Assembly: GCA_013214025.1 (NCBI GenBank)
Contig: JABSRN010000067.1
Coordinates: 28,489 to 92,488 of the forward strand
DNA length: 64,000 bases
Direction of reading: 5' to 3'
Origin: Polyangiaceae bacterium
GTDB taxonomy: Bacteria > Myxococcota_A > Polyangia > Polyangiales > Polyangiaceae
The notes below the pieces were generated by a model. That model did not search any database. It saw only the letters and a program-made list of their open reading frames with translations, and had not been told where the DNA came from. Below, in pieces: positions 1 through 64,000 of this stretch (positions within the stretch are counted from its first letter, which is position 1; each line of letters starts with the position of its first letter). Position numbers and translations under genes: made by a program.

Positions 1-2
1 GA

Positions 3-242
3 CACAGCCCGATCCGCTACCGGAAGGATTCAACCTGGACCCCACCACTGGCGCCGGCGCGTTGGGAGTGGACACCCCAGCAGTTCGACATAGGCGAACA
101 CGGCACATGGTTCGACACCTTCCTCGTCCGCATGCACTCGAACGTCGATCCCTCGTCATTGTTTCATGCTGACCCGAGTATCAGACTAAGCGGCCACTTC
201 GGACGTTGGTGGTTGTTCTCCCGAGACCGCACAAACAATTAG
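3..242 (+). CDS. C-terminal end of an unrecognised protein, cut by the window edge
   Basis: An open frame runs in from the left edge and stops at TAG 240-242, giving 79 residues with no start in view. The composition is protein-like and Trp/Phe/His-rich near the end (motifs such as HGTWFDTFLVRMHSN and SGHFGRWWLF). The other two forward frames are shorter and Arg/Pro-rich. I do not recognise the family; soluble and membrane-associated forms are both possible. The next gene on this strand starts 650 bases later, beyond a structured non-coding block, so this gene probably ends its transcription unit. The call rests on frame continuity and composition only. Confidence 0.5.
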   Translation, partial: HSPIRYRKDSTWTPPLAPARWEWTPQQFDIGEHGTWFDTFLVRMHSNVDPSSLFHADPSIRLSGHFGRWWLFSRDRTNN

Positions 243-287
243 GCCGTCCGTCCGTAATTTTCGGTATTGGCGAAGCGCAATTTCAAT

Positions 288-360
288 CTTGAACGAAGAG
301 CGCTCAAGACGCCCCTAAGCGCACGAACCGTTGCGCCAAAATTTTGGCACGGGCTGTGCT
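288..360 (+). promoter_or_regulatory. Sigma-54-type promoter with upstream inverted repeat
   Basis: TTGGCACG at 344-351, four bases, then GTGCT at 356-360. The -24 GG (346-347) and -12 GC (358-359) are exactly ten bases apart, and only one base departs from the TTGGCACG-N4-TTGCW consensus. A perfect palindrome GCCAAAATTTTGGC (335-348) overlaps the -24 box. Further upstream, CTTGA (288-292) and TCAAG (304-308) form an inverted repeat around an 8-bp palindrome GAGCGCTC (298-305), a plausible enhancer site for a sigma-54 activator. Predicted transcription starts near 371 and runs rightward into the hairpin array. No start site has been mapped. Confidence 0.6.
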
Positions 361-422
361 CTACAAGTGTGGCAAGGCACGAACTTCTGGCCCTCCAGCC
401 AGGGTTCCTGCCGAGATTTTCG

Positions 423-710
423 CACAGCGGCCCATCAGAGTCCCCCCCTCCGGGCCGCTGTGTTTTTTTTCGCACAGCCATTCGACGAATCCCCCCCTCC
501 GCTGAATGGCTGTGTTTTTTTCTCTCACGGCGACCCGGCCCCCCCCTTTGGGTCGCCGTGAACCTCTTCTCACAGTCGCTGAACCTTCCCCCCCCTCGGT
601 GAAGCGACTGTGTTTTTTTATCACGGCGGCCTGAATACCCCCCCCATGAGGGTCGCTGTGACCTTTTCCCGAAGCCATCTGGACCCCCAGATGGCTTTGT
701 CTTTTTTGTC
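423..710 (+). ncRNA. Tandem array of six C-loop hairpins, several followed by T tracts
   Basis: Six hairpins occur head to tail at about 50-base intervals: stems 423-433/452-462, 473-483/504-514, 526-536/550-560, 571-580/603-612, 622-632/650-660 and 672-682/687-697. Stems are 10 or 11 bp and perfect, except unit 5, which keeps pairing through G-U wobbles. Stem sequences differ between units, whereas the first five loops all carry a run of 7 or 8 C. T tracts follow units 1 (T8), 2 (T7) and 4 (T7), and a T-rich stretch follows unit 6. Units 3 and 5 instead start CACGGCG and are followed by a similar GTGA(A)CCTYTTC. A sigma-54-like promoter lies about 60 bases upstream on the same strand. It reads as a structured small RNA or a terminator array; I recognise no named family. 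Confidence 0.6.
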
Positions 711-892
711 CCTCCCGCATCGAGAAACTATGAAAACCACCCTACCAAAGCGGCGACTTGGCCTCGGGTTTCAGCATGCCAGTGCAGTCTCCGTTGGCCG
801 TTTCAGCTCTGAAGCAAGCTCCCGGCGAAGGACCGACCGCCTTGTCCTCGGGCAGCCTCATTCGTTAGGATCAGCCCGATCGGCCACGATGA

Positions 893-1663
893 ATGAGCAA
901 TGACCCGCAGATGGACGACGTCCAGAGACCGAAAGCCAACCGCCAGCGGAATTGCCTGATCGTCACTCCCACCTACAACGAGCGGGAGAACCTACAGCTG
1001 TTCCTCCAGGGGGTGTTCGCTGCTGCGCCCGACGTTCGGGTGATGATCGTCGACGATGCCTCACCCGATGGCACAGGTGAGCTCGCAGACCAGATCGCCC
1101 GAGAGGACAAACGAGTGTCGGTACTGCACCGCCCGAAGAAACTCGGGCTGGGCACGGCCTACATCGAGGCCTTCCAGCGAGGCCTACTCGACGGCTTCGA
1201 TTACTTCATCGAAATGGATACCGATCTGTCCCACGACCCCGGCTATCTGCCTGACTTTTTCCGCGCCTTCGAGAGCGGAGCCGACGTCGTTGCCGGTAGC
1301 CGGAACATCCCCGGTGGCAGCGTCGAAGGGTGGGGACCTGCCCGCCATCTATTGAGTCGCGGGGGCTCGATTTATTCACGGTGGATCCTAGGCGTAGACG
1401 TGGCGGATCTCACCACCGGCTACAAGGGCTTCACCCGCAGCGCCCTCGAGCGGATCGATCTCTTTCAAGTCCGCAGTAACGGATACTCATTCCAAATTGA
1501 AATGACCTTCCGCGCTCTGCAAGCCGGCCTTCGGGTCCTCGAAGTCCCTATAGTCTTCGTCGATCGCCGGGCGGGGCAGAGCAAAATGAATCGCCGCATC
1601 TTCGCAGAGGCGATCGGCGTGGTCTGGAAACTGCGCTACGCCGCCGCGCGGGGCCAGCTGTAG
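893..1663 (+). CDS. Polyprenol-phosphate mannosyltransferase-type glycosyltransferase (GT2)
   Basis: 256 residues, a GT-A fold family 2 glycosyltransferase of the dolichol-phosphate mannose synthase group. Visible motifs are IVTPTYNERENL near residue 23, the nucleotide-binding VDDASPDGT, the DxD region MDTDLSHDP, and the SRNIPGG and TTGYKGF segments typical of Dpm1/Ppm1. No C-terminal membrane domain is present, so it resembles the short soluble form. It would transfer a sugar from a nucleotide sugar (GDP-mannose in characterised relatives) to polyprenyl phosphate at the inner membrane. The convergent neighbour is a GT-C enzyme of the type that uses such lipid-linked sugars, which suggests a shared glycosylation pathway. 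The start could be ATG 893 or ATG 911. Confidence 0.85.
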   Translation: MSNDPQMDDVQRPKANRQRNCLIVTPTYNERENLQLFLQGVFAAAPDVRVMIVDDASPDGTGELADQIAREDKRVSVLHRPKKLGLGTAYIEAFQRGLLDGFDYFIEMDTDLSHDPGYLPDFFRAFESGADVVAGSRNIPGGSVEGWGPARHLLSRGGSIYSRWILGVDVADLTTGYKGFTRSALERIDLFQVRSNGYSFQIEMTFRALQAGLRVLEVPIVFVDRRAGQSKMNRRIFAEAIGVVWKLRYAAARGQL

Positions 1664-1749
1664 CTTTCCATTTCTGGGTCTGGTCCGTCTTCAGCACGAA
1701 GTCCTCCGGACGCGGCGTGACGCCGACCAAGCTCCGGAGAGGCGCACGC

Positions 1750-3585
1750 TCAACGTGGGATACGTCGCACGTAGACTTCGAAGTCCTCGATCTCACTGTC
1801 CAGCCGATACTCCCGCATCAACATCGTGTTGAGCTCAGGGAAAGTCGCCAGAGCCTGACGGGAATCCAGCTTGTCGCCCGTGACGTATTGAAAACGGTCT
1901 CCACGCTGGACGATGATCGACTCCGGTAGTTCGCGCCGCAGATCCGTCATCAGCTCCCGACGAGCCCGTTGGCGAGCCTCTTCCCAGACGACTCTCTGAG
2001 GGACGTCGTAAATGTATCGCGAGACCGGCAAGCGATCACTCAGCCAGTAAATCAGTGGCTCGAAACCCCAAACGAATATCGCGTCGGTCGCCGCTGTGAT
2101 CTCGCGCACACGGGCGGCCACCTGCCTGTCTGCGCTCAAGCGGTAGTCGGCGACGTAATACAGCTTCTTGTCCAAGCCTTCTCTTGTATCAATGTCACCG
2201 AGCTGAAGAGTGAACAGCATGCGATAGCCACATCGAGCCCAGAAGCCGTGAGGCACGTCCCGAACCCCGTTTTGCATCACGCTCAACGCGCCCCAGAGAG
2301 CAACAAAAGCCAGCGACCCTGTGAGACGGCGACGGAGCAGCGCGATGCTCGGACACCAGATGGCGTGTAGTTTGTCCAGGCCGACGCCAGCAACAAAAGC
2401 CAACAAAATCAGTGTCGCGCCATAGTGGTATTGAAAGAACTTCGCCTGCAGTGCGATGCCAGCGACATGCATGAACACCACACCCAGAAACAGGTTCACG
2501 CCTTCTCGCTCAGCGCTATGCCGTTGGGGCAACGCGAAGGCCAAGACACAGCCTAGGGGCAACCACCACGAAAAGTGGGCCAGGGCCTCTTTGAAGCCGT
2601 AATAAAACATCCAAATCGGCGAGCCGTGCCAACCCAGTCGCGTGTAGCCCGGTGTGAACTCGAACAGCGTCCAGGCAAGATCGGGCCACGCGCCGCGAGC
2701 CACGAACCAGGCGGTACACAAGAGTATCGGCAGCAAGCTCGCGACTCCGATGATCACAATCGGCAGCAAGGACTGGAGCCCGGATGCCCCAGCCACACGC
2801 CGGCGCCCCGCGATGTGCGCGGCACACACGACAGCACCACCGCCTAGCGGCGGTTTCAACAAGAAGGCCAAACCAAAGAGCGCACCGATGGCGATCCACG
2901 ACAAGTAGTTGGAGCGCAACGACGCCTGATCGATAGCTCGCTCAAGACCGGGAGGGATGGAAGACCGGCGCTGTTCCGATCCGGCGTCTTCGATGCCCAA
3001 GCTCGAGCGTTCAGTGACGCCCTCCGCGGCAGGCTTTCGCTCGCGGGCCACCAGATACAGTGCAACCAAAGTGAGGGGGCCACCGAAACTCTCGGGTTGC
3101 CCGCTGTGCCAAAATTCGAACTTGGCGTGCAGCAACGCCCCCAGTGCGCCGGCGATCATGCCCGCCTGAACACGCCCCGTGTAGATGGTTGAGATGCCTC
3201 TGAGCGCGAACACCCCAGCCAGCAAGAAGCCAACTTCGAAGATCCGTATGCTCGACATAGCTTTGCCGAACAGGGCTTGTGCCGCCGCGAACAAAACGAA
3301 AATGCCGGGGGTTTTGAAATCCCAGGCGTCCCGATACGGCATGTCTCCGGCGAGCATGCGGTCCGCGACCAGCGCGTAGATCGACTGATCCCGGCCGTAG
3401 GAGAAGAGCAGGATCTGCCAGCAAGAGAAGACGACCACTGCCCAGGTCAGCACCGACAGCAATCGCGTGGGCTCCAACAGGCGCCACAAGGCCTGAACCC
3501 ATGGCGAGGCCTCCGCCGCCAGGCTCGACGACGAGAGCGGTGGACGATTCGCAGAAAGAGGCGGACGCGAGGCCGGAGTGCCCAT
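1750..3585 (-). CDS. GT-C membrane glycosyltransferase (PMT/ArnT-like)
   Basis: 611 residues with many hydrophobic segments. The first transmembrane helix is near residues 42-62, followed by the periplasmic loop motif GRDQSIYALVADRML, where R65-D66 sits at the usual position of the catalytic Asp in protein O-mannosyltransferase/ArnT-like enzymes. Next comes PYRDAWDFKTPG, a recurrent motif of bacterial PMT_2 proteins. The last 150 residues form a soluble, probably periplasmic domain. Such enzymes move a sugar from a polyprenyl-phosphate donor to lipid or protein. It is convergent with the GT2 gene, 86 bases away. The acceptor cannot be predicted. Confidence 0.75.
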   Translation of the reverse strand: MGTPASRPPLSANRPPLSSSSLAAEASPWVQALWRLLEPTRLLSVLTWAVVVFSCWQILLFSYGRDQSIYALVADRMLAGDMPYRDAWDFKTPGIFVLFAAAQALFGKAMSSIRIFEVGFLLAGVFALRGISTIYTGRVQAGMIAGALGALLHAKFEFWHSGQPESFGGPLTLVALYLVARERKPAAEGVTERSSLGIEDAGSEQRRSSIPPGLERAIDQASLRSNYLSWIAIGALFGLAFLLKPPLGGGAVVCAAHIAGRRRVAGASGLQSLLPIVIIGVASLLPILLCTAWFVARGAWPDLAWTLFEFTPGYTRLGWHGSPIWMFYYGFKEALAHFSWWLPLGCVLAFALPQRHSAEREGVNLFLGVVFMHVAGIALQAKFFQYHYGATLILLAFVAGVGLDKLHAIWCPSIALLRRRLTGSLAFVALWGALSVMQNGVRDVPHGFWARCGYRMLFTLQLGDIDTREGLDKKLYYVADYRLSADRQVAARVREITAATDAIFVWGFEPLIYWLSDRLPVSRYIYDVPQRVVWEEARQRARRELMTDLRRELPESIIVQRGDRFQYVTGDKLDSRQALATFPELNTMLMREYRLDSEIEDFEVYVRRIPR

Positions 3586-3696
3586 GAACGCACGCTATCA
3601 TGCGGGGCTGCGACTAGCCCTACCGAGCACAGCGCACCTCAGCCGGGCGAAGCTCCTTGACCCGCATGACAAACCCCTGATATTCCGCCAGATATC

Positions 3697-3770
3697 GCGC
3701 CCCTAGCTCAGCTGGATAGAGCATCGGACTTCGAATCCGAGGGTCGAAGGTTCGAATCCTTCGGGGCGCA
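3697..3770 (+). tRNA. tRNA-Arg (anticodon TCG)
   Basis: A complete 74-base cloverleaf. The acceptor stem GCGCCCC (3697-3703) pairs with GGGGCGC (3763-3769) and the discriminator is A3770. The D stem is GCTC/GAGC, the anticodon stem TCGGA/TCCGA encloses CTTCGAA with anticodon TCG, and the T arm is GAAGG-TTCGAAT-CCTTC. The 3' CCA is not encoded (CTA follows). It reads CGA arginine codons. It stands alone between a minus-strand membrane glycosyltransferase and a minus-strand lipoprotein gene. Confidence 0.97.
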
Positions 3771-4035
3771 CTAAGCCGCACACACGACGAACAGGCATAC
3801 GCCGGGAGCTAGCACGGTGCCGGGGCTAACCGAGGCTCCAGGCCACGTTGCGCCCAACGAACACGACCACTCGCACTAGTTCAAGGCGGCCATGATATCG
3901 TCGTTCATCGAGGGCCACGCAGTGTGCACGGCCTCATCGTGGACGGACCAGCCACGAAACTTCGTGTAACTGGCCGTTATCAAATACACGTGACCGTGGG
4001 CACTTGGCTCTAGGTACTGTCGCGCCATGGGGGTC

Positions 4036-4812
4036 TTACGCTTGGGCAGCCGTATGCCGTTCCGAGGATTCCCAGAGATGCAGTGCAAAGCGCGTCCCGT
4101 CCTTGTCGTAAGTGATCTGTAGTGCATCGGAAGCGGGCGTCTTGCGATTGCTCAGGATAACCCGCGGGGTGGAATCCATCTGCGCTGTCCAATCGCCGTT
4201 GGGCAGGATGGCCGCGATTTGATCGAAGAACCGGTGCTGGCTCGGTAGCGTTCCCGGCAATACTTCGAAGGCGACCAGATTGGACTTCAGACTTTGCTTT
4301 GCGTGTCCGCTTTCCGGCGCGGAGAAGTCCACACCGCCCACACACTGCACGGTGAATTTCTGGGGCGTGGTCAACGCGAAGTGCTCGAAGAGATCGAGCT
4401 CGAGTACTACCGCGGTACGGCCGGGCGCTACGGTCAAGGGATGCGCGCCAGACTGACGGCTCGAATCCCGCATGTACGGCACAGTCCGTCCGGCGGAGTT
4501 GCGTAGACGAATCACAGCGGAGATGTCCTCCAACCCGCTGGCGTCCAGCTCCAACGGCGCGGTGCCCAGGTTGCGCACTTCCACGCGAATCACCATGAGC
4601 TGACCCACCGAGAATGCGTCGCCCACGGGCGCAATGCGCATCTGAGCGCCGCCAACGGTTTCACCCCAGTGCGGGTCCGGTACTGGCACAGGCTTCGATG
4701 GCTGACTCGAAGTGGCAGGAGCTGCCGGCGTCTTGACGTTAGGGCTGTAGGTATGGGGCCCGCACGCGAGCGATGCGATGCCCAGGATGAAACAGAGAGG
4801 CGAGTACTTCAT
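4036..4812 (-). CDS. Putative lipoprotein of unknown function
   Basis: 258 residues. The N-terminus is a lipoprotein signal peptide ending in IASLAC, with Cys17 as the likely lipidated residue, followed by a Pro/Ser/Thr-rich linker. Residues about 55-190 look like an Ig-like or beta-sandwich domain (VIRVEVRNLGTAPLELD is typical of a bacterial surface beta domain). No catalytic motif is visible. Between the predicted leader and the ATG lies an imperfect inverted repeat (about 4816-4851) whose outer arms ATTGGG/CCCAAT abut the start codon and could affect translation. There is no obvious operon partner; both flanking genes are separated by more than 200 bases. Confidence 0.65.
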   Translation of the reverse strand: MKYSPLCFILGIASLACGPHTYSPNVKTPAAPATSSQPSKPVPVPDPHWGETVGGAQMRIAPVGDAFSVGQLMVIRVEVRNLGTAPLELDASGLEDISAVIRLRNSAGRTVPYMRDSSRQSGAHPLTVAPGRTAVVLELDLFEHFALTTPQKFTVQCVGGVDFSAPESGHAKQSLKSNLVAFEVLPGTLPSQHRFFDQIAAILPNGDWTAQMDSTPRVILSNRKTPASDALQITYDKDGTRFALHLWESSERHTAAQA

Positions 4813-5079
4813 ATTGGGACAGCCGACGGAATTCGCCGGTCCCCCAATGTACGTGGGCCTTCGTTACAATCTCCCCTGGAGGGCTCAGGCGCGAACGATC
4901 GCGCGACACGATTGCCGTGGCCGCGATATCTCTCCGCTCCAACACAAGCCAAAATCGCGACGCCTATTGTCCCCACGCACAATATACGTCGCGGAACACT
5001 GATTTAGTGGCTAAAACGTCGCTTGCTCGGGGTGTTTCCAAAGTCTCCCACGCCACCAGAGGGCGCTACACTGAGAGCG

Positions 5080-6006
5080 GTGGCAACGGGGCGGAAGCAA
5101 CTCAGGACAACCAGCCATGTTTGGATCCGGACCGCGCTGCGGGGCGCGCTGTGTAGACTCTGGCTGACAGCAATCGCCGGCGTCAGTCAATCCTGCACGC
5201 CAGATCCCACCGCCGACGAACAGGTGGACTGGTTATCTGGCAGGCTCGACAGCGGAATCGTCACACGATTGCCCGGTGATGGCAGCTCCAATCCGATCCC
5301 GGGCGCGGAAATCTGCAACGACCGCACGGACAACGACGGCGACGGACGAACGGACTGCGACGATTCCGAATGCTGGTACGATCCTGCATGCACGGGACCC
5401 GAAATATGTGACGACTACGTGGACAACAATGGAGACGGCCTCACTGACTGCGCCGATCCCAGCTGTTGCCGGGAGCGAGGTCCCCTCTGCATCGACTACA
5501 TGGACAACGACGATGACCGCCTCGTCGACTGCCATGACCCAGACTGTGTACTGGCCGACAATTGCCGCGAGACCGGGGCCGGGTGCGACGACGGACTGGA
5601 CAATGACGGCGATGGGCTAACCGACTGCGACGACCCAGAATGTTGCCATGAAGGCGGCGACGCCTGCGCAGACACCATCGACAATGACGGTGACGGCCTG
5701 GTCGACTGCGACGACCCAGACTGTAGCTCAGCCCCCCGTTGCGTCGAGACAGGCCCGGAGTGTCGAGATGGCTTCGACAATGACCTCGACGGACTGATCG
5801 ACTGTGACGACTCGGACTGTAAATGGCTGTGCACGGAGAGTCTCGACTGCGACGATGGCGTCGACAACGACTCGGATCGCCTCACCGATTGCGACGCTGA
5901 CCCCAACTGTTTTGAGTACTCTTGCGACAACCAGACCGACGACGACAACGACCAACTCACAGACTGCGATGACCCTGACTGCAGCGGCGTCGCCCCGTGT
6001 CCTTGA
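5080..6006 (+). CDS. Secreted protein with eight Asp-rich Cys-bracketed Ca-binding repeats
   Basis: 308 residues from GTG 5080; an in-frame TTG at 5023 is the alternative. The N-terminus has a basic region and a short hydrophobic stretch ending at a Cys (AIAGVSQSC), suggesting export and possibly lipidation with a weak lipobox. From about residue 80 there are eight repeats of roughly 30 residues on the pattern CxDxxDNDxDxLxDCxDxxC, for example CDDGLDNDGDGLTDCDDPEC. Such repeats resemble thrombospondin type 3 and MopE-type motifs, which bind calcium, and each repeat has paired Cys that could form a disulfide. The next gene, converging from the other strand, encodes a VWA surface protein. Function is unknown. 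Confidence 0.7.
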   Translation: MATGRKQLRTTSHVWIRTALRGALCRLWLTAIAGVSQSCTPDPTADEQVDWLSGRLDSGIVTRLPGDGSSNPIPGAEICNDRTDNDGDGRTDCDDSECWYDPACTGPEICDDYVDNNGDGLTDCADPSCCRERGPLCIDYMDNDDDRLVDCHDPDCVLADNCRETGAGCDDGLDNDGDGLTDCDDPECCHEGGDACADTIDNDGDGLVDCDDPDCSSAPRCVETGPECRDGFDNDLDGLIDCDDSDCKWLCTESLDCDDGVDNDSDRLTDCDADPNCFEYSCDNQTDDDNDQLTDCDDPDCSGVAPCP

Positions 6007-6065
6007 GCGCGTGTGCTGGAGCGCGGTGTGCGCGAGCGCGTGTGCTGGAACGGCGCGGCCAGTCC

Positions 6066-7058
6066 CTAGCAGAGCGGAGCGATTTCCGTCGGGCAGCCGA
6101 AGACCACGGCAATCTGCCCTGAGTTGTCGGACTGAATCGATTCGCAGGTGGAGGGACAGGCCATCAAAGCCGTCGGCGCATCGGCAGAATCATAGAACCA
6201 ACCGCCGCCAGCCTCTTCACAGCGAGAATCATCCGGTACATTGAATAGTCGGATGACCTCGCCGGAATCGTCCGTGAACTCGACGTTGACTTCGCTCACT
6301 TCAAAGTCACCGTCTTCGGAACCCGAGGGGATGCCCCACTGACACGGCACAGCGACCCCGGTATCGATGACTCCGCGCGCGAGCTCATCAAATATTTCTG
6401 ACCAATCCAACAACGGCACACCGAGATCTGCCGTCACACCGCCGCTATTGATAGCCAGGTTGAAGTACACATCTCCGGCGCCCGAGCAGTTGTAGCCGTA
6501 CATGCCACCCACGCGCTCCGGAAGGCAGAAAATTCCGGCGAGACGCCACTCATCCACATAGTACGTATCCGCCCAAGCGCGGAAGGATTGCGCCGGCAAG
6601 CCTGATTCGTCATCGGATACCACAACGAAGAACTTGTCGGCATTCGGCCGAAGAATTGAACGCCAATCGTATCGGGTCGCGATGAAGGCATCGAGAGAAT
6701 TTCGGCTACTCACCGGGTATTCCACACAAGTGATCTCTTGACAGACTTCAGGAAAATACGTCTGCACGTCTTCAGTGACGAGGGCGATGCGCACGTCGAT
6801 ACCGGCGCGAATGATGGACGAGAAAAACTCACGCATTCGGCTGCGCACAGCTTCGATTTCTTCGTTCATGCTACCGGAATCATCGAGCGTCCAAATCACG
6901 TCAGCGGTGCCCTCGAAGCGAGGCTCGCCCGCACTAGCAAAGCTCGCGCACTCCCCAGGTTGCGACGTCAGGCTAGCGTCATTCGAGAACATTCGACCGC
7001 CGCCGGCAGCGGTCCTAGAGCCGTCGGAGCCCGAGTCAGCTCGGGGTTCCGTCGCCAT
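6066..7058 (-). CDS. VWA-domain surface protein, apparently cut off from its signal peptide by a frameshift
   Basis: The open frame gives 330 residues. A von Willebrand A domain starts near residue 52 with the MIDAS motif LDDSGSMNE (D59, S61, S63), followed by IALVTEDV and FFVVVSDDES strands. Later Cys residues (FCLPERVG, YNCSG, VPCQWG) suggest an oxidising, exported location. The frame itself begins with a Ser/Gly linker and no signal peptide. Immediately upstream in another frame (7143 to 7036) is a textbook lipoprotein signal. Removing one base from the run of four C at 7043-7046 (minus strand) would fuse the two into one lipoprotein of about 358 residues. VWA domains of this kind bind ligands through metal; the partner is unknown. 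Confidence 0.7.
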   Translation of the reverse strand: MATEPRADSGSDGSRTAAGGGRMFSNDASLTSQPGECASFASAGEPRFEGTADVIWTLDDSGSMNEEIEAVRSRMREFFSSIIRAGIDVRIALVTEDVQTYFPEVCQEITCVEYPVSSRNSLDAFIATRYDWRSILRPNADKFFVVVSDDESGLPAQSFRAWADTYYVDEWRLAGIFCLPERVGGMYGYNCSGAGDVYFNLAINSGGVTADLGVPLLDWSEIFDELARGVIDTGVAVPCQWGIPSGSEDGDFEVSEVNVEFTDDSGEVIRLFNVPDDSRCEEAGGGWFYDSADAPTALMACPSTCESIQSDNSGQIAVVFGCPTEIAPLC

Positions 7059-7143
7059 CGTCCAAACCGGTGTCTTCGGAGCAGGATCCGAGGTAACATG
7101 CCACCACTACAGCGAAGGATGCGACAGAGGAACGCCGAACCAT
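7036..7143 (-). pseudogene. Out-of-frame lipoprotein signal peptide belonging to the VWA gene
   Basis: Reading from ATG 7143 gives MVRRSSVASFAVVVACYLGS followed by Cys21, with lipobox LGSC and then SEDTGLDDGDGTPS and a TGA at 7038-7036. A perfect lipobox with an acidic linker is unlikely to arise by chance directly upstream of a signal-less exported domain. It overlaps the start of the VWA frame by 23 bases. A one-base indel in the C run, a sequencing error, or a programmed shift would explain it. Confidence 0.6.
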
Positions 7144-7257
7144 CGATCGCCAGCTTACTCCGAGCCGCCGTCGCTGGCCACTCCAGCGACTCCCAACCTC
7201 CATGCCCGGGGAGAAACCCGAGCGCGTGGGCTCCGAGAATCCAGTAGCTTACGGCAC

Positions 7258-7854
7258 CTATCTAGGGTCTGGCAGGACGCTGTCGGTCGCCAGGGTCTTG
7301 GCGAAAAGGCTTTCGGTCATGCGGATCCACGGATGCACCCGCTGCTCGCTCGGGGACGCCGACGCCGTGCTGCGTTGCGCAGCTCGACCGTTGGAATACT
7401 CGTAGTCGATCCGGGTACCCATGATGTGGTCGAACCAGGGCTGGGTTACACACCAGTTCGCATCTTGGTTGCGGCCCATGTGATGATCGTAGTGGTGCTT
7501 CATATGCTTCCGACACCAGTCCGCATCGGCGTGTGACTTTTGGTGTTTGTACAAATAATTGAGTGAGGAGTACCAAACAGTCGCCGTGAACCACGGCGCC
7601 ACGGAGAACAGCGGTACATGCAAGGCCATCAACCCCAGAATACTGAGCGTCTCTTTCTTCGGACCATTCCACGTGAAGAAGGGCTCGTCGTACTGGCCGT
7701 CGCAAAAATCGTTCTGTCGCGAGTTCTTGTGATGCTCACCCCAATGAAAATTCCAGATGCTCGACTTCTTTTTGCCGACGCCATGCAAAATATTCTTGTG
7801 GATCCACCATTCGGCGGCGTTGGAGTAGAGCAATCCGAGGGGAATGCCTATCAT
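7258..7854 (-). CDS. Fatty acid hydroxylase/sterol desaturase-like membrane protein
   Basis: 198 residues. It carries histidine clusters characteristic of the non-haem diiron fatty acid hydroxylase superfamily: HKNILH (about residue 19), HWGEHH (about 37) and a C-terminal HKSHADADW...KHMKHHYDHH group. A hydrophobic segment lies near residues 78-100. The start is supported by GGGAGG five bases upstream. Members hydroxylate or desaturate membrane lipids, carotenoids or sterols at the membrane. It is shorter than most family members, which usually have four transmembrane helices, so activity is not certain. The adjacent very-long-chain acyl-CoA synthetase also points to lipid metabolism. Confidence 0.7.
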   Translation of the reverse strand: MIGIPLGLLYSNAAEWWIHKNILHGVGKKKSSIWNFHWGEHHKNSRQNDFCDGQYDEPFFTWNGPKKETLSILGLMALHVPLFSVAPWFTATVWYSSLNYLYKHQKSHADADWCRKHMKHHYDHHMGRNQDANWCVTQPWFDHIMGTRIDYEYSNGRAAQRSTASASPSEQRVHPWIRMTESLFAKTLATDSVLPDPR

Positions 7855-8223
7855 CAGAACCTCCCAATCATTCTTGGTGTGAGAGCGCCCAGTCGCTACC
7901 CATTAAGTCTGCACCCCGCGATCGAGTCTCGCCAGCCGCTCGCCCCGCCCGCGCCCGGCCGAAAGCCGTAGAATCGCGAGGGCGTCGCGACTTATCTAAC
8001 TCCTACGGAGGTTCTGCTGTCACCGCTCGGAACGCACCACACCAGATTACGGTGAGTTCTAGGCCTCCAAGGACAATTCCATGACGCTCGGCTGCGGGTA
8101 CGAGGCGGCCCCACATGACCGATTTAGTTCGGCTGCGAAGTTGTAGAAATCGTCACAGCGGCGGTGGCGGCACCGGCGATGGGTGACTGCCCCCACACCG
8201 GCGCGCACCGGCAGAGCCGCTGC
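7855..8223. other. Intergenic stretch without recognisable gene
   Basis: This 369-base gap separates two minus-strand genes. It must hold the promoter of the hydroxylase-like gene and the end of the acyl-CoA synthetase transcript. I see no convincing terminator stem followed by T residues and no coding frame with protein-like composition. Confidence 0.4.
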
Positions 8224-9993
8224 TTACAGTCGCCGCTCGCCGCTTTCGATTTCCGCGAACACTGCCGGACTCAGCGGAACGTAGGTTTTCGCCTTGGGAT
8301 CGCAGACGAAGAGCGGGTCGCTCACCTTGGCAGGATCGAAGCCGCTCTTCTGAAGATCGACCTTCTTGAGCTTGAGCGTGCCTGTTTGATCGATTTCTTG
8401 GCTCAACCGAACGAACAGCGGGCGAGCGTAACTCGGCAGGTCGGCAGCGGCTTTTTCGTAGAAAGCGGCTGCGTCAAAGTCTTCGCCCTCGCCCAATACG
8501 ACGGCGGTCATGCCAGCGCGGCCATCCGCACCGGGCACTTTGACGCCGTAAACATTCGCGGTCACAACACCCGGCGCACCGTTGAGCACTTCTTCCACCT
8601 CTTGGGTGGCAACGTTCTCGCCCTTCCATCGGAAGGTGTCTCCCAGGCGATCAACGAAGTAAAAATAACCGCCGGCGTCGCGGCTCAGCATGTCTCCGGT
8701 ACGAAACCAAACATCGCCCTTGGCAAAGCCATCTCGTACCAGTTTCTTCTCGGAAGCCTTCTTGTCGACGTAGCCGTCAAACTGAATCGGTCCCTTACCG
8801 ACACGGCTCAAACACTCGCCGGGCTCACCGAAGTCACATTCAATCAATCGCCCCGAGCTATCGCGTACGAGCTCCGCTTCTTCCACGTCGTATTTTGCGA
8901 CTCGTATGTTGTTGAACTGGAAGGGATTCGGCTTACCGATACTCCCTACTTTGCCAGACCGATTGATCAGGCTGACGTTGCCTTCCGTGGCCCCGTACAT
9001 TTCAAAAACTTTGTCGATACCAAAACGAGAAGTGAACAGCTCCCACACATCGGGTCGCATACCTGCGCCGGCACACTTCCTGAGAAGGTGACTCTTGTCC
9101 ATCGGCCCGGGCGGCTGCGCCAAGATGTAACGACAGAGCTCGCCAACATAGACAAACATCGTCGCATCGTGACGTCGAACATCGCTCAGGAATTCCGACG
9201 CGCTGAACTTGCGCCGTGTGGCAAAGGCGCCACCAGCACGCATGGCAACCGCGTAGCCCGCGAACTTGCTAAAGCCGTGGTACATCGGCATCGCACCGTA
9301 GATGGTGTCCGTCTCGCCGATGTCGAAGATGCCACCGAGGGCGATGCCTCCCATCGTGAACTTCATGTGCCGCACCAGAGCCGGCTTTGGAAAGCCTGTT
9401 GTGCCCGATGTGTAAATGTAGAGAAACAAGTCGGAGCCCGTCAGTGCCAGAACTGGCGGCTCTTTCTCGTCGGCCGACGCGATGGCACTATCCAGACTTT
9501 GAACGCCCGTGGGCAGATCCGCTCCAGCGCAGAAAATGGGGAACTCAGGTTGAGCGCCTAGGACCTGCTCAACGGTACTCGGCTCACAGATAGCCACTTT
9601 CGCGCCTGAGGTGCCCAACACATGTTTCATGCTCGAACCGGTGAGAAAATTGTTTACCAGCGCGCCGATGGCGCCCAGTTTCGCGCAGGCCATCTCCGCC
9701 ATGAAGAATGCAGGGCAGTTGCTCATCACGATAGCCACTACGTCCCCGCGACCCACGCCCTCGCGGCTGAGCATATCGCAGTAGCGATTCACCCCGAGAT
9801 TGAAGGCACCGTAGCTGAGCTCCTCTTCCTCGAATTTTAGGAAGGTACGATTGGGGTGAGCCTCCGCCTTTTCGACGATGAGTCGACCACAGGTGTCCTC
9901 GCCATCTGCCCCCGCGCGCTTCAGAGCGGAGGACATTTTGATGAACACAGGAAGTTCGCGAATATCACTGAGAGCCCAACTTAGTCGTTTCAT
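8224..9993 (-). CDS. Long/very-long-chain acyl-CoA synthetase (FATP/FadD6-like)
   Basis: 589 residues of the adenylate-forming superfamily. The AMP-binding P-loop YIYTSGTTGFPKPALV lies near residue 191, the EMYGATEGN motif near 334, and WFRTGDMLSRDAGGYFYFVDR near 423 carries the conserved Asp and hinge. The N-terminal layout and the VNNFLTGSSMKHVL segment resemble very-long-chain acyl-CoA synthetases and fatty acid transport proteins, which activate long or branched acids (including steroid side-chain acids) with ATP and CoA. It is divergently transcribed from an SDR oxidoreductase gene. A role in feeding the downstream catabolic cluster is inferred. Confidence 0.85.
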   Translation of the reverse strand: MKRLSWALSDIRELPVFIKMSSALKRAGADGEDTCGRLIVEKAEAHPNRTFLKFEEEELSYGAFNLGVNRYCDMLSREGVGRGDVVAIVMSNCPAFFMAEMACAKLGAIGALVNNFLTGSSMKHVLGTSGAKVAICEPSTVEQVLGAQPEFPIFCAGADLPTGVQSLDSAIASADEKEPPVLALTGSDLFLYIYTSGTTGFPKPALVRHMKFTMGGIALGGIFDIGETDTIYGAMPMYHGFSKFAGYAVAMRAGGAFATRRKFSASEFLSDVRRHDATMFVYVGELCRYILAQPPGPMDKSHLLRKCAGAGMRPDVWELFTSRFGIDKVFEMYGATEGNVSLINRSGKVGSIGKPNPFQFNNIRVAKYDVEEAELVRDSSGRLIECDFGEPGECLSRVGKGPIQFDGYVDKKASEKKLVRDGFAKGDVWFRTGDMLSRDAGGYFYFVDRLGDTFRWKGENVATQEVEEVLNGAPGVVTANVYGVKVPGADGRAGMTAVVLGEGEDFDAAAFYEKAAADLPSYARPLFVRLSQEIDQTGTLKLKKVDLQKSGFDPAKVSDPLFVCDPKAKTYVPLSPAVFAEIESGERRL

Positions 9994-10254
9994 CGAGTTG
10001 CCTTTTCGTGGTCTGCGCCGATTTGTCTAGCTAGCGCCGCCAGGCCCGATGGTTCGGGCTCCGTGAGGCCGCTCTTGTCCCATAGATCCACGGCGCCCGG
10101 GGAAAATTTGCGTGCCCCGACGCTCTTGACGCGCACGGTCAACGACGACGCATTCAATCGACCGAATTCTAACTGGCCTGAGCGAAACTGTTTTCGCAAC
10201 CGGACAATTATCTTCCGATCTGCAAAGCTCGCGTCCCACAGGAGTCAGCACGCC

Positions 10255-11067
10255 ATGGCCAAACTAGAGAACTACCAAGATCGCGTCGTCATCGTAACGG
10301 GAGCATCCAGTGGCATTGGACGTGAACTCGCCCGACAGCTGGCAGCCCGCGGTGCCACCGTCGCTTTGGTGGCACGCCGCACCGACCGATTGGACGAAGA
10401 AGTCTCCGCGATTCGTAGCGCCGGCGGCAAGGCGTCGGCACATCCTTGCGATGTGTCCGACCGAACCGCAGTGAACCGCGTCTGTCAGGCCGTATTGAAG
10501 CTCTACGGTCGCATCGATGTGCTCGTGAACAACGCGGGATACGGCCGGCACGTGTTGTTCAAGGACCACGAGGTCGAGGACATCGAACGTATGATGCAGA
10601 CAAACTACATGGGGGTCGTCTACTGGATGAAGGCCGTGCTGCAACCAATGCGCGACCGAGGGGAAGGCTTCATCCTGAATTTTTCGAGCTTCGCAGGCGT
10701 CGTCTCGCAACCCGATGAATCCGCCTATTGCGCCACAAAATTTGCCATCGCCGGTCTCAGCGAATCCGTCTCTTACGAGCTTCGGCCCTTGAACATCCAG
10801 GTAAGTACGGCTTACCCCGTATTGGTCAAAACGGAGCTGTTCACTAACGAAGTCATGGCGCGCATGCCAAAGGAATCCCTCAATGGGTTTATGGATGTCG
10901 GTGACTTCGTAAAACAAACCCTGCACGAGTTCGAAAAGGGACAAATCAACATCCTGATCCCAAAGAGGTACGCGTGGGTCCAGAAGCTGAAGGCGCTGTT
11001 CCCTACAATGATGGGCAACAAGATCAGTGCCGTGAAGTTAGAGGGCTTACCCGACGTCACTAGCTAA
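10255..11067 (+). CDS. Short-chain dehydrogenase/reductase
   Basis: 270 residues from ATG 10255, chosen because AGGAG lies ten bases upstream and the fold starts directly after it. The classical SDR motifs are present: cofactor loop TGASSGIG (about residues 14-21), NNAG (about 91-94), an active-site Ser in FSSFAG, and YCATK carrying the catalytic Tyr-xxx-Lys. A longer C-terminus (residues 225-270) is basic and hydrophobic and could associate with membrane. It would oxidise or reduce an alcohol/ketone with NAD(P)H; a lipid or steroid substrate is suggested only by the neighbours. It is divergent from the acyl-CoA synthetase gene. Confidence 0.85.
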   Translation: MAKLENYQDRVVIVTGASSGIGRELARQLAARGATVALVARRTDRLDEEVSAIRSAGGKASAHPCDVSDRTAVNRVCQAVLKLYGRIDVLVNNAGYGRHVLFKDHEVEDIERMMQTNYMGVVYWMKAVLQPMRDRGEGFILNFSSFAGVVSQPDESAYCATKFAIAGLSESVSYELRPLNIQVSTAYPVLVKTELFTNEVMARMPKESLNGFMDVGDFVKQTLHEFEKGQINILIPKRYAWVQKLKALFPTMMGNKISAVKLEGLPDVTS

Positions 11068-11393
11068 AGCCGCTAGGGCGGGCGACGGGCATACCAGCCG
11101 TCGCCATCCAGCGCGTCGACCACCGCGACGGCGCGCCGTTAAGGAATGACGCTCCCGATCGCGTAGTCGTGCACGATGCAAATTCACCAGATCGGAGGTG
11201 TGGGAATCGTCGGCATGAGCCGCTCGCTATATCCCGGGTGCCGCAGCCCCCGCCTGCGCGACTGAAGCTTGGACAGCCTGACCCATTTTCGAACGGACGA
11301 GCTCGGCGTTCTTCGACTTCAAAATCCAAGTCTAAATAACTACGCTACAGGTCGTTTCGCCCTAGGAGGCCGGGCGCCTGATGGCGCGGGTTA
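11068..11393. other. Intergenic stretch with one hairpin
   Basis: The 326-base gap after the SDR gene contains an 8-bp perfect stem GGCGACGG (11081-11088)/CCGTCGCC (11098-11105). No T tract follows, so it is at best a weak terminator. The rest shows no coding signal. A strong Shine-Dalgarno-like AGGAGG at 11362-11367 precedes the decayed gene that follows. Confidence 0.4.
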
Positions 11394-11946
11394 GTGGTAG
11401 TGAACCAAGCCAGAGCAGTCCCCCAAGATAATGGTCCGCTAATCATCGGAGTCGATGAAGCGGGTCTGCGCGCAGAGTGGAAGAACATATTCATCAGTTG
11501 TCCGCACGGCGACAACACGGCGACAACACGGCGACAACGGAGCTGATTGATTTCGTCGTCCGCGTGCCCGCACCTGTCGGCGTGCTGATCTCTTGGTGGA
11601 GCCTCAGACGCTCGTGCCCGACGCCGAGTGCCGCTCAGCGATTCAGCGCTTCCTGAAAACTCCAACCGCCAATGTGGGAGCGTGCGTAGTGCTGGTGCAC
11701 GCCAAGGGCTTTCTCGGAAGCGCCCGGCTGAGCGTTGGCTCGACAATCCTAGACGCGGTCGATGCGCGAACATCAGTCCTTCAATCGCCGCTGTCGGCAG
11801 CCAAGCGCCTGATTGAAACAGTGGCTCCCGAACATACGACGGCTGTAGAGCTGACGGGAATCATCGGCGAGTTGTGCGAGACCGATTTTGCGCCAAGAGG
11901 CTCACCAGCGAGCCAAAACTTCGATTCCTACGGCCCACGCCACTAA
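11394..11946 (+). pseudogene. Decayed paralogue of the next gene, broken by an 11-bp tandem repeat
   Basis: Conceptual reading in three frames reproduces the downstream gene. VDEAGLRAEWKNIFI (about 11444-11497) matches DEAATRAEWSNIFF. ELIDFVVRVPAPVGVLIS matches the next section, and LVHAKGFLGSARLSVG plus the region to the stop at 11946 match LVRAEGFVGSALLSVG onward. The first break coincides with three perfect copies of CACGGCGACAA (11505-11515, 11516-11526, 11527-11537); 11 is not a multiple of three. The second break is near 11585-11600. A remnant of an ancient tandem duplication is the simplest reading. Slippage-controlled on/off switching at the repeat is possible but would not repair the second break. 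Confidence 0.65.
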
Positions 11947-12087
11947 TCTGAGGACCCAGCGCCGAGAGCCGGGAGTTCTGCGAAACTGAGCTTGGCTATG
12001 GCGAAGCGATTTGCCCACTACGAACGGGAAGCACGTAGCCTAATTCGCAGGATCATTTGGCTCTCCCATCATGTTAGAGTCCCCGCT

Positions 12088-12708
12088 GTGAAGTCAGCGC
12101 CTCCCAAGACCATCGTTGCCGATGAGGCTGCCACTCGTGCAGAGTGGAGCAATATCTTCTTCATCCAACCCATCGGCCAATGTTCCGTCCGGCACGTCAA
12201 CGAGGTCGAAGGAGAAATCGCGCTATTTGCCCGACGCTGCGGCCGCCGCGTCAACGTCGTGATTGTTATCGACCCCGGGGCACCCATTCCGGACACCGCG
12301 CCCCGGATGGCGATTCAGGCGCTCATGCGCAATCGCGAGTTGGATATCGCTTCGACGGTGTTGCTTGTGCGCGCCGAGGGCTTTGTCGGAAGCGCGTTGT
12401 TGAGCGTCGGCGCCGCCATTTTTGGCGGCCTCGGCCTGAAAACTTTGGTTACCCGCAACAGCTCGCAGGCGGCCTCCCGGATCATGGACAGCCCGGTTCC
12501 CCCCGACGCACAGGAACCGGAACTCAAGTGCGTTATCGACGAGCTCGGCCAGGACCGCGCCAGCTCCCAGATGACAGCCAGTTTCCGCGCAGCCGTCGAA
12601 TCGCCCGCTTCGCGACGGGCAGCCGGACCGGGTCGCGCGTGGACTGACGCTCGGAGCCAATCCGTCAGAACGGGCCGCCGCGCCGCTAACCGGCTCATGG
12701 GCCGGTAG
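12088..12708 (+). CDS. Protein of unknown function, intact member of a tandem pair
   Basis: 206 residues from GTG 12088, chosen because similarity to the decayed upstream copy begins near there; an in-frame ATG at 11998 would add 30 residues and cannot be excluded. The core alternates strands and helices: SNIFFIQPIG, RRVNVVIVIDPGAPIP, STVLLVRAEGFVGSALLSVG, then a helical segment with NSSQAASRIM. This alternation is loosely reminiscent of the STAS/SpoIIAA-like fold, but no signature residue confirms it. The last 40 residues are Arg/Ser-rich and probably disordered. There is no operon partner. The function is not known to me. Confidence 0.55.
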   Translation: MKSAPPKTIVADEAATRAEWSNIFFIQPIGQCSVRHVNEVEGEIALFARRCGRRVNVVIVIDPGAPIPDTAPRMAIQALMRNRELDIASTVLLVRAEGFVGSALLSVGAAIFGGLGLKTLVTRNSSQAASRIMDSPVPPDAQEPELKCVIDELGQDRASSQMTASFRAAVESPASRRAAGPGRAWTDARSQSVRTGRRAANRLMGR

Positions 12709-12837
12709 CCAGGCGCTCTCCCCGCGGCGCTGAACCGACGGGCGCGTTCTCAATTGGCATATCGGCCCGCGATCCAGCTGCCTGACGACTTGCCCTGAAC
12801 CCCGAAAAACGGAGACCTGCACGCAGTCCCAGTACTG

Positions 12838-12870
12838 CCGGGAGGTCCCCGCAAAGTCCCGGTTTTTCTT
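12838..12870 (+). terminator. Rho-independent terminator
   Basis: Stem CCGGGA (12838-12843)/TCCCGG (12857-12862) followed by TTTTTCTT. It lies downstream of the unknown gene and just before the promoter of the MaoC operon. Confidence 0.6.
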
Positions 12871-12917
12871 GCCTTGAGCCCCCTGGGCCCTATAAATCTG
12901 ACGCCCCGTCAGGTGTA
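12869..12917 (+). promoter_or_regulatory. Promoter with TetR-type operator (site A) for the MaoC-led operon
   Basis: A sigma-70-like promoter TTGCCT (12869-12874), 16-base spacer, TATAAA (12891-12896). The operator TAAATCTGAC-gcccc-GTCAGGTGTA (12893-12917) begins inside the -10 box, so a bound repressor would block initiation. The left arm matches 9 of 10 and the right arm 7 of 10 bases of the perfect site at 21296-21320, with the same 5-base spacer. Confidence 0.7.
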
Positions 12918-13059
12918 CCTCCTTGAGGACGGCACGGCGCCCATACAGTCGAAGCTCGCGGGACCGCGGGACCGCGACGGAACGCTTTGAGGCCGGCGGG
13001 AAATGTGGTGAGTAAGCCGCGCCCAATCTGCGGCAACAGCAAGGAACCCGGAAGATCCC

Positions 13060-14217
13060 ATGAGCGAAGAGAAACTAGATACGTCGGATGTAGATCGCTG
13101 GCTCGGAGTGCCATTGGGTGGCGGACACCTGATTGAGCCCATCGCCAAGAACGACATCCGTCGTTGGACCCAGGGCATGCAGAACCCGAACCCGCTCTAC
13201 TTCGACCGTGACTACGCGGCCGAGAGTCGCTTCGGCGAGATCGTCGCGCCCCAGTCCTTTGGTGTTTGCACCAGCGACACCCATGGAGCTGGCCCGGCGA
13301 TCCAGGGACTCATCGAGGGATCCCACATGCTCTTCGGCGGTGACGAGTGGTGGTTCTACGGACCCATCATCCGCCCCGGCGACAAGATCCGCCTCGAACG
13401 CATGCTCTACGACTACAAGGTGCGCGACACCTCCTTCGCCGGCGAGACCATGTTCGCCCGCGGAGACACGACCTACATCAACCAGCGCGGTGAGGTCGTG
13501 TGCAAGCAGCGCTCCACCTCGATCCGCTACGTCGTCGAGTGGGCCTCCAAGCGCGCCAAGTTCGAGGAAGGCAGCGAATTTGAGCCCGAGTGGACCGACG
13601 ACCAGATCGAAGAGATCGAGTCCACGCGCATGAAGTACTTCAAGGACTTCCAGGCGCTAGGTCACAAGAAGCGCTTGAACGTCAAAGTCGGCGACAAACT
13701 TCTCAGCCGCCCCATCGGTCCCCATACCGTGGCGACCTTCACCACCGAGTGGCGCTCCTTCATGAACGCTGTTTGGGGTGCCTTCGAGCAGGATGGCAAG
13801 GCCAACTCCGTACTTGAAAGCGGCTGGCTCAAAGAGATGAGCAAGGATCTAGACGCCGCCAAGATCGACCCGGCAGAAAAGGACGGCCTCTACAAGGGCC
13901 CGTCCCGCGGTCATACCCAGGCCCGCTACGCCAAGCTCATCGGCATGCCCCGAGGCTACGGCTACGGCGCGAGCATGTGCTCTTGGCTGCTCGACTACGT
14001 GGGCAACTGGGCCGGCGAGCACGGCTACATCGTGCACACGAAATTCCCCTACATGGCCCCCGCCCTCACCGGCGACGTGACCTTCCTCGACGGCGAAGTC
14101 ATCGAAGTGACTCCAGGCGACGACGAAATCATCGCTAAGGTTCGCGTCATCATGACCAACCAAGACAAGAAGAAGATGGCCGACGGCGTCGCCACCGTTC
14201 GATTGCCGAAAGAGTAA
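13060..14217 (+). CDS. MaoC-like double-hotdog (acyl-CoA) dehydratase
   Basis: 385 residues, the length of a double-hotdog protein: a FAS1-like dehydratase half (residues about 10-150, with WTQGMQNPNPLYFDRDYA and a hotdog helix) and a second half (about 200-380). GPHTVATFTTEWRSFMNAVW and the C-terminal KVRVIMTNQDKKKMADG are typical of MaoC hydratase proteins. Such enzymes hydrate 2-enoyl-CoA esters, including bulky steroid side chains. GGAAG lies six bases before the start. It leads an apparent operon with the CoA ligase (12-base gap), thiolase, Rieske oxygenase, amidohydrolase and TetR genes, and sits behind operator site A. Confidence 0.8.
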   Translation: MSEEKLDTSDVDRWLGVPLGGGHLIEPIAKNDIRRWTQGMQNPNPLYFDRDYAAESRFGEIVAPQSFGVCTSDTHGAGPAIQGLIEGSHMLFGGDEWWFYGPIIRPGDKIRLERMLYDYKVRDTSFAGETMFARGDTTYINQRGEVVCKQRSTSIRYVVEWASKRAKFEEGSEFEPEWTDDQIEEIESTRMKYFKDFQALGHKKRLNVKVGDKLLSRPIGPHTVATFTTEWRSFMNAVWGAFEQDGKANSVLESGWLKEMSKDLDAAKIDPAEKDGLYKGPSRGHTQARYAKLIGMPRGYGYGASMCSWLLDYVGNWAGEHGYIVHTKFPYMAPALTGDVTFLDGEVIEVTPGDDEIIAKVRVIMTNQDKKKMADGVATVRLPKE

Positions 14218-14229
14218 GGGGACAACAGC

Positions 14230-15900
14230 ATGGCAGAGGCAACCGAGATCGATAATGAGCGACTCACTATGGGTCGTTTTCTCACCGAGATTGCGGATGA
14301 GTTTGGCGAGAGCTGCGCCATTCGCTTTAACAGAGAGGACATCAGTTACATCGAACTCCAGAGCCGTAGCCGTGCTTTAGCCAAGGCACTGGTAGCCGCG
14401 GGCGTCGTCAAAGGCGCCCGCGTTGCCGTGCAAATGGCGAATCGCCCCGAATGGGCGGTCGCCTCCTTTGCGACGGGATTGATCGGGGCCGTATTGGTTC
14501 CGATCAACACCTTCGCCACCAGCGAAGAGCGCGACTACATCCTGCGCCACAGCGATGCTTCCTTGCTCATCGTGCAGCCTCAGCTGCTCAAGCACCGCTA
14601 CCTCGAATCCCTGTTGACGGACCACCCGAGCATTTGCGAGGTCCCCGCGGGTCAACTCTACCTCAACGCGCTACCCCAACTGCGGCGTGTGGTGTGTCTA
14701 GAAGCCGGACAAGGCACAGTCGCCGACTACGACAGCTTCATCGAAGCCGGCGCCACGGTACCGGACGCGATCATCGACGAGATGTCCTCCGAGATGCATC
14801 CGATGGATGATTGTTGCATCATCTATACGAGCGGCACGACGTCGAATCCTAAGGGAGTTCTGCACGCCCACCGCGCGCCTGTTCTCCAGGGCCACCGCTT
14901 CGCTGAACTCGTATTGTTCACGACCGAAGACCGGCTCTACACCAGCTACCCCTTCTTCTGGACTGCCGGCATGGCGATGAGCCTGATGGCGCCGTTGGCG
15001 AAGGGCACCAAGCTGATTCTGCAAGAGGTCTTCAATCCTGAAGAGGCCCTGCTCGCCATCGAGCAAGAGAAGGTCACGTGTATTCACGCCTGGCCCCACC
15101 AGCACAAAGCCCTGGGCGAGCACCCGAGCTGCAAGGAACGGGATCTGACTTCCCTCGTGAAGCTCGACGCCTTCAGCGCACTGAAGCCCTACGCCGGAAT
15201 CAAAGACGACAACTACGGGGTGCACGGCTCCGCCTACGGACTGACCGAGACCTTCACCATCGCGAGCATGACGAAGGCAGACGCCGACGCCAGCATCCGC
15301 GAGAAGACCACGGGCCTGCCGCTCTACGGCAACATCTTCCGAATTGTCGATCCCGATAGCGGCGAGCGGCTACCCCAAGGCAAAGAAGGCGAGATCACCC
15401 TCAAGGGCCTCAGCTTCATGCGCGGCTACTACAAACGTCTGCCGGAAGACTACTTGGACGACGACGGCTTCTTCCACACCCAGGACGGCGGCTTCATCGA
15501 TGATGATGGCTACCTGCACTGGACGGGGCGCATCTCCAGCATGATCAAGACCGGTGGCGCCAACGTGTCGCCGCTTGAGATCGAGAACGCCGCTGGCAAA
15601 ATGCCCGAGCTACGCGTGGGCCTGCCTGTGGGTATCAGCCACCCCATCATGGGTCAGGTGATCGTACTCTGCGCGCTGAAGACCGCCGGCGCCGACACCG
15701 ATGAGGCCCGTGTTCGCGCCTTCCTCAAGCAGCATCTCGCCGCCTACAAGCTTCCCAAGTGTGTTCTCTTTTTCAAAGAGGACGAGCTCAGCTTTACCGG
15801 CAGCGCGAAAATTCAGGTCGGCCCCCTGCGGGAAGCCGCCATCGCTCGGCTCAAGAGCGAAAACATCACCATCGACGACCACAACTACGGAAGCGCCTGA
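14230..15900 (+). CDS. Acyl-CoA ligase (AMP-binding)
   Basis: 556 residues. The adenylate-forming motifs are CIIYTSGTTSNPKGVLHAHR near residue 197, GLTETFT near 338, and the hinge region DGGFIDDDGYLHWTGRISSMIK near 418 with the conserved Asp/Arg/Lys pattern. It ends in a standard C-terminal AMP-binding domain. It forms acyl-CoA thioesters from free acids with ATP. The closest functional analogy is steroid- or terpenoid-acid CoA ligases such as FadD3/FadD17 types, but the substrate cannot be read from sequence. It lies 12 bases behind the MaoC gene with AGGGGA as ribosome site, in the same operon. Confidence 0.85.
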   Translation: MAEATEIDNERLTMGRFLTEIADEFGESCAIRFNREDISYIELQSRSRALAKALVAAGVVKGARVAVQMANRPEWAVASFATGLIGAVLVPINTFATSEERDYILRHSDASLLIVQPQLLKHRYLESLLTDHPSICEVPAGQLYLNALPQLRRVVCLEAGQGTVADYDSFIEAGATVPDAIIDEMSSEMHPMDDCCIIYTSGTTSNPKGVLHAHRAPVLQGHRFAELVLFTTEDRLYTSYPFFWTAGMAMSLMAPLAKGTKLILQEVFNPEEALLAIEQEKVTCIHAWPHQHKALGEHPSCKERDLTSLVKLDAFSALKPYAGIKDDNYGVHGSAYGLTETFTIASMTKADADASIREKTTGLPLYGNIFRIVDPDSGERLPQGKEGEITLKGLSFMRGYYKRLPEDYLDDDGFFHTQDGGFIDDDGYLHWTGRISSMIKTGGANVSPLEIENAAGKMPELRVGLPVGISHPIMGQVIVLCALKTAGADTDEARVRAFLKQHLAAYKLPKCVLFFKEDELSFTGSAKIQVGPLREAAIARLKSENITIDDHNYGSA

Positions 15901-15954
15901 GCGCGTTCCTCCCCCCACGTTATCGCCGGCAATCCCGGCCCCTGGAGACCCTCC

Positions 15955-17112
15955 ATGAATCCCGAAGCTATCCGAGATAAAGCCGCCATCGTAGGAGTGG
16001 GTTGTTGCAAGTTCGGTGAGAACTGGGACAAGGGCCCCGAAGACATGATCGTCGAAGCGACCTTTGAAGCCTACAAAGACGCCGGCATCGACGAGCCCCA
16101 GAAGCAAATCGACGCCGTGTTTTGCGGCAGTGTGTACCCGTCTCGCGGAACGGCCGAGGTCGCCGAGTCTTTGAAGTTGTTCGACCGCCCGATCAGCATG
16201 GCGCAGAACTATTGCGCCACCGGCACGGACGCTCTGCGTTTGGGCGCTATGAGCATCGCCGCTGGCATGTACGACACCGTGTTGGTGGTCGGATACGACA
16301 AGCCGAAGGACCGCGGCGTCTCCGGACCCACCGTCAACATGACCACCGTGCGCGGTCTCCCCCAGACACCCGCCGGCTGGTTCGCCCTGTGTGCAGCGAA
16401 GTACTTCGACACCTACGGCCTCACTCGAGAGCATCTCGCCAAGATCGCCGTGAAGAACCATCACAACGGCACGCTCGCTCCCAAGAGCATGTTGAAAAAG
16501 GAAATCACCGTAGACGACGTGATCAACGCCCGCATGATCTCCTGGCCCTTCGGTCTGTACGACTGCGCCGCTCAGTCTGATGGAGCCGCCGCCGTCGTCC
16601 TCAGCAAGACGTCCTTGGCGAAAAACTTTCGGGATGACTACATATTGGTCAAAGGCGTCGAAATCAGCCTCTCCCCCAATCCCCAGACGGATCCCAACTT
16701 CGATTTCCTCGCTTGGAAACCCACCATTCAGTGCGCCAAGATGGTGTACGCCCAGGCCGGCATCAGTGACCCTATGAAGGAGATCAGCCTCAGCCAGGTG
16801 CATGACTGCTTCACCCTGACCGAACTGCTGACCTACGAAGATCTCGGTCTGATCCCCAAAGGCTCCGGCAAAGAGCACGTGGAGAGCGGCACCTTCGAGC
16901 TGACCGGCGAACACCCGGTCAACACGGACGGCGGTCTCAAGACCTTTGGTCACCCCACCGGCGCTACCGGCGTGCGCATGATTTACGAGAACGTGCTGCA
17001 GCTCCGCGGAGAGGCCGGCGCACGCCAAGTAAAGGACGCCACGGTCGCTCTTTCGCACAACATTGGTGGTGCTCCCCAAGCTTGCGGCATCGCGATCATC
17101 GCGACTCCCTAG
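15955..17112 (+). CDS. Thiolase / SCP-x type acetyl-CoA acyltransferase
   Basis: 385 residues of the lipid-transfer-protein (non-decarboxylating) thiolase group. The nucleophile Cys is in AQNYCATGTDALRLG (about residue 85). The second site motif is VHDCFTLTELL, and the third is GHPTGATGVRMI. All catalytic positions are therefore kept, unlike the homologue at 35889. It would cleave 3-ketoacyl-CoA with CoA in beta-oxidation of a bulky acyl chain. GGAG precedes the start by seven bases. It fits between the CoA ligase and the Rieske oxygenase in the operon behind site A. Confidence 0.85.
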   Translation: MNPEAIRDKAAIVGVGCCKFGENWDKGPEDMIVEATFEAYKDAGIDEPQKQIDAVFCGSVYPSRGTAEVAESLKLFDRPISMAQNYCATGTDALRLGAMSIAAGMYDTVLVVGYDKPKDRGVSGPTVNMTTVRGLPQTPAGWFALCAAKYFDTYGLTREHLAKIAVKNHHNGTLAPKSMLKKEITVDDVINARMISWPFGLYDCAAQSDGAAAVVLSKTSLAKNFRDDYILVKGVEISLSPNPQTDPNFDFLAWKPTIQCAKMVYAQAGISDPMKEISLSQVHDCFTLTELLTYEDLGLIPKGSGKEHVESGTFELTGEHPVNTDGGLKTFGHPTGATGVRMIYENVLQLRGEAGARQVKDATVALSHNIGGAPQACGIAIIATP

Positions 17113-17210
17113 ACTGCGCCCTTAGAATACGGCCCGGGCTCACCATGCCCGACGTCTCAGACGACGCCCCGACCCGAACCCGAAGCAAATAGCGAACCAC
17201 AGGAACCAAA

Positions 17211-18182
17211 ATGACCGAGACCACCACCGTCGACCGCACCCGCTTGGGCATCAACGATCGTTATCCGTTCCCGGCCTACCCCAACGGGTGGTTCCGTGTT
17301 GCCTACTCCAAGGATCTCGCCAAAGGGGATGTGAAGGCGCTCAAGTACTTCGGAACAGATCTCGTCGTCTTCCGTGACGAAGAGGGAACAGCACACGTCA
17401 CGGACGCCTTCTGCGGACACTTGGGGGCTCACCTCGGTCACGGCGGCAAGGTCGAAGGCTGCGCCATCCGCTGCCCCTTCCACGCGTGGAAATGGGACGG
17501 CAAGACCGGCTCGCTGCTGGACGTGCCCTACGCCAAACGTTTGCCGCGCGCCGACATCAAGGCGTGGCCCACCGTCGAACTCAACGGCATCGTCATGGTG
17601 TGGCATCACGCCGAAGATAAAGCGCCGACCTTTGAGATCCCCCTGGTCCCGGAGACCGAGAAGGACGCCGGCTACACGGAGCCCAGTGAGCACTACTGGA
17701 AGATCCGTAGCCGTTGGTTGGATATGAACGAGAACGCGGTGGACAACGTACATTTCAAGTACATCCACGGCACGCCGGTCATCCCCGAAAGTTTCCCCGA
17801 AGTCCGTGACCACATCCTCGAGGTGAAGAACATCACCAAAATGACGACGCCGCGCGGCCCTATCGAAGCCGTACTGGTAACCATTGACCACGGTCCCGGC
17901 TTTCAGATCGTGCGCATCGACGGCGCAATCAAGACCGTCATGATCAACACGGCAACGCCCATCGACGAGCACTACTCGGACGTCAGCTTCACCTACGCCG
18001 TCGAAGACAAGGGCGGCAACGTGGGAGCTGCGCGCATCAAGGACCTGCTCAGCCAGTTCGAGAACGACCTGCCCGTATGGGAGAACAAAGCGTACTTCAA
18101 GAAGCCTCGCCTCTGCGACGGCGACGGCAAGTTCGGCCTCTACCGCAAGTGGATGAAGCAGTTCTTCAGCTGTGAGTGGTAA
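17211..18182 (+). CDS. Rieske non-haem iron oxygenase, KshA-like
   Basis: 323 residues. The Rieske [2Fe-2S] ligands are C68-x-H70 and C88-x2-H91. The mononuclear iron site follows as DNVHFKYIHGTP, with D178, H181 and H186 in the spacing of oxygenase alpha subunits. The nearest family I recognise is 3-ketosteroid 9-alpha-hydroxylase (KshA), a two-component monooxygenase that needs a reductase (KshB). No reductase is encoded nearby, so it would have to come from elsewhere. The protein is somewhat shorter than actinobacterial KshA. The start has AGGA seven bases upstream. The next gene overlaps its end by 11 bases, implying translational coupling. Confidence 0.8.
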   Translation: MTETTTVDRTRLGINDRYPFPAYPNGWFRVAYSKDLAKGDVKALKYFGTDLVVFRDEEGTAHVTDAFCGHLGAHLGHGGKVEGCAIRCPFHAWKWDGKTGSLLDVPYAKRLPRADIKAWPTVELNGIVMVWHHAEDKAPTFEIPLVPETEKDAGYTEPSEHYWKIRSRWLDMNENAVDNVHFKYIHGTPVIPESFPEVRDHILEVKNITKMTTPRGPIEAVLVTIDHGPGFQIVRIDGAIKTVMINTATPIDEHYSDVSFTYAVEDKGGNVGAARIKDLLSQFENDLPVWENKAYFKKPRLCDGDGKFGLYRKWMKQFFSCEW

Positions 18183-19002
18183 CAGGGTGAGCGATACCAA
18201 AGCTATCGACTGCTGGGTCAACGTCAACCTCGGGGAGCTGGGCACACCCGACTACTTGGTGGACGTCGCCGCCAAGCTGTTCAAGCGGGGCCAAGATCTC
18301 TTCCGCGACATGTCCATCGAGGAAACCCTCGATGGCATGGACAAAGCCGGCATCGAGAAGACCATCCTCACCGTTCAAGCCGAGGAGCCTAGCGCCCACG
18401 TCCTGAGCTTCATCAAAGCTCACCCGGACCGTTTCTTTCTCGGGGCGGAAATCGATCCCCGCCGCGGAATGAAAGCGATCCGCGCACTGGAGTCGGTCAC
18501 GAAGGAACATGGCGCGCTGTTGGCACGCATTACTCCGTTCTATTCGGGCATCGCTCCCAGCGACGCGATTTACTACCCCGTGTATTCGAAATGCATCGAG
18601 CTCGATCTGCCGATCACGATCAACACGGGCATTCCCGGGCCGCCAGCGCCGGCGCGATGTCAGGATCCCCTCGAGCTGGATCCCGTGTGTTTGCACTTCC
18701 CCGAGCTCAAGCTCGTGATGTGCCACGGCGCCGATCCCTGGTGGGACGTCGCGATGCGCCTGATGCTCAAGTACGAGAACCTCTACTTGATGACCTCCGC
18801 CTACCTGCCCAAGTACCTCCCCCCCGAGTTGATTCAGTGGATGAACACCCGCGGCAAGACCAAGGTCATTTACGCGTCCGACCACCCGTCGATTCCCATG
18901 AACCGCGGCCTCGAAGAAGCCAAGAAGCTGGAGTTCCGCCCCGGCGTCTTGGACCGCTACATTCGTGAGAATGCCCAGGACCTGTTCTTCTCGAAGAAAT
19001 AA
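18172..19002 (+). CDS. Amidohydrolase-family protein (PF04909-like)
   Basis: 276 residues from GTG 18172; GTG 18187 is an alternative. It has the fold signatures of the ACMSD/gamma-resorcylate decarboxylase-like amidohydrolases: IDCWVNVNLG at the first strand, LPITINTGIPG, LKLVMCHGADPWW (strand-6 His) and IYASDHPSIPM (strand-8 Asp). The first-strand HxH metal motif is replaced by DCWVN, so metal binding may be altered. Members act as metal-dependent hydrolases, hydratases or decarboxylases. It overlaps the Rieske gene and is followed after 18 bases by the TetR regulator. Confidence 0.75.
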   Translation: MSGNRVSDTKAIDCWVNVNLGELGTPDYLVDVAAKLFKRGQDLFRDMSIEETLDGMDKAGIEKTILTVQAEEPSAHVLSFIKAHPDRFFLGAEIDPRRGMKAIRALESVTKEHGALLARITPFYSGIAPSDAIYYPVYSKCIELDLPITINTGIPGPPAPARCQDPLELDPVCLHFPELKLVMCHGADPWWDVAMRLMLKYENLYLMTSAYLPKYLPPELIQWMNTRGKTKVIYASDHPSIPMNRGLEEAKKLEFRPGVLDRYIRENAQDLFFSKK

Positions 19003-19020
19003 TCGATATCCGGCACACCG

Positions 19021-19686
19021 ATGAGTGACGCAGAAACACCGCCTGGGACCGCTACGGTTCCCGCCGAGGTCGACCAAAGTGGTCGGGAGCTCGGGCCGCG
19101 CGCATTACAAACCCGCACGCGCCTGATGGAAGCAACCCGTGCCCTGCTCACAGAGCGCTCGGTGCGCGACATCTCCGTGGTCGAAATTGCCCGGCGCGCG
19201 GAGACGTCTCCCGCAACCTTTTATCAGTACTTCAAAGACGTCGGCGAAGTCACCCTTCGGCTGGCGGACGACGCAGCGAAGGAAATCCCGAAAGTCATCG
19301 AACTGATTGACGGTGACTGGGAGGGCGAGGCGGGCCTGCAGACCGCCATCGCGATCACCACTGCCTTTACCGAGTACTGGGAGGAACACCGAGCGGTGCT
19401 GCTCGTACGTAACCTGGCCGCTGACGAAGGCGACCAACGCTTCATGGATGTTCGCGGCAAAGTCGTGAGCCCCATCATCGCGCGCTTCACTGAAAAAATT
19501 ACGGCTTCGCAACAAGCCGGAAGAGTCCCCGCCGACGTGCACCCCCAGGCGGCCGCCGTGGCGATGACCACCATCCTGGAACGACTCGCGGCGTACCAAC
19601 GCGAGCTCGAAGCCTTCGGTGTTACGCGCAAAGACATCATCGCGTCCACGGCGCGGATCTTGTTTCAAACCGTCACCGGTAAGTGA
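19021..19686 (+). CDS. TetR/AcrR-family transcriptional regulator
   Basis: 221 residues. The helix-turn-helix lies at about residues 32-76, including TRTRLMEATRALLTE and VVEIARRAETSPATFYQYF, the classical TetR DNA-binding pattern. The remainder is a helical ligand-binding and dimerisation domain. As the last gene of the operon behind site A, it is the best local candidate to bind the 25-bp operator repeated at 12893, 21296 and 35395, with an acyl-CoA as likely ligand by analogy to KstR/FadR-type regulators; this is inference. An imperfect inverted repeat (arms near 19677-19687 and 19711-19722) overlaps the stop codon and may attenuate read-through. Confidence 0.85.
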   Translation: MSDAETPPGTATVPAEVDQSGRELGPRALQTRTRLMEATRALLTERSVRDISVVEIARRAETSPATFYQYFKDVGEVTLRLADDAAKEIPKVIELIDGDWEGEAGLQTAIAITTAFTEYWEEHRAVLLVRNLAADEGDQRFMDVRGKVVSPIIARFTEKITASQQAGRVPADVHPQAAAVAMTTILERLAAYQRELEAFGVTRKDIIASTARILFQTVTGK

Positions 19687-19863
19687 GCCGCCCCTCAGTT
19701 CGTCGCGACGTCACTTATCCGGCCAATGCCGCGGCGCCCAATTAGGGCGCGCGATTCGTTCAGTCGTCGTGCACGCACGAGATGTCTCAAGCGCCCAGAC
19801 CGACGGCAACGCCGGGCAGATTCCGCCGGCCGCACTGGTCGTCACAGCCCAGCTCTGTCAAAG

Positions 19864-21057
19864 ATGCCGGCTATGGAATTCGACCCCTTCTCGGACGTGT
19901 TTTTCAACGACCCCTACCCGACGTACCGCGCGCTGCGGGATGAGTCGCCCGTCTATCACAACCGTGAGCAGAGCTTTTACGCGCTCTCTCGTTACGAAGA
20001 CGTGCTCATGGCGACGCTAAAGCCGCTGCTGTTTAGCTCCGCCGAAGGAGTCGAGGTGCAAGGCCGGGACAAGTCCGAACTCGGTGTGCTGCCGATGATC
20101 ATCTCGATGGACCCGCCGAAACAGATCCGGCAGCGCAAGCTAGTGTCCATGGCGTTTACGCCCAAGACCATCGCCGTGCTCGAGGACCGCATCCGCGAGT
20201 GCGTCGGCGAGTTTTTGGACCCGTTGCTTGAGCGCGGCGAGGGCGACTTCGTCAAGGAGTTCACCAGCTGCGTTCCCGCGGACGTCATCAGCCTGTTGCT
20301 TGGTGTGCCCAAGAGCGAGCGGCAACGCTTACGCGAGCTAGTGGAAACCGAGCTTACCCTGGAGCCCGGCACCACGACGGTGGGAGCCAAAGGCAAGGGA
20401 GCCGCGATGAGCCGCGTGCAGTACTTCATTGAGCTAGTCATGACGCGACGAGCCTCTCCCGAAATGGACATGATCAGCGCTCTCATCGCAGCCGAGATCA
20501 AGAACGACGACGGCGAGATGGATCAACTCTCGGATATCGAGATCGTTGGTTTTTGTATGCTCCTGCAAGCCGCCGGTGCCGAGACCGCGACAAAGCTAAT
20601 GAGCAATACTCTTCTCTTGTTGCAACGTAATCCCGAAAGCCTAAGACGAGTACGCGCCGATCACTCCCTTCTCCCCGGAGCCATTGAAGAGGCACTGCGG
20701 TTCTGGCCCCCCGCGCAAATCCTCGGCCGTCAGGCGACCGAAGAGATCACGATGCATGGGGTCACGATTCCGAAGGACGCCCGAGTCATGTTGCTCGCCG
20801 GCTCCGCCTCCCGCGACGAACGCCAGTTCGACAAGCCAGACGATTACGATATCGATCGCGAGATCAACATCCAGCTTGCCTTCGGACACGGCGTGCACAA
20901 GTGCATCGGTGCGGCGTTGGCGCGTTTGGAGACACGAGTCGCGCTCGAAGAAGTTCTTGGGCGCGCTGAATCCTACGAGATGGACGAGAGCCGCACCGAG
21001 CGCGTGAAGATGATCAACGTCGCGGGTTACTCGTCCATCCCGATCCGCTTCAGCTGA
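19864..21057 (+). CDS. Cytochrome P450
   Basis: 397 residues from ATG 19864; ATG 19873 is equally possible. Hallmarks are the I-helix oxygen-activating stretch LLQAAGAETATKL, the K-helix ExxR in EEALR, and the haem-binding loop FGHGVHKCIG with Cys347 as thiolate ligand. The soluble bacterial form lacks a membrane anchor. It would hydroxylate a hydrophobic substrate with electrons from a ferredoxin system not encoded here. It follows the TetR gene by 177 bases and precedes the amidohydrolase behind operator site B, so it belongs to the catabolic cluster by position. Confidence 0.9.
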   Translation: MPAMEFDPFSDVFFNDPYPTYRALRDESPVYHNREQSFYALSRYEDVLMATLKPLLFSSAEGVEVQGRDKSELGVLPMIISMDPPKQIRQRKLVSMAFTPKTIAVLEDRIRECVGEFLDPLLERGEGDFVKEFTSCVPADVISLLLGVPKSERQRLRELVETELTLEPGTTTVGAKGKGAAMSRVQYFIELVMTRRASPEMDMISALIAAEIKNDDGEMDQLSDIEIVGFCMLLQAAGAETATKLMSNTLLLLQRNPESLRRVRADHSLLPGAIEEALRFWPPAQILGRQATEEITMHGVTIPKDARVMLLAGSASRDERQFDKPDDYDIDREINIQLAFGHGVHKCIGAALARLETRVALEEVLGRAESYEMDESRTERVKMINVAGYSSIPIRFS

Positions 21058-21270
21058 TTCGACGTCGCCGGCGCGTTGGCCGCAGCGGGTCGCTGACGGC
21101 CTCTCGGTCACCGCTGAGTGAATCGGCGGGTGGCCGGAATCGGCAAAGCCGTCCCAAACAGCCAAATCGGCGAGCATCGAACCGTGGGCCGAAAAGGTGC
21201 AAATACCTGAACTCATTGGCAGGATCGGGCCTACGGGCGACAAAATCGCCCTAGATGCCCACCATCCGGC

Positions 21271-21320
21271 TTGCTCTAACGGAAAGCCGCGACTACAAAT
21301 CTGACACACCGTCAGATTTG
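21271..21320 (+). promoter_or_regulatory. Promoter with perfect TetR-type operator (site B)
   Basis: Promoter TTGCTC (21271-21276), 17-base spacer, TACAAA (21294-21299). The operator CAAATCTGAC-acacc-GTCAGATTTG (21296-21320) is a perfect 10-bp inverted repeat overlapping the -10 box. It sits about 130 bases ahead of the amidohydrolase start. The remaining intergenic bases (21058-21270 and 21321-21449) show no gene. Confidence 0.75.
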
Positions 21321-21449
21321 GCGACCGCGGATGTTCCCGGCCACCCAGCGCGGCTTTTTTGAGCGACCTCCCGAATTGAGAGACCGTTCAAAACAGAACT
21401 CCGAATCCAACATTTCCGGCTAACCGAGCCAAACAATCAAGGAGCCCCC

Positions 21450-22781
21450 ATGAAACTTGAAGACATGATCCTAGTCAGCGTGGACGACCACATCGTGGAG
21501 CCGCCGACGCTCTTCGACAAGCACTTGCCCGCTGCGTACAAAGACAAGGCTCCGAAAGTCATCAAGAAGAATGGCGCCGACATGTGGGAGTGGGGCAACG
21601 TTCCGATCCCGAACCTGGCGCTGAACGCCGTGGTGGGTCGCCCCAAGCACGAGTACGGCATGGAGCCCACCAGCTACGAGCAGCTTCGTAAGGGCACCTG
21701 GGACATCGATGCCCGCATCGACGACATGAACGCGAACGGTCAGCTCGCCTCCTTGTGTTTCCCCTCCTTCCCCGGCCTCAACGGCTCGTTGTTCTGCAAG
21801 CAAGAGGACAAGAAGCTCGCCCACGTCATCCTCCAGGCCTACAACGACTGGCACGTCGATGAGTGGTGTGGCTCCAAGCCCGGCCGCTTCATCCCCAACG
21901 GCCTGGTTCCCCTTTGGGATCCGCAGCTCATGGCTGACGAAGTCCGCCGTCTCGCCAAGAAGGGCTGCCACGCCGTCAGCTTCAGCGAGAACCCCGAGAA
22001 GATGCAGCTCGGTCTGCCCAGCCTCCACAGCAAGAAGTGGGATCCATTCTGGCAGGCCTGCTCGGACGAAGGCACCATCGTCAACGTTCACATCGGCAGC
22101 GGCGAAGGCATGGCTGTTACCTCGATGGAAGCTCCCGTCGACGTCATGATCACCATTCAGCCCATGGCCATCGCCAGCGCCGCCAGCGACATCCTCTGGT
22201 CCAGCGTCTTGCGCCGGTTCCCCAAGCTCAAGTTTGCTCTCTCCGAGGGTGGCATCGGCTGGATTCCGTACTTCCTAGAGCGGGTCGACTACGTCTACGA
22301 GGGCCATCACCAGTGGACCCACCAGGACTTCGGCGACAAGAAGCCGAGCGACGTGTTCAAAGAGCAAATCGCCACCTGCTTCATCGACGACCGCGCCGGC
22401 GTTGCCATGCGCAAGCTGGTCGGTGTCGACAACATCAACTGGGAGTGCGACTACCCGCACTCAGATACTTCTTGGCCCAAAGCGCCCGAGGCCCTCTGGG
22501 AGCACTTCGAGGACGGCGTCTCCGATGAGGACATCAACAAGATGACTCACCTCAACGCCATGAAGCTCTACAGCTTCGACCCATTCAAGCACATCAAGCG
22601 TGAGGACTGCACTGTCGGTGCCCTTCGCGCCCAGGCCAAGGATGTCGACTTGAGCATCAAGGGTAGCCAAGGCGGCAAGGCTCCGATCACGGACGGCAGC
22701 GCCCGCCCCGTGACCATCATGGACGTCGCCGTTCAGTTGATGGAAGCCCAGAAGCCGGTCGACAAGAGCGTCTCCAAGTAG
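21450..22781 (+). CDS. Amidohydrolase-family protein (PF04909-like)
   Basis: 443 residues. Family features are VSVDDHIVEPPTLFDKHLP at the N-terminus (DDHIVEP replaces the usual HxH strand-1 motif and is common in this subfamily), IVNVHIGSGEG, LKFALSEGGIGWIPYFLERVDY, and NINWECDYPHSDTSWP with the strand-8 Asp and His. These proteins recur in gene clusters for steroid, terpenoid and aromatic acid breakdown, where they may hydrolyse or decarboxylate ring-cleavage products; the exact reaction is unknown. AAGGAG is six bases before the ATG. It is the only gene directly behind operator site B and is followed by a UUCG-loop terminator. Confidence 0.8.
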   Translation: MKLEDMILVSVDDHIVEPPTLFDKHLPAAYKDKAPKVIKKNGADMWEWGNVPIPNLALNAVVGRPKHEYGMEPTSYEQLRKGTWDIDARIDDMNANGQLASLCFPSFPGLNGSLFCKQEDKKLAHVILQAYNDWHVDEWCGSKPGRFIPNGLVPLWDPQLMADEVRRLAKKGCHAVSFSENPEKMQLGLPSLHSKKWDPFWQACSDEGTIVNVHIGSGEGMAVTSMEAPVDVMITIQPMAIASAASDILWSSVLRRFPKLKFALSEGGIGWIPYFLERVDYVYEGHHQWTHQDFGDKKPSDVFKEQIATCFIDDRAGVAMRKLVGVDNINWECDYPHSDTSWPKAPEALWEHFEDGVSDEDINKMTHLNAMKLYSFDPFKHIKREDCTVGALRAQAKDVDLSIKGSQGGKAPITDGSARPVTIMDVAVQLMEAQKPVDKSVSK

Positions 22782-22818
22782 TCGCCACCGAACGGCGCGC
22801 AACACTGCGCGAATCGAG

Positions 22819-22852
22819 ACAGCGGGCCTTCGGGCTCGCTGTTTCCGTTTTG
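22819..22852 (+). terminator. Rho-independent terminator
   Basis: Ten-base-pair stem ACAGCGGGCC (22819-22828)/GGCTCGCTGT (22833-22842) with a single G-U pair, a TTCG tetraloop and a T-rich tail to 22851. It ends the site-B transcript. Confidence 0.8.
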
Positions 22853-22897
22853 TGCTGCAGCCCAGCCCGGCGCTCAGATGGCTACGCGGCGCCAACC

Positions 22898-23245
22898 TCA
22901 GTTGCCGCGTTCGAACATTTCGGTGACGTAGCGTTCCAAGACATTCAGCGCGCTATCGCTCAAGTCCTCGAACTCTACGCCACAGATCCCGCCCTCGGTC
23001 GCCGCCTTGTGTCGAATCACCGCCGGCAATTCGACGGCCCCTCCACCGGTGGTTTTCCAGTGAATGGGCATGACGTCGCCCACATTGCGCGTCATCAGCG
23101 CATCATCCACGATCAGCGCGAGCCCGCCGAGGCTCACGTCCATGACCTGGAGCGACTGGGAGATCATGCCGTCCCCACAGGTCAGCACGAGCGGCATATC
23201 CGCCGTCGGGCATACCCGAACGTGTTTCCGCCTCTCCGCTCCCAT
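22898..23245 (-). CDS. PilZ-domain protein
   Basis: 115 residues from ATG 23245; GAGGG lies just upstream, whereas longer in-frame starts would overlap the neighbouring gene. It is a single PilZ domain: the RxxxR-like segment ERRKHVRV at the N-terminus and DVSLGGLAL for the D/NxSxxG motif. These motifs bind cyclic di-GMP in characterised members. The remainder forms the small beta barrel, ending in a helix with LNVLERYVTEMFER. Such stand-alone PilZ proteins couple c-di-GMP to motility or secretion partners. It follows the B12-related operon on the same strand, but a 97-base gap gives no evidence of co-regulation. Confidence 0.75.
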   Translation of the reverse strand: MGAERRKHVRVCPTADMPLVLTCGDGMISQSLQVMDVSLGGLALIVDDALMTRNVGDVMPIHWKTTGGGAVELPAVIRHKAATEGGICGVEFEDLSDSALNVLERYVTEMFERGN

Positions 23246-23342
23246 GTCCCTCAAGTCTACGTGATGCTGGGTACAATCGGAACATTCCTGCCAATTACGG
23301 GGATTTAGTGATGTCCCGCAGGCCCCCCGATGGCCGGCCGCG

Positions 23343-24614
23343 CTAGAAAGCGGCCAGGTAACGCGGCGGCTGGCCGATGCCATCGTCGACTCGGTGCGGA
23401 CCCCAGTGCTCCAGCCAGCCGTTATCCCCCGCCACGAGGCGCTGTACCGAACCCGCAGCATCCGGCGACCTGGCGTCCGCGACGAAACAGACATCGCAGC
23501 CCAACGTGCACACGAAACCACCGAGGGAGAAGGCGGCACCAGAGAGCAGCTCTCGGGATTCGCGGCTAGCCAGATCCAATTCGAACACTCGATCTGATCG
23601 CCCGCCCTGCTCCCCGAAGCTCGAATAGATCACACGCTCATCGTTACGAAAGACCGCGCTGAAACCTAGCGGACCGTCGGCTAACTCGGAGGCCAAGAAG
23701 CGTTGTTCTTCCCCCAGCACACCATCGCTGACATCGATCAGCACGAGACCACTCTGTTCGCGGGCACTGTCCTCACCACCGATTTCCAGCCCGCTACAAC
23801 TCACCAGCAGTCGGGCCCCCTCGGGAGACAGCGCCACTCCAGCACATCCCTTCAAACCGTCGAGGGGCCGTGCCTCCTGCACACGGTCGGTCGCAGTATG
23901 CACTCGGGCGATCCAGCTAAAGCCCCCGAGCAGAGGGTTGGCGTAACGCGAACCGAGAACCACATACAACTGGGAACCCGCCAGCGTCATACCGTCCACC
24001 CGCGGCAACGCTTCTGGATCCTCGGCGACCACATTCAACAAATCGATGGATCCGAGTATCGCGGGCACGGAAGGGTCGATGATCAATACGTCGTCTCCCG
24101 CATCAAAACTCTGCTCACGTGCCGAAGCGTTGTGCCCCCAACGCGACACATAGGCGCGCGTCTCAGTCAGCGAGACATAGTCGTGGGGGTTCGCACCAAA
24201 ACCCGTAGCCACCGACAACTGAGCTCGCACCTCAGCGGTGCTCAAGTTGACAAAACTAATGACCGCGTTCGTCCGATCAATGAGCACCGCCTCTTCGCCT
24301 TCCTGGATCATGGACGGCATCAGCACGTCACCGGACAAGGGCGCGGCAAGTCCAACGTTGCTCGTGGCGGACGATATCAACGATGGCGTCAGCAGCTGCC
24401 CGTCCCAGCCCATGAGCGAAATATTCACCGATCGGTAGTCGTCCCCCGTGCTCGAGATGATCACCCCCCGGCCACAAGCTGTGCCGTCAAAATTCCCGAG
24501 GCCGCGCGCTTCCGTGCCCACCGGCTCCACATTGCAGGCCCCAGCCAACAGCGTGAACAAGAGTGCCGACGTTAGTCTCGCCCGCCGACAGGCTCGATTT
24601 TCGTGTCCGCTCAT
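23343..24614 (-). CDS. Surface lipoprotein, probable beta-propeller in a cobalamin-uptake operon
   Basis: 423 residues from ATG 24614, which overlaps the stop of the TonB receptor (TGATG), implying translational coupling. The N-terminus is a lipoprotein signal with lipobox LAGAC (Cys27). The rest is a series of beta-rich repeats (SGLVLIDVSDG, DRVFELDLASRE, VLIIDPSVPAILGSIDLLNV), a propeller-like pattern. A cysteine-rich segment FVCTLGCDVCFV lies near residue 380. It is the third gene of a cobalamin-riboswitch operon. By analogy with the propeller lipoprotein BtuG of Bacteroides, it may capture corrinoids at the surface; that role is inferred from context, not from a recognised sequence signature. 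Confidence 0.65.
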   Translation of the reverse strand: MSGHENRACRRARLTSALLFTLLAGACNVEPVGTEARGLGNFDGTACGRGVIISSTGDDYRSVNISLMGWDGQLLTPSLISSATSNVGLAAPLSGDVLMPSMIQEGEEAVLIDRTNAVISFVNLSTAEVRAQLSVATGFGANPHDYVSLTETRAYVSRWGHNASAREQSFDAGDDVLIIDPSVPAILGSIDLLNVVAEDPEALPRVDGMTLAGSQLYVVLGSRYANPLLGGFSWIARVHTATDRVQEARPLDGLKGCAGVALSPEGARLLVSCSGLEIGGEDSAREQSGLVLIDVSDGVLGEEQRFLASELADGPLGFSAVFRNDERVIYSSFGEQGGRSDRVFELDLASRESRELLSGAAFSLGGFVCTLGCDVCFVADARSPDAAGSVQRLVAGDNGWLEHWGPHRVDDGIGQPPRYLAAF

Positions 24615-26632
24615 CATCGCCACCAATATTCTCCGCTCGCGTACACACCTCGACGGGCAAGCGGAAAGCCTACCGTATCTTGCTGAGTACTATCCAACAC
24701 GTTGCGCCACGCGAACCGCACAGCCCACTGCTCCGATTTGCCCACAGCTTCAATGTCCACGTTGTGGTTCGGTGCCATCACGATCAATCCCGCCCGGTCG
24801 GCGAAGCGGGAACTACGGTAGTGATATCGAGCGCCCAGACTCAGTTCCTCAAACAGTCCCATTTGTGCGGGCTCGGTGGAGAACACCTCCAACCACTGGC
24901 TCAGCAGCATCCGCGATCGAAAAGGCATAACGTCATTCACCAGGCCGTCCGTGGTCAGATCCCTCGGATCCAGTAAGGTCAGCGCCGTATCGCTACGAAA
25001 ATTGCGTAGGAGTGTCGCGCCGAGCGCGAGCTCCGTCCCCAGCACTCTCGCCTCTCGGAGATTGTACGGAGCCATGGATCCGAAGCTATTCTGACGATAG
25101 TTAATGGCGTCCTGGGACTGTCGCGCGAAACCGAAGAGCTCAGCGCTCAATTCTAGATCGTCGAAGCGACTATTTCCCAAGCGGACTCCTATATCGCCCT
25201 GCCAACTGCTCTCGGGGCGGAGCTCGGCGGTGCCCGTGACAGCGGGAGAGATACCGAACATCTCAGCTAGGGTCGGTACCCGCACCCCACGACCCAGATT
25301 CGCCAGTAGCGACCAAGGTCCGGCGATATGCCAACGTGCGCCCACGCGACCAACTGGCTCCAGTACTCCGCACGTGGCATTGGAGCTGGGACCGCGAGTC
25401 GTATGGCACTCGGCCGCCGCCACCGCGTGAAGACTCAACGGCGAGCCGGTCCCCCAGCGCCAATCGCCCGCCAGACGCGATTGCGCCCTGCGAGAATCGA
25501 TGGCGCTCTCATCGCGGGTCACTAGCAACGACTCGGACGATTGCAGCCATGCCAAGCCAACGAGCCAATCGTCGTTCGGCGCCAACTGCAAACGCGCGTT
25601 GCCAGAAAATCGCCGGCCGCCGTTGTGAGTTCGTGCACTGGTCACCGACAGCTCGCGCGCCGGGTCGAAGGTCGTCGTAGCTGCCACCAGAGCGGATGTA
25701 TTGACAGCAAACGAACAACTCTCACCGTCAGCCGAGCAGGGGGAGCGCAATGACACAGCAGCCAGCAATCTTCGAATTTGCGTCCGCGCGCGCTGGGCCG
25801 GGATCAACAACAGTCCTGGGCTGCCCTGTTCACGGTCCAAGGCATGCAACACGCTGGTGACCCGTGTCCGACCGAAGCGATGTCTCGAGATGCTCCACAA
25901 CTCGTTACTGGCGTAGTCGGCGTTGTCCCGCGCACGGTCGCTGTCGTCAGAACTATCGAACAGCGTTCCATTGTTGTTCTCGTAGCGATAATCGTTGACC
26001 GCTGCATCGTGGCGCAGGGCCAATAGGGCACCGTGGTTCCGGTCGCCCACAGAACCCAGCGTCCAGCCCCCTTGGGTGCCAAAACTACCCAGCTCGGCGC
26101 CCCCCGCCAGCTCAGCGCGGGTGGGTAATCGAGGAGTCATGAAGATCGCTCCGCCCATGCCAAAACGGTCCGTGTTAACCGGAGCGTGCCCGCGAAACAC
26201 CGTGATGCTGTCGAGCAACCAGAGGGGCACGGTCGACAGATCGGCGGTTCCCGTCACATCGTCATTCAAGCGCACCCCCGCGAGATACACGGGGGTCTGC
26301 GCGCTGGTCGACCCGCGGATCGCCGCGGTCGACAGCTCATTACGCCCGCCCGATCGCGCCACCTGAACGCCCGGGACGCGGGTGAGGATCTCGGCGGAAG
26401 TCGTACCCGCACCCTGCAGCTGGGAGCGCGGGATCACTGTGGAAGCGAGAGTGGGATCACCGCTGGACGGGCGAGAGCCCCTCGCGGCTTGCACCACCAC
26501 CTCCTCCTCTTCTTCTGGCGGGTCTGGCGGCGTCTGGGCGCGCACCGATCCCACCATCAGCAGCAGACTGAGGCTAAAACCGTGGCGTGCCCGGCGACGA
26601 GCAGACCCCACGCCCACAGAGCCTAGTTGCAA
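24614..26632 (-). CDS. TonB-dependent outer-membrane receptor, probable cobalamin transporter
   Basis: 672 residues. A signal peptide (about 1-32) is followed by an acidic stretch and the TonB-box-like EEVVVQA, then a plug domain (about 55-165, with [21 protein letters not shown] and [18 protein letters not shown]). A barrel of about 500 residues ends in YASGEYWWR. The size fits BtuB-type receptors (about 600-680). The operon is preceded by a cobalamin riboswitch, the strongest argument for corrinoid as substrate. It overlaps the preceding gene by ten bases and the following gene by one codon. The TonB/ExbBD energising complex and BtuCDF are not in this window. Confidence 0.85.
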
Positions 26633-27363
26633 GCCGGGTGCACGATCGCCACCGCATCGAGATCGAACACCCCGTCCAGATCGCTATCGAGATCCAGTCG
26701 ATCGGTGATGCGTACGTAGCGCACGTAAGGCAAACCCAGATCCGCAAGATCAAAAGCATCGCCGCCCGCTAGCTCGGGATCGGTAGCGTCGATATCGTTC
26801 TCTTCGGCGTGAGCGAGAACGGGGCGCCAGCCAGCGCAGTCGCCGTACTCCGGCTCGCTCGCGGTGCACGAGAACTCGTAGAAGGTCTCGCCATCTTGGC
26901 TCACGCTCACGGTGGCGAGCTCGGCGAATACGGTGTCGCTACCCTGGGGAACGAAAGCGTTCTCAAACACGATAAAATCGGGCCCATCGCCGTCGACGAT
27001 GGCGTTGCCACCGAAGGCCAAGGTCACCTCCCCGCCATTGCCGAGGGCGACTACGTCGAAGGAACCGGAGGCGGCTCCCGCGCCTCGCGGCGGGCCGAAA
27101 ATGTTGTCGGGGAATTCGTCTTGGCCGTAATCCTGGCCAGTACCGAACTCGTGCTCGATAACTTCGCTGGCGAATACCGATAGCGGTACTTCGCAGGCGT
27201 CCAGACTGTCGAGTCCAAGAACGGCTACCGCCTCGGCGGCGCCGTCCGCGCTGCTCACGCCGGCGTCGTTGCCGACGATGTTGTCGGTAGTTTCATCCGT
27301 ACCGCAGGCCGAAAGGCCGACGACGGTACAGATACATAAGAAAATTAGAGAATGCTGGGTCAC
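26623..27363 (-). CDS. Lipoprotein, first gene of the cobalamin-riboswitch operon
   Basis: 246 residues from GTG 27363, supported by AGGAG seven bases upstream. The signal peptide ends in VGLSAC (Cys20). The mature protein is acidic, with strands such as [26 protein letters not shown] and [12 protein letters not shown], and a Ca-binding-like [15 protein letters not shown] near the end. This pattern resembles surface lipoproteins found beside B12 TonB receptors; the molecular role is unproven. Its Shine-Dalgarno sequence abuts a hairpin (CTCGAG arms at 27373-27378 and 27391-27396), so the riboswitch may act on translation. The stop overlaps the receptor start by ten bases. Confidence 0.7.
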
Positions 27364-27432
27364 TGGGATCTCCTCGAGCGAGCTCGCGCTCTCGAGAGAA
27401 AGTTCCTCGAACGATATTGTTCGAGCGTTGCA

Positions 27433-27590
27433 ACCCGGGTCATCCGACTCCCCTCGTGCTCCCTAGAACATTGATAGTTCTGTAGAACCCGAAGGTTACG
27501 GCGGCGGCTCCGCGCCGGACTCTCACCGGCTTCCCACTAGTGCCAAAGCACCACCCCGTGCTCACGGGGACATCACAACGCCGGGACTCA
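27433..27590 (-). promoter_or_regulatory. Cobalamin riboswitch controlling the minus-strand uptake operon
   Basis: On the minus strand the core reads GGGAAGCCGGTGAGAGTCC, then GCCGCCGTAACC, and ends with GAGTCGGATGACC. These are the conserved P3-P6 core and 3' box of the AdoCbl riboswitch family, with small departures (GCCGCCGT instead of GCCACTGT). The flanking paired arms CCCCGTGAGCACGGGG form an accessory hairpin. The 3' end is about 70 bases from the first gene's start. The exact 5' boundary is estimated. Confidence 0.8.
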
Positions 27591-27679
27591 ATCACAAGCG
27601 CCCCCTGCTTGGCAAGCTGCTCGGATTGACACCTCAGTGAAAGGGGCGTTAAGAATTCAGCTAATTACATAGTTATTTC

Positions 27680-27825
27680 AACGTCACGGGTGCCCGCGCT
27701 GGGCATAACAGGGAAGTTCGGTGAAATGCCGACGCGGTTCCCGCCACTGTAAGGGGTCAACACCCCGAGCCAGGATACCTACCCGAGACAAACCAACAGC
27801 ATTGCGTGGACACAGAGCTGTTGGT
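27680..27825 (+). promoter_or_regulatory. Second, divergent cobalamin riboswitch
   Basis: On the plus strand: GTCACGGGTGCCCG at the 5' side, GGGAAGTTCGGTGAAATGCC in the core, the exact CCGCCACTGT box at 27741-27750, and GAGCCAGGATACCT at 27767-27780. All are in the order and spacing of cobalamin riboswitches. A 9-bp hairpin ACCAACAGC (27792-27800)/GCTGTTGGT (27817-27825) follows in the place of the P13 stem. A short T6 run (27866-27871) before the gene could be an expression-platform terminator with weak pairing upstream. Confidence 0.88.
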
Positions 27826-27898
27826 CGAGAGCTCTCGCTCTACCCGACGTCCTCACGACCTTGGGTTTTTTCGTTTGTTCAGTTCAGAAAGCTAGCTC

Positions 27899-28558
27899 AT
27901 GCGTACTTCATCTATCCTTTTATCCGCCCTCGCTATCAGTGCTCTCTCCCTCGTCGCCTGCGAGGACGACAAGAAAACGACCGGCCGCACCGATTCCGGC
28001 TCCAACAACGGCACGACAGATTCCGGCAGCGGCGACTCGACCGCCAGCGACTCCAACTCCAGCGTCACGACTACCCCCTGTACCATCACCGCCCGCGCCG
28101 GCGCCGATGCATCCCAGATGCCCCCGGGCAGGATGACCGATGAATGGGGCACCAGTTGGACGATTACCGGCGATACCATCACCACCGGATCCGAGGACTG
28201 GGGATACACGATCTACATCGTAGATGTTATCGACGCGACCACCTTGACGGTCATCGCTCAAACCGCCTGCGACTCAACCTACAACCCGGGCGACTGGGCT
28301 GTATTCGAATTCGAGATGGAGGGCGGGGACTTGTACACTTGCCAGAGCACGTACAACGCCAAGAGTGCCGAGGAAGCGGCGACCGCCGAACGCGCCAACA
28401 AGGCCGACCTGCTGGTAGCAGGCTGCAACGGCTCGCCTTGGACTAATATGGGCCCGCCGAACTCGGCTGAGGCCGGAGCCGGAACTGACAGCGGCAGCGC
28501 GGTCGACAGCGGTAACACCGATAGCGGCAACCCGGTCGATAGCGGCGACGCCGGCTGA
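27899..28558 (+). CDS. Cobalamin-riboswitch-controlled lipoprotein
   Basis: 219 residues. The signal peptide ends in LSLVAC (Cys21) followed by EDDKK. An acidic Ser/Asp/Thr linker (residues 25-60) leads to a compact domain (about 65-185) with four Cys (TTPCTI, TACDST, YTCQST, VAGCNG). A tail of TDSG/VDSG repeats closes the protein. I do not recognise the domain. Its position behind a cobalamin riboswitch predicts expression when B12 is scarce, so a surface role in corrinoid capture is plausible. A terminator follows 25 bases after the stop, making it a single-gene unit. Confidence 0.7.
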   Translation: MRTSSILLSALAISALSLVACEDDKKTTGRTDSGSNNGTTDSGSGDSTASDSNSSVTTTPCTITARAGADASQMPPGRMTDEWGTSWTITGDTITTGSEDWGYTIYIVDVIDATTLTVIAQTACDSTYNPGDWAVFEFEMEGGDLYTCQSTYNAKSAEEAATAERANKADLLVAGCNGSPWTNMGPPNSAEAGAGTDSGSAVDSGNTDSGNPVDSGDAG

Positions 28559-28582
28559 GCCACTTCGCTCAACACGCCAAGG

Positions 28583-28609
28583 CCCCGGGGTGTAGCGCCT
28601 CGGGGTTTT
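28583..28609 (+). terminator. Rho-independent terminator
   Basis: Stem CCCCGGGG (28583-28590)/CCTCGGGG (28598-28605), eight pairs with one G-U, followed by TTTT. It ends the single-gene transcript behind the plus-strand riboswitch. Confidence 0.75.
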
Positions 28610-28626
28610 CGCGTTTGGAGTCGAGG

Positions 28627-30027
28627 TCACTCGCCGAAGGAAACGCGGCCGGCTACCATTGTCATGCGAATATCGCCAGAGTCGAGAGTGTCGCGAACCT
28701 TCGCCCACGGCTTCGTCATCAAGCAGAGATCGGCGGCTACCCCGACTTGAACGCGTCGTGGGATGCCGCCGGGGCACGCCGGTGGCGTCGTAAATAGCGC
28801 CAGCGCCTGCTCTGGCGACAGTGCTTCCTTAGCACCGATGCATTGGCCCTTCGCTGTTTTTCGGTCCACCGCGGCCTGCATGCACACCCAGGGATCCGCA
28901 TCTCCGAATGGGGCATCGGTGCCGCCGCCGAGATGCACTCCCGCCTCCAACCAGCCTTGGCAGCGATACAACCACGGTTGATCCGCCGGGCTCACGTCCT
29001 CCAGGTATTGATCGCCGCGCTGACGAATGAACTGCGGCTGGGTCACGATAGTGAGCGGAGACGCCGCCACGAGCTTCAGCGCATCCGGAGGCGCCACGGC
29101 TGCGTGTTCCAGGCGATCACCGCGTATCACACCGGCGGCTGCAAACGCCGCTGTGGCGAACACCAGCTCCGTGCGGGTCACGCAATGAATCGCCACCTGC
29201 CGGCGATCCTTGTGCACCGTGCGTATGGTCGCCGTGAGTTCATCGAGACTCGGCAGGCGGTCTTCGTCCAATAGCAATTTCACGGCGCCCAGCACGACAA
29301 ATGGCGGAACCGGGATCCTCGATCCCAGCTCCGCTACCCCCATGGCCACCAGTCGTTGCGGCAAAGCCCCGCTCGCCATCTCGGAACTGAAGAGCTGGAG
29401 CTCCCGCAAGGCGTTGTGCGGCGTGGTATCGGTCACGCCCGTGACGCCGTAGCTCGACAGCTGTCTCCCCACATCGCTAAGACTCACTTCGACTTTGGGC
29501 CACCCCAGTTGACTGCGCAGCCAATCGTCGCTACGAAATATTCTGCCGCTGACTCGACCGTTGATTCGCTCAAGCCCCGGTAGATCACCCTGCCCATCCA
29601 GCGCCAGGACTTCGAGGGCCAAGCTATTGAGCATCCATAGGGCTCCGCTCCGGTGCTGCAATCGCAGTGGGGCGTGGGAACAAATCGCGTCGAGACGATC
29701 GCGATCGAGCGGACCGGCAACCGACTCATGATACTGCACGCCGCGAATCCAGCCGCTCGCCCCCGGAGTCGCCATTCCGAGAGCGTTGGCCAGGTCCGCT
29801 TCATCGGCGAGCCGCTCAGGTCCACACGCCACCGAATTCCTAGCCGCAGCCAGGGCCATCAAGTGGATGTGATGGTCGTGCAAGCCCACAATCAACGCGC
29901 CACCGTCTGCCTCGAGCACTGTCTCATTCGGCGCAGCACTCAGGGACGTATCCAGCTCGGTAATCACGCCATTGGCGATGCGCAGATCTTGACGTTCGCG
30001 CGCCACTTCCGCGTTTCGAATCAACAT
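28627..30027 (-). CDS. Amidohydrolase (YtcJ-like, Amidohydro_3)
   Basis: 466 residues from ATG 30027. Longer in-frame starts would overlap the upstream CDS; GAAGG precedes this ATG and the upstream stop is 19 bases away. The N-terminal small beta domain (LIRNAEVARERQDLRIANGVI) precedes the metal-site motif GLHDHHIHL (HxH). Later signatures are VAIHCVTRTEL, DRLEHAAVAPPDAL and LGGGTDAPFGDADPW with the strand-8 Asp. YtcJ-like enzymes hydrolyse amide or ester bonds with zinc; no substrate is known for most. It is co-transcribed with the CaiB-type gene. Confidence 0.8.
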   Translation of the reverse strand: MLIRNAEVARERQDLRIANGVITELDTSLSAAPNETVLEADGGALIVGLHDHHIHLMALAAARNSVACGPERLADEADLANALGMATPGASGWIRGVQYHESVAGPLDRDRLDAICSHAPLRLQHRSGALWMLNSLALEVLALDGQGDLPGLERINGRVSGRIFRSDDWLRSQLGWPKVEVSLSDVGRQLSSYGVTGVTDTTPHNALRELQLFSSEMASGALPQRLVAMGVAELGSRIPVPPFVVLGAVKLLLDEDRLPSLDELTATIRTVHKDRRQVAIHCVTRTELVFATAAFAAAGVIRGDRLEHAAVAPPDALKLVAASPLTIVTQPQFIRQRGDQYLEDVSPADQPWLYRCQGWLEAGVHLGGGTDAPFGDADPWVCMQAAVDRKTAKGQCIGAKEALSPEQALALFTTPPACPGGIPRRVQVGVAADLCLMTKPWAKVRDTLDSGDIRMTMVAGRVSFGE

Positions 30028-30046
30028 GCCGCGCAACCTTCGCAAC

Positions 30047-31546
30047 TCATGACGCGGCAATCCCGAACTCGCGTAACACCGCTGCGGTGTCGGCGCCCAA
30101 GGCGGCAGCCGTTGGCATGCCCTCGCGGCTTTTCGGCTCACTCACCGAATAACCAGTGCCATCCACGACGACGCAGTCACTGGTAGGATCTGACTCGAGC
30201 TCAATGGTGAGAACGCGCGCCGGCTCCAGAGAGGCCGCGTAACCCGCCACACCAGCCAGGGATAAATCCACCAGCACGCCGCCGCCAGCGCGCCACGATG
30301 CCAGCGCAGCCACTGCGGCATGAAGCCCCGTTAGTGGATCGGCGATAGCATCGCCGCAAAACCGCGAGCCTTCAGCGGACTCCGTGTACAGCCCGGCGCT
30401 CACAGCGGCGTCATCTCCAAATGCCACCCACTCGCCCTCGGGCATGGCCCTGCCGTAACCCGTAATGCTAATCCAACTGAGCCCCTTTGTGTCCCGCACC
30501 AAGTCTTCAGCCACGATCCCCAACTGACGCAAAGCGCGGGGACGGGAACTTTCAATCACGATGTCGGCTTGTTTGATTAGGTCGGTGAGCGTCGCCACGC
30601 CGTGTTCCGTCCCAAGATCGACGGCACAACTGCGTTTGCCCCCGTTCAGAAGACGAAAAAATCCAGCGTCGCCTAGCCGCGCGCCATCGGGGCGGGATTC
30701 ACTTTCCACTTTGATCACTCGGGCGCCATGACTGAGAAGCAATTGCGCCGCCAAAGGGCCGGCCCAAAGAGCGCTCAAGTCGAGTACGACCGGTCTCGCC
30801 AACGCGATAGAGTCGCCCGAGACCCTATCCGCAGCGGATCGCCAACGCTCGATTTGACACCACTCGGTCACAGTCTCGCGAGACTTTGCCTGGGACACCG
30901 CCATGCCCATCAGGCGGGCTCGTGAAACCAACGCGTCGCAACTCTGATGTCGAAGTTGCGACGCTAGGGAGGCCCACGCCGAATCATCCTTTTCATCTGC
31001 CTTGGAGAGTTCAGCGGCAGCCAACGTGCTGTCCTTAGCTTCCAACCAAGCGGGCACTAGCTCCCAGTCAGAATGCCGCGGCAGATTCACGGCGAGTTCG
31101 CCGTCGCTCAGCTTCATCAGCCGGGCGGACCCCGACACCGAAACTCGCCCGCGCCTGGAGTATCGATAGTGAGCAGCGCGCTCGCCGAGCAACGCGGGAC
31201 CGTCTAAGTCGGCCGGCGCTCCAGCCAAAGCGCTCAGCGCCCATGCCGCCCCAGACATGGCGCTCGCCACGGGAGCGGGGGGCAAGTCAGGCAGTTCCGC
31301 TTGCCCGCTCAGCGCCATCGCGCCGGATGAAGCCCAGAGCGATGTGTCGCTATCTCCGGGATCTAGCTCTACATTTGTCCAGTCAACGGTCGCCCCCAAC
31401 TGGGACAGCACACGATCGGCGTGCAGCTGTGCCGGCGCGGTGCGCGGCAGGCATCGGCCCTCCCCCGCGCAATAGCGAAGGGCTGACAATATCTCGCCGT
31501 CAGCGCTCATTTGCCTGGCCTGAGCATGTACGAAACATAGCCCCAT
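30047..31546 (-). CDS. CaiB/BaiF-type CoA transferase with rearranged halves
   Basis: 499 residues; GAGG lies five bases before ATG 31546. The usual family N-terminus (LDLSALWAGPLAAQLLLSHG then ARVIKVE) does not appear until about residue 254, and is followed by FRLLNGGKRSCAVDLG, IVIESSRPRALRQLGI and SWISITGYG. The first 220 residues resemble a later part of the fold (ASAMSGAAWALSALAG; DGELAVNLPRHSDWELVPAWL). Both halves look like partial CoA-transferase III domains, so this is a condensed tandem or permuted form. It would move CoA between acyl groups, and such enzymes often accompany steroid or fatty-acid catabolism. Confidence 0.7.
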   Translation of the reverse strand: MGLCFVHAQARQMSADGEILSALRYCAGEGRCLPRTAPAQLHADRVLSQLGATVDWTNVELDPGDSDTSLWASSGAMALSGQAELPDLPPAPVASAMSGAAWALSALAGAPADLDGPALLGERAAHYRYSRRGRVSVSGSARLMKLSDGELAVNLPRHSDWELVPAWLEAKDSTLAAAELSKADEKDDSAWASLASQLRHQSCDALVSRARLMGMAVSQAKSRETVTEWCQIERWRSAADRVSGDSIALARPVVLDLSALWAGPLAAQLLLSHGARVIKVESESRPDGARLGDAGFFRLLNGGKRSCAVDLGTEHGVATLTDLIKQADIVIESSRPRALRQLGIVAEDLVRDTKGLSWISITGYGRAMPEGEWVAFGDDAAVSAGLYTESAEGSRFCGDAIADPLTGLHAAVAALASWRAGGGVLVDLSLAGVAGYAASLEPARVLTIELESDPTSDCVVVDGTGYSVSEPKSREGMPTAAALGADTAAVLREFGIAAS

Positions 31547-31683
31547 CGGGGCCTCGAATCACGCTCCACTGACAGCGGTCCCAGAAGGGCTCAGATTGTC
31601 CGATAGCTGTGTGACTGCCGCACCCCATCGGGTATAAGGCCGACCTCATTCGCAGTCCCCTCTGCACACAAGGAAGAACAGAA

Positions 31684-31992
31684 ATGGCTCAGCTGAAAGC
31701 AGGAACCAGGCTCAAGAGTTCGGTCTGCGCGACCGAGGTGATGGTGATCGCCGCCCCCGACAACGAAGTGGCCGTGACCTGCGGCGGAGCCGCCATGGTG
31801 GGCATGAAGGACGACCCGATCAGCGGCGCGACCCTCGAAGCGGGCGGCGAGCCCCCGAAAATGGGCAAGCGCTACGTGAACGAAGAGGGCTCCCTAGAAT
31901 TGCTCTGCACCAAACCCGGCGAAGGCTCGCTTGCGGTCGGTGGTACGGCCATGGCCATCAAGGGCGCCAAGCCCCTCCCCGCTTCCGACTGA
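31684..31992 (+). CDS. Small conserved-type protein next to a CoA ligase
   Basis: 102 residues with AAGGA ahead of the ATG. The sequence is beta-rich, with VMVIAAPDNEVAVTCGGAAMV, GKRYVNEEGSLELLCTKPGEG and AVGGTAMAIKGAKPLP, two Cys in the body and no signal peptide. I recall similar small proteins lying beside acyl-CoA synthetases in actinobacterial catabolic clusters, but I cannot name a function. It is eleven bases ahead of the CoA ligase gene, hence co-transcribed. A role as an accessory or scaffold for that enzyme is guesswork. Confidence 0.65.
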   Translation: MAQLKAGTRLKSSVCATEVMVIAAPDNEVAVTCGGAAMVGMKDDPISGATLEAGGEPPKMGKRYVNEEGSLELLCTKPGEGSLAVGGTAMAIKGAKPLPASD

Positions 31993-32002
31993 GGACTGAA
32001 CC

Positions 32003-33502
32003 ATGAACGTGATGATGCTGCTGGAGATGGCGGCCACGACCTTCGAGGACCGAGTCGCTATCAAAAACGGCAAGGAAACGCTGACCTACGGCGAGCTCTT
32101 TGCCGCCGCGGGAGCTGCCGCCGAAAAGATCAAGGCGAGCGACGCTCGACGATTGGCAGTGCTCGACGTGAGCACCCTGGCCATTCCCATCGGGCTTTTC
32201 GCAGCGGGCTGTGCCGGCGTGCCCTTTGTACCGCTTAACTACCGACTCACCAAAGAGGAAGTCGAAAAGCTCATCGCGCGGATCACTCCTGCGTACCTCA
32301 TCACCGATGCGGCCCGTACGGACGAGCTAGCCAAACTCGACGGCACCCAGGTCATAGCGACCGGAGATTTCGTGAAAGCCGCCCGGGAGGGCAAGGCGGA
32401 GACCTCCTGGCCGATGGACCCCGAGGACGTCGCCGTATTGCTCTTCACCAGCGGTACCACTGGAGCGCCCAAGGCCGCCGTGCTGCGCCAAAAACACCTC
32501 GTCAGCTACATCCTCGGCTCGGTCGAGTTCGCTGGCGCCGGCGAAGACGACTCCACCCTAGTGTGTGTGCCGCCCTATCACGTGGCGGGCATGGCCGCGA
32601 TTCTCAGCTCGGTCTACGCTGGGCGGCGCATCATCCAGCTGGCGAATTTCAAGGCCGACGAATGGATCCGTCTGGTCCGCGAAGAAAAGGTCACCAACGC
32701 ATTCGTGGTCCCCACCATGCTCACGCGAGTCATCGAAGCCCTCGAAGGTGAAGACTCCGCCAACATGCCGTCTCTCCGCGCCATCTCCTACGGCGGCGGC
32801 AAGATGCCCCTCAGCGTGATCACCAAGGCCATGAAACTCTTTCCGGAGACGGACTTTACGAATGCCTACGGACTGACAGAAACCAGCAGCACCATCGCCG
32901 TGCTGGGCCCCGACGACCATCGGGAAGCCGCCTCCAGTGATGACCCGAAAATTCAGCGACGCCTCGTCAGCGTCGGAAGACCGCTTCCGACCCTGGAGCT
33001 CGAAATCCGAGACGACGAGGGCAAAGTTCTCGGCGCTGGGCAACGCGGTGAAATTTACGTGCGCGGCGAGCAAGTCTCCGGCGAGTACGAAGGCAAGGGC
33101 AGCCTGCTCGACAAGGAGGGCTGGTTCCCCACCCGCGATGCCGGATCCATCGATGAGGGCGGCTATCTCTTCATCGAGGGTCGCGCCGACGATGTGATCG
33201 TCCGTGGTGGCGAAAACATGTCCCCGGGCGAGATCGAAGACGTGATGCTCGAACACGAAGCTGTCGCCGATGCCGCAGTGGTCGGCATCCCCGACGAACA
33301 GTGGGGCGAAGCCGTCGCCGCCGCTGTCGTGCTCAAAGAAGGGCAATCCGTCAGCGTCGAAGCCCTGCAAGCTTTCGTGAAGGAACATCTCCGGTCCTCG
33401 CGTGTGCCCCAAGTCATCAAGTTCAACAAGGAACTGCCCTACAACGAGACGGGCAAGCTGCTCCGTCGCGTCGTCAAAGCCGAGCTCTCCGGCAAGGCCT
33501 GA
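32003..33502 (+). CDS. Acyl-CoA ligase (AMP-binding)
   Basis: 499 residues of the adenylate-forming superfamily. The P-loop LLFTSGTTGAPKAAVL is near residue 147, NAYGLTETSS near 287, and the GWFPTRDAGSIDEGGYLFIEG plus DDVIVRGGENMSPGEIE hinge near 372-412. The C-terminal Lys motif is YNETGKLLRR. It converts a carboxylic acid to its CoA ester. It differs clearly from the two ligases at 8224 and 14230, so three distinct acids or intermediates may be activated by this locus. It follows the small protein by 10 bases and precedes the crotonase gene by 6. Confidence 0.87.
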   Translation: MNVMMLLEMAATTFEDRVAIKNGKETLTYGELFAAAGAAAEKIKASDARRLAVLDVSTLAIPIGLFAAGCAGVPFVPLNYRLTKEEVEKLIARITPAYLITDAARTDELAKLDGTQVIATGDFVKAAREGKAETSWPMDPEDVAVLLFTSGTTGAPKAAVLRQKHLVSYILGSVEFAGAGEDDSTLVCVPPYHVAGMAAILSSVYAGRRIIQLANFKADEWIRLVREEKVTNAFVVPTMLTRVIEALEGEDSANMPSLRAISYGGGKMPLSVITKAMKLFPETDFTNAYGLTETSSTIAVLGPDDHREAASSDDPKIQRRLVSVGRPLPTLELEIRDDEGKVLGAGQRGEIYVRGEQVSGEYEGKGSLLDKEGWFPTRDAGSIDEGGYLFIEGRADDVIVRGGENMSPGEIEDVMLEHEAVADAAVVGIPDEQWGEAVAAAVVLKEGQSVSVEALQAFVKEHLRSSRVPQVIKFNKELPYNETGKLLRRVVKAELSGKA

Positions 33503-33508
33503 TCGCTG

Positions 33509-34534
33509 GTGGCGTCCGTTGCCCGCTTCCTTTCACTGGGTGAAGGAATCCGGCTATTGGAATCGCCAGACGCCCGCGAAGAGTTCAGTACTCTTGGCGG
33601 CACGGCCCTCTTGGTCCTGGAGGACGACGGCTCCGTACAAGAGCCAGCGTCCCGGAAGGTCAGCGAGGCACTGCGCCAGTTGCCATGTCCGACACTGCTA
33701 TGCCCGACAGAATCGCATGCAGTGTTGGAGGCGAATCGGCGCGAGTACTTTCCCCACATCGACGTAGTGCTCGACGACCGCAAGGCCCTGCCCAACATCG
33801 TCGACAACGCCGGAGCCGCCCCGCTCGCCGCTCTCACCACCGTTCAGCTACTTCGCCACAGTAGGGCTCGCAGCATTCCCGAAGGGCTCTTCGCTGAGAG
33901 TCTCGCCTACGGCATATTGCAAGCAGGACCGGAGTTCGCCAGCTGGCGAAAACGAACACCGCTAATGAACAAGGCGATTGTGAGCGACGGCCCTCCAGTA
34001 CTCGTCAGCCGTGAGCAGAGCGTGCTCCGACTGGTCTTCAATCGTCCCGAGATCCGCAACGCGTTTTCCTATGCGGCCCGGGACGCCCTCGTCGAAGCAC
34101 TGCAGCTCCCGCTGTTGGACGACAGCATCGAACGCATCGAGTTCAGCGCCGTCGGCAGTTCCTTCTGTAGCGGCGGGCACCTCGACGAATTCGGCAGCTT
34201 GAGCGATGCGGTCAGTGCGCATGCGACGCGCACCACCCGCAGTGCGGGAGCCGAGCTGAATCGCTCCCGCGAACGCGCCTTTGCCCGCGTACACGGCGCG
34301 TGCATCGGCGCGGGCGTGGAACTGCCGAGCTTTTGCGGGCATGTGACCGCTGCGAGGGAAACGTTCTTTCAGCTGCCGGAAATCGCCATGGGTCTGTGCC
34401 CAGGTGCCGGTGGCACCGCGAGCATCCCCGCGCGGATCGGTCGGGAACGCACCACCTATATGGCGCTCAGCGCCGAGCGCATCGATACCGAGCGGGCTCT
34501 CGCGTGGGGCCTGATCGACAAACTAGAAGACTGA
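33509..34534 (+). CDS. Enoyl-CoA hydratase/isomerase-family protein with extra N-terminal domain
   Basis: 341 residues from GTG 33509. The crotonase fold occupies about residues 160-340. LRLVFNRPEIRNAFS is the typical first strand, SSFCSGGHLDEFG provides the first oxyanion-hole segment, ARVHGACIGAGVELPSFCGH the second, and FFQLPEIAMGLCPGAGGTASIPARIG the acidic-residue region. The first 150 residues form a second, unrecognised domain (FSTLGGTALLVLEDD; CPTLLCPTES) that may be a degenerate crotonase half. It would hydrate or isomerise an enoyl-CoA. It follows the ligase by 6 bases and converges on the DUF2889-like gene. Confidence 0.75.
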   Translation: MASVARFLSLGEGIRLLESPDAREEFSTLGGTALLVLEDDGSVQEPASRKVSEALRQLPCPTLLCPTESHAVLEANRREYFPHIDVVLDDRKALPNIVDNAGAAPLAALTTVQLLRHSRARSIPEGLFAESLAYGILQAGPEFASWRKRTPLMNKAIVSDGPPVLVSREQSVLRLVFNRPEIRNAFSYAARDALVEALQLPLLDDSIERIEFSAVGSSFCSGGHLDEFGSLSDAVSAHATRTTRSAGAELNRSRERAFARVHGACIGAGVELPSFCGHVTAARETFFQLPEIAMGLCPGAGGTASIPARIGRERTTYMALSAERIDTERALAWGLIDKLED

Positions 34535-34545
34535 CAGTCTTCCGT

Positions 34546-35298
34546 TCAGAGGTCGCTCAATAGCTCGTCGGCGCGGTGAGTGAACTCGTGGCTGGTATTC
34601 GGCGTGCGGATTGCCTTTTGCGCGATACCTTCGGTGAAAGTGTGGCAGCTGCCGCCGATCATAGGCAGGTAAGCACTTGCGTCGCGCACCTCATCGAGGT
34701 CCATCATGCGACCACTGGAGATGATGCAGGCGCGCCGCAGAGCGATGGCGCCTACGGCGGCTTCAGCGCCCATCACGCTCTCTACCCAAGCGGGGAAGGT
34801 CGAGCGGAGGGTCTGGCCTGCGTAGAGCTCGGGCCCGACGAAATTTAGCCCATCGACTTCCCACTCCAACTTGAGCTCTCCGTTTTGCCGAAGTGTGGTC
34901 AGACCGCGACTCTTGGCGCGATCCGGAACGGCAATATCGTAAACTAAGTCCGCTGTACCCAGTGCGGTATGCGCAATTGCCAGGCAGCTCAGGTCGAACA
35001 AGTGTGTGCACTGGGACCGGCGATCGGCGCCGCCGAGTTTCAAGGTGTCAGTGACTCGCGGCGTTAACGGCATGCCAACCAGTTGATCCAACTTCGGGAT
35101 GGCATCGGGACAGGCGGACCACGGCGCGCGAATGGTTTCGGCACTGACACCGGTCACGCTGTTGCCGTCGTGACGCAGCTCCAGATGAAAACGATGAAAG
35201 TCGTCTTCCAAATCGATCACGACGAGAGCCGACTGGAATGCGAAACGAATACGCCGACGAAAAATTCCTTCGCTGTAAGGGAGCTGGGTCCGAGGCAT
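34546..35298 (-). CDS. DUF2889-like protein
   Basis: 250 residues. The N-terminal IRFAFQSALVVIDLEDDFHRFHLELRHDG, the central CTHLFDLSCLAIAHTAL and PWSACPDAIPKLDQLVG resemble the DUF2889 family, whose members occur in catabolic clusters with CoA ligases and thiolases. No catalytic motif is assigned to the family. There is no signal peptide. It lies divergent to the DUF35-thiolase operon and shares the 161-base intergenic region that contains operator site C, so the same repressor could affect both directions. Confidence 0.55.
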   Translation of the reverse strand: MPRTQLPYSEGIFRRRIRFAFQSALVVIDLEDDFHRFHLELRHDGNSVTGVSAETIRAPWSACPDAIPKLDQLVGMPLTPRVTDTLKLGGADRRSQCTHLFDLSCLAIAHTALGTADLVYDIAVPDRAKSRGLTTLRQNGELKLEWEVDGLNFVGPELYAGQTLRSTFPAWVESVMGAEAAVGAIALRRACIISSGRMMDLDEVRDASAYLPMIGGSCHTFTEGIAQKAIRTPNTSHEFTHRADELLSDL

Positions 35299-35394
35299 AG
35301 CTGAGTTCCGTTATATAGGCCGAAGTCGCCGGTTGGCCATGGGGGGCGCTAGTTCAGGGGTAATGCGTAACCCATCAGAACTACAAGGAAAACA

Positions 35395-35427
35395 GAAATG
35401 TGACGATGTGTCAGATTTGTCTGACAC
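35395..35427 (+). promoter_or_regulatory. TetR-type operator (site C) ahead of the DUF35-aldolase genes
   Basis: GAAATGTGAC-gatgt-GTCAGATTTG (35395-35419) has the same arm length and 5-base spacer as site B; the right arm is identical and the left arm matches 8 of 10. A second overlapping inverted repeat, GTGTCAGA-TTTG-TCTGACAC (35408-35427), is also perfect, so two dimers might bind. The site lies 33 bases before the chosen ATG. Confidence 0.7.
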
Positions 35428-35459
35428 AGCCGGGGACTCACTGCTACGGTCTGCCCCCT

Positions 35460-35885
35460 ATGGCCGACAACCCCTTCCGAGTCCCGCCGAGAATTACAAA
35501 ACAGAACAGCCATTTTTGGACGGGAGGGGCTGAGGGCAAACTCAACTTCCTTCGCTGCCAAGACTGTCAGCACTGGATCCACCCCGCCCAACCGGTTTGC
35601 CCGGAATGCTGGGGCAAGAACCTCAAGCCCGAGGCGACCTCAGGCCTAGGCGAGGTCTACAGCTTCACACTCAATACCCAGCAGTGGGTGCCGGCCCCGG
35701 ACCATCCCTACGCCATCGTGCTCATTGAGTTTCCCGAGCAGAAGGGTCTGCGGCTTACGAGCAACATGATCAACTGCAAGGCCGAGGACGTGAAGATCGG
35801 CATGAAAGTGAAAGTCGCCTTCGAGGAACACGGAAGCGATCCGAAGAAATTTTACGTACCCGTGTTTGAGCCGGTGGAGAACTAG
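35460..35885 (+). CDS. DUF35 OB-fold/Zn-ribbon protein, partner of the Ltp2-like aldolase
   Basis: 141 residues from ATG 35460, chosen over an in-frame ATG at 35400 because operator site C lies between them. The Zn ribbon is FLRCQDCQHWIHPAQPVCPEC (Cys pairs CxxC), followed by the OB-fold DUF35 region (YSFTLNTQQWVPAPDHPYAIVLIEF ... VKIGMKVKVAFEEHG). In mycobacterial cholesterol side-chain breakdown, a DUF35 domain of the hydratase ChsH2 binds and stabilises the Ltp2 retro-aldolase. Here the domain is free-standing and sits 3 bases ahead of an Ltp2-like gene, so a two-subunit aldolase is the likely product. Confidence 0.85.
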   Translation: MADNPFRVPPRITKQNSHFWTGGAEGKLNFLRCQDCQHWIHPAQPVCPECWGKNLKPEATSGLGEVYSFTLNTQQWVPAPDHPYAIVLIEFPEQKGLRLTSNMINCKAEDVKIGMKVKVAFEEHGSDPKKFYVPVFEPVEN

Positions 35886-35888
35886 ATC

Positions 35889-37094
35889 ATGAGCAACAAC
35901 GAACGAGCTGCCGTCATCACGGGCACTGGCATGAGCCAGGTGGGTCGCCGCTTGATGCGCGATCCCCTCGAGCTAACTCTCGATGCTTGCATCGCCGCCG
36001 TCGAAGACGCCGGCCTCAGGAAAGAAGACATCGACGGTCTCGCCACTTACCCGGGTGCGGGCGTGGGCGGGGCTGGTTTTACCGGAGCCGGGGTGGTCGA
36101 AGTTCAAGACGCCCTGCGTCTCAACCTGAATTGGTTCAGCGGCGGCCCCGAGGCGTCCGGACAGCTAGGCTCAGTGATTGACGCTTGTGCTGCAGTCGCA
36201 GCCGGCTACGCCAACCACGTATTGTGCTTCCGCTCTGTGTGGGAAGCCACCGCGGCGGCTAAGGGCAAAGGCGGCATGGGAGGGGCTGGAGGCGGCGGCG
36301 CTGGTTCGCCCAAGGCATCCGGCTTCCTTGAGTGGACGCTGCCATTCCGTGCCTACTCACCCGCCAACTGGATGGCGATGATGGCGCAACGTCACTTTCA
36401 CGAGTACGGCACAACCCGCGAGCAGCTGGCGATGATTGCGATCAACGCCCGCAAGAACGCCGCGAAGACTCCCTACGCGGTCTACAAGGATCCGATGAGT
36501 CTGGACGACTACATGAACGTCCGCATGATCTCGTCTCCCTTCAGTCTGTATGATTGTGACGTCCCCTGCGACGGAGGGACCGCCATCATCGTCTCCCGCA
36601 AAGAAATTGCCAAGGACATGAAGAAGAAGCCCATCCAGGTAGAAGCCATCGGTTCGGCCATACACGGACGGCCCTCCTGGGATCAGTTCGACGACATGAC
36701 AACGATGGCGCTCCGCGATGCCGCCGCCATGTTGTGGAAGCGCACGGACTACAAACCTAAAGACGTCGAGGTCGCCGAGCTCTACGACGGCTTCAGCTTC
36801 CTCACTCTCGCTTGGCTCGAAGCTCTCGGCTTCTGCGGCAAAGGCGAAAGCGGTCCCTACGTCGAAGGCGGCGCCCGAATCGCTCCCGACGGAGAGCTTC
36901 CGCTGAACACCAACGGCGGACAACTGTCAGGTGGACGCCTACATGGGTACGGCTTTTTGCACGAAGCGTGCGTTCAGTTGTGGGGCGAGGGCGGCGAGCG
37001 TCAGGTGAAAAAGAAGCACGGCGATCCCAAAGTAGCACTGGCCGCAGCCGGTGGTGGACCCCTCGGCGGCTGCATGCTGCTGAGCTCCGAATAG
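35889..37094 (+). CDS. Ltp2-like thiolase-fold protein, probable retro-aldolase
   Basis: 401 residues of the lipid-transfer thiolase family. The nucleophile Cys of true thiolases is absent: the segment equivalent to NYCATGTDAL reads FSGGPEASGQLG. The second motif is AELYDGFSFL instead of HDCF. A Tyr-Asp-Gly-Phe at this site is the mark of Ltp2-type steroid side-chain aldolases, which use tyrosines rather than Cys. Residues about 124-145 form a Gly-rich insert. Together with the preceding DUF35 gene it should cleave a beta-hydroxyacyl-CoA by retro-aldol reaction. The substrate is inferred to be a steroid-like or branched side chain. Confidence 0.8.
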   Translation: MSNNERAAVITGTGMSQVGRRLMRDPLELTLDACIAAVEDAGLRKEDIDGLATYPGAGVGGAGFTGAGVVEVQDALRLNLNWFSGGPEASGQLGSVIDACAAVAAGYANHVLCFRSVWEATAAAKGKGGMGGAGGGGAGSPKASGFLEWTLPFRAYSPANWMAMMAQRHFHEYGTTREQLAMIAINARKNAAKTPYAVYKDPMSLDDYMNVRMISSPFSLYDCDVPCDGGTAIIVSRKEIAKDMKKKPIQVEAIGSAIHGRPSWDQFDDMTTMALRDAAAMLWKRTDYKPKDVEVAELYDGFSFLTLAWLEALGFCGKGESGPYVEGGARIAPDGELPLNTNGGQLSGGRLHGYGFLHEACVQLWGEGGERQVKKKHGDPKVALAAAGGGPLGGCMLLSSE

Positions 37095-37444
37095 CCTCCC
37101 GTTATTGAACGGCCAGGTCACACCAAACCTGGCAAACTTGCGGAAGTGCCCATAAACAGCACGAAATCGTGCCATTTCGGCGGCTTGGCGGATCACTTCC
37201 GTCCAGATTGTCCGACGCGGCGAAAGTGGCCGCTGAGACATATCGTGCCTGGTTGTCCCGGTGTGTTTCAGTGTGTGCCTGGCAATCGTAATTGCCCAGC
37301 AATAACAGCCGCCTTGGACACACTGCGTCGTAACAGTCGTGCAGTTGCGAGGGCGCCAGGCGTATGCCAGAACCCCGGCTCGCTCGCAGTGTGTCTGCAT
37401 TCCCCGCAGACCCCTCTCAACAGAACATTTGGAGAAACAGTCGC
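37095..37444. other. Intergenic stretch with candidate operator before HyuA
   Basis: A stem GCCAGGT (37112-37118)/ACCTGGC (37127-37133) follows the aldolase gene without a T tract. A palindrome GGCAAT-cgta-ATTGCC (37281-37296) with partial outer CTG/CAG arms lies 150 bases before HyuA and could be an operator. No copy of the TetR-type operator is seen here. No coding frame is convincing. Confidence 0.4.
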
Positions 37445-39517
37445 ATGGGCTACCGCATCGGTATCGACGTCGGAGGCACGTTCACAGACTTCTCATTGGT
37501 GTGTCCCGATGGCCGAGTCCTCGTCACCAAGAGTCCCACCACCCCGATGGATGAGGCCACGGGTGTGCTAGCCGGGATAGAAGAACTGGCAAAACAGGAG
37601 TCGAAAGATCTCGACACTCTGCTCAAGGAAATGGACGTGCTCGTGCACTCCACCACCACAGCAGACAACACCCTGATCACAATGAGAGGCACCTCAGTCG
37701 GCCTCATCACGACGGACGGCCACCGGGACGACATTGAGTTCCGCCGTGGCTTCCGCGAGAACATTTGGGATCCGGCAGCCCCGCGGCCAACCGAGATCAC
37801 CAAGCGGCGCTTCCGCATCTCCGTCAAGGGTCGCTTTGATCACCAAGGCAACGAATTGGTGCCTTTGGATGAAGAGAAAGTCCGCTTCGCGGTCAAACGC
37901 TTCAAAGATCACGACATCAAGGCCATTGCCATCTGCACCTTGTTCAGCTTCAAGAACAACAAGCACGAGCTGCGCATCTCCGAAATCGTCAAGGAGATGT
38001 ACCCCGAAGCCCGGATTTTCCTCTCCCACGAGGTCATGCCCGCAGCCCCCGAGTTCGAGCGAACCTCCACCACGATGGTCGCCTCTTACATCGGTCCCCG
38101 CGTCGTCGACTACTTGCACCGCCTGGTTAAAGGCATGCAAGCACGCGGCTTCACGAAGAATGTGCTCGTCACGCAGTCCAACGGCGGCATCACCAGCATC
38201 GAGGCGGCTTCCCAGAAGCCCATCGTCACTCTCGCTTCCGGCCCGGTCGGCGGCGTAAACGCTTCGGTGGCCATCTGCCGCGACCTCGGCGTGAAGAACT
38301 TCATCAGCTGCGACATGGGCGGCACTTCCTACGACGTGTCCCTGGTCTACCAGGGTCGTCCGGAAGTAAAATCCACCTGGAACTGGGTCGCGCGCTACTG
38401 CATCTCCCTTCCCATGGTGGACGTGCTCTCCATCGGTGCAGGCGGCGGTTCTATCGCCAACGTGCAATCCGGCGGCCTGAACGTCGGCCCCGACTCCGCC
38501 GGCTCCAAGCCCGGCCCCATCTGCTACGGCAAGGGCGGCGAGCGAGTCACGGTCACCGATGCCAACCTCCTGCTCGGCTACCTCAATCCCGAGGCCCTCT
38601 GCGGCGGCCAGATGAAGATCGACGCCAGCAACGTAGAAAAGGCCATCAAGGAACAAATCGCAGATCCTTTGGGGCTCAGCGTGATCGAGGCTGCAGCCGG
38701 CATCCACCGGCTCACCTTGTCGAACATGAACAACGCCATCCGCCGCGTATCCTGTGAAAAAGGACACGACCCGCGCTACTTCGACCTGGTCGCCTTCGGT
38801 GGCAACGGAGGCATGCACGCGACCGGTCAAGCTCTGGAAATGGGCATTGAGCGCGTCATCGTGCCGAGGCTCTCGCCGGTGTTCTGCGCCTACGGCGCCC
38901 TCTGCGCGGACTTCGTGGTCGACGGAATCCAGGCCATGATCTCCGACACCCGCAAGCTGGATCACAAGGCCTTCGCTGCTGCCTTCGCCAAATTGACGAA
39001 CTCGGCGAATGACGAACTTGGCGGCATGGGCGTTGGCATCAAGGACATCGCACACGAGTACACCGTCGCCTGCCGCTACAACGGCCAGACCGCGGAAATC
39101 AGCGTGCCCATCACGCTCAATAAGGATGGCGGAATCTCCGACGACGATCTCAAGGTCATCGAGACCGAGTTCCACAAGCGTCACAAGGAGCTGCACACCT
39201 TCAATACACCGGACGAGCCGGTCATCATCGCGGAACTCCGATTGCGTTCCACCGGTGCGACCCCAACCCCGGAACTGAAGTTGGCCGCCAAGGGAGTGTC
39301 CGACATCAAGGACGCACTCAAGACCACCCGCCAAGCTTACTTTGGCGGAAAGATGATCGAAGCCAACGTCTACGACGGCCCCAAACTCGGTCCGGACACT
39401 GTGCTTGCAGGCCCGGCCATCATCGAAGAGACCTTCACCACGGTCATTCTCCATCCTGGCCAGCAAACGAAGTTGGACAAGTACGGCAACCACGTCATCA
39501 CGAAAGTAGAGGCTTAG
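37445..39517 (+). CDS. Hydantoinase A / acetone carboxylase beta-like subunit (HyuA family)
   Basis: 690 residues from ATG 37445 with GGAGA upstream. The N-terminal ASKHA-type phosphate loop GIDVGGTFTDFSLV is followed by VHSTTTADNTLI, SHEVMPAAPEFERTSTT and LASGPVGGVNAS. The second nucleotide motif is ISCDMGGTSYDVSLV, and SIGAGGGSIANV and FGGNGGMHA complete the HyuA signature. Relatives are ATP-dependent hydantoinases, oxoprolinases and the ketone carboxylases (acetone, acetophenone). The partner HyuB subunit follows 3 bases later. No acetone carboxylase gamma (zinc) subunit is present. Confidence 0.88.
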   Translation: MGYRIGIDVGGTFTDFSLVCPDGRVLVTKSPTTPMDEATGVLAGIEELAKQESKDLDTLLKEMDVLVHSTTTADNTLITMRGTSVGLITTDGHRDDIEFRRGFRENIWDPAAPRPTEITKRRFRISVKGRFDHQGNELVPLDEEKVRFAVKRFKDHDIKAIAICTLFSFKNNKHELRISEIVKEMYPEARIFLSHEVMPAAPEFERTSTTMVASYIGPRVVDYLHRLVKGMQARGFTKNVLVTQSNGGITSIEAASQKPIVTLASGPVGGVNASVAICRDLGVKNFISCDMGGTSYDVSLVYQGRPEVKSTWNWVARYCISLPMVDVLSIGAGGGSIANVQSGGLNVGPDSAGSKPGPICYGKGGERVTVTDANLLLGYLNPEALCGGQMKIDASNVEKAIKEQIADPLGLSVIEAAAGIHRLTLSNMNNAIRRVSCEKGHDPRYFDLVAFGGNGGMHATGQALEMGIERVIVPRLSPVFCAYGALCADFVVDGIQAMISDTRKLDHKAFAAAFAKLTNSANDELGGMGVGIKDIAHEYTVACRYNGQTAEISVPITLNKDGGISDDDLKVIETEFHKRHKELHTFNTPDEPVIIAELRLRSTGATPTPELKLAAKGVSDIKDALKTTRQAYFGGKMIEANVYDGPKLGPDTVLAGPAIIEETFTTVILHPGQQTKLDKYGNHVITKVEA

Positions 39518-39520
39518 GTC

Positions 39521-41638
39521 ATGGGCACTGTTGATCCGATTACCGTCGAAGTCCTTCGGGGCGCGATGGAAACCGTCGCCTTCGAGATGGCGACCCACGT
39601 CAGTCTCGCCGCCGTCACGCCGATTCTGAACCAGTCCAACGAACGGAACGCGAGCATCATCGACTCGAAGGGACGCCTCGCGGCGCTCTCTGTCGGTATT
39701 CCGCAGTTCATGCTGGCCTCTCGTGGGCCGGTACGCTTCGCCCTCGAATTCTACGACGAGTCCGAGTTCCGCGAAGGCGATATCTTCGTCGGCAACGACC
39801 CCTATCACGGCGGCGGGCACCTTCCGGACTGGAACGTTTTCGCTCCGGTCATCGTGGACGGCAAGCTACTGCTGATCGCGAGCATCCAGTGTCACCACGG
39901 CGATACCGGCGGGCAGACCCCCGGCGGTTACTGTGTCGACGCCATCGACGTCTGGGCCGAAGGCCTGCGGGTCCCGACCATGAAGATCATGGAAGAGGGC
40001 AAAGAACGCAAAGACGTCATGTACATGCTGCAGGCCAACAACCGCCTGCCGGCTCACACCGCCGACGTACGGGCCCAGATGGGCGCCGCCATGCTCGGAG
40101 CCAAACGCCTCAAGGCCCTGGCCGAAGAGTACGGCTCCGAAACCATCCAAGCGGCTGTCGACTACTCCATCGATCTCACAACCCGCAAGGTCAAAGAATC
40201 GATCAAAGAGTGGCCGGACGGTGTCTACGAGGGGCAAGCCTTCGTTCACCAGGACACTGTCGGAAACCGCGACATCAAGGTTCATTGTGTAGCCACCATC
40301 AAGGGCGACGATCTCAGTTTCGACTTTTCGGGATCCGACCGTCGTCAGAACCTGTCGACCAACGGCACCATTGGCAACACCGAGGGCATGATCCTCAGCC
40401 AGTTCTGCACGATGATCGAGCCGAGCATCCCCAAGAACGAAGGCCTCTTCCAATCTTTCGAGATGATCATCCCCAAGGGCACGTGCATCAACCCTGAGGA
40501 CAACCGGCCGGTGTCTGCCGGTACCCACCATCCCGGTGTCGAAGTGTCCGAGGCCATCTGTTTGGCTCTCTCTCAGGCCATCCCCGAACGCGCCCAGGCC
40601 CAGACCTACAAGGTCGCCATCCCGGTCGTCATCTACGGCTCTCACCCCGAGACCCAAGAGTTCTTCGTCGACCACTCCGTGGACACGACCTCGAACTGCG
40701 CATCGGCCTCCGCCAAGGCGGACGGTTGGGGCAGCACCCCGACGGCCTTCGGTAACTTGGTTCTCGCCACCAGCGAAATCAATGAAAGCCTACTCCCCCA
40801 TCGTCAGCTCGGTCGCGAGATGATGATCGATACGGGCGGCGCGGGTCGATACCGCGGACAGCCGGGCTCACGTTACATCAAAGAGGTCACCGCCATGTGC
40901 CAGGTCTACACCTGGGTACTCGGTGAAAAGGCCTGCGCTCCCGGCCTCGCCGGCGGCTGCGACGGCTCCACGAACCGACTGTTCCTCCGTGTCGGCAGCG
41001 ATGCCGAATACGAAGTCAAGCATACGGCCTTCTACGTCGCGCACCAGCCCGGCGAGAAGATCATGGTGGAGTTCGCTTCTGGCGCCGGCTGGGGCGACGC
41101 CTACGATCGCCCCCCCGAAGAGGTAGTCGAAGATGTGCTCGACGAGCTCGTCAGCGTCGAAGGTGCCAAGAAGGACTACGGCGTCGTCGTCACCGGTGAT
41201 CTCGAAGCCCTCAAGATGTCCTACGATAAGGAAGGCACCATCAAACTCCGCGAGCAGATGCGCAAAGAGCGAGCTGAGCGTGGACCGGAAGATGCCCCCT
41301 TCGACTGGAACGCCACCAGCGTCGCCGACTACTTCGCCCGGGTCCTCCCCGAGAAGCTCGGTCCCGACGCCACGATGGCCGGAGATTTCCGCGGCATTTT
41401 TGCCTACGACATCTCGGGTGAGCAATCAGCTCAGTTCACCATCACCATCGGTGAGGGCGAGTGGAGCATCTCGGATGGCGTTTCCGACAAGGCCGTGTTC
41501 TCCATCTCCATGGCAGACACGGACTTTCTGAAGCTCATGAACTCGGAAATCACCGGACAGGATGCCTTTATGGAGGGCAAGCTGAAGTTCGACGGTGACG
41601 TTTCCCAGGCGATGAAACTGCAGTCCCTGTTCTTCTAG
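39521..41638 (+). CDS. HyuB-like subunit fused to a C-terminal SCP2 sterol-carrier domain
   Basis: 705 residues. The HyuB core (about 1-540) includes NQSNERNASIIDSKGRLAAL, GDIFVGNDPYHGGGHLPDW, GDTGGQTPGGYCVDA and GGAGRYRGQPGS, all typical of hydantoinase B/acetone carboxylase alpha-like subunits. A linker leads to residues about 606-705, which match a sterol carrier protein 2 domain: FRGIFAYDISGEQSAQFTI, EGEWSISDGVSDKAVFSISM, and GQDAFMEGKLKFDGDVSQAM before the terminal KLQSLFF. SCP2 domains bind lipids or acyl-CoA in a hydrophobic tunnel, so the fusion suggests the enzyme handles a sterol or fatty substrate. It is the last gene before a strong terminator. Confidence 0.85.
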   Translation: MGTVDPITVEVLRGAMETVAFEMATHVSLAAVTPILNQSNERNASIIDSKGRLAALSVGIPQFMLASRGPVRFALEFYDESEFREGDIFVGNDPYHGGGHLPDWNVFAPVIVDGKLLLIASIQCHHGDTGGQTPGGYCVDAIDVWAEGLRVPTMKIMEEGKERKDVMYMLQANNRLPAHTADVRAQMGAAMLGAKRLKALAEEYGSETIQAAVDYSIDLTTRKVKESIKEWPDGVYEGQAFVHQDTVGNRDIKVHCVATIKGDDLSFDFSGSDRRQNLSTNGTIGNTEGMILSQFCTMIEPSIPKNEGLFQSFEMIIPKGTCINPEDNRPVSAGTHHPGVEVSEAICLALSQAIPERAQAQTYKVAIPVVIYGSHPETQEFFVDHSVDTTSNCASASAKADGWGSTPTAFGNLVLATSEINESLLPHRQLGREMMIDTGGAGRYRGQPGSRYIKEVTAMCQVYTWVLGEKACAPGLAGGCDGSTNRLFLRVGSDAEYEVKHTAFYVAHQPGEKIMVEFASGAGWGDAYDRPPEEVVEDVLDELVSVEGAKKDYGVVVTGDLEALKMSYDKEGTIKLREQMRKERAERGPEDAPFDWNATSVADYFARVLPEKLGPDATMAGDFRGIFAYDISGEQSAQFTITIGEGEWSISDGVSDKAVFSISMADTDFLKLMNSEITGQDAFMEGKLKFDGDVSQAMKLQSLFF

Positions 41639-41666
41639 GACCGCAGGGGCTCGCCCCCCAACGCGC

Positions 41667-41701
41667 AAAGAGCCGCCCCCAAACGGGCGGCTCTTTTGCT
41701 T
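41667..41701 (+). terminator. Strong rho-independent terminator
   Basis: Perfect 12-bp stem AAAGAGCCGCCC (41667-41678)/GGGCGGCTCTTT (41685-41696), loop CCAAAC, then a T-rich tail to about 41705. It closes the DUF35-to-HyuB region. Confidence 0.93.
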
Positions 41702-41860
41702 TTGTAGACAGCCAACGGCAAATCCACCGTCTCCGCCCGAGTCCTGGGCGACTCTTGGGCAAATTCGGCCACTGCGGGCAAGACACAGGTCGCTATCAGC
41801 GCGGACGATGCCGCTACCGCCTGGCTACTTTGTCACCTGTTGCTACTCTCCGGCAATCTC

Positions 41861-42769
41861 ATGGCGCCCTCCCCACCCCCCCAGGCAAAAAAGGCGGCAC
41901 GCGCCACTATGGCCTTCGCTGATTGGGCATCTCGCGCCCTGCTGGGGATCGCTGGCTTCCATTCCCGGGCGGTCTCTTCCAGCGGGGGTTCTCTGCAAGT
42001 CATCGAAGGGCAAGGCAAGGGGCCCATTCCCACCGTGCTGCTCCTGCACGGCCTTGGCGGAGCTGCCACCGACTGGATGCCGCTGATGGCCCAGCTTCGC
42101 CCGGTGGCTCGCCGAATCATCGCCGTCGACTTGCCGGGTCACGGACTCAATCCCGATTTGCCCGCCGGCAAGTTTTTGGAAGCCGAGGCAGATCTCTACG
42201 AGGTGCTGAACGAGCTCGTGGGGGACGACCCAGCTCTCGTCTACGGCAACTCACTAGGGGGCATCGTCGCATTCCGTTACGCTTTGGCGCATTCGGATAA
42301 AGTCGGCGCCCTCATGCTATCTTCGCCTGGCGGAGCTCGCACGACTGAAGCGGATCTCCGACAAGTGCTCGCCTGCTTCGATTTTCGCAACCGGTCCGAT
42401 CTGTTCAACTTCGTCCGACGCGTGTTTCCCAGCGCACGATTCAGCGTGCCCCTCGTCGCCATGGCCATGTCCGTGCGACTTTCTCGGCCCTTCGTGCGCG
42501 AATTCATCCAGACTACGAGCAATCGGGATACCCTCAGTGCCGAGCAAGTCGGACAACTGAGCATGCCCGTGCTGCTCAGCTGGGGCACCGCCGAACGCGT
42601 GTTTCCGCCTTCATACCTAGCATTTTTTCGTGAGCACCTGCCCGACCACGCCATCGTTGAAGAGCCCGAGGGCTACGGTCACTCCCCGTTCCTGACCCAG
42701 TCTTCCAAGATCGCTCGACGCATGAAACGCTTCTGGGTCGACTCAGGCCGACCCCTCGCCTCCGCCTAA
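41861..42769 (+). CDS. Alpha/beta hydrolase
   Basis: 302 residues from ATG 41861; an in-frame TTG at 41840 is the alternative. The fold motifs are VLLLHGLGGAATDW (oxyanion HG), the nucleophile elbow YGNSLGGIVAF with Ser, and EPEGYGHSPFLT with the catalytic His. The acid is probably in WGTAERVFP, where Glu stands at the usual Asp place. The N-terminus is Pro/Ala-rich with a weakly hydrophobic stretch but no clear signal peptide. It could be an esterase, lipase or C-C hydrolase. The preceding terminator separates it from the catabolic block. Confidence 0.8.
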   Translation: MAPSPPPQAKKAARATMAFADWASRALLGIAGFHSRAVSSSGGSLQVIEGQGKGPIPTVLLLHGLGGAATDWMPLMAQLRPVARRIIAVDLPGHGLNPDLPAGKFLEAEADLYEVLNELVGDDPALVYGNSLGGIVAFRYALAHSDKVGALMLSSPGGARTTEADLRQVLACFDFRNRSDLFNFVRRVFPSARFSVPLVAMAMSVRLSRPFVREFIQTTSNRDTLSAEQVGQLSMPVLLSWGTAERVFPPSYLAFFREHLPDHAIVEEPEGYGHSPFLTQSSKIARRMKRFWVDSGRPLASA

Positions 42770-42863
42770 GCGTAACGACGACCTAGCAGCGCGCACTGAG
42801 TTGTGCACCAAGGCGTTCGCGACGGGGTTTCGCGCCAAAGCGCGGGCAGTCCCGCGAGCCGTC

Positions 42864-43367
42864 TCAGTCCATCGAAGGAATGTCGAAAGTGTATTCCACC
42901 CGCGCACCGTCCGGCGCTGTGATGTCCTTCACGTCGATGTTCGTGGCACCATGTGCTTCGAGGCACAGGGGCCAAAACGCGCGCCCCCCTTCGTTGCTAG
43001 CGTTCACTTGGAAGCGCCAAGAGCCGGGGAATCGCTGCCACAACTTGAGCATGGCCGCCCGCCCCACACCGTTCCGACGATGCTTAGGAAAAACATAAAA
43101 CTCGGCCATCTCAATGACAGCTTCATCTAAGACTTCTCGAACCAAGGCGAGCCCCACGCGCTCGGATCCCATGGTGAGGAAAAACGGATGGCGGCCGCGC
43201 TCTTGCCAAAAGAGTGCGAGCTCTTCGTAATCCTGAGAGCTAGTGGGACCTGCCTGGGTTTCCCGAAACTTCATCGCCTCGGCGAGATGTTCGTCGATCA
43301 AGGGATCGAGTTCGGGGCGTTCGGCAAGGCGTACGCGGCGGAGTTTGACGGGTGGTGCTGTAGTCAC
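42864..43367 (-). CDS. GNAT-family N-acetyltransferase
   Basis: 167 residues from GTG 43367, chosen because AGAGG lies a few bases upstream and the fold starts directly after. The acetyl-CoA-binding motif A is FYVFPKHRRNGVGRAAMLKLW (R/QxxGxG/A), preceded by the strand VIEMAEFYV and followed by a Trp-rich beta strand and FQVNASNEGGRAFW. These proteins acetylate amines of small molecules or proteins. No target is suggested by the neighbours. Confidence 0.7.
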   Translation of the reverse strand: MTTAPPVKLRRVRLAERPELDPLIDEHLAEAMKFRETQAGPTSSQDYEELALFWQERGRHPFFLTMGSERVGLALVREVLDEAVIEMAEFYVFPKHRRNGVGRAAMLKLWQRFPGSWRFQVNASNEGGRAFWPLCLEAHGATNIDVKDITAPDGARVEYTFDIPSMD

Positions 43368-43886
43368 GGCGGCCTCTAAATGGCGACTCCCCCTCAGGAG
43401 ATGTAGAGCGAATAGCACGTAAACAGGGCATGACGCACGACCCTTGGTCGCCCCGGCAACATCCCGGGAGACCGATCCGGTGCAAATCCTGTGGTTTTTT
43501 GCAGGTGTTTGACCCCAAAGCGGACCCCCGGCCGTGTCCCACCCCACGTGTTATCGCAGCCCTGCGCAGGCACATACATATGTCAAAATCGGCTACTTCT
43601 GCGAAATCCCAACGGATCGCGAGCCTCAAGCTGGCCTTTATCCCCACGGGAGCCCTCAAATCCGCAGACAGGGAGCGTTCCGGAGCATTACCACGCGAAT
43701 TTCATCCCGGGCTCCCTCGTTAATTTTTCTGGGCGCCGCTTCGGAATTTTGCTCGTCACCAGAACGCACGGTACCGCCCCGGAGCGACACACTGATGCGC
43801 CGGATCGCAAGCGCTGATCGACGCGACCGTGGCGGTCGCCGGTCCCCGCGGTTGCCGGTCCGCAAGGCCAACGTTAGCTTGCTCTC
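43368..43886. other. Intergenic stretch with a SAM-riboswitch-like fragment
   Basis: On the plus strand, GGCAAC (43455-43460) and GGTGCAAATCC (43479-43489) are 18 bases apart, then CCTG/CAGG (43488-43491/43502-43505) and an outer AAACA/TGTTT pair (43421-43425/43506-43510). This resembles the second half of an S-box aptamer, but the conserved 5' elements are missing. An open frame of 97 codons (43430-43723) with a CxxC pair crosses the region but lacks a plausible ribosome site and family. The rest shows no gene. Confidence 0.35.
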
Positions 43887-44870
43887 GTGACGGAACGCAC
43901 GCGAGAGCCCACGCCGGAGGCCCGATCCACGCATTCCGGGTCGGGCTCCCAGGACCGGCCGCGATCTGCAGCGGAGGGCTCCCAAGCCGTGGCTACCCAA
44001 GCACCGCGATCCGCATTGTTGAGAGATGCGCGCTCGGCCATTCGCATCGGTGCGCCTCCCGCCCACCGCGGCGACGTGTACTCGTTTTTCATCGACGGAA
44101 GCTGGAAGCGCATGCTGCTTGTGTTCGGTGCTTGTTACCTGCTGGTCAACGCGGCCTTCGCAGTGATGTACGCGATGCAGCCCCATTCGATTGCGGGCGC
44201 GCAAGGGCTTGCCGACGCCTTCTTCTTTAGCGTTCAAACCTTTGCCACCATCGGCTACGGCGGCATGACGCCGGCCACTCCGTATGCGCACGTGCTCGTC
44301 ACCATCGAGGCAGCCGTCGGCCTGCTGAGCGTCGCCATGGCTACCGGACTTATCTTTGCCAAAGCCAGCCGCCCTCGCAGCCCCGTGCTGTTCAGCGAGC
44401 CCATGGTGCTAACTCGGCATCACGGAAAAACCACTCTCATGTTCCGCGCCGGCAATACACGAGGGGGCGAAATTGTCGACGCGCAAATGCGCGTGACTGT
44501 ACTCAAGGACGACGTATCCCCCGAGGGACACGTGATGCGTCGCCTGCACGATGTTAAATTGATGCGCGAGCGCTCGCCGTTGTTTCTCTTGTCGTGGTTG
44601 TTGCTTCACGAGATCGATGACAAAAGCCCCTTCGCCGACGTCGATTGGGACTCCCCAGGTGACAGCTTCATCACGGTCATCGTTACCTTGATTGGGCACG
44701 ACGGCACCTACGGACAAACCACCTACGCGCGGCACAACTATGTGCCGGATGACGTGCACGTAGGCGCTCGATTTGTCGACGTCACCAATCAGACCGACAC
44801 AGGTCGCTTCATCGTCGACTACACCCGTTTTCACGACACCGCGCCCGACGACAGCTTCCCGACCTCCTAA
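43887..44870 (+). CDS. Inward-rectifier potassium channel (KirBac-like)
   Basis: 327 residues from GTG 43887. A disordered N-terminus (about 1-60) is followed by the slide-helix region, TM1 at about 75-95, pore helix and selectivity filter TIGYGG at 121-126, and TM2 at about 135-158. The cytoplasmic immunoglobulin-like C-terminal domain (160-310) has the Kir pattern LMFRAGNTRGGEIVDAQMRV and HEIDDKSPF. It forms a tetrameric K+ channel in the inner membrane; bacterial Kir channels are gated by lipid or ligand. It stands alone, convergent with the TcdA gene. Confidence 0.88.
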   Translation: MTERTREPTPEARSTHSGSGSQDRPRSAAEGSQAVATQAPRSALLRDARSAIRIGAPPAHRGDVYSFFIDGSWKRMLLVFGACYLLVNAAFAVMYAMQPHSIAGAQGLADAFFFSVQTFATIGYGGMTPATPYAHVLVTIEAAVGLLSVAMATGLIFAKASRPRSPVLFSEPMVLTRHHGKTTLMFRAGNTRGGEIVDAQMRVTVLKDDVSPEGHVMRRLHDVKLMRERSPLFLLSWLLLHEIDDKSPFADVDWDSPGDSFITVIVTLIGHDGTYGQTTYARHNYVPDDVHVGARFVDVTNQTDTGRFIVDYTRFHDTAPDDSFPTS

Positions 44871-44911
44871 CGCCGGAAACCTGGCCACTGACTACTGGCC
44901 TCTGCTGGGGA

Positions 44912-45841
44912 TCAGGCGGCGGGAGCTTCGAGGCCGCGCGCCGCGCGACATTCCCGACTCGGCCCGTCTATCAGACTGCGTACAACCACGCCGGCTGCCG
45001 CTAGTCCAAAGGCCCCCGTAACGAAGGCAGCCGTGCCGTCAATGCGCGATCGTTTGTCGCAGTCGTGCATGCCGTTGCTGCCGCCGACACAAACACAACG
45101 AAAGCCCACCCCTTCGTCGTAGCCCGGCGGGACCGGAACGATGGGCTCCTCCAAACTGAAGACCGCATGCACGCCGACGGCCTGGTCACGGGAGATCTCG
45201 AGCCCGTGATTCTGTCGCAGCATTTTCCGCACGGCCTTAGCGAAGGGATCTTTCTGGGTCGCGCCCAGATCTTCGACGCGGATCATCGTGGGATCCAAAC
45301 GCGCGGCGGCGCCCATGGATGAGACGATGGGGATCGAACGCGTCACGCAGGTCGCAATAAGATGCGCCTTCGCCGTAATATTGTCGATGGCGTCGATGAC
45401 GAAATCTACCTGACCACTCAACAACTCGTCGCTGGTCTCCGCGTTGTAGAACACCGGCACGGCTTCGATCTCGCTGGTGGGGTGCACCAATCGCAATCGT
45501 TCAGCCATGACCTCCACCTTGCGTTTGCCGACGGTTCCTTTCATGGCGTGCAGCTGACGATTCGTATTGGTAACGCACACCTTGTCAAAATCGATCAACG
45601 ACAACTTGCCGACTCCACTGCGAGACAGTGCCTCGGCGGCAAACGTCCCGACACCGCCAACACCCACAACCAATACACGTGCGCCCATCAGTCGGTGCAA
45701 TCCGGGCTCGGTGAATAGGCGTGCCGCCCGATCAAATCGGCGATGGGTTTTGTAGGTCGATTCCGGGACGGGATCGAACTCGGGGCTCGGAGCGGTACTC
45801 AGGCTTGCGGAATCTGAGATGATGGGAAAATCCATAACCAC
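44912..45841 (-). CDS. tcdA: tRNA threonylcarbamoyladenosine dehydratase (TcdA/ThiF family)
   Basis: 309 residues. The E1-like nucleotide-binding motif VLVVGVGGVGTFAAEALSRS is near residue 56, followed by DFDKVCVTNTNRQ, the ATP-contacting region typical of ThiF/MoeB/TcdA. DAIDNITAKAHLI and the late VCVGGSNGMHDCDK fit the TcdA/CsdL type. It activates the t6A carboxylate with ATP to form cyclic t6A at tRNA position 37. An N-terminal extension of about 30 residues is not part of the fold and a later start is possible. The TatD gene lies 24 bases upstream on the same strand, so they are probably co-transcribed. Confidence 0.85.
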   Translation of the reverse strand: MVMDFPIISDSASLSTAPSPEFDPVPESTYKTHRRFDRAARLFTEPGLHRLMGARVLVVGVGGVGTFAAEALSRSGVGKLSLIDFDKVCVTNTNRQLHAMKGTVGKRKVEVMAERLRLVHPTSEIEAVPVFYNAETSDELLSGQVDFVIDAIDNITAKAHLIATCVTRSIPIVSSMGAAARLDPTMIRVEDLGATQKDPFAKAVRKMLRQNHGLEISRDQAVGVHAVFSLEEPIVPVPPGYDEGVGFRCVCVGGSNGMHDCDKRSRIDGTAAFVTGAFGLAAAGVVVRSLIDGPSRECRAARGLEAPAA

Positions 45842-45865
45842 CGCTTAGCAGAGCCCGAATTGGCG

Positions 45866-46639
45866 TCAAACGCTGTACAGCCGGCGAGCGTTCGCTGTGG
45901 TGACATCGTCGATGATTTGCAGGGTCTCGCCCCGAAGCTCGGCCAGTTTTTGCGCGACTTGGGGCAGTGTCAGGGGTGTGTTGTGTCCCGGCGGCACACC
46001 TTCGGGCGACATATCGGGGGCGTCCGTCTCTAGAAGTAAACGGTCCGAGGACATTTCAAGGACCGCTGCCAAGGCCCGGCGCGCCCCGGATCGGGTGATC
46101 AGTCCGCCCACCCCGAAGCTGAGACCGAGGGCTTCGTAATCTCCAACCAACTCAGCGGAGCCGGAGTAAGCGTGCAGAACTCCGCCTTGAGGGAACGGCC
46201 CAAAGCGCCGGAGGATCTTGAGGGCAGCACCGTGGGCGCCAACAATGTGCAGCACGACTGGCAGTTGCAGATCACAGCTGAGTGCCAACTGCGACTCGAA
46301 GGCGAGCACTTGACGTTCCATGCCGTGACCCGCTCGTTTCGCGTGACCGGAGTCCAAACCACACTCGCCAATGGCGACCGCATCGCCCCGCTGCTCAGCC
46401 GCGTCTCGGAGAGCGGAGAGCAATTGGTCCCCGAGCTCGTCCACGTACCAGGGGTGAATACCGGCACCGAAACACAGCTCAGGATGCTGTGCATTCAGCC
46501 CCCGGAGGCCCGCTTGACGCTCGCGGCTCACTCCAGGAACGAACCAGCCCGTGATCCCCAGGGACGCCCCCTCGTCCAGCCAGCGTGGCAGCTCCGCCAC
46601 CAGGGTGGGATCATCGAGGTGACAGTGGCTGTCGAACAT
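45866..46639 (-). CDS. TatD-family metal-dependent deoxyribonuclease
   Basis: 257 residues from ATG 46639, which overlaps the stop of the upstream aminotransferase gene by one base (TGATG), implying coupling. The first metal motif is MFDSHCHLDDP (HxH), then IHPWYVDELG, AIGECGLDSGH with the Glu ligand, LPVVLHIVGAH, GGVLHAYSGS and LLLETDAPDMSP. All are in the order of TatD nucleases. TatD proteins are 3'-5' exonucleases in DNA repair and apoptosis-like degradation. The position behind sugar-nucleotide genes is unusual but probably has no functional meaning. Confidence 0.88.
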   Translation of the reverse strand: MFDSHCHLDDPTLVAELPRWLDEGASLGITGWFVPGVSRERQAGLRGLNAQHPELCFGAGIHPWYVDELGDQLLSALRDAAEQRGDAVAIGECGLDSGHAKRAGHGMERQVLAFESQLALSCDLQLPVVLHIVGAHGAALKILRRFGPFPQGGVLHAYSGSAELVGDYEALGLSFGVGGLITRSGARRALAAVLEMSSDRLLLETDAPDMSPEGVPPGHNTPLTLPQVAQKLAELRGETLQIIDDVTTANARRLYSV

Positions 46640-47760
46640 CAGCGAGTGCCGCCTGCGCAATGCCTGACGGCTGCCACGACTCTCTCGACCTCCCCGTCGC
46701 TCAGTCCCGCATGCACGGGAATCGAAAGTACCGAACGGCACAGCGCCTCGGTCACCGGCAGGCGCAGTGGCGTCCGACTGCGCCCTTCCAGCGCCGGTTG
46801 CTCATGCAAGCCGCGGGGGTAGTGAACCGCGGAGAGAATCTTTCGTTCTGCCAATCCGGCGGAAAAGCGCTCGCGATCGAGAACCTCGGGATCCAAACGC
46901 AGAGTGTATTGATGGTAGCTATGGGTCCCAGTCACAGGGTCCGACGGCAATCGAACGCCCGGCAAGTCGCCGAGCTCCGAAGCATAGTGCGCGGCGATCT
47001 CGCGTCGCCGCTTGGCTCTCCGCTGTACCTTCGGTAACTGACAGCGACCGATGGCCGCCTCCACTTCACTCATCCGATAGTTGAAGCCTAGTTCTTCGTG
47101 ATAGTGGGGGCCCGTGCGCCCGTGGGAACGCAAGCGGCGATACTGCGCGGCACAGCTCCCCTCGGTGGTCGTGATCATGCCACCTTCTCCGACGAAGAGG
47201 TTCTTGCTGGGATAAAACGAATGGGTGACAGCATCCACTCTGGCATCCAAGGCGCGACCCTCGGTATCCAGACTCCCCAGCGCCTGAGCGCAATCCCCCA
47301 CCACCGCGCCGGAGAACTGCCGTTGGAACTCCGCGAGGGCGGGAGCGTCGATGGGGTGACCGAACAGCGGCACCACACATGCCGCACGCGTCCGGCTCGT
47401 CACCTGCGATAGGGCTCGCTCCAAATCGAGATTGTAGTCGTCGGCGTTCACGTCACACAAAACGGGCACCCCCCCCGCCATGACCACTGCCGAGGCCGTC
47501 GCAATAAACGTGAACGCCGGCACCAACACCTCGTCCCCCGGGGAGAGCAGTGCGTGAAACGCGATGTGCAGGGCCGCCGTCCCGGAACTACAGGCCACCG
47601 CATGGGGTACTCCGACAAACTCTGCAAAGGCGTTCTCGAAGGCCGAGACCTCCGCACCTTGCCGGAGTTGGCCACTGCGCAGCGCGGCCAAGGCCGCCTC
47701 GATTTCGTCTTCGGTCAGCTCGGTGTTGCCCATGGGCACGGTGGGTAGCGGCTCAGTCAT
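46639..47760 (-). CDS. DegT/DnrJ/EryC1/StrS-type sugar aminotransferase
   Basis: 373 residues from ATG 47760, overlapping the end of the acyltransferase gene by 8 bases. PLP-fold motifs are AVACSSGTAALHIAFHAL, VLVPAFTFIATASAV, VVGDCAQALGS with the PLP-contacting Asp, and the Schiff-base Lys in FYPSKNLFVGEGGMI. GFNYRMSEVEAAIGRCQL follows. Such enzymes aminate keto-deoxy nucleotide sugars for surface glycans. With the next gene it makes the familiar aminotransferase-N-acyltransferase pair (WlbC/WlbB, PglE/PglD type) that produces an N-acylated amino sugar. Confidence 0.88.
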   Translation of the reverse strand: MTEPLPTVPMGNTELTEDEIEAALAALRSGQLRQGAEVSAFENAFAEFVGVPHAVACSSGTAALHIAFHALLSPGDEVLVPAFTFIATASAVVMAGGVPVLCDVNADDYNLDLERALSQVTSRTRAACVVPLFGHPIDAPALAEFQRQFSGAVVGDCAQALGSLDTEGRALDARVDAVTHSFYPSKNLFVGEGGMITTTEGSCAAQYRRLRSHGRTGPHYHEELGFNYRMSEVEAAIGRCQLPKVQRRAKRRREIAAHYASELGDLPGVRLPSDPVTGTHSYHQYTLRLDPEVLDRERFSAGLAERKILSAVHYPRGLHEQPALEGRSRTPLRLPVTEALCRSVLSIPVHAGLSDGEVERVVAAVRHCAGGTR

Positions 47761-48361
47761 GGTCGGGCAGCTCTTCACCGGGCGGCACCGCTCCCACATC
47801 TACCGCCGGCACTCCCCGAACGAGGCGACCCGCAGCAACCGATCTTGTGACGACCGCGCCGGCGGCCACGAAACACTCGTCTCCCAAAGAGATGCCGTCG
47901 AGTAGTACCGCTCGTGCGCCGACCCGCACGCCGTAACCGAGGGTCGCCCCCTGCCAAGCATCGCCCGCCTGCGACAGCCCCCGCATGTGCGAACCAGCCC
48001 GGCGATCGTTGGTCAAGGAGGCGCCGGGTCCGAGAAAACACCGATCGCCGATAGTGCAGCCCGGGGGAACGTAGACAGCCGTTTGCAGGCGGCAGTGCCG
48101 ACCGATGCTGAGATCCCCATCCAGTACCGTATGGGTTCCGATCAGCGTGCCTTCGCCGACAACACTACCGCTCCGAATCACCACATGATGACCAGTCTGG
48201 ACGGACGACCGAAGCACGGCTTCGGAGTACACGATGGTGCCAGCTCGCAAATAGCAACCGTCGCCCACAATCGCCCCGGCGCGTACGACGACAAAATCTT
48301 CCACCAGCACGCCGGTTCCCAGCTGCGCCCCCGCTTCGATGGTCGCCGTATCGGCGATCAT
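47753..48361 (-). CDS. Left-handed beta-helix N-acyltransferase (sugar-nucleotide acyltransferase)
   Basis: 202 residues, almost entirely hexapeptide repeats: IEAGAQLGTGVLVEDFVVV, VVGEGTLIGTHTVLDG, IGDRCFLGPGASLTND and LGDECFVAAGAVVTRSV. These fold into the trimeric beta-helix of WlbB/PglD/LpxA-like acyltransferases. The C-terminal VRGVPAVDVG is the usual ending of this group. It would acetylate or acylate the amino sugar produced by the overlapping aminotransferase, with acetyl-CoA or acyl-CoA. The sugar nucleotide itself is not predictable. Confidence 0.87.
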   Translation of the reverse strand: MIADTATIEAGAQLGTGVLVEDFVVVRAGAIVGDGCYLRAGTIVYSEAVLRSSVQTGHHVVIRSGSVVGEGTLIGTHTVLDGDLSIGRHCRLQTAVYVPPGCTIGDRCFLGPGASLTNDRRAGSHMRGLSQAGDAWQGATLGYGVRVGARAVLLDGISLGDECFVAAGAVVTRSVAAGRLVRGVPAVDVGAVPPGEELPDHD

Positions 48362-48398
48362 GACACGGCCCGCGTCGGTGCAAGAGGCAATGAATGGC

Positions 48399-51005
48399 TC
48401 ACTGCCAATCCACCTCTAGCTGGCGCAGCACGCCCCGTTCTTCGCCGGAACTGTCGGCGTAGTAGAGCGTGGCGTCGCCGAACACCGGGGGGATGGCATC
48501 GCGGAGCCTTGGGGAGAGCGGCGCCAGTGGGCGGATATCGCTGACCTCCGCCCCACCCCAGCGTAGAGCCTCAAGTCCCCGACTGCTGCCCCGTTGAACG
48601 TTGAGCGCGACCTGACACTCCTTCTCCGTACAGCGGGTCGCGATGGCGCTCAGGGTTCCAGAGTCCACCGCCAAGCGGTCGGGCGCGCCCACCGCAGCGC
48701 CGCGGGAGTCCAGCTTGGCCAACAGCACAGCTCCCCCACCGAGGCTCCCCATCTGATCCACGACCCAGCTCAGGACGGCCCCGGAGCCTCGCGCCGCAAG
48801 GCGACAGGAATGAGCATGGCCTTGACCGGGAGCCACCACGCGCTCTTCGTCGATGGCGCTGAGATCGCTGGCGTTCAAGGCACTCAGCACCACATCTTGC
48901 ACGCCTTGGGCGTGACTCCGTGCTTCCGTGCGCGCGAGCAGCACGACCTCCCCCCGGGCCAGTAGGCTGAGCCCGCTGACAGAGCCGACCGTGCGGGCGA
49001 GGCGCCGCTCAGGACTGATGCGTTTTAGTTGAGCGTCTAGCTTGACCACATAGACTTCCGGGTGACCGTGCCGGGTGTCGATCCATGCCACCGCCCAGCC
49101 GTCCTTCAGCGCTACCGCGCCCACCGCGCTGATCTCGCCCTTCTTGGTGTAGGTCAGCACCTTCTGTTTGCGCCGCTTGCCATCCGCATCGAGCAGAGTG
49201 ACGAACACCTGAGGCTTCTTTCGATCCATAGCGGACCAGGCCAGCAATGCCTGCTGCCCCGACGACGCCAGGGAGATGCCACCTAAAGAGCGCGCGCGGT
49301 AAGAGATAATGTGCGACCCGATCTCCTTATCTCGATTACGGACCGTCACTCGCAGCTCCGCGCGAATCGGTGCGTAGCGGCCGTCAGGCGCCGGCGTCTT
49401 GCGTCGCACGTAGGGGGTGCTGGGATCGAAGTAGGTCAGCGTGGCAATCAAACGGCGCTCACCCACCGTGGCAACAGCGATATCGCTCAGAGGAGCGCTC
49501 TCGAGAAGCGCGCGGTTCGATCGTATAGCGGGGCGGGGCGCAGGGGTGACCGCTTGCACCGGCGCGATCCAGCGCTGAAGGGTCGCGCGCAGTCCCAGCA
49601 GAAACACAGGTGCTGGGACTGCTCGCACGGCGCCGATGGCCGAACACGCGGCGCCAGAGCAAATCAAGCCCCAGCCCATATCCGCAAAGCCGAGGGCCGG
49701 GTTTTCCGTGGCGCCTGGGGGCGGGGGTACCTGAAGGGGCTGCGCGTAGTTGGGCACCAGATCGCTCGAAAGACCGACCAACATCGGGTGACGCTCCTCC
49801 GAACACGGAGCATCTGCCAGACAAGCACGACTCAACACCAGGGCGTGAAATCCGTCCTCACTCGCGACAAACTCCGGCAAGGTCTCGTCCCGAGGATCCA
49901 CGTGAAGCACAGCACGACCGGCAGCAAGACCCGCCCCAGTTTTGAATCGACCGATCCTCAGCTTGCGTGTGCGCAAATCAGGATCCCCTAGATTTTCCCA
50001 CACCAGATAGGCATGGGCGCCTCGGGGCGATGCGAACAGCCCGATCAGCGCCTGCTCACCGATGGGGTCCACCACGGGAGTCGCTGGGGCCAATCGCTGA
50101 CCCTCCCCAGATAGCCGAACCATCATCAGCCGGGATTCCAGTGGGGCTGGCTCAGACCACACCACAAGAATGCCCTCGTCTACCCACGCCAGATCGAAGT
50201 CCGCGCCGAGATCGGCGCCTCGGCTCACCTCTACCGTAGGACCGACTGCGTCGGCGAAGTCATCGAGAGACTGCAGTTCGATGACCCGGCCAGGCGAACC
50301 CGAGTCCTCGCGCACCACACCGAGCACCGCGCTATTTTCTGTATGTACGAGCTGCCAAGCCAGCGCAGAAGTCGCCAGTTGACGAACAGCTGAGCTCGGC
50401 ACACCGCGCTCATCGAGAGCTACCACCGATACTCGAGCCCTAGTTCCGCTCCGACTGGCCCAAAATACCAAACTGCCGCGGCCAGTCGGAACCGAGTCAA
50501 TCCAGAGCACAGGCCCGGGGGTGGTGCTCAACGGCACCGGCGCTGACAGAGCGCCCCCGCCCGGCGTCAGCCGAAGAGATTCGACCCGAGTTCCCGTCCG
50601 ATCCGCCCAAGTACTGAGAAGCAGAAAGCCGGGATCAGCCGAAGAATCCCCGACGCTGGGAGTCACCAACACCAGCCCGATCTCTTCTGGCGCGTCGACC
50701 AACCGGCGGAACGCACCCATCGGTTTTCCGTCCTCCGCTATCGGGACGGAAAACCACGCACGCTGCTCCCCTTCGTGGCTGGCCCAAACCGCCACGCGAG
50801 CGGTGCCGGATTGACCGAGATAGGGACCGTAGGTGCCGTCAGGCACCGTGGCAAAAGGCACCTGCGGCTTTATCGATGGAGCGGCGGCGGAAGTTGGCGC
50901 TGTCGCCGTAGGGGCTCGGGCGGGCGGGGGCGGGAGCTCAGGGGCTCGGGAGCCCCAGCAGCCCGACAATAGAGCTAGCCCAATCGGGAAATACCATGTG
51001 CGCAT
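48399..51005 (-). CDS. Large lipoprotein with repeated beta-strand (propeller-like) architecture
   Basis: 868 residues from ATG 51005; longer in-frame starts lack a signal peptide and run into the divergent kinase gene. The signal ends in ALLSGC (Cys16), followed by a Pro/Ala linker to about residue 60. The body is a long series of strand motifs such as GSLVFWASRSGTRARVSVVALDE, EGILVVWSEPAPLESRLMMV, QALLAWSAMDRKKPQVFVTLLD and WAVAWIDTRHGHPEVYVVKLD. These look like two or more beta propellers. The few Cys (CLADAPCSEE; ICSGAACS) suggest disulfides outside the cytoplasm. I do not recognise a family. It is divergent from a histidine kinase. Confidence 0.65.
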   Translation of the reverse strand: MRTWYFPIGLALLSGCWGSRAPELPPPPARAPTATAPTSAAAPSIKPQVPFATVPDGTYGPYLGQSGTARVAVWASHEGEQRAWFSVPIAEDGKPMGAFRRLVDAPEEIGLVLVTPSVGDSSADPGFLLLSTWADRTGTRVESLRLTPGGGALSAPVPLSTTPGPVLWIDSVPTGRGSLVFWASRSGTRARVSVVALDERGVPSSAVRQLATSALAWQLVHTENSAVLGVVREDSGSPGRVIELQSLDDFADAVGPTVEVSRGADLGADFDLAWVDEGILVVWSEPAPLESRLMMVRLSGEGQRLAPATPVVDPIGEQALIGLFASPRGAHAYLVWENLGDPDLRTRKLRIGRFKTGAGLAAGRAVLHVDPRDETLPEFVASEDGFHALVLSRACLADAPCSEERHPMLVGLSSDLVPNYAQPLQVPPPPGATENPALGFADMGWGLICSGAACSAIGAVRAVPAPVFLLGLRATLQRWIAPVQAVTPAPRPAIRSNRALLESAPLSDIAVATVGERRLIATLTYFDPSTPYVRRKTPAPDGRYAPIRAELRVTVRNRDKEIGSHIISYRARSLGGISLASSGQQALLAWSAMDRKKPQVFVTLLDADGKRRKQKVLTYTKKGEISAVGAVALKDGWAVAWIDTRHGHPEVYVVKLDAQLKRISPERRLARTVGSVSGLSLLARGEVVLLARTEARSHAQGVQDVVLSALNASDLSAIDEERVVAPGQGHAHSCRLAARGSGAVLSWVVDQMGSLGGGAVLLAKLDSRGAAVGAPDRLAVDSGTLSAIATRCTEKECQVALNVQRGSSRGLEALRWGGAEVSDIRPLAPLSPRLRDAIPPVFGDATLYYADSSGEERGVLRQLEVDWQ

Positions 51006-51093
51006 TAGGGGAGCCGGAACCTGCCAGCGACGCTCCACCAGATCAAGGCGAAGCTTCCCCCCCGAACACTGGGATGCCGAGTAGTCTGGGGCC

Positions 51094-52767
51094 GTGACTC
51101 TGCGTCTCCGTCTCCTGCTGGGCGCCCTCGCACTCACCTTGGTCACTATTGCCGCCCTCGGCTTCGGTGTCCGGGAAGCCTGGAGAAAGTCGGAAACCGA
51201 ACGCTTCGATACGCAATTTTCGTCCACCGCACGGGTTTTGGCAGAAACCCTCGCCAGCGAGGCCGGGCATATCGAGGCCGTACTGGGATCCCTCTGTGAT
51301 CATGACGAGTTGGTGGATTCAGCCCTGGTGGATCTCCGCGCCGGCGGACTATCCCACGAGCGACGCCTCACCCTGCAGCTGCGTTTGCCCGAACGAATGA
51401 AGGCCTTGCGCCTGGACGAGCTGATTCTGTTCCAAAAAGGGGGCGAAATATTGGGGGCTGGCAGCGGGCCTGCCACCGCCGGGGTGACGCGCGCGGAGTT
51501 AGCCGCCCGGCTCAAGGGCTCCCGCTCCGCACAGCTGAACGGCAACAGAGAGCCCGCACGGCTCGAGGCAAGTTGCGTCAAAAGTGACGGTCCGGCGCGA
51601 CTGGGTCTCTACGGCGCTTGGAATGTGGACGTCCTGTTTAGCCGGATGGCAGCCGGCAGTGGACTGCGCTTGTCCTTGGCAGCCCCGCCAAAACGGCACC
51701 TCTCCCAGATGATGGAGACCCTGGGCGCCACCGTGTACGCCTCCCGATCCCGAACGCCGCTGGCTTCGACACTGTCTCAACTCGATCTCTCCATTTTGGC
51801 GATCGCCGCCGTTGCCTTGTTGATCGCCCTGGTGCTAGCCGCGATTCTTTCCCAGCGCCTAGCCCGCCCTATCGTCGAGCTCTCACGCCAGGCCGAGCGA
51901 ATTGTCGACGGGGATCCGCAACCCGTGCAGGTCAGCGGACCTCGCGAACTCAAGCAGTTCGCTGAATCTTTCAACCACGCGATCCTCGATCTGACGGAAC
52001 TTCGCAAGCGCTTGGCTGTCACCGAACGCATAGCGGCCCGCCGCGAAATCGCCCGCCAAGTCGCCCACGAGATCAAGAATCCGCTCAGTCCAATCCGGGC
52101 CGCGGTGGAAACCCTGCGTCGATTGCGGGCTCGCGGGGACGACGCCTTCGACGACTACTTTGAGGAAGCGTCGGCGACGGTATTGTCGGAAGTCGCTCGC
52201 ATCACTCGCACCGTTCAGGAATTTACCGAATTCGCGCGGCTACCGGCCCCCCAGATGACAGAGATCGATATGGTTTCGGTGGCTCGACAGGTCACCAGCC
52301 TTCACGACGGCGACGATGCCAGCGTGACACTCCTCGGAGCCAAAGCGCTCATGCTGCGCGCCGACCGCGATCAAATGGTGCAACTGCTGACAAATCTGGT
52401 CCAAAACGGCCTCGACGCGGCGCGCGCTCACTCATCCTCACCGGCCGTCACCGTTTCCGTGGATGAGGCCGATCATCAACGGGTGAGCCTAATGGTCCGG
52501 GACAATGGTCCCGGCGTGCCAGATTCCTTGAAGGACCGCGTCTTCGAACCCTATGTCAGCGGCAAATCGCACGGCACGGGCCTGGGGCTCGCCATCGTGC
52601 AGCGCATCGTGTTTGAGCACGGCGGCAACGTGGTCCTAGAGTCCCCCGACGCGGACAGCGCACAACCCGGCCTGAGCGGCGCCGCGTTCCGGATCCTCCT
52701 ACCCATAAGCGGGCCGACTTTGCTGCCGACGGCACCAGAGGAAGATCCAACGTCGACTGTTGAGTAG
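51094..52767 (+). CDS. Membrane sensor histidine kinase (HAMP, HisKA, HATPase)
   Basis: 557 residues from GTG 51094. TM1 is at about 5-25, an extracytoplasmic sensor of about 200 residues follows, TM2 is at about 230-252, then HAMP (255-305) with RPIVELSRQAERIVDGD. The H box is ARQVAHEIKNPLSPIR with His325 as phosphoacceptor. The ATPase N box is LLTNLVQNGLDAARAH, the G1 box VRDNGPGVPDSLKDRVFEPY, and the G2 box GTGLGLAIVQRIVFEHGG. The short HE/DxK-NP H box resembles NtrY-like kinases, which partner sigma-54 activators. No response regulator is adjacent. Confidence 0.9.
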   Translation: MTLRLRLLLGALALTLVTIAALGFGVREAWRKSETERFDTQFSSTARVLAETLASEAGHIEAVLGSLCDHDELVDSALVDLRAGGLSHERRLTLQLRLPERMKALRLDELILFQKGGEILGAGSGPATAGVTRAELAARLKGSRSAQLNGNREPARLEASCVKSDGPARLGLYGAWNVDVLFSRMAAGSGLRLSLAAPPKRHLSQMMETLGATVYASRSRTPLASTLSQLDLSILAIAAVALLIALVLAAILSQRLARPIVELSRQAERIVDGDPQPVQVSGPRELKQFAESFNHAILDLTELRKRLAVTERIAARREIARQVAHEIKNPLSPIRAAVETLRRLRARGDDAFDDYFEEASATVLSEVARITRTVQEFTEFARLPAPQMTEIDMVSVARQVTSLHDGDDASVTLLGAKALMLRADRDQMVQLLTNLVQNGLDAARAHSSSPAVTVSVDEADHQRVSLMVRDNGPGVPDSLKDRVFEPYVSGKSHGTGLGLAIVQRIVFEHGGNVVLESPDADSAQPGLSGAAFRILLPISGPTLLPTAPEEDPTSTVE

Positions 52768-52990
52768 AACTGTACTTTCGAGCAGTTGCCGTCCTAACCC
52801 GAGCTGCCAGACCCGCGAAAACCCTCTATTGCATACTTAGCGAAGCACCTGAGCCACGCCGGGCAGCCCGCTACGCGGCGGGCTCCATCGAGCCGGGCCA
52901 CGCGCCGACGGCTTCATCCTGGTGGTTATCGAGGGCGCTGCATCCCACTGAACCCCTTATGTCAGTGCCAGCAAATGCCACTCTCAAAAC

Positions 52991-53018
52991 TTACGGCCTT
53001 GTCGCTGTGTAGTATGAT
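52991..53018 (+). promoter_or_regulatory. Candidate sigma-70 promoter for the chemoreceptor gene
   Basis: TTACGG (52991-52996), 16-base spacer, TATGAT (53013-53018), in the 395-base gap before the chemoreceptor start at 53163. The same gap holds a 7-bp hairpin AGCCCGC/GCGGGCT near 52867-52886 without a T tract. The match is moderate. Confidence 0.4.
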
Positions 53019-53162
53019 CAGTACTCGTTTTGAAGCTACGCCAACTTGCCGGCTAGCCGTAAGTAGAGGCTGTAGACTTTTGACCGCATCCCCCTATGTC
53101 TTCCCCTATGTCGCTGACCTTCGATACCCCCGAACACCTCGCGTGATCGCAGAGCTTTCTCG

Positions 53163-54896
53163 ATGAACAAACAACAGCGCCAACTTCTGGGCTACGCGCC
53201 CCTCCTCGTACCGGTCGCCACCTTCTTCATCGACTCGTCATTAGTGGGACCGGCCCTACTCACCGCCATTCTCTCCATCGTAGTGATCATCGCTCTGAGC
53301 GGTAGCGGAGATTCCCTTCCGGAGGGTCTCGAAGACGATGTGCTGGCGGCAGGAAACGGACGGCGACCTTCCGCCCCGGAAGATGCCTCCCCCGCCGTCG
53401 CCGCACTGTACCGGCAACTCGGCGAAGCTGCGGACCGCGTGCGCGTTGCCGGTGACCGAGCCACCCAAGCGGAGGCCCAGGTAGTCGAAGCCGAAGAACG
53501 AAACGCTCAAGCCGAGGAGCGCAGCGCCAGCGTACAGGCACGCCTGACCGAGAACGAAGCCCAGCTCAAGAGACTGCAAGCCGAACTCCGCGAGGCCGAG
53601 GCCCAAGGCAGCTCAGAAGCCGATTTGGAACAGCTCACGGCGGAATTGATGAACGCCGAAGGCCTGGTCACCGAGACCGTGTCGCTGCAAGAAAATATCG
53701 CCGCCACCGTGGACACTCAGGTCGTCGACCTACGCGGCGCCCTCAACGAAATCGCTCAGCACGTCGAGGTACTGGCCGCCAGCGCGGAGGAAAGTAGTTC
53801 GAGCATTCTCCAGATGACCGCTACCAGCGAAGAGATGGCCGACAACATCGGCGACCTCGGTGCCAGCGTGAGAGAGTCCGTCGCCTCCATCGAAGAGATG
53901 ACCTTCTCCATCAAAGAGGTCGCCAAGAACGTCGACGCCCTCAGCCTCACCGCTGAGGAAACCAGTTCCAGCATGAACGAGATGGACGTTTCCATCGATC
54001 AGGTTCAGTCAAACGCCAACGAGACCGCCCGGCTCTCCGAAGAAGTGGCCCGTGATGCCGAGACGGGTGCCGAAGCCATTCTCAAGACCATCGGCGAAAT
54101 TTACCGCATTAAAGAGAGTAGCCAGGAGGCCGTCGCGGTGATCGCGAACCTCGGTTCTCGCATTGATACGATTGGGCAAATTCTGAACGTGATCGACGAA
54201 GTCGCCGAGCAAACCAACCTGCTCGCGCTCAATGCGGCCATCATCGCCGCCCAGGCCGGCGAACACGGCAAGGGCTTCGCGGTCGTCGCCGACGAAATCA
54301 AGGATCTCGCCGAACGGGCCGGTTCCAGTACCAAAGAGATTGCGGATCTGATCAAGACCATTCAGTCCGAGAGCCGTAACGCCATCCAAGCGGTGGAGCG
54401 AGGCGCCCAAAACGTCGACCGCGGTGTGCAGGTCTCCAACGAGGCGGAGCGCGCTCTGAAGAAGATTCTCGAGAGCTCCCAAAAGAGCACGAGCATGGTT
54501 CGCGCCATCGCCCGGGCCACCATCGAGCAGTCCAAGGGCAGCAAGCAGGTCACCGACGCCATTGGCCGCATCGCCGAGACGGTGCAGCAAATTGCCGCCG
54601 CGACCGCCGAACAGGCGCGCGGCTCCGAGTTGATCATGAACAGCTCAGAGAAGATGCGCACCATCTCTCAACAGGTCGAGCGCTCCAGCCAGGAGCAATC
54701 CCGCGGAGCCCGCCAGATCACCAAAGCCATCGAGGACATTAGCAACCTCGTGCATCAGCTGAACCAGGCTCGCAACCGTCAAAACCGGGATCAGGCCAGC
54801 CAGGAGCAGCTCGATACCCAGATAGCTCAGCTTACCCTCAAGCAGCGCGAAGCACTGTCCCTGTTGGGCCGACTCCAGGGCTCGCTACATAACTGA
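53163..54896 (+). CDS. Methyl-accepting chemotaxis protein
   Basis: 577 residues. Two closely spaced transmembrane segments (about 10-25 and 29-46) leave almost no periplasmic domain, so sensing is probably cytoplasmic or via a partner. A coiled coil (about 95-185) leads to a long helical bundle with Ser/Glu-rich adaptation regions ([36 protein letters not shown]). The conserved hairpin tip is [20 protein letters not shown] near residue 344, followed by [19 protein letters not shown]. The tip binds CheA/CheW. No other che genes lie nearby, so it would feed a distant array. Confidence 0.9.
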
Positions 54897-54957
54897 GCCC
54901 GCGCCCTACAGCTGAGTCGCGCGCTGCGTCTGTAGCCGGGGCACCCGCTAGCCTAAC

Positions 54958-56205
54958 TCAGAAGATCTGAACGTCCCCTCGCACGCCGGGCATGCGCGAT
55001 GGGCTTTGTTTAGCCAGGTGAGTGATGGCCTCCGTGAGACCGTCGAGGGTTAGATGATGCATGGGCATCACCTGTTTCATCACCTGGCAGGTTCCGCTGC
55101 TCCAATAGCGCGGCGGATCCGGATTCAACCAAACATGGCGCTCAAAATGGTCCGCCAGTTGGGAAAAACATTCCAGGCCATTGGGGGCTTTTCGGCGCTC
55201 TTCGCGAGTACCAAATCCCCAGGGCCCAGCGCTCAATAGCTCTCCAGGAGCCATCGCCGCATCGCCCACCACGATCAGTTTCCAACGTCCGTTGAGCTGA
55301 GCCATCAGATCGTTCAGGCTCAGTTCTTCCCGGAGGGAGTCCGCCGTGAATACACGGCCGTAAACCGCGTTGTGAAAATAATAAGTGCGCAGCTCCCGGA
55401 AGTTGCTCGCGCGTCTCGCCGCGCTGAAGAGCTGCGAACAAGTGCGAGCGAAGGGGTCCATGGATCCCCCGACGTCCATGAGCAGCAGGACTCGGACGTT
55501 GCTCTTCTTGGGCGGCCGAGTCACGATTTCTAGCTCGCCGAAATTTCTCGCGGTTTCATCGATGGTGGCCTCGATGTCCAACTCTTCGTCGTGACCATCT
55601 CGGGTGTACATACGCAGGCGGCGTAGCGCGACTTCGATCTGACGGATGTCGAGCACGACGTCAGAGCGAAAGCCCTTGTACTTGCGTGCATCCGCCATAC
55701 CGAAGGCACTGTTGCCTTTGCGGCTCCCCTTCGAACCACTTCGGATGCTGATTCCGTTGGGGTTAACGCCGTTAGTACCAAAAGGAGAAACGCCTCCCGT
55801 ACCTATCCATTTGCTGCCCCCCTCGTGGCGCTTCTTTTGTTCCTGGAGACGCTCCTCGAACATCTTCATGAGCTCCTCGGTATCGAGGTTCTTCATGGCT
55901 TCCCGTTGCTCGTCCGTCAGTTCCTCAAGGACTTTCGGATCCTTGAGCCACTCTTCGAGCTCCTTCAGCAAGTCCCGGGACGCCATCTCGATACCTCGAA
56001 AATGAGCCAAGAACGCTTCGTCGAATTGATCCAGCTCGCTCTCGCGATGCACCATCAGCGAGCGTGCCAGATAATAAAAACCGTCCATACTGCTCTCGTG
56101 AACACCCAGCGACATGGCGTCGGCGAGCTGCACCAACTCTTGGGTGCCCACGTTGAGCCGCCGTCGCCGAAGCTCGTACAGAAATGGGGTCAGCAGATCA
56201 CTCAT
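54958..56205 (-). CDS. VWA-domain protein (CoxE-like)
   Basis: 415 residues from ATG 56205, supported by AAGGA upstream; it overlaps the end of the transglutaminase gene by 8 bases. The N-terminal third is helical (ELRRRRLNVGTQELVQLADA), followed by a charged, Gly-rich linker (about 130-170). The VWA-type domain starts near residue 237 with VLLLMDVGGSMDPFARTC. The MIDAS reads D244-x-G-G-S248, lacking the first Ser of DxSxS. WKLIVVGDAAMAPGELL completes it. CoxE-like proteins usually work with a MoxR AAA ATPase, which is not adjacent here. Confidence 0.8.
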   Translation of the reverse strand: MSDLLTPFLYELRRRRLNVGTQELVQLADAMSLGVHESSMDGFYYLARSLMVHRESELDQFDEAFLAHFRGIEMASRDLLKELEEWLKDPKVLEELTDEQREAMKNLDTEELMKMFEERLQEQKKRHEGGSKWIGTGGVSPFGTNGVNPNGISIRSGSKGSRKGNSAFGMADARKYKGFRSDVVLDIRQIEVALRRLRMYTRDGHDEELDIEATIDETARNFGELEIVTRPPKKSNVRVLLLMDVGGSMDPFARTCSQLFSAARRASNFRELRTYYFHNAVYGRVFTADSLREELSLNDLMAQLNGRWKLIVVGDAAMAPGELLSAGPWGFGTREERRKAPNGLECFSQLADHFERHVWLNPDPPRYWSSGTCQVMKQVMPMHHLTLDGLTEAITHLAKQSPSRMPGVRGDVQIF

Positions 56206-57817
56206 CGCTAGTTCCTTGGCCGCACTCCGGACTGCCCGGGGTATGGACTTGAACGTCGTAGTCGCCGACCACAACGTCGCTCGGAACTAACACAAATCCG
56301 TCGTAGCGACCGCGAGCATCGGTGACCAAAGCACCCAAGGGCCGAGCCTGCAGACCGTACCCATTCAGAACGACGTCTATCCGCACGGAGGCACAGGGCC
56401 CTGAGCTCCCACTAACCACCCCAGAAACCCGTATGCGGGCGCCTCTGGTGGTTTTGCCGGCTTCCAGGACGACACTCACGTCCGATGCGGGAAGCCCGCT
56501 AGAGCCCGGTTGGATCCCAGGTGTGAGCGTGGCGCCGCCGGCCCCGCCGGCAGATCCGGAATGGGGCCGCGGCAATGCCGCCCCCGCGCCGCTTCTAGCT
56601 GCCCGATTTCCTCGCGCGCTACGTTCGGCGTCCGCCATATTTTGCCCAGTGAAACTCCCTGCTGGCCAGCGATACGAGTCCTGCGGCGGCTGATGCACAG
56701 AGAGATTTCCGGGCGACTCCGAATTCAGCCGAGCGGCTGCGCCACCAAGATCCACCCGATGCCAACGGTAACCATCCGAGACCTCCACCCAGGCGTGAGC
56801 TTCGTTGTGAACGAAGCGAGCGGGAATGCCCACCGCAAGAGCTGTCACCGTAAACGCAAATGCTCGATGCCGACAGACGCCGATCTGCGATCGAGCGATC
56901 GTCTCGTATAGCTCAATGCCCGAGGTCGTCGGACGATCGGGGCTCTCCGAAAAATCTCGAAAGTATTCGATCAGTCGCCTCACAGCAGTCTTGGGGCGAA
57001 GATTTTGGCTAACTCCCATGCCGCTCGCGATACGCGCGCCTGCGGCTTGCACGTCCGGAGGCAAGCCCGCCAGCTCGCGGGACAGTCGACGCCAGCTTAC
57101 ATTGCCGTAGGGAGACGAGAACACCGAGCGATCTACCGCCAGGTGCATCACCAGCCGCACACGTTGAGTTTTCTCGCTTCGAACGAACCAGTTCTCTGCG
57201 CTATCGCGATGAAATACCACCGCCACGGGCGGGGTCAGCCGAACACTCAGGATACGAGCCCCCGGTGCCACGCTCGGGATTTTCACGTCACGCTCGGCGA
57301 CGAGATCGACCGTCATGTCGCCATAGAATTGGTCGTCGCGGACCGTGGGCACGCCACCAATGGGCAAACCCACTCGCTGCGGACTGTGAACAATGAGCTG
57401 CATGTCCGGCGCCACGGCGTCGAACACCCCGCTTCGCTTGAAAGGAACGATGGCCGGTGTGAAGGGCTCCGAGTAGCGAACGGAGTCCGGGCCCACCGTA
57501 TTGCTGTCCAAGCGATAGCCGGTGCCGCCGGACTGAACCCCGCCGTATGTGGTTCGGGCATTGACAGCGCCTTCTTCCGGCACGGAGACCGGACCCGTAG
57601 TCGTTTGAATAGCCGCTGGTAGTTCGCCGTCGGGGGTCGTGGCTCCGAAGGAGAGATCCTCTGCAGGATCCAGCGGCAAGGCTTCGTGAAGCACTGGCGC
57701 CGCAGACACGGGCAACCACGCCAGCACCAAGGCCATAACCAACGCCGCTAGGCTCCCGCGGGCGCTGGGACGAACATATGACCGTGATTTTGGCGCTCGG
57801 CGCTCTTGAGGCTCCAC
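56198..57817 (-). CDS. Exported transglutaminase-like (TGc) domain protein
   Basis: 539 residues if GTG 57817 is the start, which is uncertain because the ribosome site is weak. A signal anchor (SLAALVMALVLAWLPVSAAP) precedes a beta-rich N-terminal domain. The transglutaminase core follows, with the Cys in SQIGVCRHRAFAF, the His in VHNEAHAWVEVSDG and the Asp in YRWHRVDLGG, so the Cys-His-Asp triad is complete. A Gly/Ala/Ser linker and a C-terminal Ig-like domain (VRIDVVLNGYGLQARPLG) close the protein. Such proteins act as cysteine peptidases or cross-linkers in the envelope. It is coupled to the CoxE-like gene. Confidence 0.8.
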   Translation of the reverse strand: MEPQERRAPKSRSYVRPSARGSLAALVMALVLAWLPVSAAPVLHEALPLDPAEDLSFGATTPDGELPAAIQTTTGPVSVPEEGAVNARTTYGGVQSGGTGYRLDSNTVGPDSVRYSEPFTPAIVPFKRSGVFDAVAPDMQLIVHSPQRVGLPIGGVPTVRDDQFYGDMTVDLVAERDVKIPSVAPGARILSVRLTPPVAVVFHRDSAENWFVRSEKTQRVRLVMHLAVDRSVFSSPYGNVSWRRLSRELAGLPPDVQAAGARIASGMGVSQNLRPKTAVRRLIEYFRDFSESPDRPTTSGIELYETIARSQIGVCRHRAFAFTVTALAVGIPARFVHNEAHAWVEVSDGYRWHRVDLGGAAARLNSESPGNLSVHQPPQDSYRWPAGSFTGQNMADAERSARGNRAARSGAGAALPRPHSGSAGGAGGATLTPGIQPGSSGLPASDVSVVLEAGKTTRGARIRVSGVVSGSSGPCASVRIDVVLNGYGLQARPLGALVTDARGRYDGFVLVPSDVVVGDYDVQVHTPGSPECGQGTSDE

Positions 57818-57908
57818 TCCTGGAGCATAGCGGACCGTTGACCCGGCTGTGAGCCTCAGTCGCGCAGAGGTAGTGCCATCCCGAATATTCCGGGCTAGGC
57901 TGCCTGCG

Positions 57909-59036
57909 ATGACGAGCTTGCAGAACGAGATCGAAGCACTTCCGGACAACTTCCGCGCCCGGCTCGCCCGCTATCATTTCGACCAAGACCGATTGCTCAG
58001 TCTCACAGCGGGTCTGGCAGAGGGGGACGCGAGCAACCGGGTCACGGAAGACGTCACCGTTCCCGCCAGCGGCGACGTCACTGCCCTCCCTGAGCCCGGC
58101 AGTTCCGAGGAGCAAGAACTGAGCGCCCTCGGTCGGCAGGCAATGAGTCAAGGCCAAGTCGGTCTGGTGGTCATGGCCGGGGGCATGGCCACACGCATGG
58201 GCGGCGTGGTGAAGGCGCTGGTCGAAGTCACCGATTCGATCCGCTTCCTCGATATCCGGCTCCAAGAGGCGAAGCTGTGTGGCGCCAACTACGGAAAAGC
58301 CCTGCCCCTGTTCATCATGACGAGTGCGGCCACCGACGATGGCATCCGCGAGGCTCTGCGAGAAAGTGAGGCGCCCGACACTGTGCAGTGCTTCAGCCAA
58401 GAGCTGTCCTTGCGAGTGACGCCTACCGGCAGTCTATTTTGCAACGCGGACGGCACACCGAGCGAACACGCGCCGGGCCACGGCGACCTCCCCGACGCCC
58501 TGCGACGCTCTGGGCTACTGGACAGTTTCATCCGAGACGGCGGAAAATATCTGCTGATGACCAATCTCGACAACCTCGGAGCCACTATCGATGAGGTCGT
58601 GGTCGGCTTTCACATCCGACACGGGCAGGCGCTAAGCTGCGAGGTGGTCGACAAGCTTTCGTCGGACCGCGGCGGCATCCCCGTGCGCCGCGGCGGTCGC
58701 GCCGAAGTGCTCGAGGAATTTCGCCTGCCTGAGGGCTTCGACGCCAATAGTGTGCCCGTCTTCAACACCAACACCTTCCTCGTCAATGCCACCGCGTTGC
58801 AAGATCTCAACGTTTCTTGGTCCTTCTTTCAGGTGACCAAAACCGTGGACGATCGATCGGCTGTGCAATTCGAGCGCCTGGTCGGCGAGCTCACCAGTTT
58901 TCTCGACACCCGCTTCTTGCTTGTGCCCCGCACGGGCAAGAGATCTCGCTTCTTGCCCGTAAAGAGCTTCGAAGAGCTCCAATCCACGCGCCACCACATC
59001 CTGGACCTATGCCGGTCCCGAGGGCTCCTCCCATGA
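57909..59036 (+). CDS. UDP-sugar pyrophosphorylase-like nucleotidyltransferase
   Basis: 375 residues from ATG 57909. The nucleotide-binding signature VVMAGGMATRMGGVVKALVEV corresponds to LxGGxGTRLGxxxPK of the UTP:sugar-1-phosphate uridylyltransferase (UDPGP/UAP) family, with the basic Arg and Lys kept. YLLMTNLDNLGATIDEV carries the central NLDN motif, and VPVFNTNTFLVNA the sugar-binding strand. It would make a UDP-sugar from UTP and a sugar phosphate. The protein is shorter than typical eukaryotic UDPGP. Its last codons overlap the start of the following gene (ATGA). Confidence 0.8.
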   Translation: MTSLQNEIEALPDNFRARLARYHFDQDRLLSLTAGLAEGDASNRVTEDVTVPASGDVTALPEPGSSEEQELSALGRQAMSQGQVGLVVMAGGMATRMGGVVKALVEVTDSIRFLDIRLQEAKLCGANYGKALPLFIMTSAATDDGIREALRESEAPDTVQCFSQELSLRVTPTGSLFCNADGTPSEHAPGHGDLPDALRRSGLLDSFIRDGGKYLLMTNLDNLGATIDEVVVGFHIRHGQALSCEVVDKLSSDRGGIPVRRGGRAEVLEEFRLPEGFDANSVPVFNTNTFLVNATALQDLNVSWSFFQVTKTVDDRSAVQFERLVGELTSFLDTRFLLVPRTGKRSRFLPVKSFEELQSTRHHILDLCRSRGLLP

Positions 59037-61558
59037 TCGGACCATCTAGCCCCGCGCTCCGCGCGATCACGCTCACCGCCGCCCTGGGGTGCTCAGCATC
59101 GAGCCTACTGCCGGCCACTGCGATCGCCCAATCGCGCCCCACTCGATTGCCTGCCCTGGGCCGCAGCGTAGCCGGTACGGACGACACACGAGCCCTCGTA
59201 CTCAACCCGGCGAACCTGGGGTTCTTGCCCGCCAGCGAGTTGAGCTACCAAGGAATATTTCTGGAAGATTCCCTCGCCGTGCCCTGGCAGGGCCACGCCT
59301 TCTCCCTTGGTGTAAATCTTCCCTTTTCCCTCAGCACCGCCGCGAGGCTCGATCTCATCAACCCCCCGGAAACCGCGCGAGGCACCGGGCTCACCGACTA
59401 CCAGTGGTTCACCTGGGGAGTGAGCCTTCGTGCCAGTGAGTCCATGGCCATTGGCGCAACCCTACAACGCTCCTACTCGGAGACCCCGGCGCTGCACGAT
59501 ATCAGCTCGTATTCTATCGGGCTCTCAACGCGACCCAGCGACTACCTCAGCTTCTCCGTCGCGGCTCAACACCTCGGCGCAGATCTCGACCAAGCGAATA
59601 CTCACCTGGCCGCGAGCTACGACACCGCCATTGGCATCCGTCCGCTCGGCACCCGGACGGTGGAACTGGGACTGGAAGCCCGCTACTTGAAAGATCAAGA
59701 GAGCTGGAGGCCCCGGGCCACACTGGGCGTCGACATCGGCCCCGTGGGTCGGGTGTACGGCGATTTCACGATTCCCGACAGCGACCGGTTCCTGCTGGGA
59801 GACAGCAACGACCCCAAGACTTGGCAGGCCTCACTCGCTCTCGCCTTGGACACCAATGACATGTTGGGATCCAGTGAACTCTACGGCGGCAGTCTCACAG
59901 GCAACGGGCTCGGCGCCGACAACAGCTACAACTGGCAGTTCGGTTTCGCTGTACGCGGCTGGCGCGAGCCGGTAGGCGGCGAGCCTCGCCACTACGCTGT
60001 ACGTATACGGCTGGAGAGCACCCCCGGAGCCCGCGGGCATGTCGCCCTATTGCGTCAACTTTGGAGCCTGAGGGACGAACCCAGCGTGGAAGCTGTCATA
60101 CTGGATCTACGCGCCGCCCCTGCCGGCAGCCTGGCCCGAGTGCAAGAGCTCCGGGACGCTCTGTTCGAGCTCCGGCGTCATGGCAAACGCACACTCTGCC
60201 ATTTGGAAAACGCTAGTGGTTCTGCCCTGTATCTCTGCGCCGCCGCCAACACCATCCTCGCGCATCCCGCCGGCAATATCCGTTTCGCCGGGCTGCGCAG
60301 TCGACACCTTTATTTCAAGGGGCTGTTGGACAAGCTCGGAGTGCACGCCGACTTCATTCACATCGGAGCCCACAAGAGCGCGCCGGAACGCTTCACCCGT
60401 CGCTCCCCGACGGATACCGCCCGAGCCGATAGCATCGACCTGTTGCAGCAAGTCGAGCGACACGTCATCGACGGACTGAGCGTGGCACGAAACATCAAGC
60501 CGGCCGAGCTTAGACGCCGAATTGCCACCGGTCCCTTCCTCGCCAAAGAAGCCGTCGCTGCCAACCTGATCGACGACACGGCCTTCGACGATGAAGTCGA
60601 CGACAAACTAGAGGAGCTGCTGGGCCACGAAACTCATGTGTTCGAGGACAAACGGGTCAAGCGCTCGGCGACACGTTCGGGCAGGCAACGGAAAATCGCT
60701 CTCGTCTACATCGACGGGGACATCGTGGATGGCCGCAGTCGCAGCATCCCGTTTTTGGGCGTCAAGACGGTCGGCTCCTACACCATTGCGGAAACTCTCA
60801 AACAAGTCCGGGAAGATTCGAGCGTGGGCGCTGTGGTGTTGCGCATTGAGTCCCCTGGTGGTTCCTCGATGGCCTCCGACGTCATGTGGCGTGAGATCCA
60901 GCTCACCCAAAAGAAGAAACCCGTAATCGTCAGCATGGGCGCCTACGCCGCAAGCGGCGGTTATTACGTCGCGGCTCCCGCCACTCGCATCTTCGCCAAC
61001 CCGCTGACCATAACCGGCAGCATCGGCATTTTCTTCGGCAAGGCGGACATCTCTGGCTTGCTCAGCAAGGTCGGCGTGGACGTCACTGTGTACAAGACCG
61101 GTCCGCGTGCGGATGCCGAATCCATGTTCCGCCCCTTCACCCCCGAAGAGCGAGTCGCTCTCGAAGGCAAACTACGCAAGGTCTACGACTTGTTTCTAGA
61201 GCGCGTCGCCACCGGCCGAGATATGCTGAGCGAAGACGTCGACAAGGTCGCCCAGGGCAGGGTCTGGACGGGCGAACAAGCACACGCTCGCGGCCTGGTG
61301 GACGAGCTGGGCGGCCTGCGGCAAGCCCTAGCTCATGCGCGAATGCTCGGCGAACTGCGAGATGATTGCCCCATCGTTGAGTTGCCCGAGCCCAAGTCGT
61401 CCTTGTTGGGCAAACTGCTGGGCATTGAGGGACTGACGGCGCCTAGCGCCGCTCTGCCCACCGGGATCGCGCAAATTGCCAAGGCCCTCGCCCCCTTCAT
61501 GATCCACAAGAGCCACCAAGCCCTAGCCAGGCTCCCCTACGCTCCCATCGAAGACTGA
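59033..61558 (+). CDS. SppA-type signal peptide peptidase fused to an N-terminal outer-membrane-barrel-like domain
   Basis: 841 residues from ATG 59033, overlapping the previous stop (ATGA). A signal peptide (about 1-33) is followed by about 300 residues of alternating strands (LSYQGIFLEDSLAVPWQGHAF, ESMAIGATLQRSYSE, YLSFSVAAQHLGADL), a pattern like PorV/OmpP1-type barrels. The 67K SppA part follows. The general-base Lys448 lies in AHKSAPERFTRR and the nucleophile Ser641 in MGAYAASGGYYVAAP, 193 residues apart compared with 200 in E. coli SppA. E. coli SppA cleaves signal peptides in the inner membrane; an outer-membrane anchor here would move the protease to a different face. Confidence 0.8.
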   Translation: MIGPSSPALRAITLTAALGCSASSLLPATAIAQSRPTRLPALGRSVAGTDDTRALVLNPANLGFLPASELSYQGIFLEDSLAVPWQGHAFSLGVNLPFSLSTAARLDLINPPETARGTGLTDYQWFTWGVSLRASESMAIGATLQRSYSETPALHDISSYSIGLSTRPSDYLSFSVAAQHLGADLDQANTHLAASYDTAIGIRPLGTRTVELGLEARYLKDQESWRPRATLGVDIGPVGRVYGDFTIPDSDRFLLGDSNDPKTWQASLALALDTNDMLGSSELYGGSLTGNGLGADNSYNWQFGFAVRGWREPVGGEPRHYAVRIRLESTPGARGHVALLRQLWSLRDEPSVEAVILDLRAAPAGSLARVQELRDALFELRRHGKRTLCHLENASGSALYLCAAANTILAHPAGNIRFAGLRSRHLYFKGLLDKLGVHADFIHIGAHKSAPERFTRRSPTDTARADSIDLLQQVERHVIDGLSVARNIKPAELRRRIATGPFLAKEAVAANLIDDTAFDDEVDDKLEELLGHETHVFEDKRVKRSATRSGRQRKIALVYIDGDIVDGRSRSIPFLGVKTVGSYTIAETLKQVREDSSVGAVVLRIESPGGSSMASDVMWREIQLTQKKKPVIVSMGAYAASGGYYVAAPATRIFANPLTITGSIGIFFGKADISGLLSKVGVDVTVYKTGPRADAESMFRPFTPEERVALEGKLRKVYDLFLERVATGRDMLSEDVDKVAQGRVWTGEQAHARGLVDELGGLRQALAHARMLGELRDDCPIVELPEPKSSLLGKLLGIEGLTAPSAALPTGIAQIAKALAPFMIHKSHQALARLPYAPIED

Positions 61559-61566
61559 AGTCCCTA

Positions 61567-62565
61567 TTGACCGTTCTGCTGCATGCCAATGATCTCTCGG
61601 TGTCCGGGCCTACCAGCTCGGTAGAGAATCTTTCGCTGACTTCGAATGGCTCCCAAGTGGGGTGCTTCGGTCAGTGGGACGCCGTATTTTCGTTGTTCGC
61701 GGGACAAGGCAGCGCCAGCCACGGCCAGCTCACGGTTCTGGGCGTGCCCGCGGAACAGGCTGTCCGTCGCGGCGTGCTCGGCATCGCCGATAGCGAGACG
61801 CCGCTGCCCCAAAGACTACGGGTCGTCGACTATCTTGAGCTCAAAGCCCAATTGCTGGGTAGGAGCCGACGAGACGCGCGTCAGGGAACACGCAACAGTT
61901 TGCGCTTGCTACGCCTAGAAAAATTGAGCGCTCGACGCTGCTGCAGCCTCAACGCCGTTGAGCAGCGCGCCATCAAGTTGGCTGGAGCCATCGTTACCCA
62001 GCCCCCCGTGCTGGCGACTTCGCAACTGCTTTCCGATTTGCCACAGAGTGCGCGCTCGTGGCTGATGGGAGTGTTCGAGCTCGGCGCCACGGAGCGCAAG
62101 ATCATTCACTGGGCGCGCGCCAGCACTCCGTCCGGACCCGACCCTTGGCTCAGTCGTTCCAGCGAAGTGTTGTGGCTTCGGAACGGCGAGTTGATTTTTC
62201 GCGGAGCCGGGCCCGAGCTCTACGGTCCCACCACTCGCTACCTACTCAACGTCAAACACGGGGGCACAGCTCTCGCGCGCAGCCTCGAGGCCCAAGGCTG
62301 CCAACTGCACACCACGGCACCAATCGCCCCAGACGCTGGGAACGAGCTCGCTCCGTCCCAGACTTCCGCAACGGCTTCGACAAGTGGCGAAGCTACCGAG
62401 AACTCCGAGAACTCGGGGAACTCCAATGAAAGTGGGCGCTGGCTCGTGCAACTACCCGCCGGCAGTAGCACCCGCCTTGTGTTAGATGCAGCAGAGCTTA
62501 GCGGCGCCTTGGTGCTGGAGATGATTCCGCTTACTCTGTATGAAGCCCCTCGACCCAAACCCTAG
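61567..62565 (+). CDS. Degenerate ABC-transporter ATPase-like protein
   Basis: 332 residues from TTG 61567, 8 bases behind the SppA-like gene. The layout follows an ABC ATPase: SVENLSLTSNGSQVGCFGQW at the Walker A place, a GQLTVLG strand after it, then LPQRLRVVDYLELKAQLLGRS like the Q-loop region. CCSLNAVEQRAIKLAGAIVT sits where LSGGQxQRVALA should be. The Walker A GxxGxGKST, the signature and Walker B Asp-Glu are all lost, so ATP hydrolysis is unlikely. The C-terminal 100 residues are Ser/Glu/Asn-rich then beta-like. It may be a structural remnant or pseudo-ATPase. Confidence 0.55.
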   Translation: MTVLLHANDLSVSGPTSSVENLSLTSNGSQVGCFGQWDAVFSLFAGQGSASHGQLTVLGVPAEQAVRRGVLGIADSETPLPQRLRVVDYLELKAQLLGRSRRDARQGTRNSLRLLRLEKLSARRCCSLNAVEQRAIKLAGAIVTQPPVLATSQLLSDLPQSARSWLMGVFELGATERKIIHWARASTPSGPDPWLSRSSEVLWLRNGELIFRGAGPELYGPTTRYLLNVKHGGTALARSLEAQGCQLHTTAPIAPDAGNELAPSQTSATASTSGEATENSENSGNSNESGRWLVQLPAGSSTRLVLDAAELSGALVLEMIPLTLYEAPRPKP

Positions 62566-62649
62566 GGCCTTCGGCCCCTCCGCCGCATCCCCCCAGCCCA
62601 CTGCATCCCCCGAACTGCTTCCGCAGCCCTTCTTCCCTTCGAACACGCC

Positions 62650-63744
62650 ATGCATTCTTCCCGCGCCGCACTGAGCCGTTCGAAGCGAATCGTCGTCAAG
62701 CTGGGATCACGAGTACTGGATCGCAACCCCGAACTGATCGCCAACATCGCGAGCGAAATCGCTGCGCTGAACTCCGACAAACGCTCCTTTCTGATTGTGT
62801 CGAGCGGAGCCGTATCCCTGGGCTGCCGACAATTGGGCTACCGCAAGCGACCCAAGGAGATGGCACGGCTGCAGGCGGCCGCGGCTGCAGGTCAAAGTCA
62901 GCTCATGCGTCGCTACGCGGATGCCTTCGGCGACCACGGGATGACCGCCGCCCAGGTATTGCTCACCCACGCGGATCTGAGTCACCGCGAGCGACTCAAC
63001 AACGCACGGCAAGCGCTTAGCGCGCTTCTCGATGCTGGCGCCGTGCCGATCATCAACGAGAACGACACCGTCAGCACCGACGAGATCCGCTTTGGTGACA
63101 ATGATCAGTTGGCCAGCATGGTGACTCCGTTGATAGGGGCGGATCTCCTGCTCTTGCTGACCGACGTTGACGGAGTGCTCGATCCCGCTGGCCGCCGCAT
63201 TCTGTTGATGAAATCCGGCAGCCAGATCGGTGGGGCGCCTGAGGAAGCCAGCGCGTCAGGGCAAGGCGGCATCGCATCCAAGGTGGACGCCGCGAAAAAA
63301 GCTCAGCTAGCCGGCGCCGCCGTGGTCATCGGTCCCGCCGAAAAACGCGGAATCATCTCCGACATACTCGCAGGAAAATCCGTCGGCAGTCTGTTCCCCG
63401 CCGGGGTCGCCGCCTTGCGAGCGAGAAAACACTGGATTGCTTACACCCTGCGCCCGCTCGGCACTCTGCTGCTCGATTCCGGCGCCGTCGGTGCGCTCAA
63501 GACCGGCACCCGCAGCCTGCTGCCCATCGGCGTACTGGGGGTTTCGGGTGATTTTCACGCGGGAGACGCGGTCCGCCTGCTGTCGCGGGATGGCGAAGAA
63601 ATCGGCCGAGGGCTCTCGAAAATGGGAGCTCTCGAAGTGTCGCGACGCGCAGGCAAAAGCAGCGACGAACTAGCTGAGCTGTTCGGGCTGGACGCCAAAC
63701 AATCGGTGTTGGTACATAAAGACGACCTAGTGCTCTTACTCTAG
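62650..63744 (+). CDS. proB: Glutamate 5-kinase
   Basis: 364 residues, the usual length for a two-domain ProB. The amino-acid kinase domain (1-260) has RIVVKLGSRVLD, IVSSGAVSLG, AAAAGQSQLMRRYADAF, IINENDTVSTDEIRFGDNDQ and LLTDVDGVLD, all signature segments. The C-terminal PUA domain (about 280-360) includes GVSGDFHAGDAVRLL. It phosphorylates L-glutamate with ATP in the first step of proline synthesis. No proA follows within the window. A long hairpin overlaps its last codons. Confidence 0.95.
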   Translation: MHSSRAALSRSKRIVVKLGSRVLDRNPELIANIASEIAALNSDKRSFLIVSSGAVSLGCRQLGYRKRPKEMARLQAAAAAGQSQLMRRYADAFGDHGMTAAQVLLTHADLSHRERLNNARQALSALLDAGAVPIINENDTVSTDEIRFGDNDQLASMVTPLIGADLLLLLTDVDGVLDPAGRRILLMKSGSQIGGAPEEASASGQGGIASKVDAAKKAQLAGAAVVIGPAEKRGIISDILAGKSVGSLFPAGVAALRARKHWIAYTLRPLGTLLLDSGAVGALKTGTRSLLPIGVLGVSGDFHAGDAVRLLSRDGEEIGRGLSKMGALEVSRRAGKSSDELAELFGLDAKQSVLVHKDDLVLLL

Positions 63745-63757
63745 ATCGTCTTTATTC
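63716..63757. terminator. Inverted repeat overlapping the proB stop, likely bidirectional terminator
   Basis: ATAAAGACGACCTAG (63716-63730) pairs with CTAGATCGTCTTTAT (63741-63755): 14 of 15 positions pair on the plus strand and the odd one becomes G-U on the minus strand. The loop is 10 bases. The right arm ends TTTATT. Confidence 0.6.
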
Positions 63758-63769
63758 CGCTGTTCGAGT

Positions 63770-63969
63770 CTCGCCTTCGGCGAGTCCAGTACACGAGCCG
63801 AACTCAGCGCTACACATTTTGCCCCCCTCGGGTGAGGGGCAAAACGCTTCGCTACTTCCGGAGCCTGTGGCTCTACTGGAGCTAGTTTCTGAGGTCCTCG
63901 CTCCTGCGGAGCTGCGGCGTCCTCGCCTTCGGCTGCGGTTCTTTCGACCGGGGCCCCAACCCCGGTCGA
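63770..63969. repeat. Hairpin-rich non-coding stretch after proB
   Basis: Three clear hairpins: CTCGCC-ttc-GGCGAG (63770-63784), TTTTGCCCC (63817-63825)/GGGGCAAAA (63836-63844) and TCGACCGGGG (63944-63953)/CCCCGGTCGA (63960-63969) with loop CCCCAA. The middle unit contains CCCCCCTCGGGTGA, close to loop 4 of the array at 423-697 (CCCCCCCCTCGGTGA). No convincing gene lies in 63745-64000. Confidence 0.5.
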
Positions 63970-64000
63970 GCAGGTATCGAAACTGACGCTCATCAACGGA

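Follow-up and report, generated by a model that had tools for sequence, protein, structure and literature searches.

A six-hairpin array with C-run loops and an upstream sigma-54 promoter match in a Polyangiaceae genome, a candidate riboregulator with relatives in its order

What is encoded by a tandem row of hairpins whose stems vary in sequence yet stay paired, and whose loops keep a run of C? The question is raised by a 64,000-nt stretch of Polyangiaceae DNA (the window), in which the original prediction had placed six such hairpins at 423-710, with stems of 10-11 bp, 7 or 8 C in five loops and a spacing near 50 bases. Six tandem hairpins were indeed found at 423-705, with tails reaching 709 and C runs of 7, 7, 8, 8 and 8 in five of the loops. 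The unit-to-unit spacing across units 1-5 was 52, 46, 52 and 48 nt, and the predicted stem length proved to be the lower bound of the 10-14 bp given by the folds. Folded singly, every unit was better than 200/200 of its own shuffles (z from -4.0 to -7.5), and the block 415-715 reached a z of -12.3, equalled by 0 of 100 shuffles. When units 1-5 were aligned, 54 of 55 pair cells were paired (98.2%, against an average of 85.2% in shuffles) and 6 of the 11 pairs had changed on both sides, with the pairing of unit 5 retained through G-U pairs as proposed. The T tracts after units 1, 2, 4 and 6 and the special tails of units 3 and 5 (GTGAACCTCTTC / GTGACCTTTTC), said to alternate in part, are both present in the sequence. 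Unit 6, with a loop of 4 nt and without a C run of 7, is likely the final intrinsic terminator (Table 1).

Table 1. Positions of the array units and of the upstream elements in the window. Folds are those of the structured part of each unit; scores are those of covariance model R1, which was trained on the five C-run units (1-5) with unit 6 left out.
Feature	Position	Strand	Fold	C-run start	Details	R1 score (bits)
Sigma-54 (-24/-12) promoter match TGGCACGGGCTGTGCT	345..360	+			10/11 consensus positions	
Putative leader and predicted +1 near 371	371..422	+	~376-412		52 nt, hairpin with CCUCCA loop	
Hairpin unit 1	423..470	+	423-462	442	C7 loop (CCCCCCCUCC), T8 tail	57.6
Hairpin unit 2	473..521	+	473-514	491	C7 loop (CCCCCCCUCC), T7 tail	57.4
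Hairpin unit 3	525..569	+	525-561	539	C8 loop, without T tract	48.6
Hairpin unit 4	571..619	+	571-612	588	C8 loop, T7 tail	52.7
Hairpin unit 5	621..669	+	621-661	638	C8 loop, three G-U pairs, without long T tract	51.3
Hairpin unit 6	670..709	+	670-699		short loop, TCTTTTTTG tail, terminator-like site	23.1

Units 1, 2 and 4 are alike in sequence, as are units 3 and 5. Duplication therefore probably enlarged the array, and the copies then diverged under what was probably a pairing constraint. The proposed selection on RNA structure and loops is supported by homologous arrays and covarying stems, whereas the copying of DNA that it was meant to replace has evidently also taken place. A second array is absent from the same genome, where the next-best model match has an E of 0.31. 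On either side of the array lie a 625-aa ORF ending near 243, without a Pfam match, and, on the same strand and about 185 nt downstream, a family-2 glycosyltransferase gene at 893-1663. Open reading frames run across the array on both strands (111 and 119 aa); a coding reading was rejected because the stems covary. Farther along the window, an ORF at 5023-6006 carries repeated acidic repeats of the DxDxDG type, which we take to be perhaps calcium-binding.

The feature likely begins upstream of 423, and the predicted extent therefore holds for the hairpins rather than for the whole. The best match in the 64-kb window to the sigma-54 consensus lies at 345-360, with the first hairpin starting 62 nt after it; in seven positional relatives a sigma-54 match stands 62-67 nt ahead of the first unit. 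All promoter calls reported here are consensus matches. The same genome encodes a protein with a sigma-54 DNA-binding domain (PF04552, 218 bits). From the usual distance to the -12 element, a +1 is predicted near 371, which would leave a likely leader of about 371-422. Its hairpin folds with a z of -2.2 (5/200 shuffles were equally good), and across 10 loci its pairs found weak support, with little covariation.

Homologous arrays in related genomes, which had been expected to emerge from a covariance-model search, were found. Since Blastn of the region against 59 genomes matched its own genome alone, the family is detectable by structure models only. R1 gave matches at E<=1 in 18 of the 59 genomes, the own genome counted, and several of these hold clusters of 2-4 hairpins. 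A second covariance model made from 30 hairpins (R2) was positive at E<=0.01 in 60 of the 289 genomes of the window's class: 35 from its own family, 13 from the rest of its order and 12 from other orders. When genomes were drawn from the phylum, model matches were obtained in 23 of 377, 21 of them within the class; outside the class, one locus (L151) combines a pair of C-run hairpins with a promoter match of 9/11, and another (L158) has a C8-loop hairpin with a T tail and without a promoter match. Covariation extended in turn from 6 of 11 pairs in the window to all 11: in 118 distinct hairpins of relatives every pair changes on both sides and 95.6% of 1289 cells are paired, and although this alignment had been fitted to the model, 0 of 500 shuffles scored as high on cells paired or on covariation.

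Grouping of the matches together with the window units gave 108 clusters; these come from 62 genomes, none of which holds more than six, and 88 of the 108 have a single unit by the model. Left out before clustering were the R1 loci L016, L018-L021 and L028, R1 matches without an assigned locus, and repeated places. L016 and L028 show no promoter-like site on reading; one omitted R2 match (G018:C2:445108) does carry a 9/11 promoter match. Both L016 and L028 belong to genome G006, which has five R1 matches, and their hairpins, similar and with a short C run, are apparently another dispersed repeat.

As no covariance model contains the promoter, promoter counts are independent of the hairpin search. 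A sigma-54 match was counted when it reached 9/11 or more and lay no farther than 200 nt away, in all clusters with at least 100 nt of upstream sequence (n=106, including the window; L077 and L097, at contig ends, were dropped for short upstream sequence). Of the 106 clusters, 84 had such a match upstream, compared with 4 that had one downstream and 3 that had one on the opposite strand, and the 84 clusters span 50 genomes, the own one included. Removal of near-duplicates left 77 of 95 upstream vs. 3 downstream and 2 on the opposite strand. Because the rows of the A4 alignment had been chosen after the loci were read, other loci were also counted separately: outside the training loci 68 of 88 clusters had an upstream match, against 2.1% in dinucleotide shuffles, and with L008 and L026, which had been read earlier, also excluded, the figures were 66 of 86 vs. 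4 and 3. Background was low. A match of at least 9/11 occurred in 1.94% of 8550 200-nt windows in 855 kb of the own genome, and none of the 104 other runs of at least seven C in the same 855 kb had a sigma-54 match; a control on ordinary terminators of this genome yielded just 4 terminators, too few to be informative. Among multi-hairpin clusters, 19 of 20 carried the match and the twentieth is cut by a contig end. At the same time, 22 of the 106 clusters were without a 9/11 match and, outside the training loci, the share was 66 of 76 in the own order vs. 2 of 12 in other orders, so some model matches are of another kind. At L095, L111, L123, L138 and L140, all from the remaining orders of the class, model-matching C-run hairpins stand without a sigma-54 match; they may belong to a different RNA or be chance matches.

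The distance from the promoter box to the first hairpin (matches of at least 8/11) was bimodal, at 9-20 nt or 53-73 nt, with 5 clusters fitting neither class. The shorter spacing was seen in 59 clusters, 54 of them with a single hairpin by the model; at this distance the RNA would begin at the hairpin itself, at about +1. The longer spacing, in 26 clusters including the window, leaves room for a leader, which is followed by 1, 2, 4 or 6 hairpins. Single-unit clusters mostly end in T residues (in 81 of 88, six or more of the 12 nt closing the model match are T). In the long-leader group 22 of 43 C runs contain CCCUCC, vs. 7 of 67 in the short-leader group.

Neighboring genes were compared at 15 loci, mostly with 1.5 kb of flank. 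Eight loci have at least one of three neighbor genes in common, at 34-56% identity to the window copies, and these genes lie upstream of the arrays, with the exception of one downstream in G020. The number of units at these eight loci differs: six in the window, four in G020, two each in G012, G032, G209, G211 and G161, and one in G282. This indicates that the place is old and that unit number has changed there. Duplication of whole loci was seen elsewhere: L012 holds, in tandem, two complete genes of two hairpins each (1450-1544 and 1821-1917), both with a sigma-54 match of their own and of identical sequence, and at L079, L083, L131 and L132 neighboring copies of a hairpin locus are separated by about 0.2-2 kb, every copy having a separate promoter match.

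In our view the array probably encodes a single noncoding small RNA, about 340 nt long, that regulates in trans, its C-run loops being predicted to pair with G runs of mRNAs. The hairpins, the promoter match, the covariation, the occurrence in 50 genomes and the inconsistent orientation of the next gene are read directly from the DNA; the steps that follow are proposed on that basis. Sigma-54 RNA polymerase with a partner activator would transcribe the array from a start near 371. Some transcripts would terminate already at unit 1, 2 or 4, so that a ladder of RNAs with 1, 2, 4 and 6 hairpins results, and the rest would stop after unit 6. The exposed C-run loops are predicted to pair with G runs of mRNAs and may thereby change translation or stability, and more units would mean more loops per RNA, with an effect on dose or through multivalent binding. 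With its five C7-C8 loops the array has the exposed loop C runs that characterize trans-acting sRNAs with C-rich loops, and such loops recur in the relatives. In the available portions of the respective papers, the C-rich loops of sX13 act on G-rich motifs (PMC3771888), and for B11 two C-rich loops that are redundant, together with a G6 tract, are described (PMC10470900).

Pairing to ribosome-binding sites had been one hypothesis for the loops, and it found no support in the own genome. The pattern GGAGGGGG-N3-10-ATG occurred there 16 times (once inside the array), compared with 14 for a GTA control and 20 for the reversed pattern, and none of the 16 sites opens an ORF longer than 85 aa. Likewise, among 479 ATG starts in 855 kb, picked without regard to G runs, G5 was found in 10 start regions vs. 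6-15 in five other windows, i.e., it was not enriched. Control-level site counts and the lack of G-run enrichment leave general blocking of ribosome sites unsupported in this genome; possibly the targets are few, or lie within genes. PmaR is a further precedent for C-rich loops acting on G-rich mRNA sites, and its predicted sites are mostly away from the ribosome-binding site. A hint of G-run enrichment in another set of starts was discarded as biased, those starts having been picked partly by G-rich upstream sequence.

The missing signal at ribosome-binding sites would also suit a sponge, in which the C-run hairpins would soak up an RNA-binding protein or some other RNA, as would the several near-equivalent units, numbering from 1 to 6 at related places. 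This explanation is compatible with a trans-acting RNA, but a single unit in most clusters fits it poorly, and we consider it unlikely. The T tracts bring up another possibility, akin to the ladder of leaky terminators raised originally: that units 1, 2, 4 and 6 are intrinsic terminators insulating neighbor genes and that the released RNA has no function. The T tracts are compatible with a ladder as such, and in the 20 multi-hairpin clusters final units were T-richer than internal ones (mean 6.1 vs. 4.7 of 9, one-sided p = 0.005, three low final values coming from folds that split the array wrongly). However, a terminator has no need of conserved loop runs of 7-8 C, units 3 and 5 have kept pairing and C runs without a T tract, and the promoter match stands at fixed distances before the hairpins, with one hairpin at about +1 in 54 clusters. 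Insulation as the sole role therefore appears quite unlikely.

We consider it quite improbable that the array is a cis-acting leader or attenuator of the glycosyltransferase gene that follows it on the same strand. Genes resembling membrane glycosyltransferases do stand beside several related loci; however, the genes that related loci have in common are found upstream of the hairpins in all cases but the one in G020. Moreover, in the 74 clusters with a 9/11 match for which a next gene was called, that gene was on the same strand in 34 and on the other strand in 40, by crude calls in which ORFs overlapped 32 of 80 arrays. The about equal use of both strands disfavors a role in cis and favors action in trans. 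Finally, a DNA-level element without an RNA role, in the form of an other-strand G-quadruplex or of protein-binding repeats, is scarcely credible: the minus strand does carry G7-G8 runs opposite the C-run loops, but runs about 50 nt apart make an intramolecular quadruplex unlikely, compensatory changes preserve Watson-Crick and G-U pairing of the stems, the T tracts and the promoter match are confined to one strand, and R1 scores unit 1 at 18.9 bits on the minus strand vs. the plus-strand value in Table 1.

How, then, does the proposed trans-acting RNA relate to described ones? The statement that no named RNA family has this layout held up, as Rfam 15 returned no family above its cut-off in the window, where ar7, 6C, CcsR1 and a few other families matched below threshold, and only true Pxr and tRNAs in 20 further loci. 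6C RNA / B11 (RF01066) of Actinobacteria shares the C runs in hairpin loops, but it has two hairpins, comes from a different phylum and aligned to units 2-3 with 25.3 bits (cut-off 47). We know of no sigma-54 layout for it. The ar7 RNA of Alphaproteobacteria (RF02342) resembles the window in its leader hairpin, two C-loop hairpins and U tract, and its whole model aligned to 358-518 with 35.6 bits (E 6.5e-5), below the cut-off of 60, as was a second match of 25.1 bits. It has three hairpins only, against six units and a leader in the window, and was over its cut-off in 0 of 59 genomes of relatives. The CcsR1-4 or cuckoo RNAs of Rhodobacter are tandem, named for their CCUCCUCCC motif, and processed from a common precursor that ends in a terminator, according to the accessible part of PMC10253847; unlike the window, they have a co-transcribed DUF1127 gene and an RpoH promoter, and CcsR1 scored 14.4 bits in the window (cut-off 65.3). 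sX13 of Xanthomonas has three stems whose C4-C5 loops act on G-rich motifs near start codons; it differs from the window in having three hairpins only and shorter C runs, and the portion of PMC3771888 available to us mentions no sigma-54 promoter.

The closest resemblance is to Pxr (RF01812), a multi-hairpin noncoding RNA that likewise combines a sigma-54 match with a C7-loop hairpin; the original prediction had noted neither this likeness nor the promoter match of the array. As far as the available text of PMC5568312 goes, Pxr has a sigma-54 promoter and three stem-loops, arose at the base of the Cystobacterineae and occurs as tandem paralogues in Cystobacter. The excerpts of PMC5684412 at hand state that a C-to-A change in the SL1 loop abolishes function and that M. 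xanthus has no Hfq, and those of PMC11928866 that direct targets await confirmation. An 18-base word from a printed primer (likewise in the excerpted PMC5684412) retrieved 10 records, of which six are from Myxococcus or Pyxidicoccus and one is titled Comamonas; the unrelated L049, L050 and L058 were left out. The record titled 'Comamonas sp. KCTC 72670' (L051, BNCN01000002.1; genome of 9.0 Mb) has pxr and an ORF with the activator motif, and is probably a mislabelled Myxococcus genome. All seven examined loci have a 10/11 sigma-54 match and, 29 nt downstream of it, the C7-loop hairpin SL1, a distance that falls between the two spacings of window-type clusters. In Pxr, this single C-run hairpin is followed by the short SL2 and by the terminator SL3 without a C run, whereas in the window a leader hairpin precedes six units. 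The activator gene PxrR adjoins Pxr, and the activator motif was present in ORFs of 6 of the 7 Pxr loci (the exception being L053, where 570 nt precede the 18-base word); it was found in none of the other fetched loci, whose flanks are mostly 1.5 kb, nor within 13 kb upstream of the window array.

Sequence models kept the two apart in both directions. The Rfam Pxr model (gathering threshold 80 bits) gave no match in window positions 1-1700 at E<=5 and none in 19 related loci at E<=0.01, compared with 129.2 bits in M. xanthus (L054). None of the 377 genomes drawn from the phylum exceeded the cut-off, so this draw included no recognizable Pxr genome; four weak matches there, without a 9/11 promoter and resembling ordinary terminators, were rejected. 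Conversely, R1 and R2 miss SL1. Of the Pxr hairpins, R2 recognizes only SL3, the terminator, with weak scores of 17.0-19.3 bits in 6 of the 7 loci; R1 reaches about 10 bits in 5 loci, and there solely on the strand opposite to SL3. In seven genomes reached through the Pxr loci, used as a negative control, R2 had 0 matches at E<=0.01 and four weaker ones, none with a promoter match. Judged by these models the window array is not a Pxr; layout and loop agree, and membership fails.

Our literature search, which mostly did not extend to subscription journals, found no report on myxobacterial sigma-54-linked C-loop RNAs besides Pxr. Tentatively, and with slightly less than even confidence, we suggest that the array belongs to an undescribed class of sigma-54-driven C-loop riboregulators, widespread in its order, and that no larger member has been seen; the class would range from 50-nt one-hairpin RNAs, beginning at +1 and ending at their own terminator, to laddered RNAs of six hairpins. 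The one-hairpin form, made of promoter, hairpin and terminator, may count among the smallest sRNA genes that are complete in themselves. Separate sigma-54-linked C-loop RNAs, in up to six clusters per genome, would supply natural variants for target finding and for testing the role of the loop C runs. Pxr, which gates multicellular development in Myxococcus by holding it back, could then represent the same regulatory idea in a Myxococcus branch, and if so, control by C-loop sRNAs would predate, and extend beyond, the Cystobacterineae, at whose base Pxr is reported to have originated.
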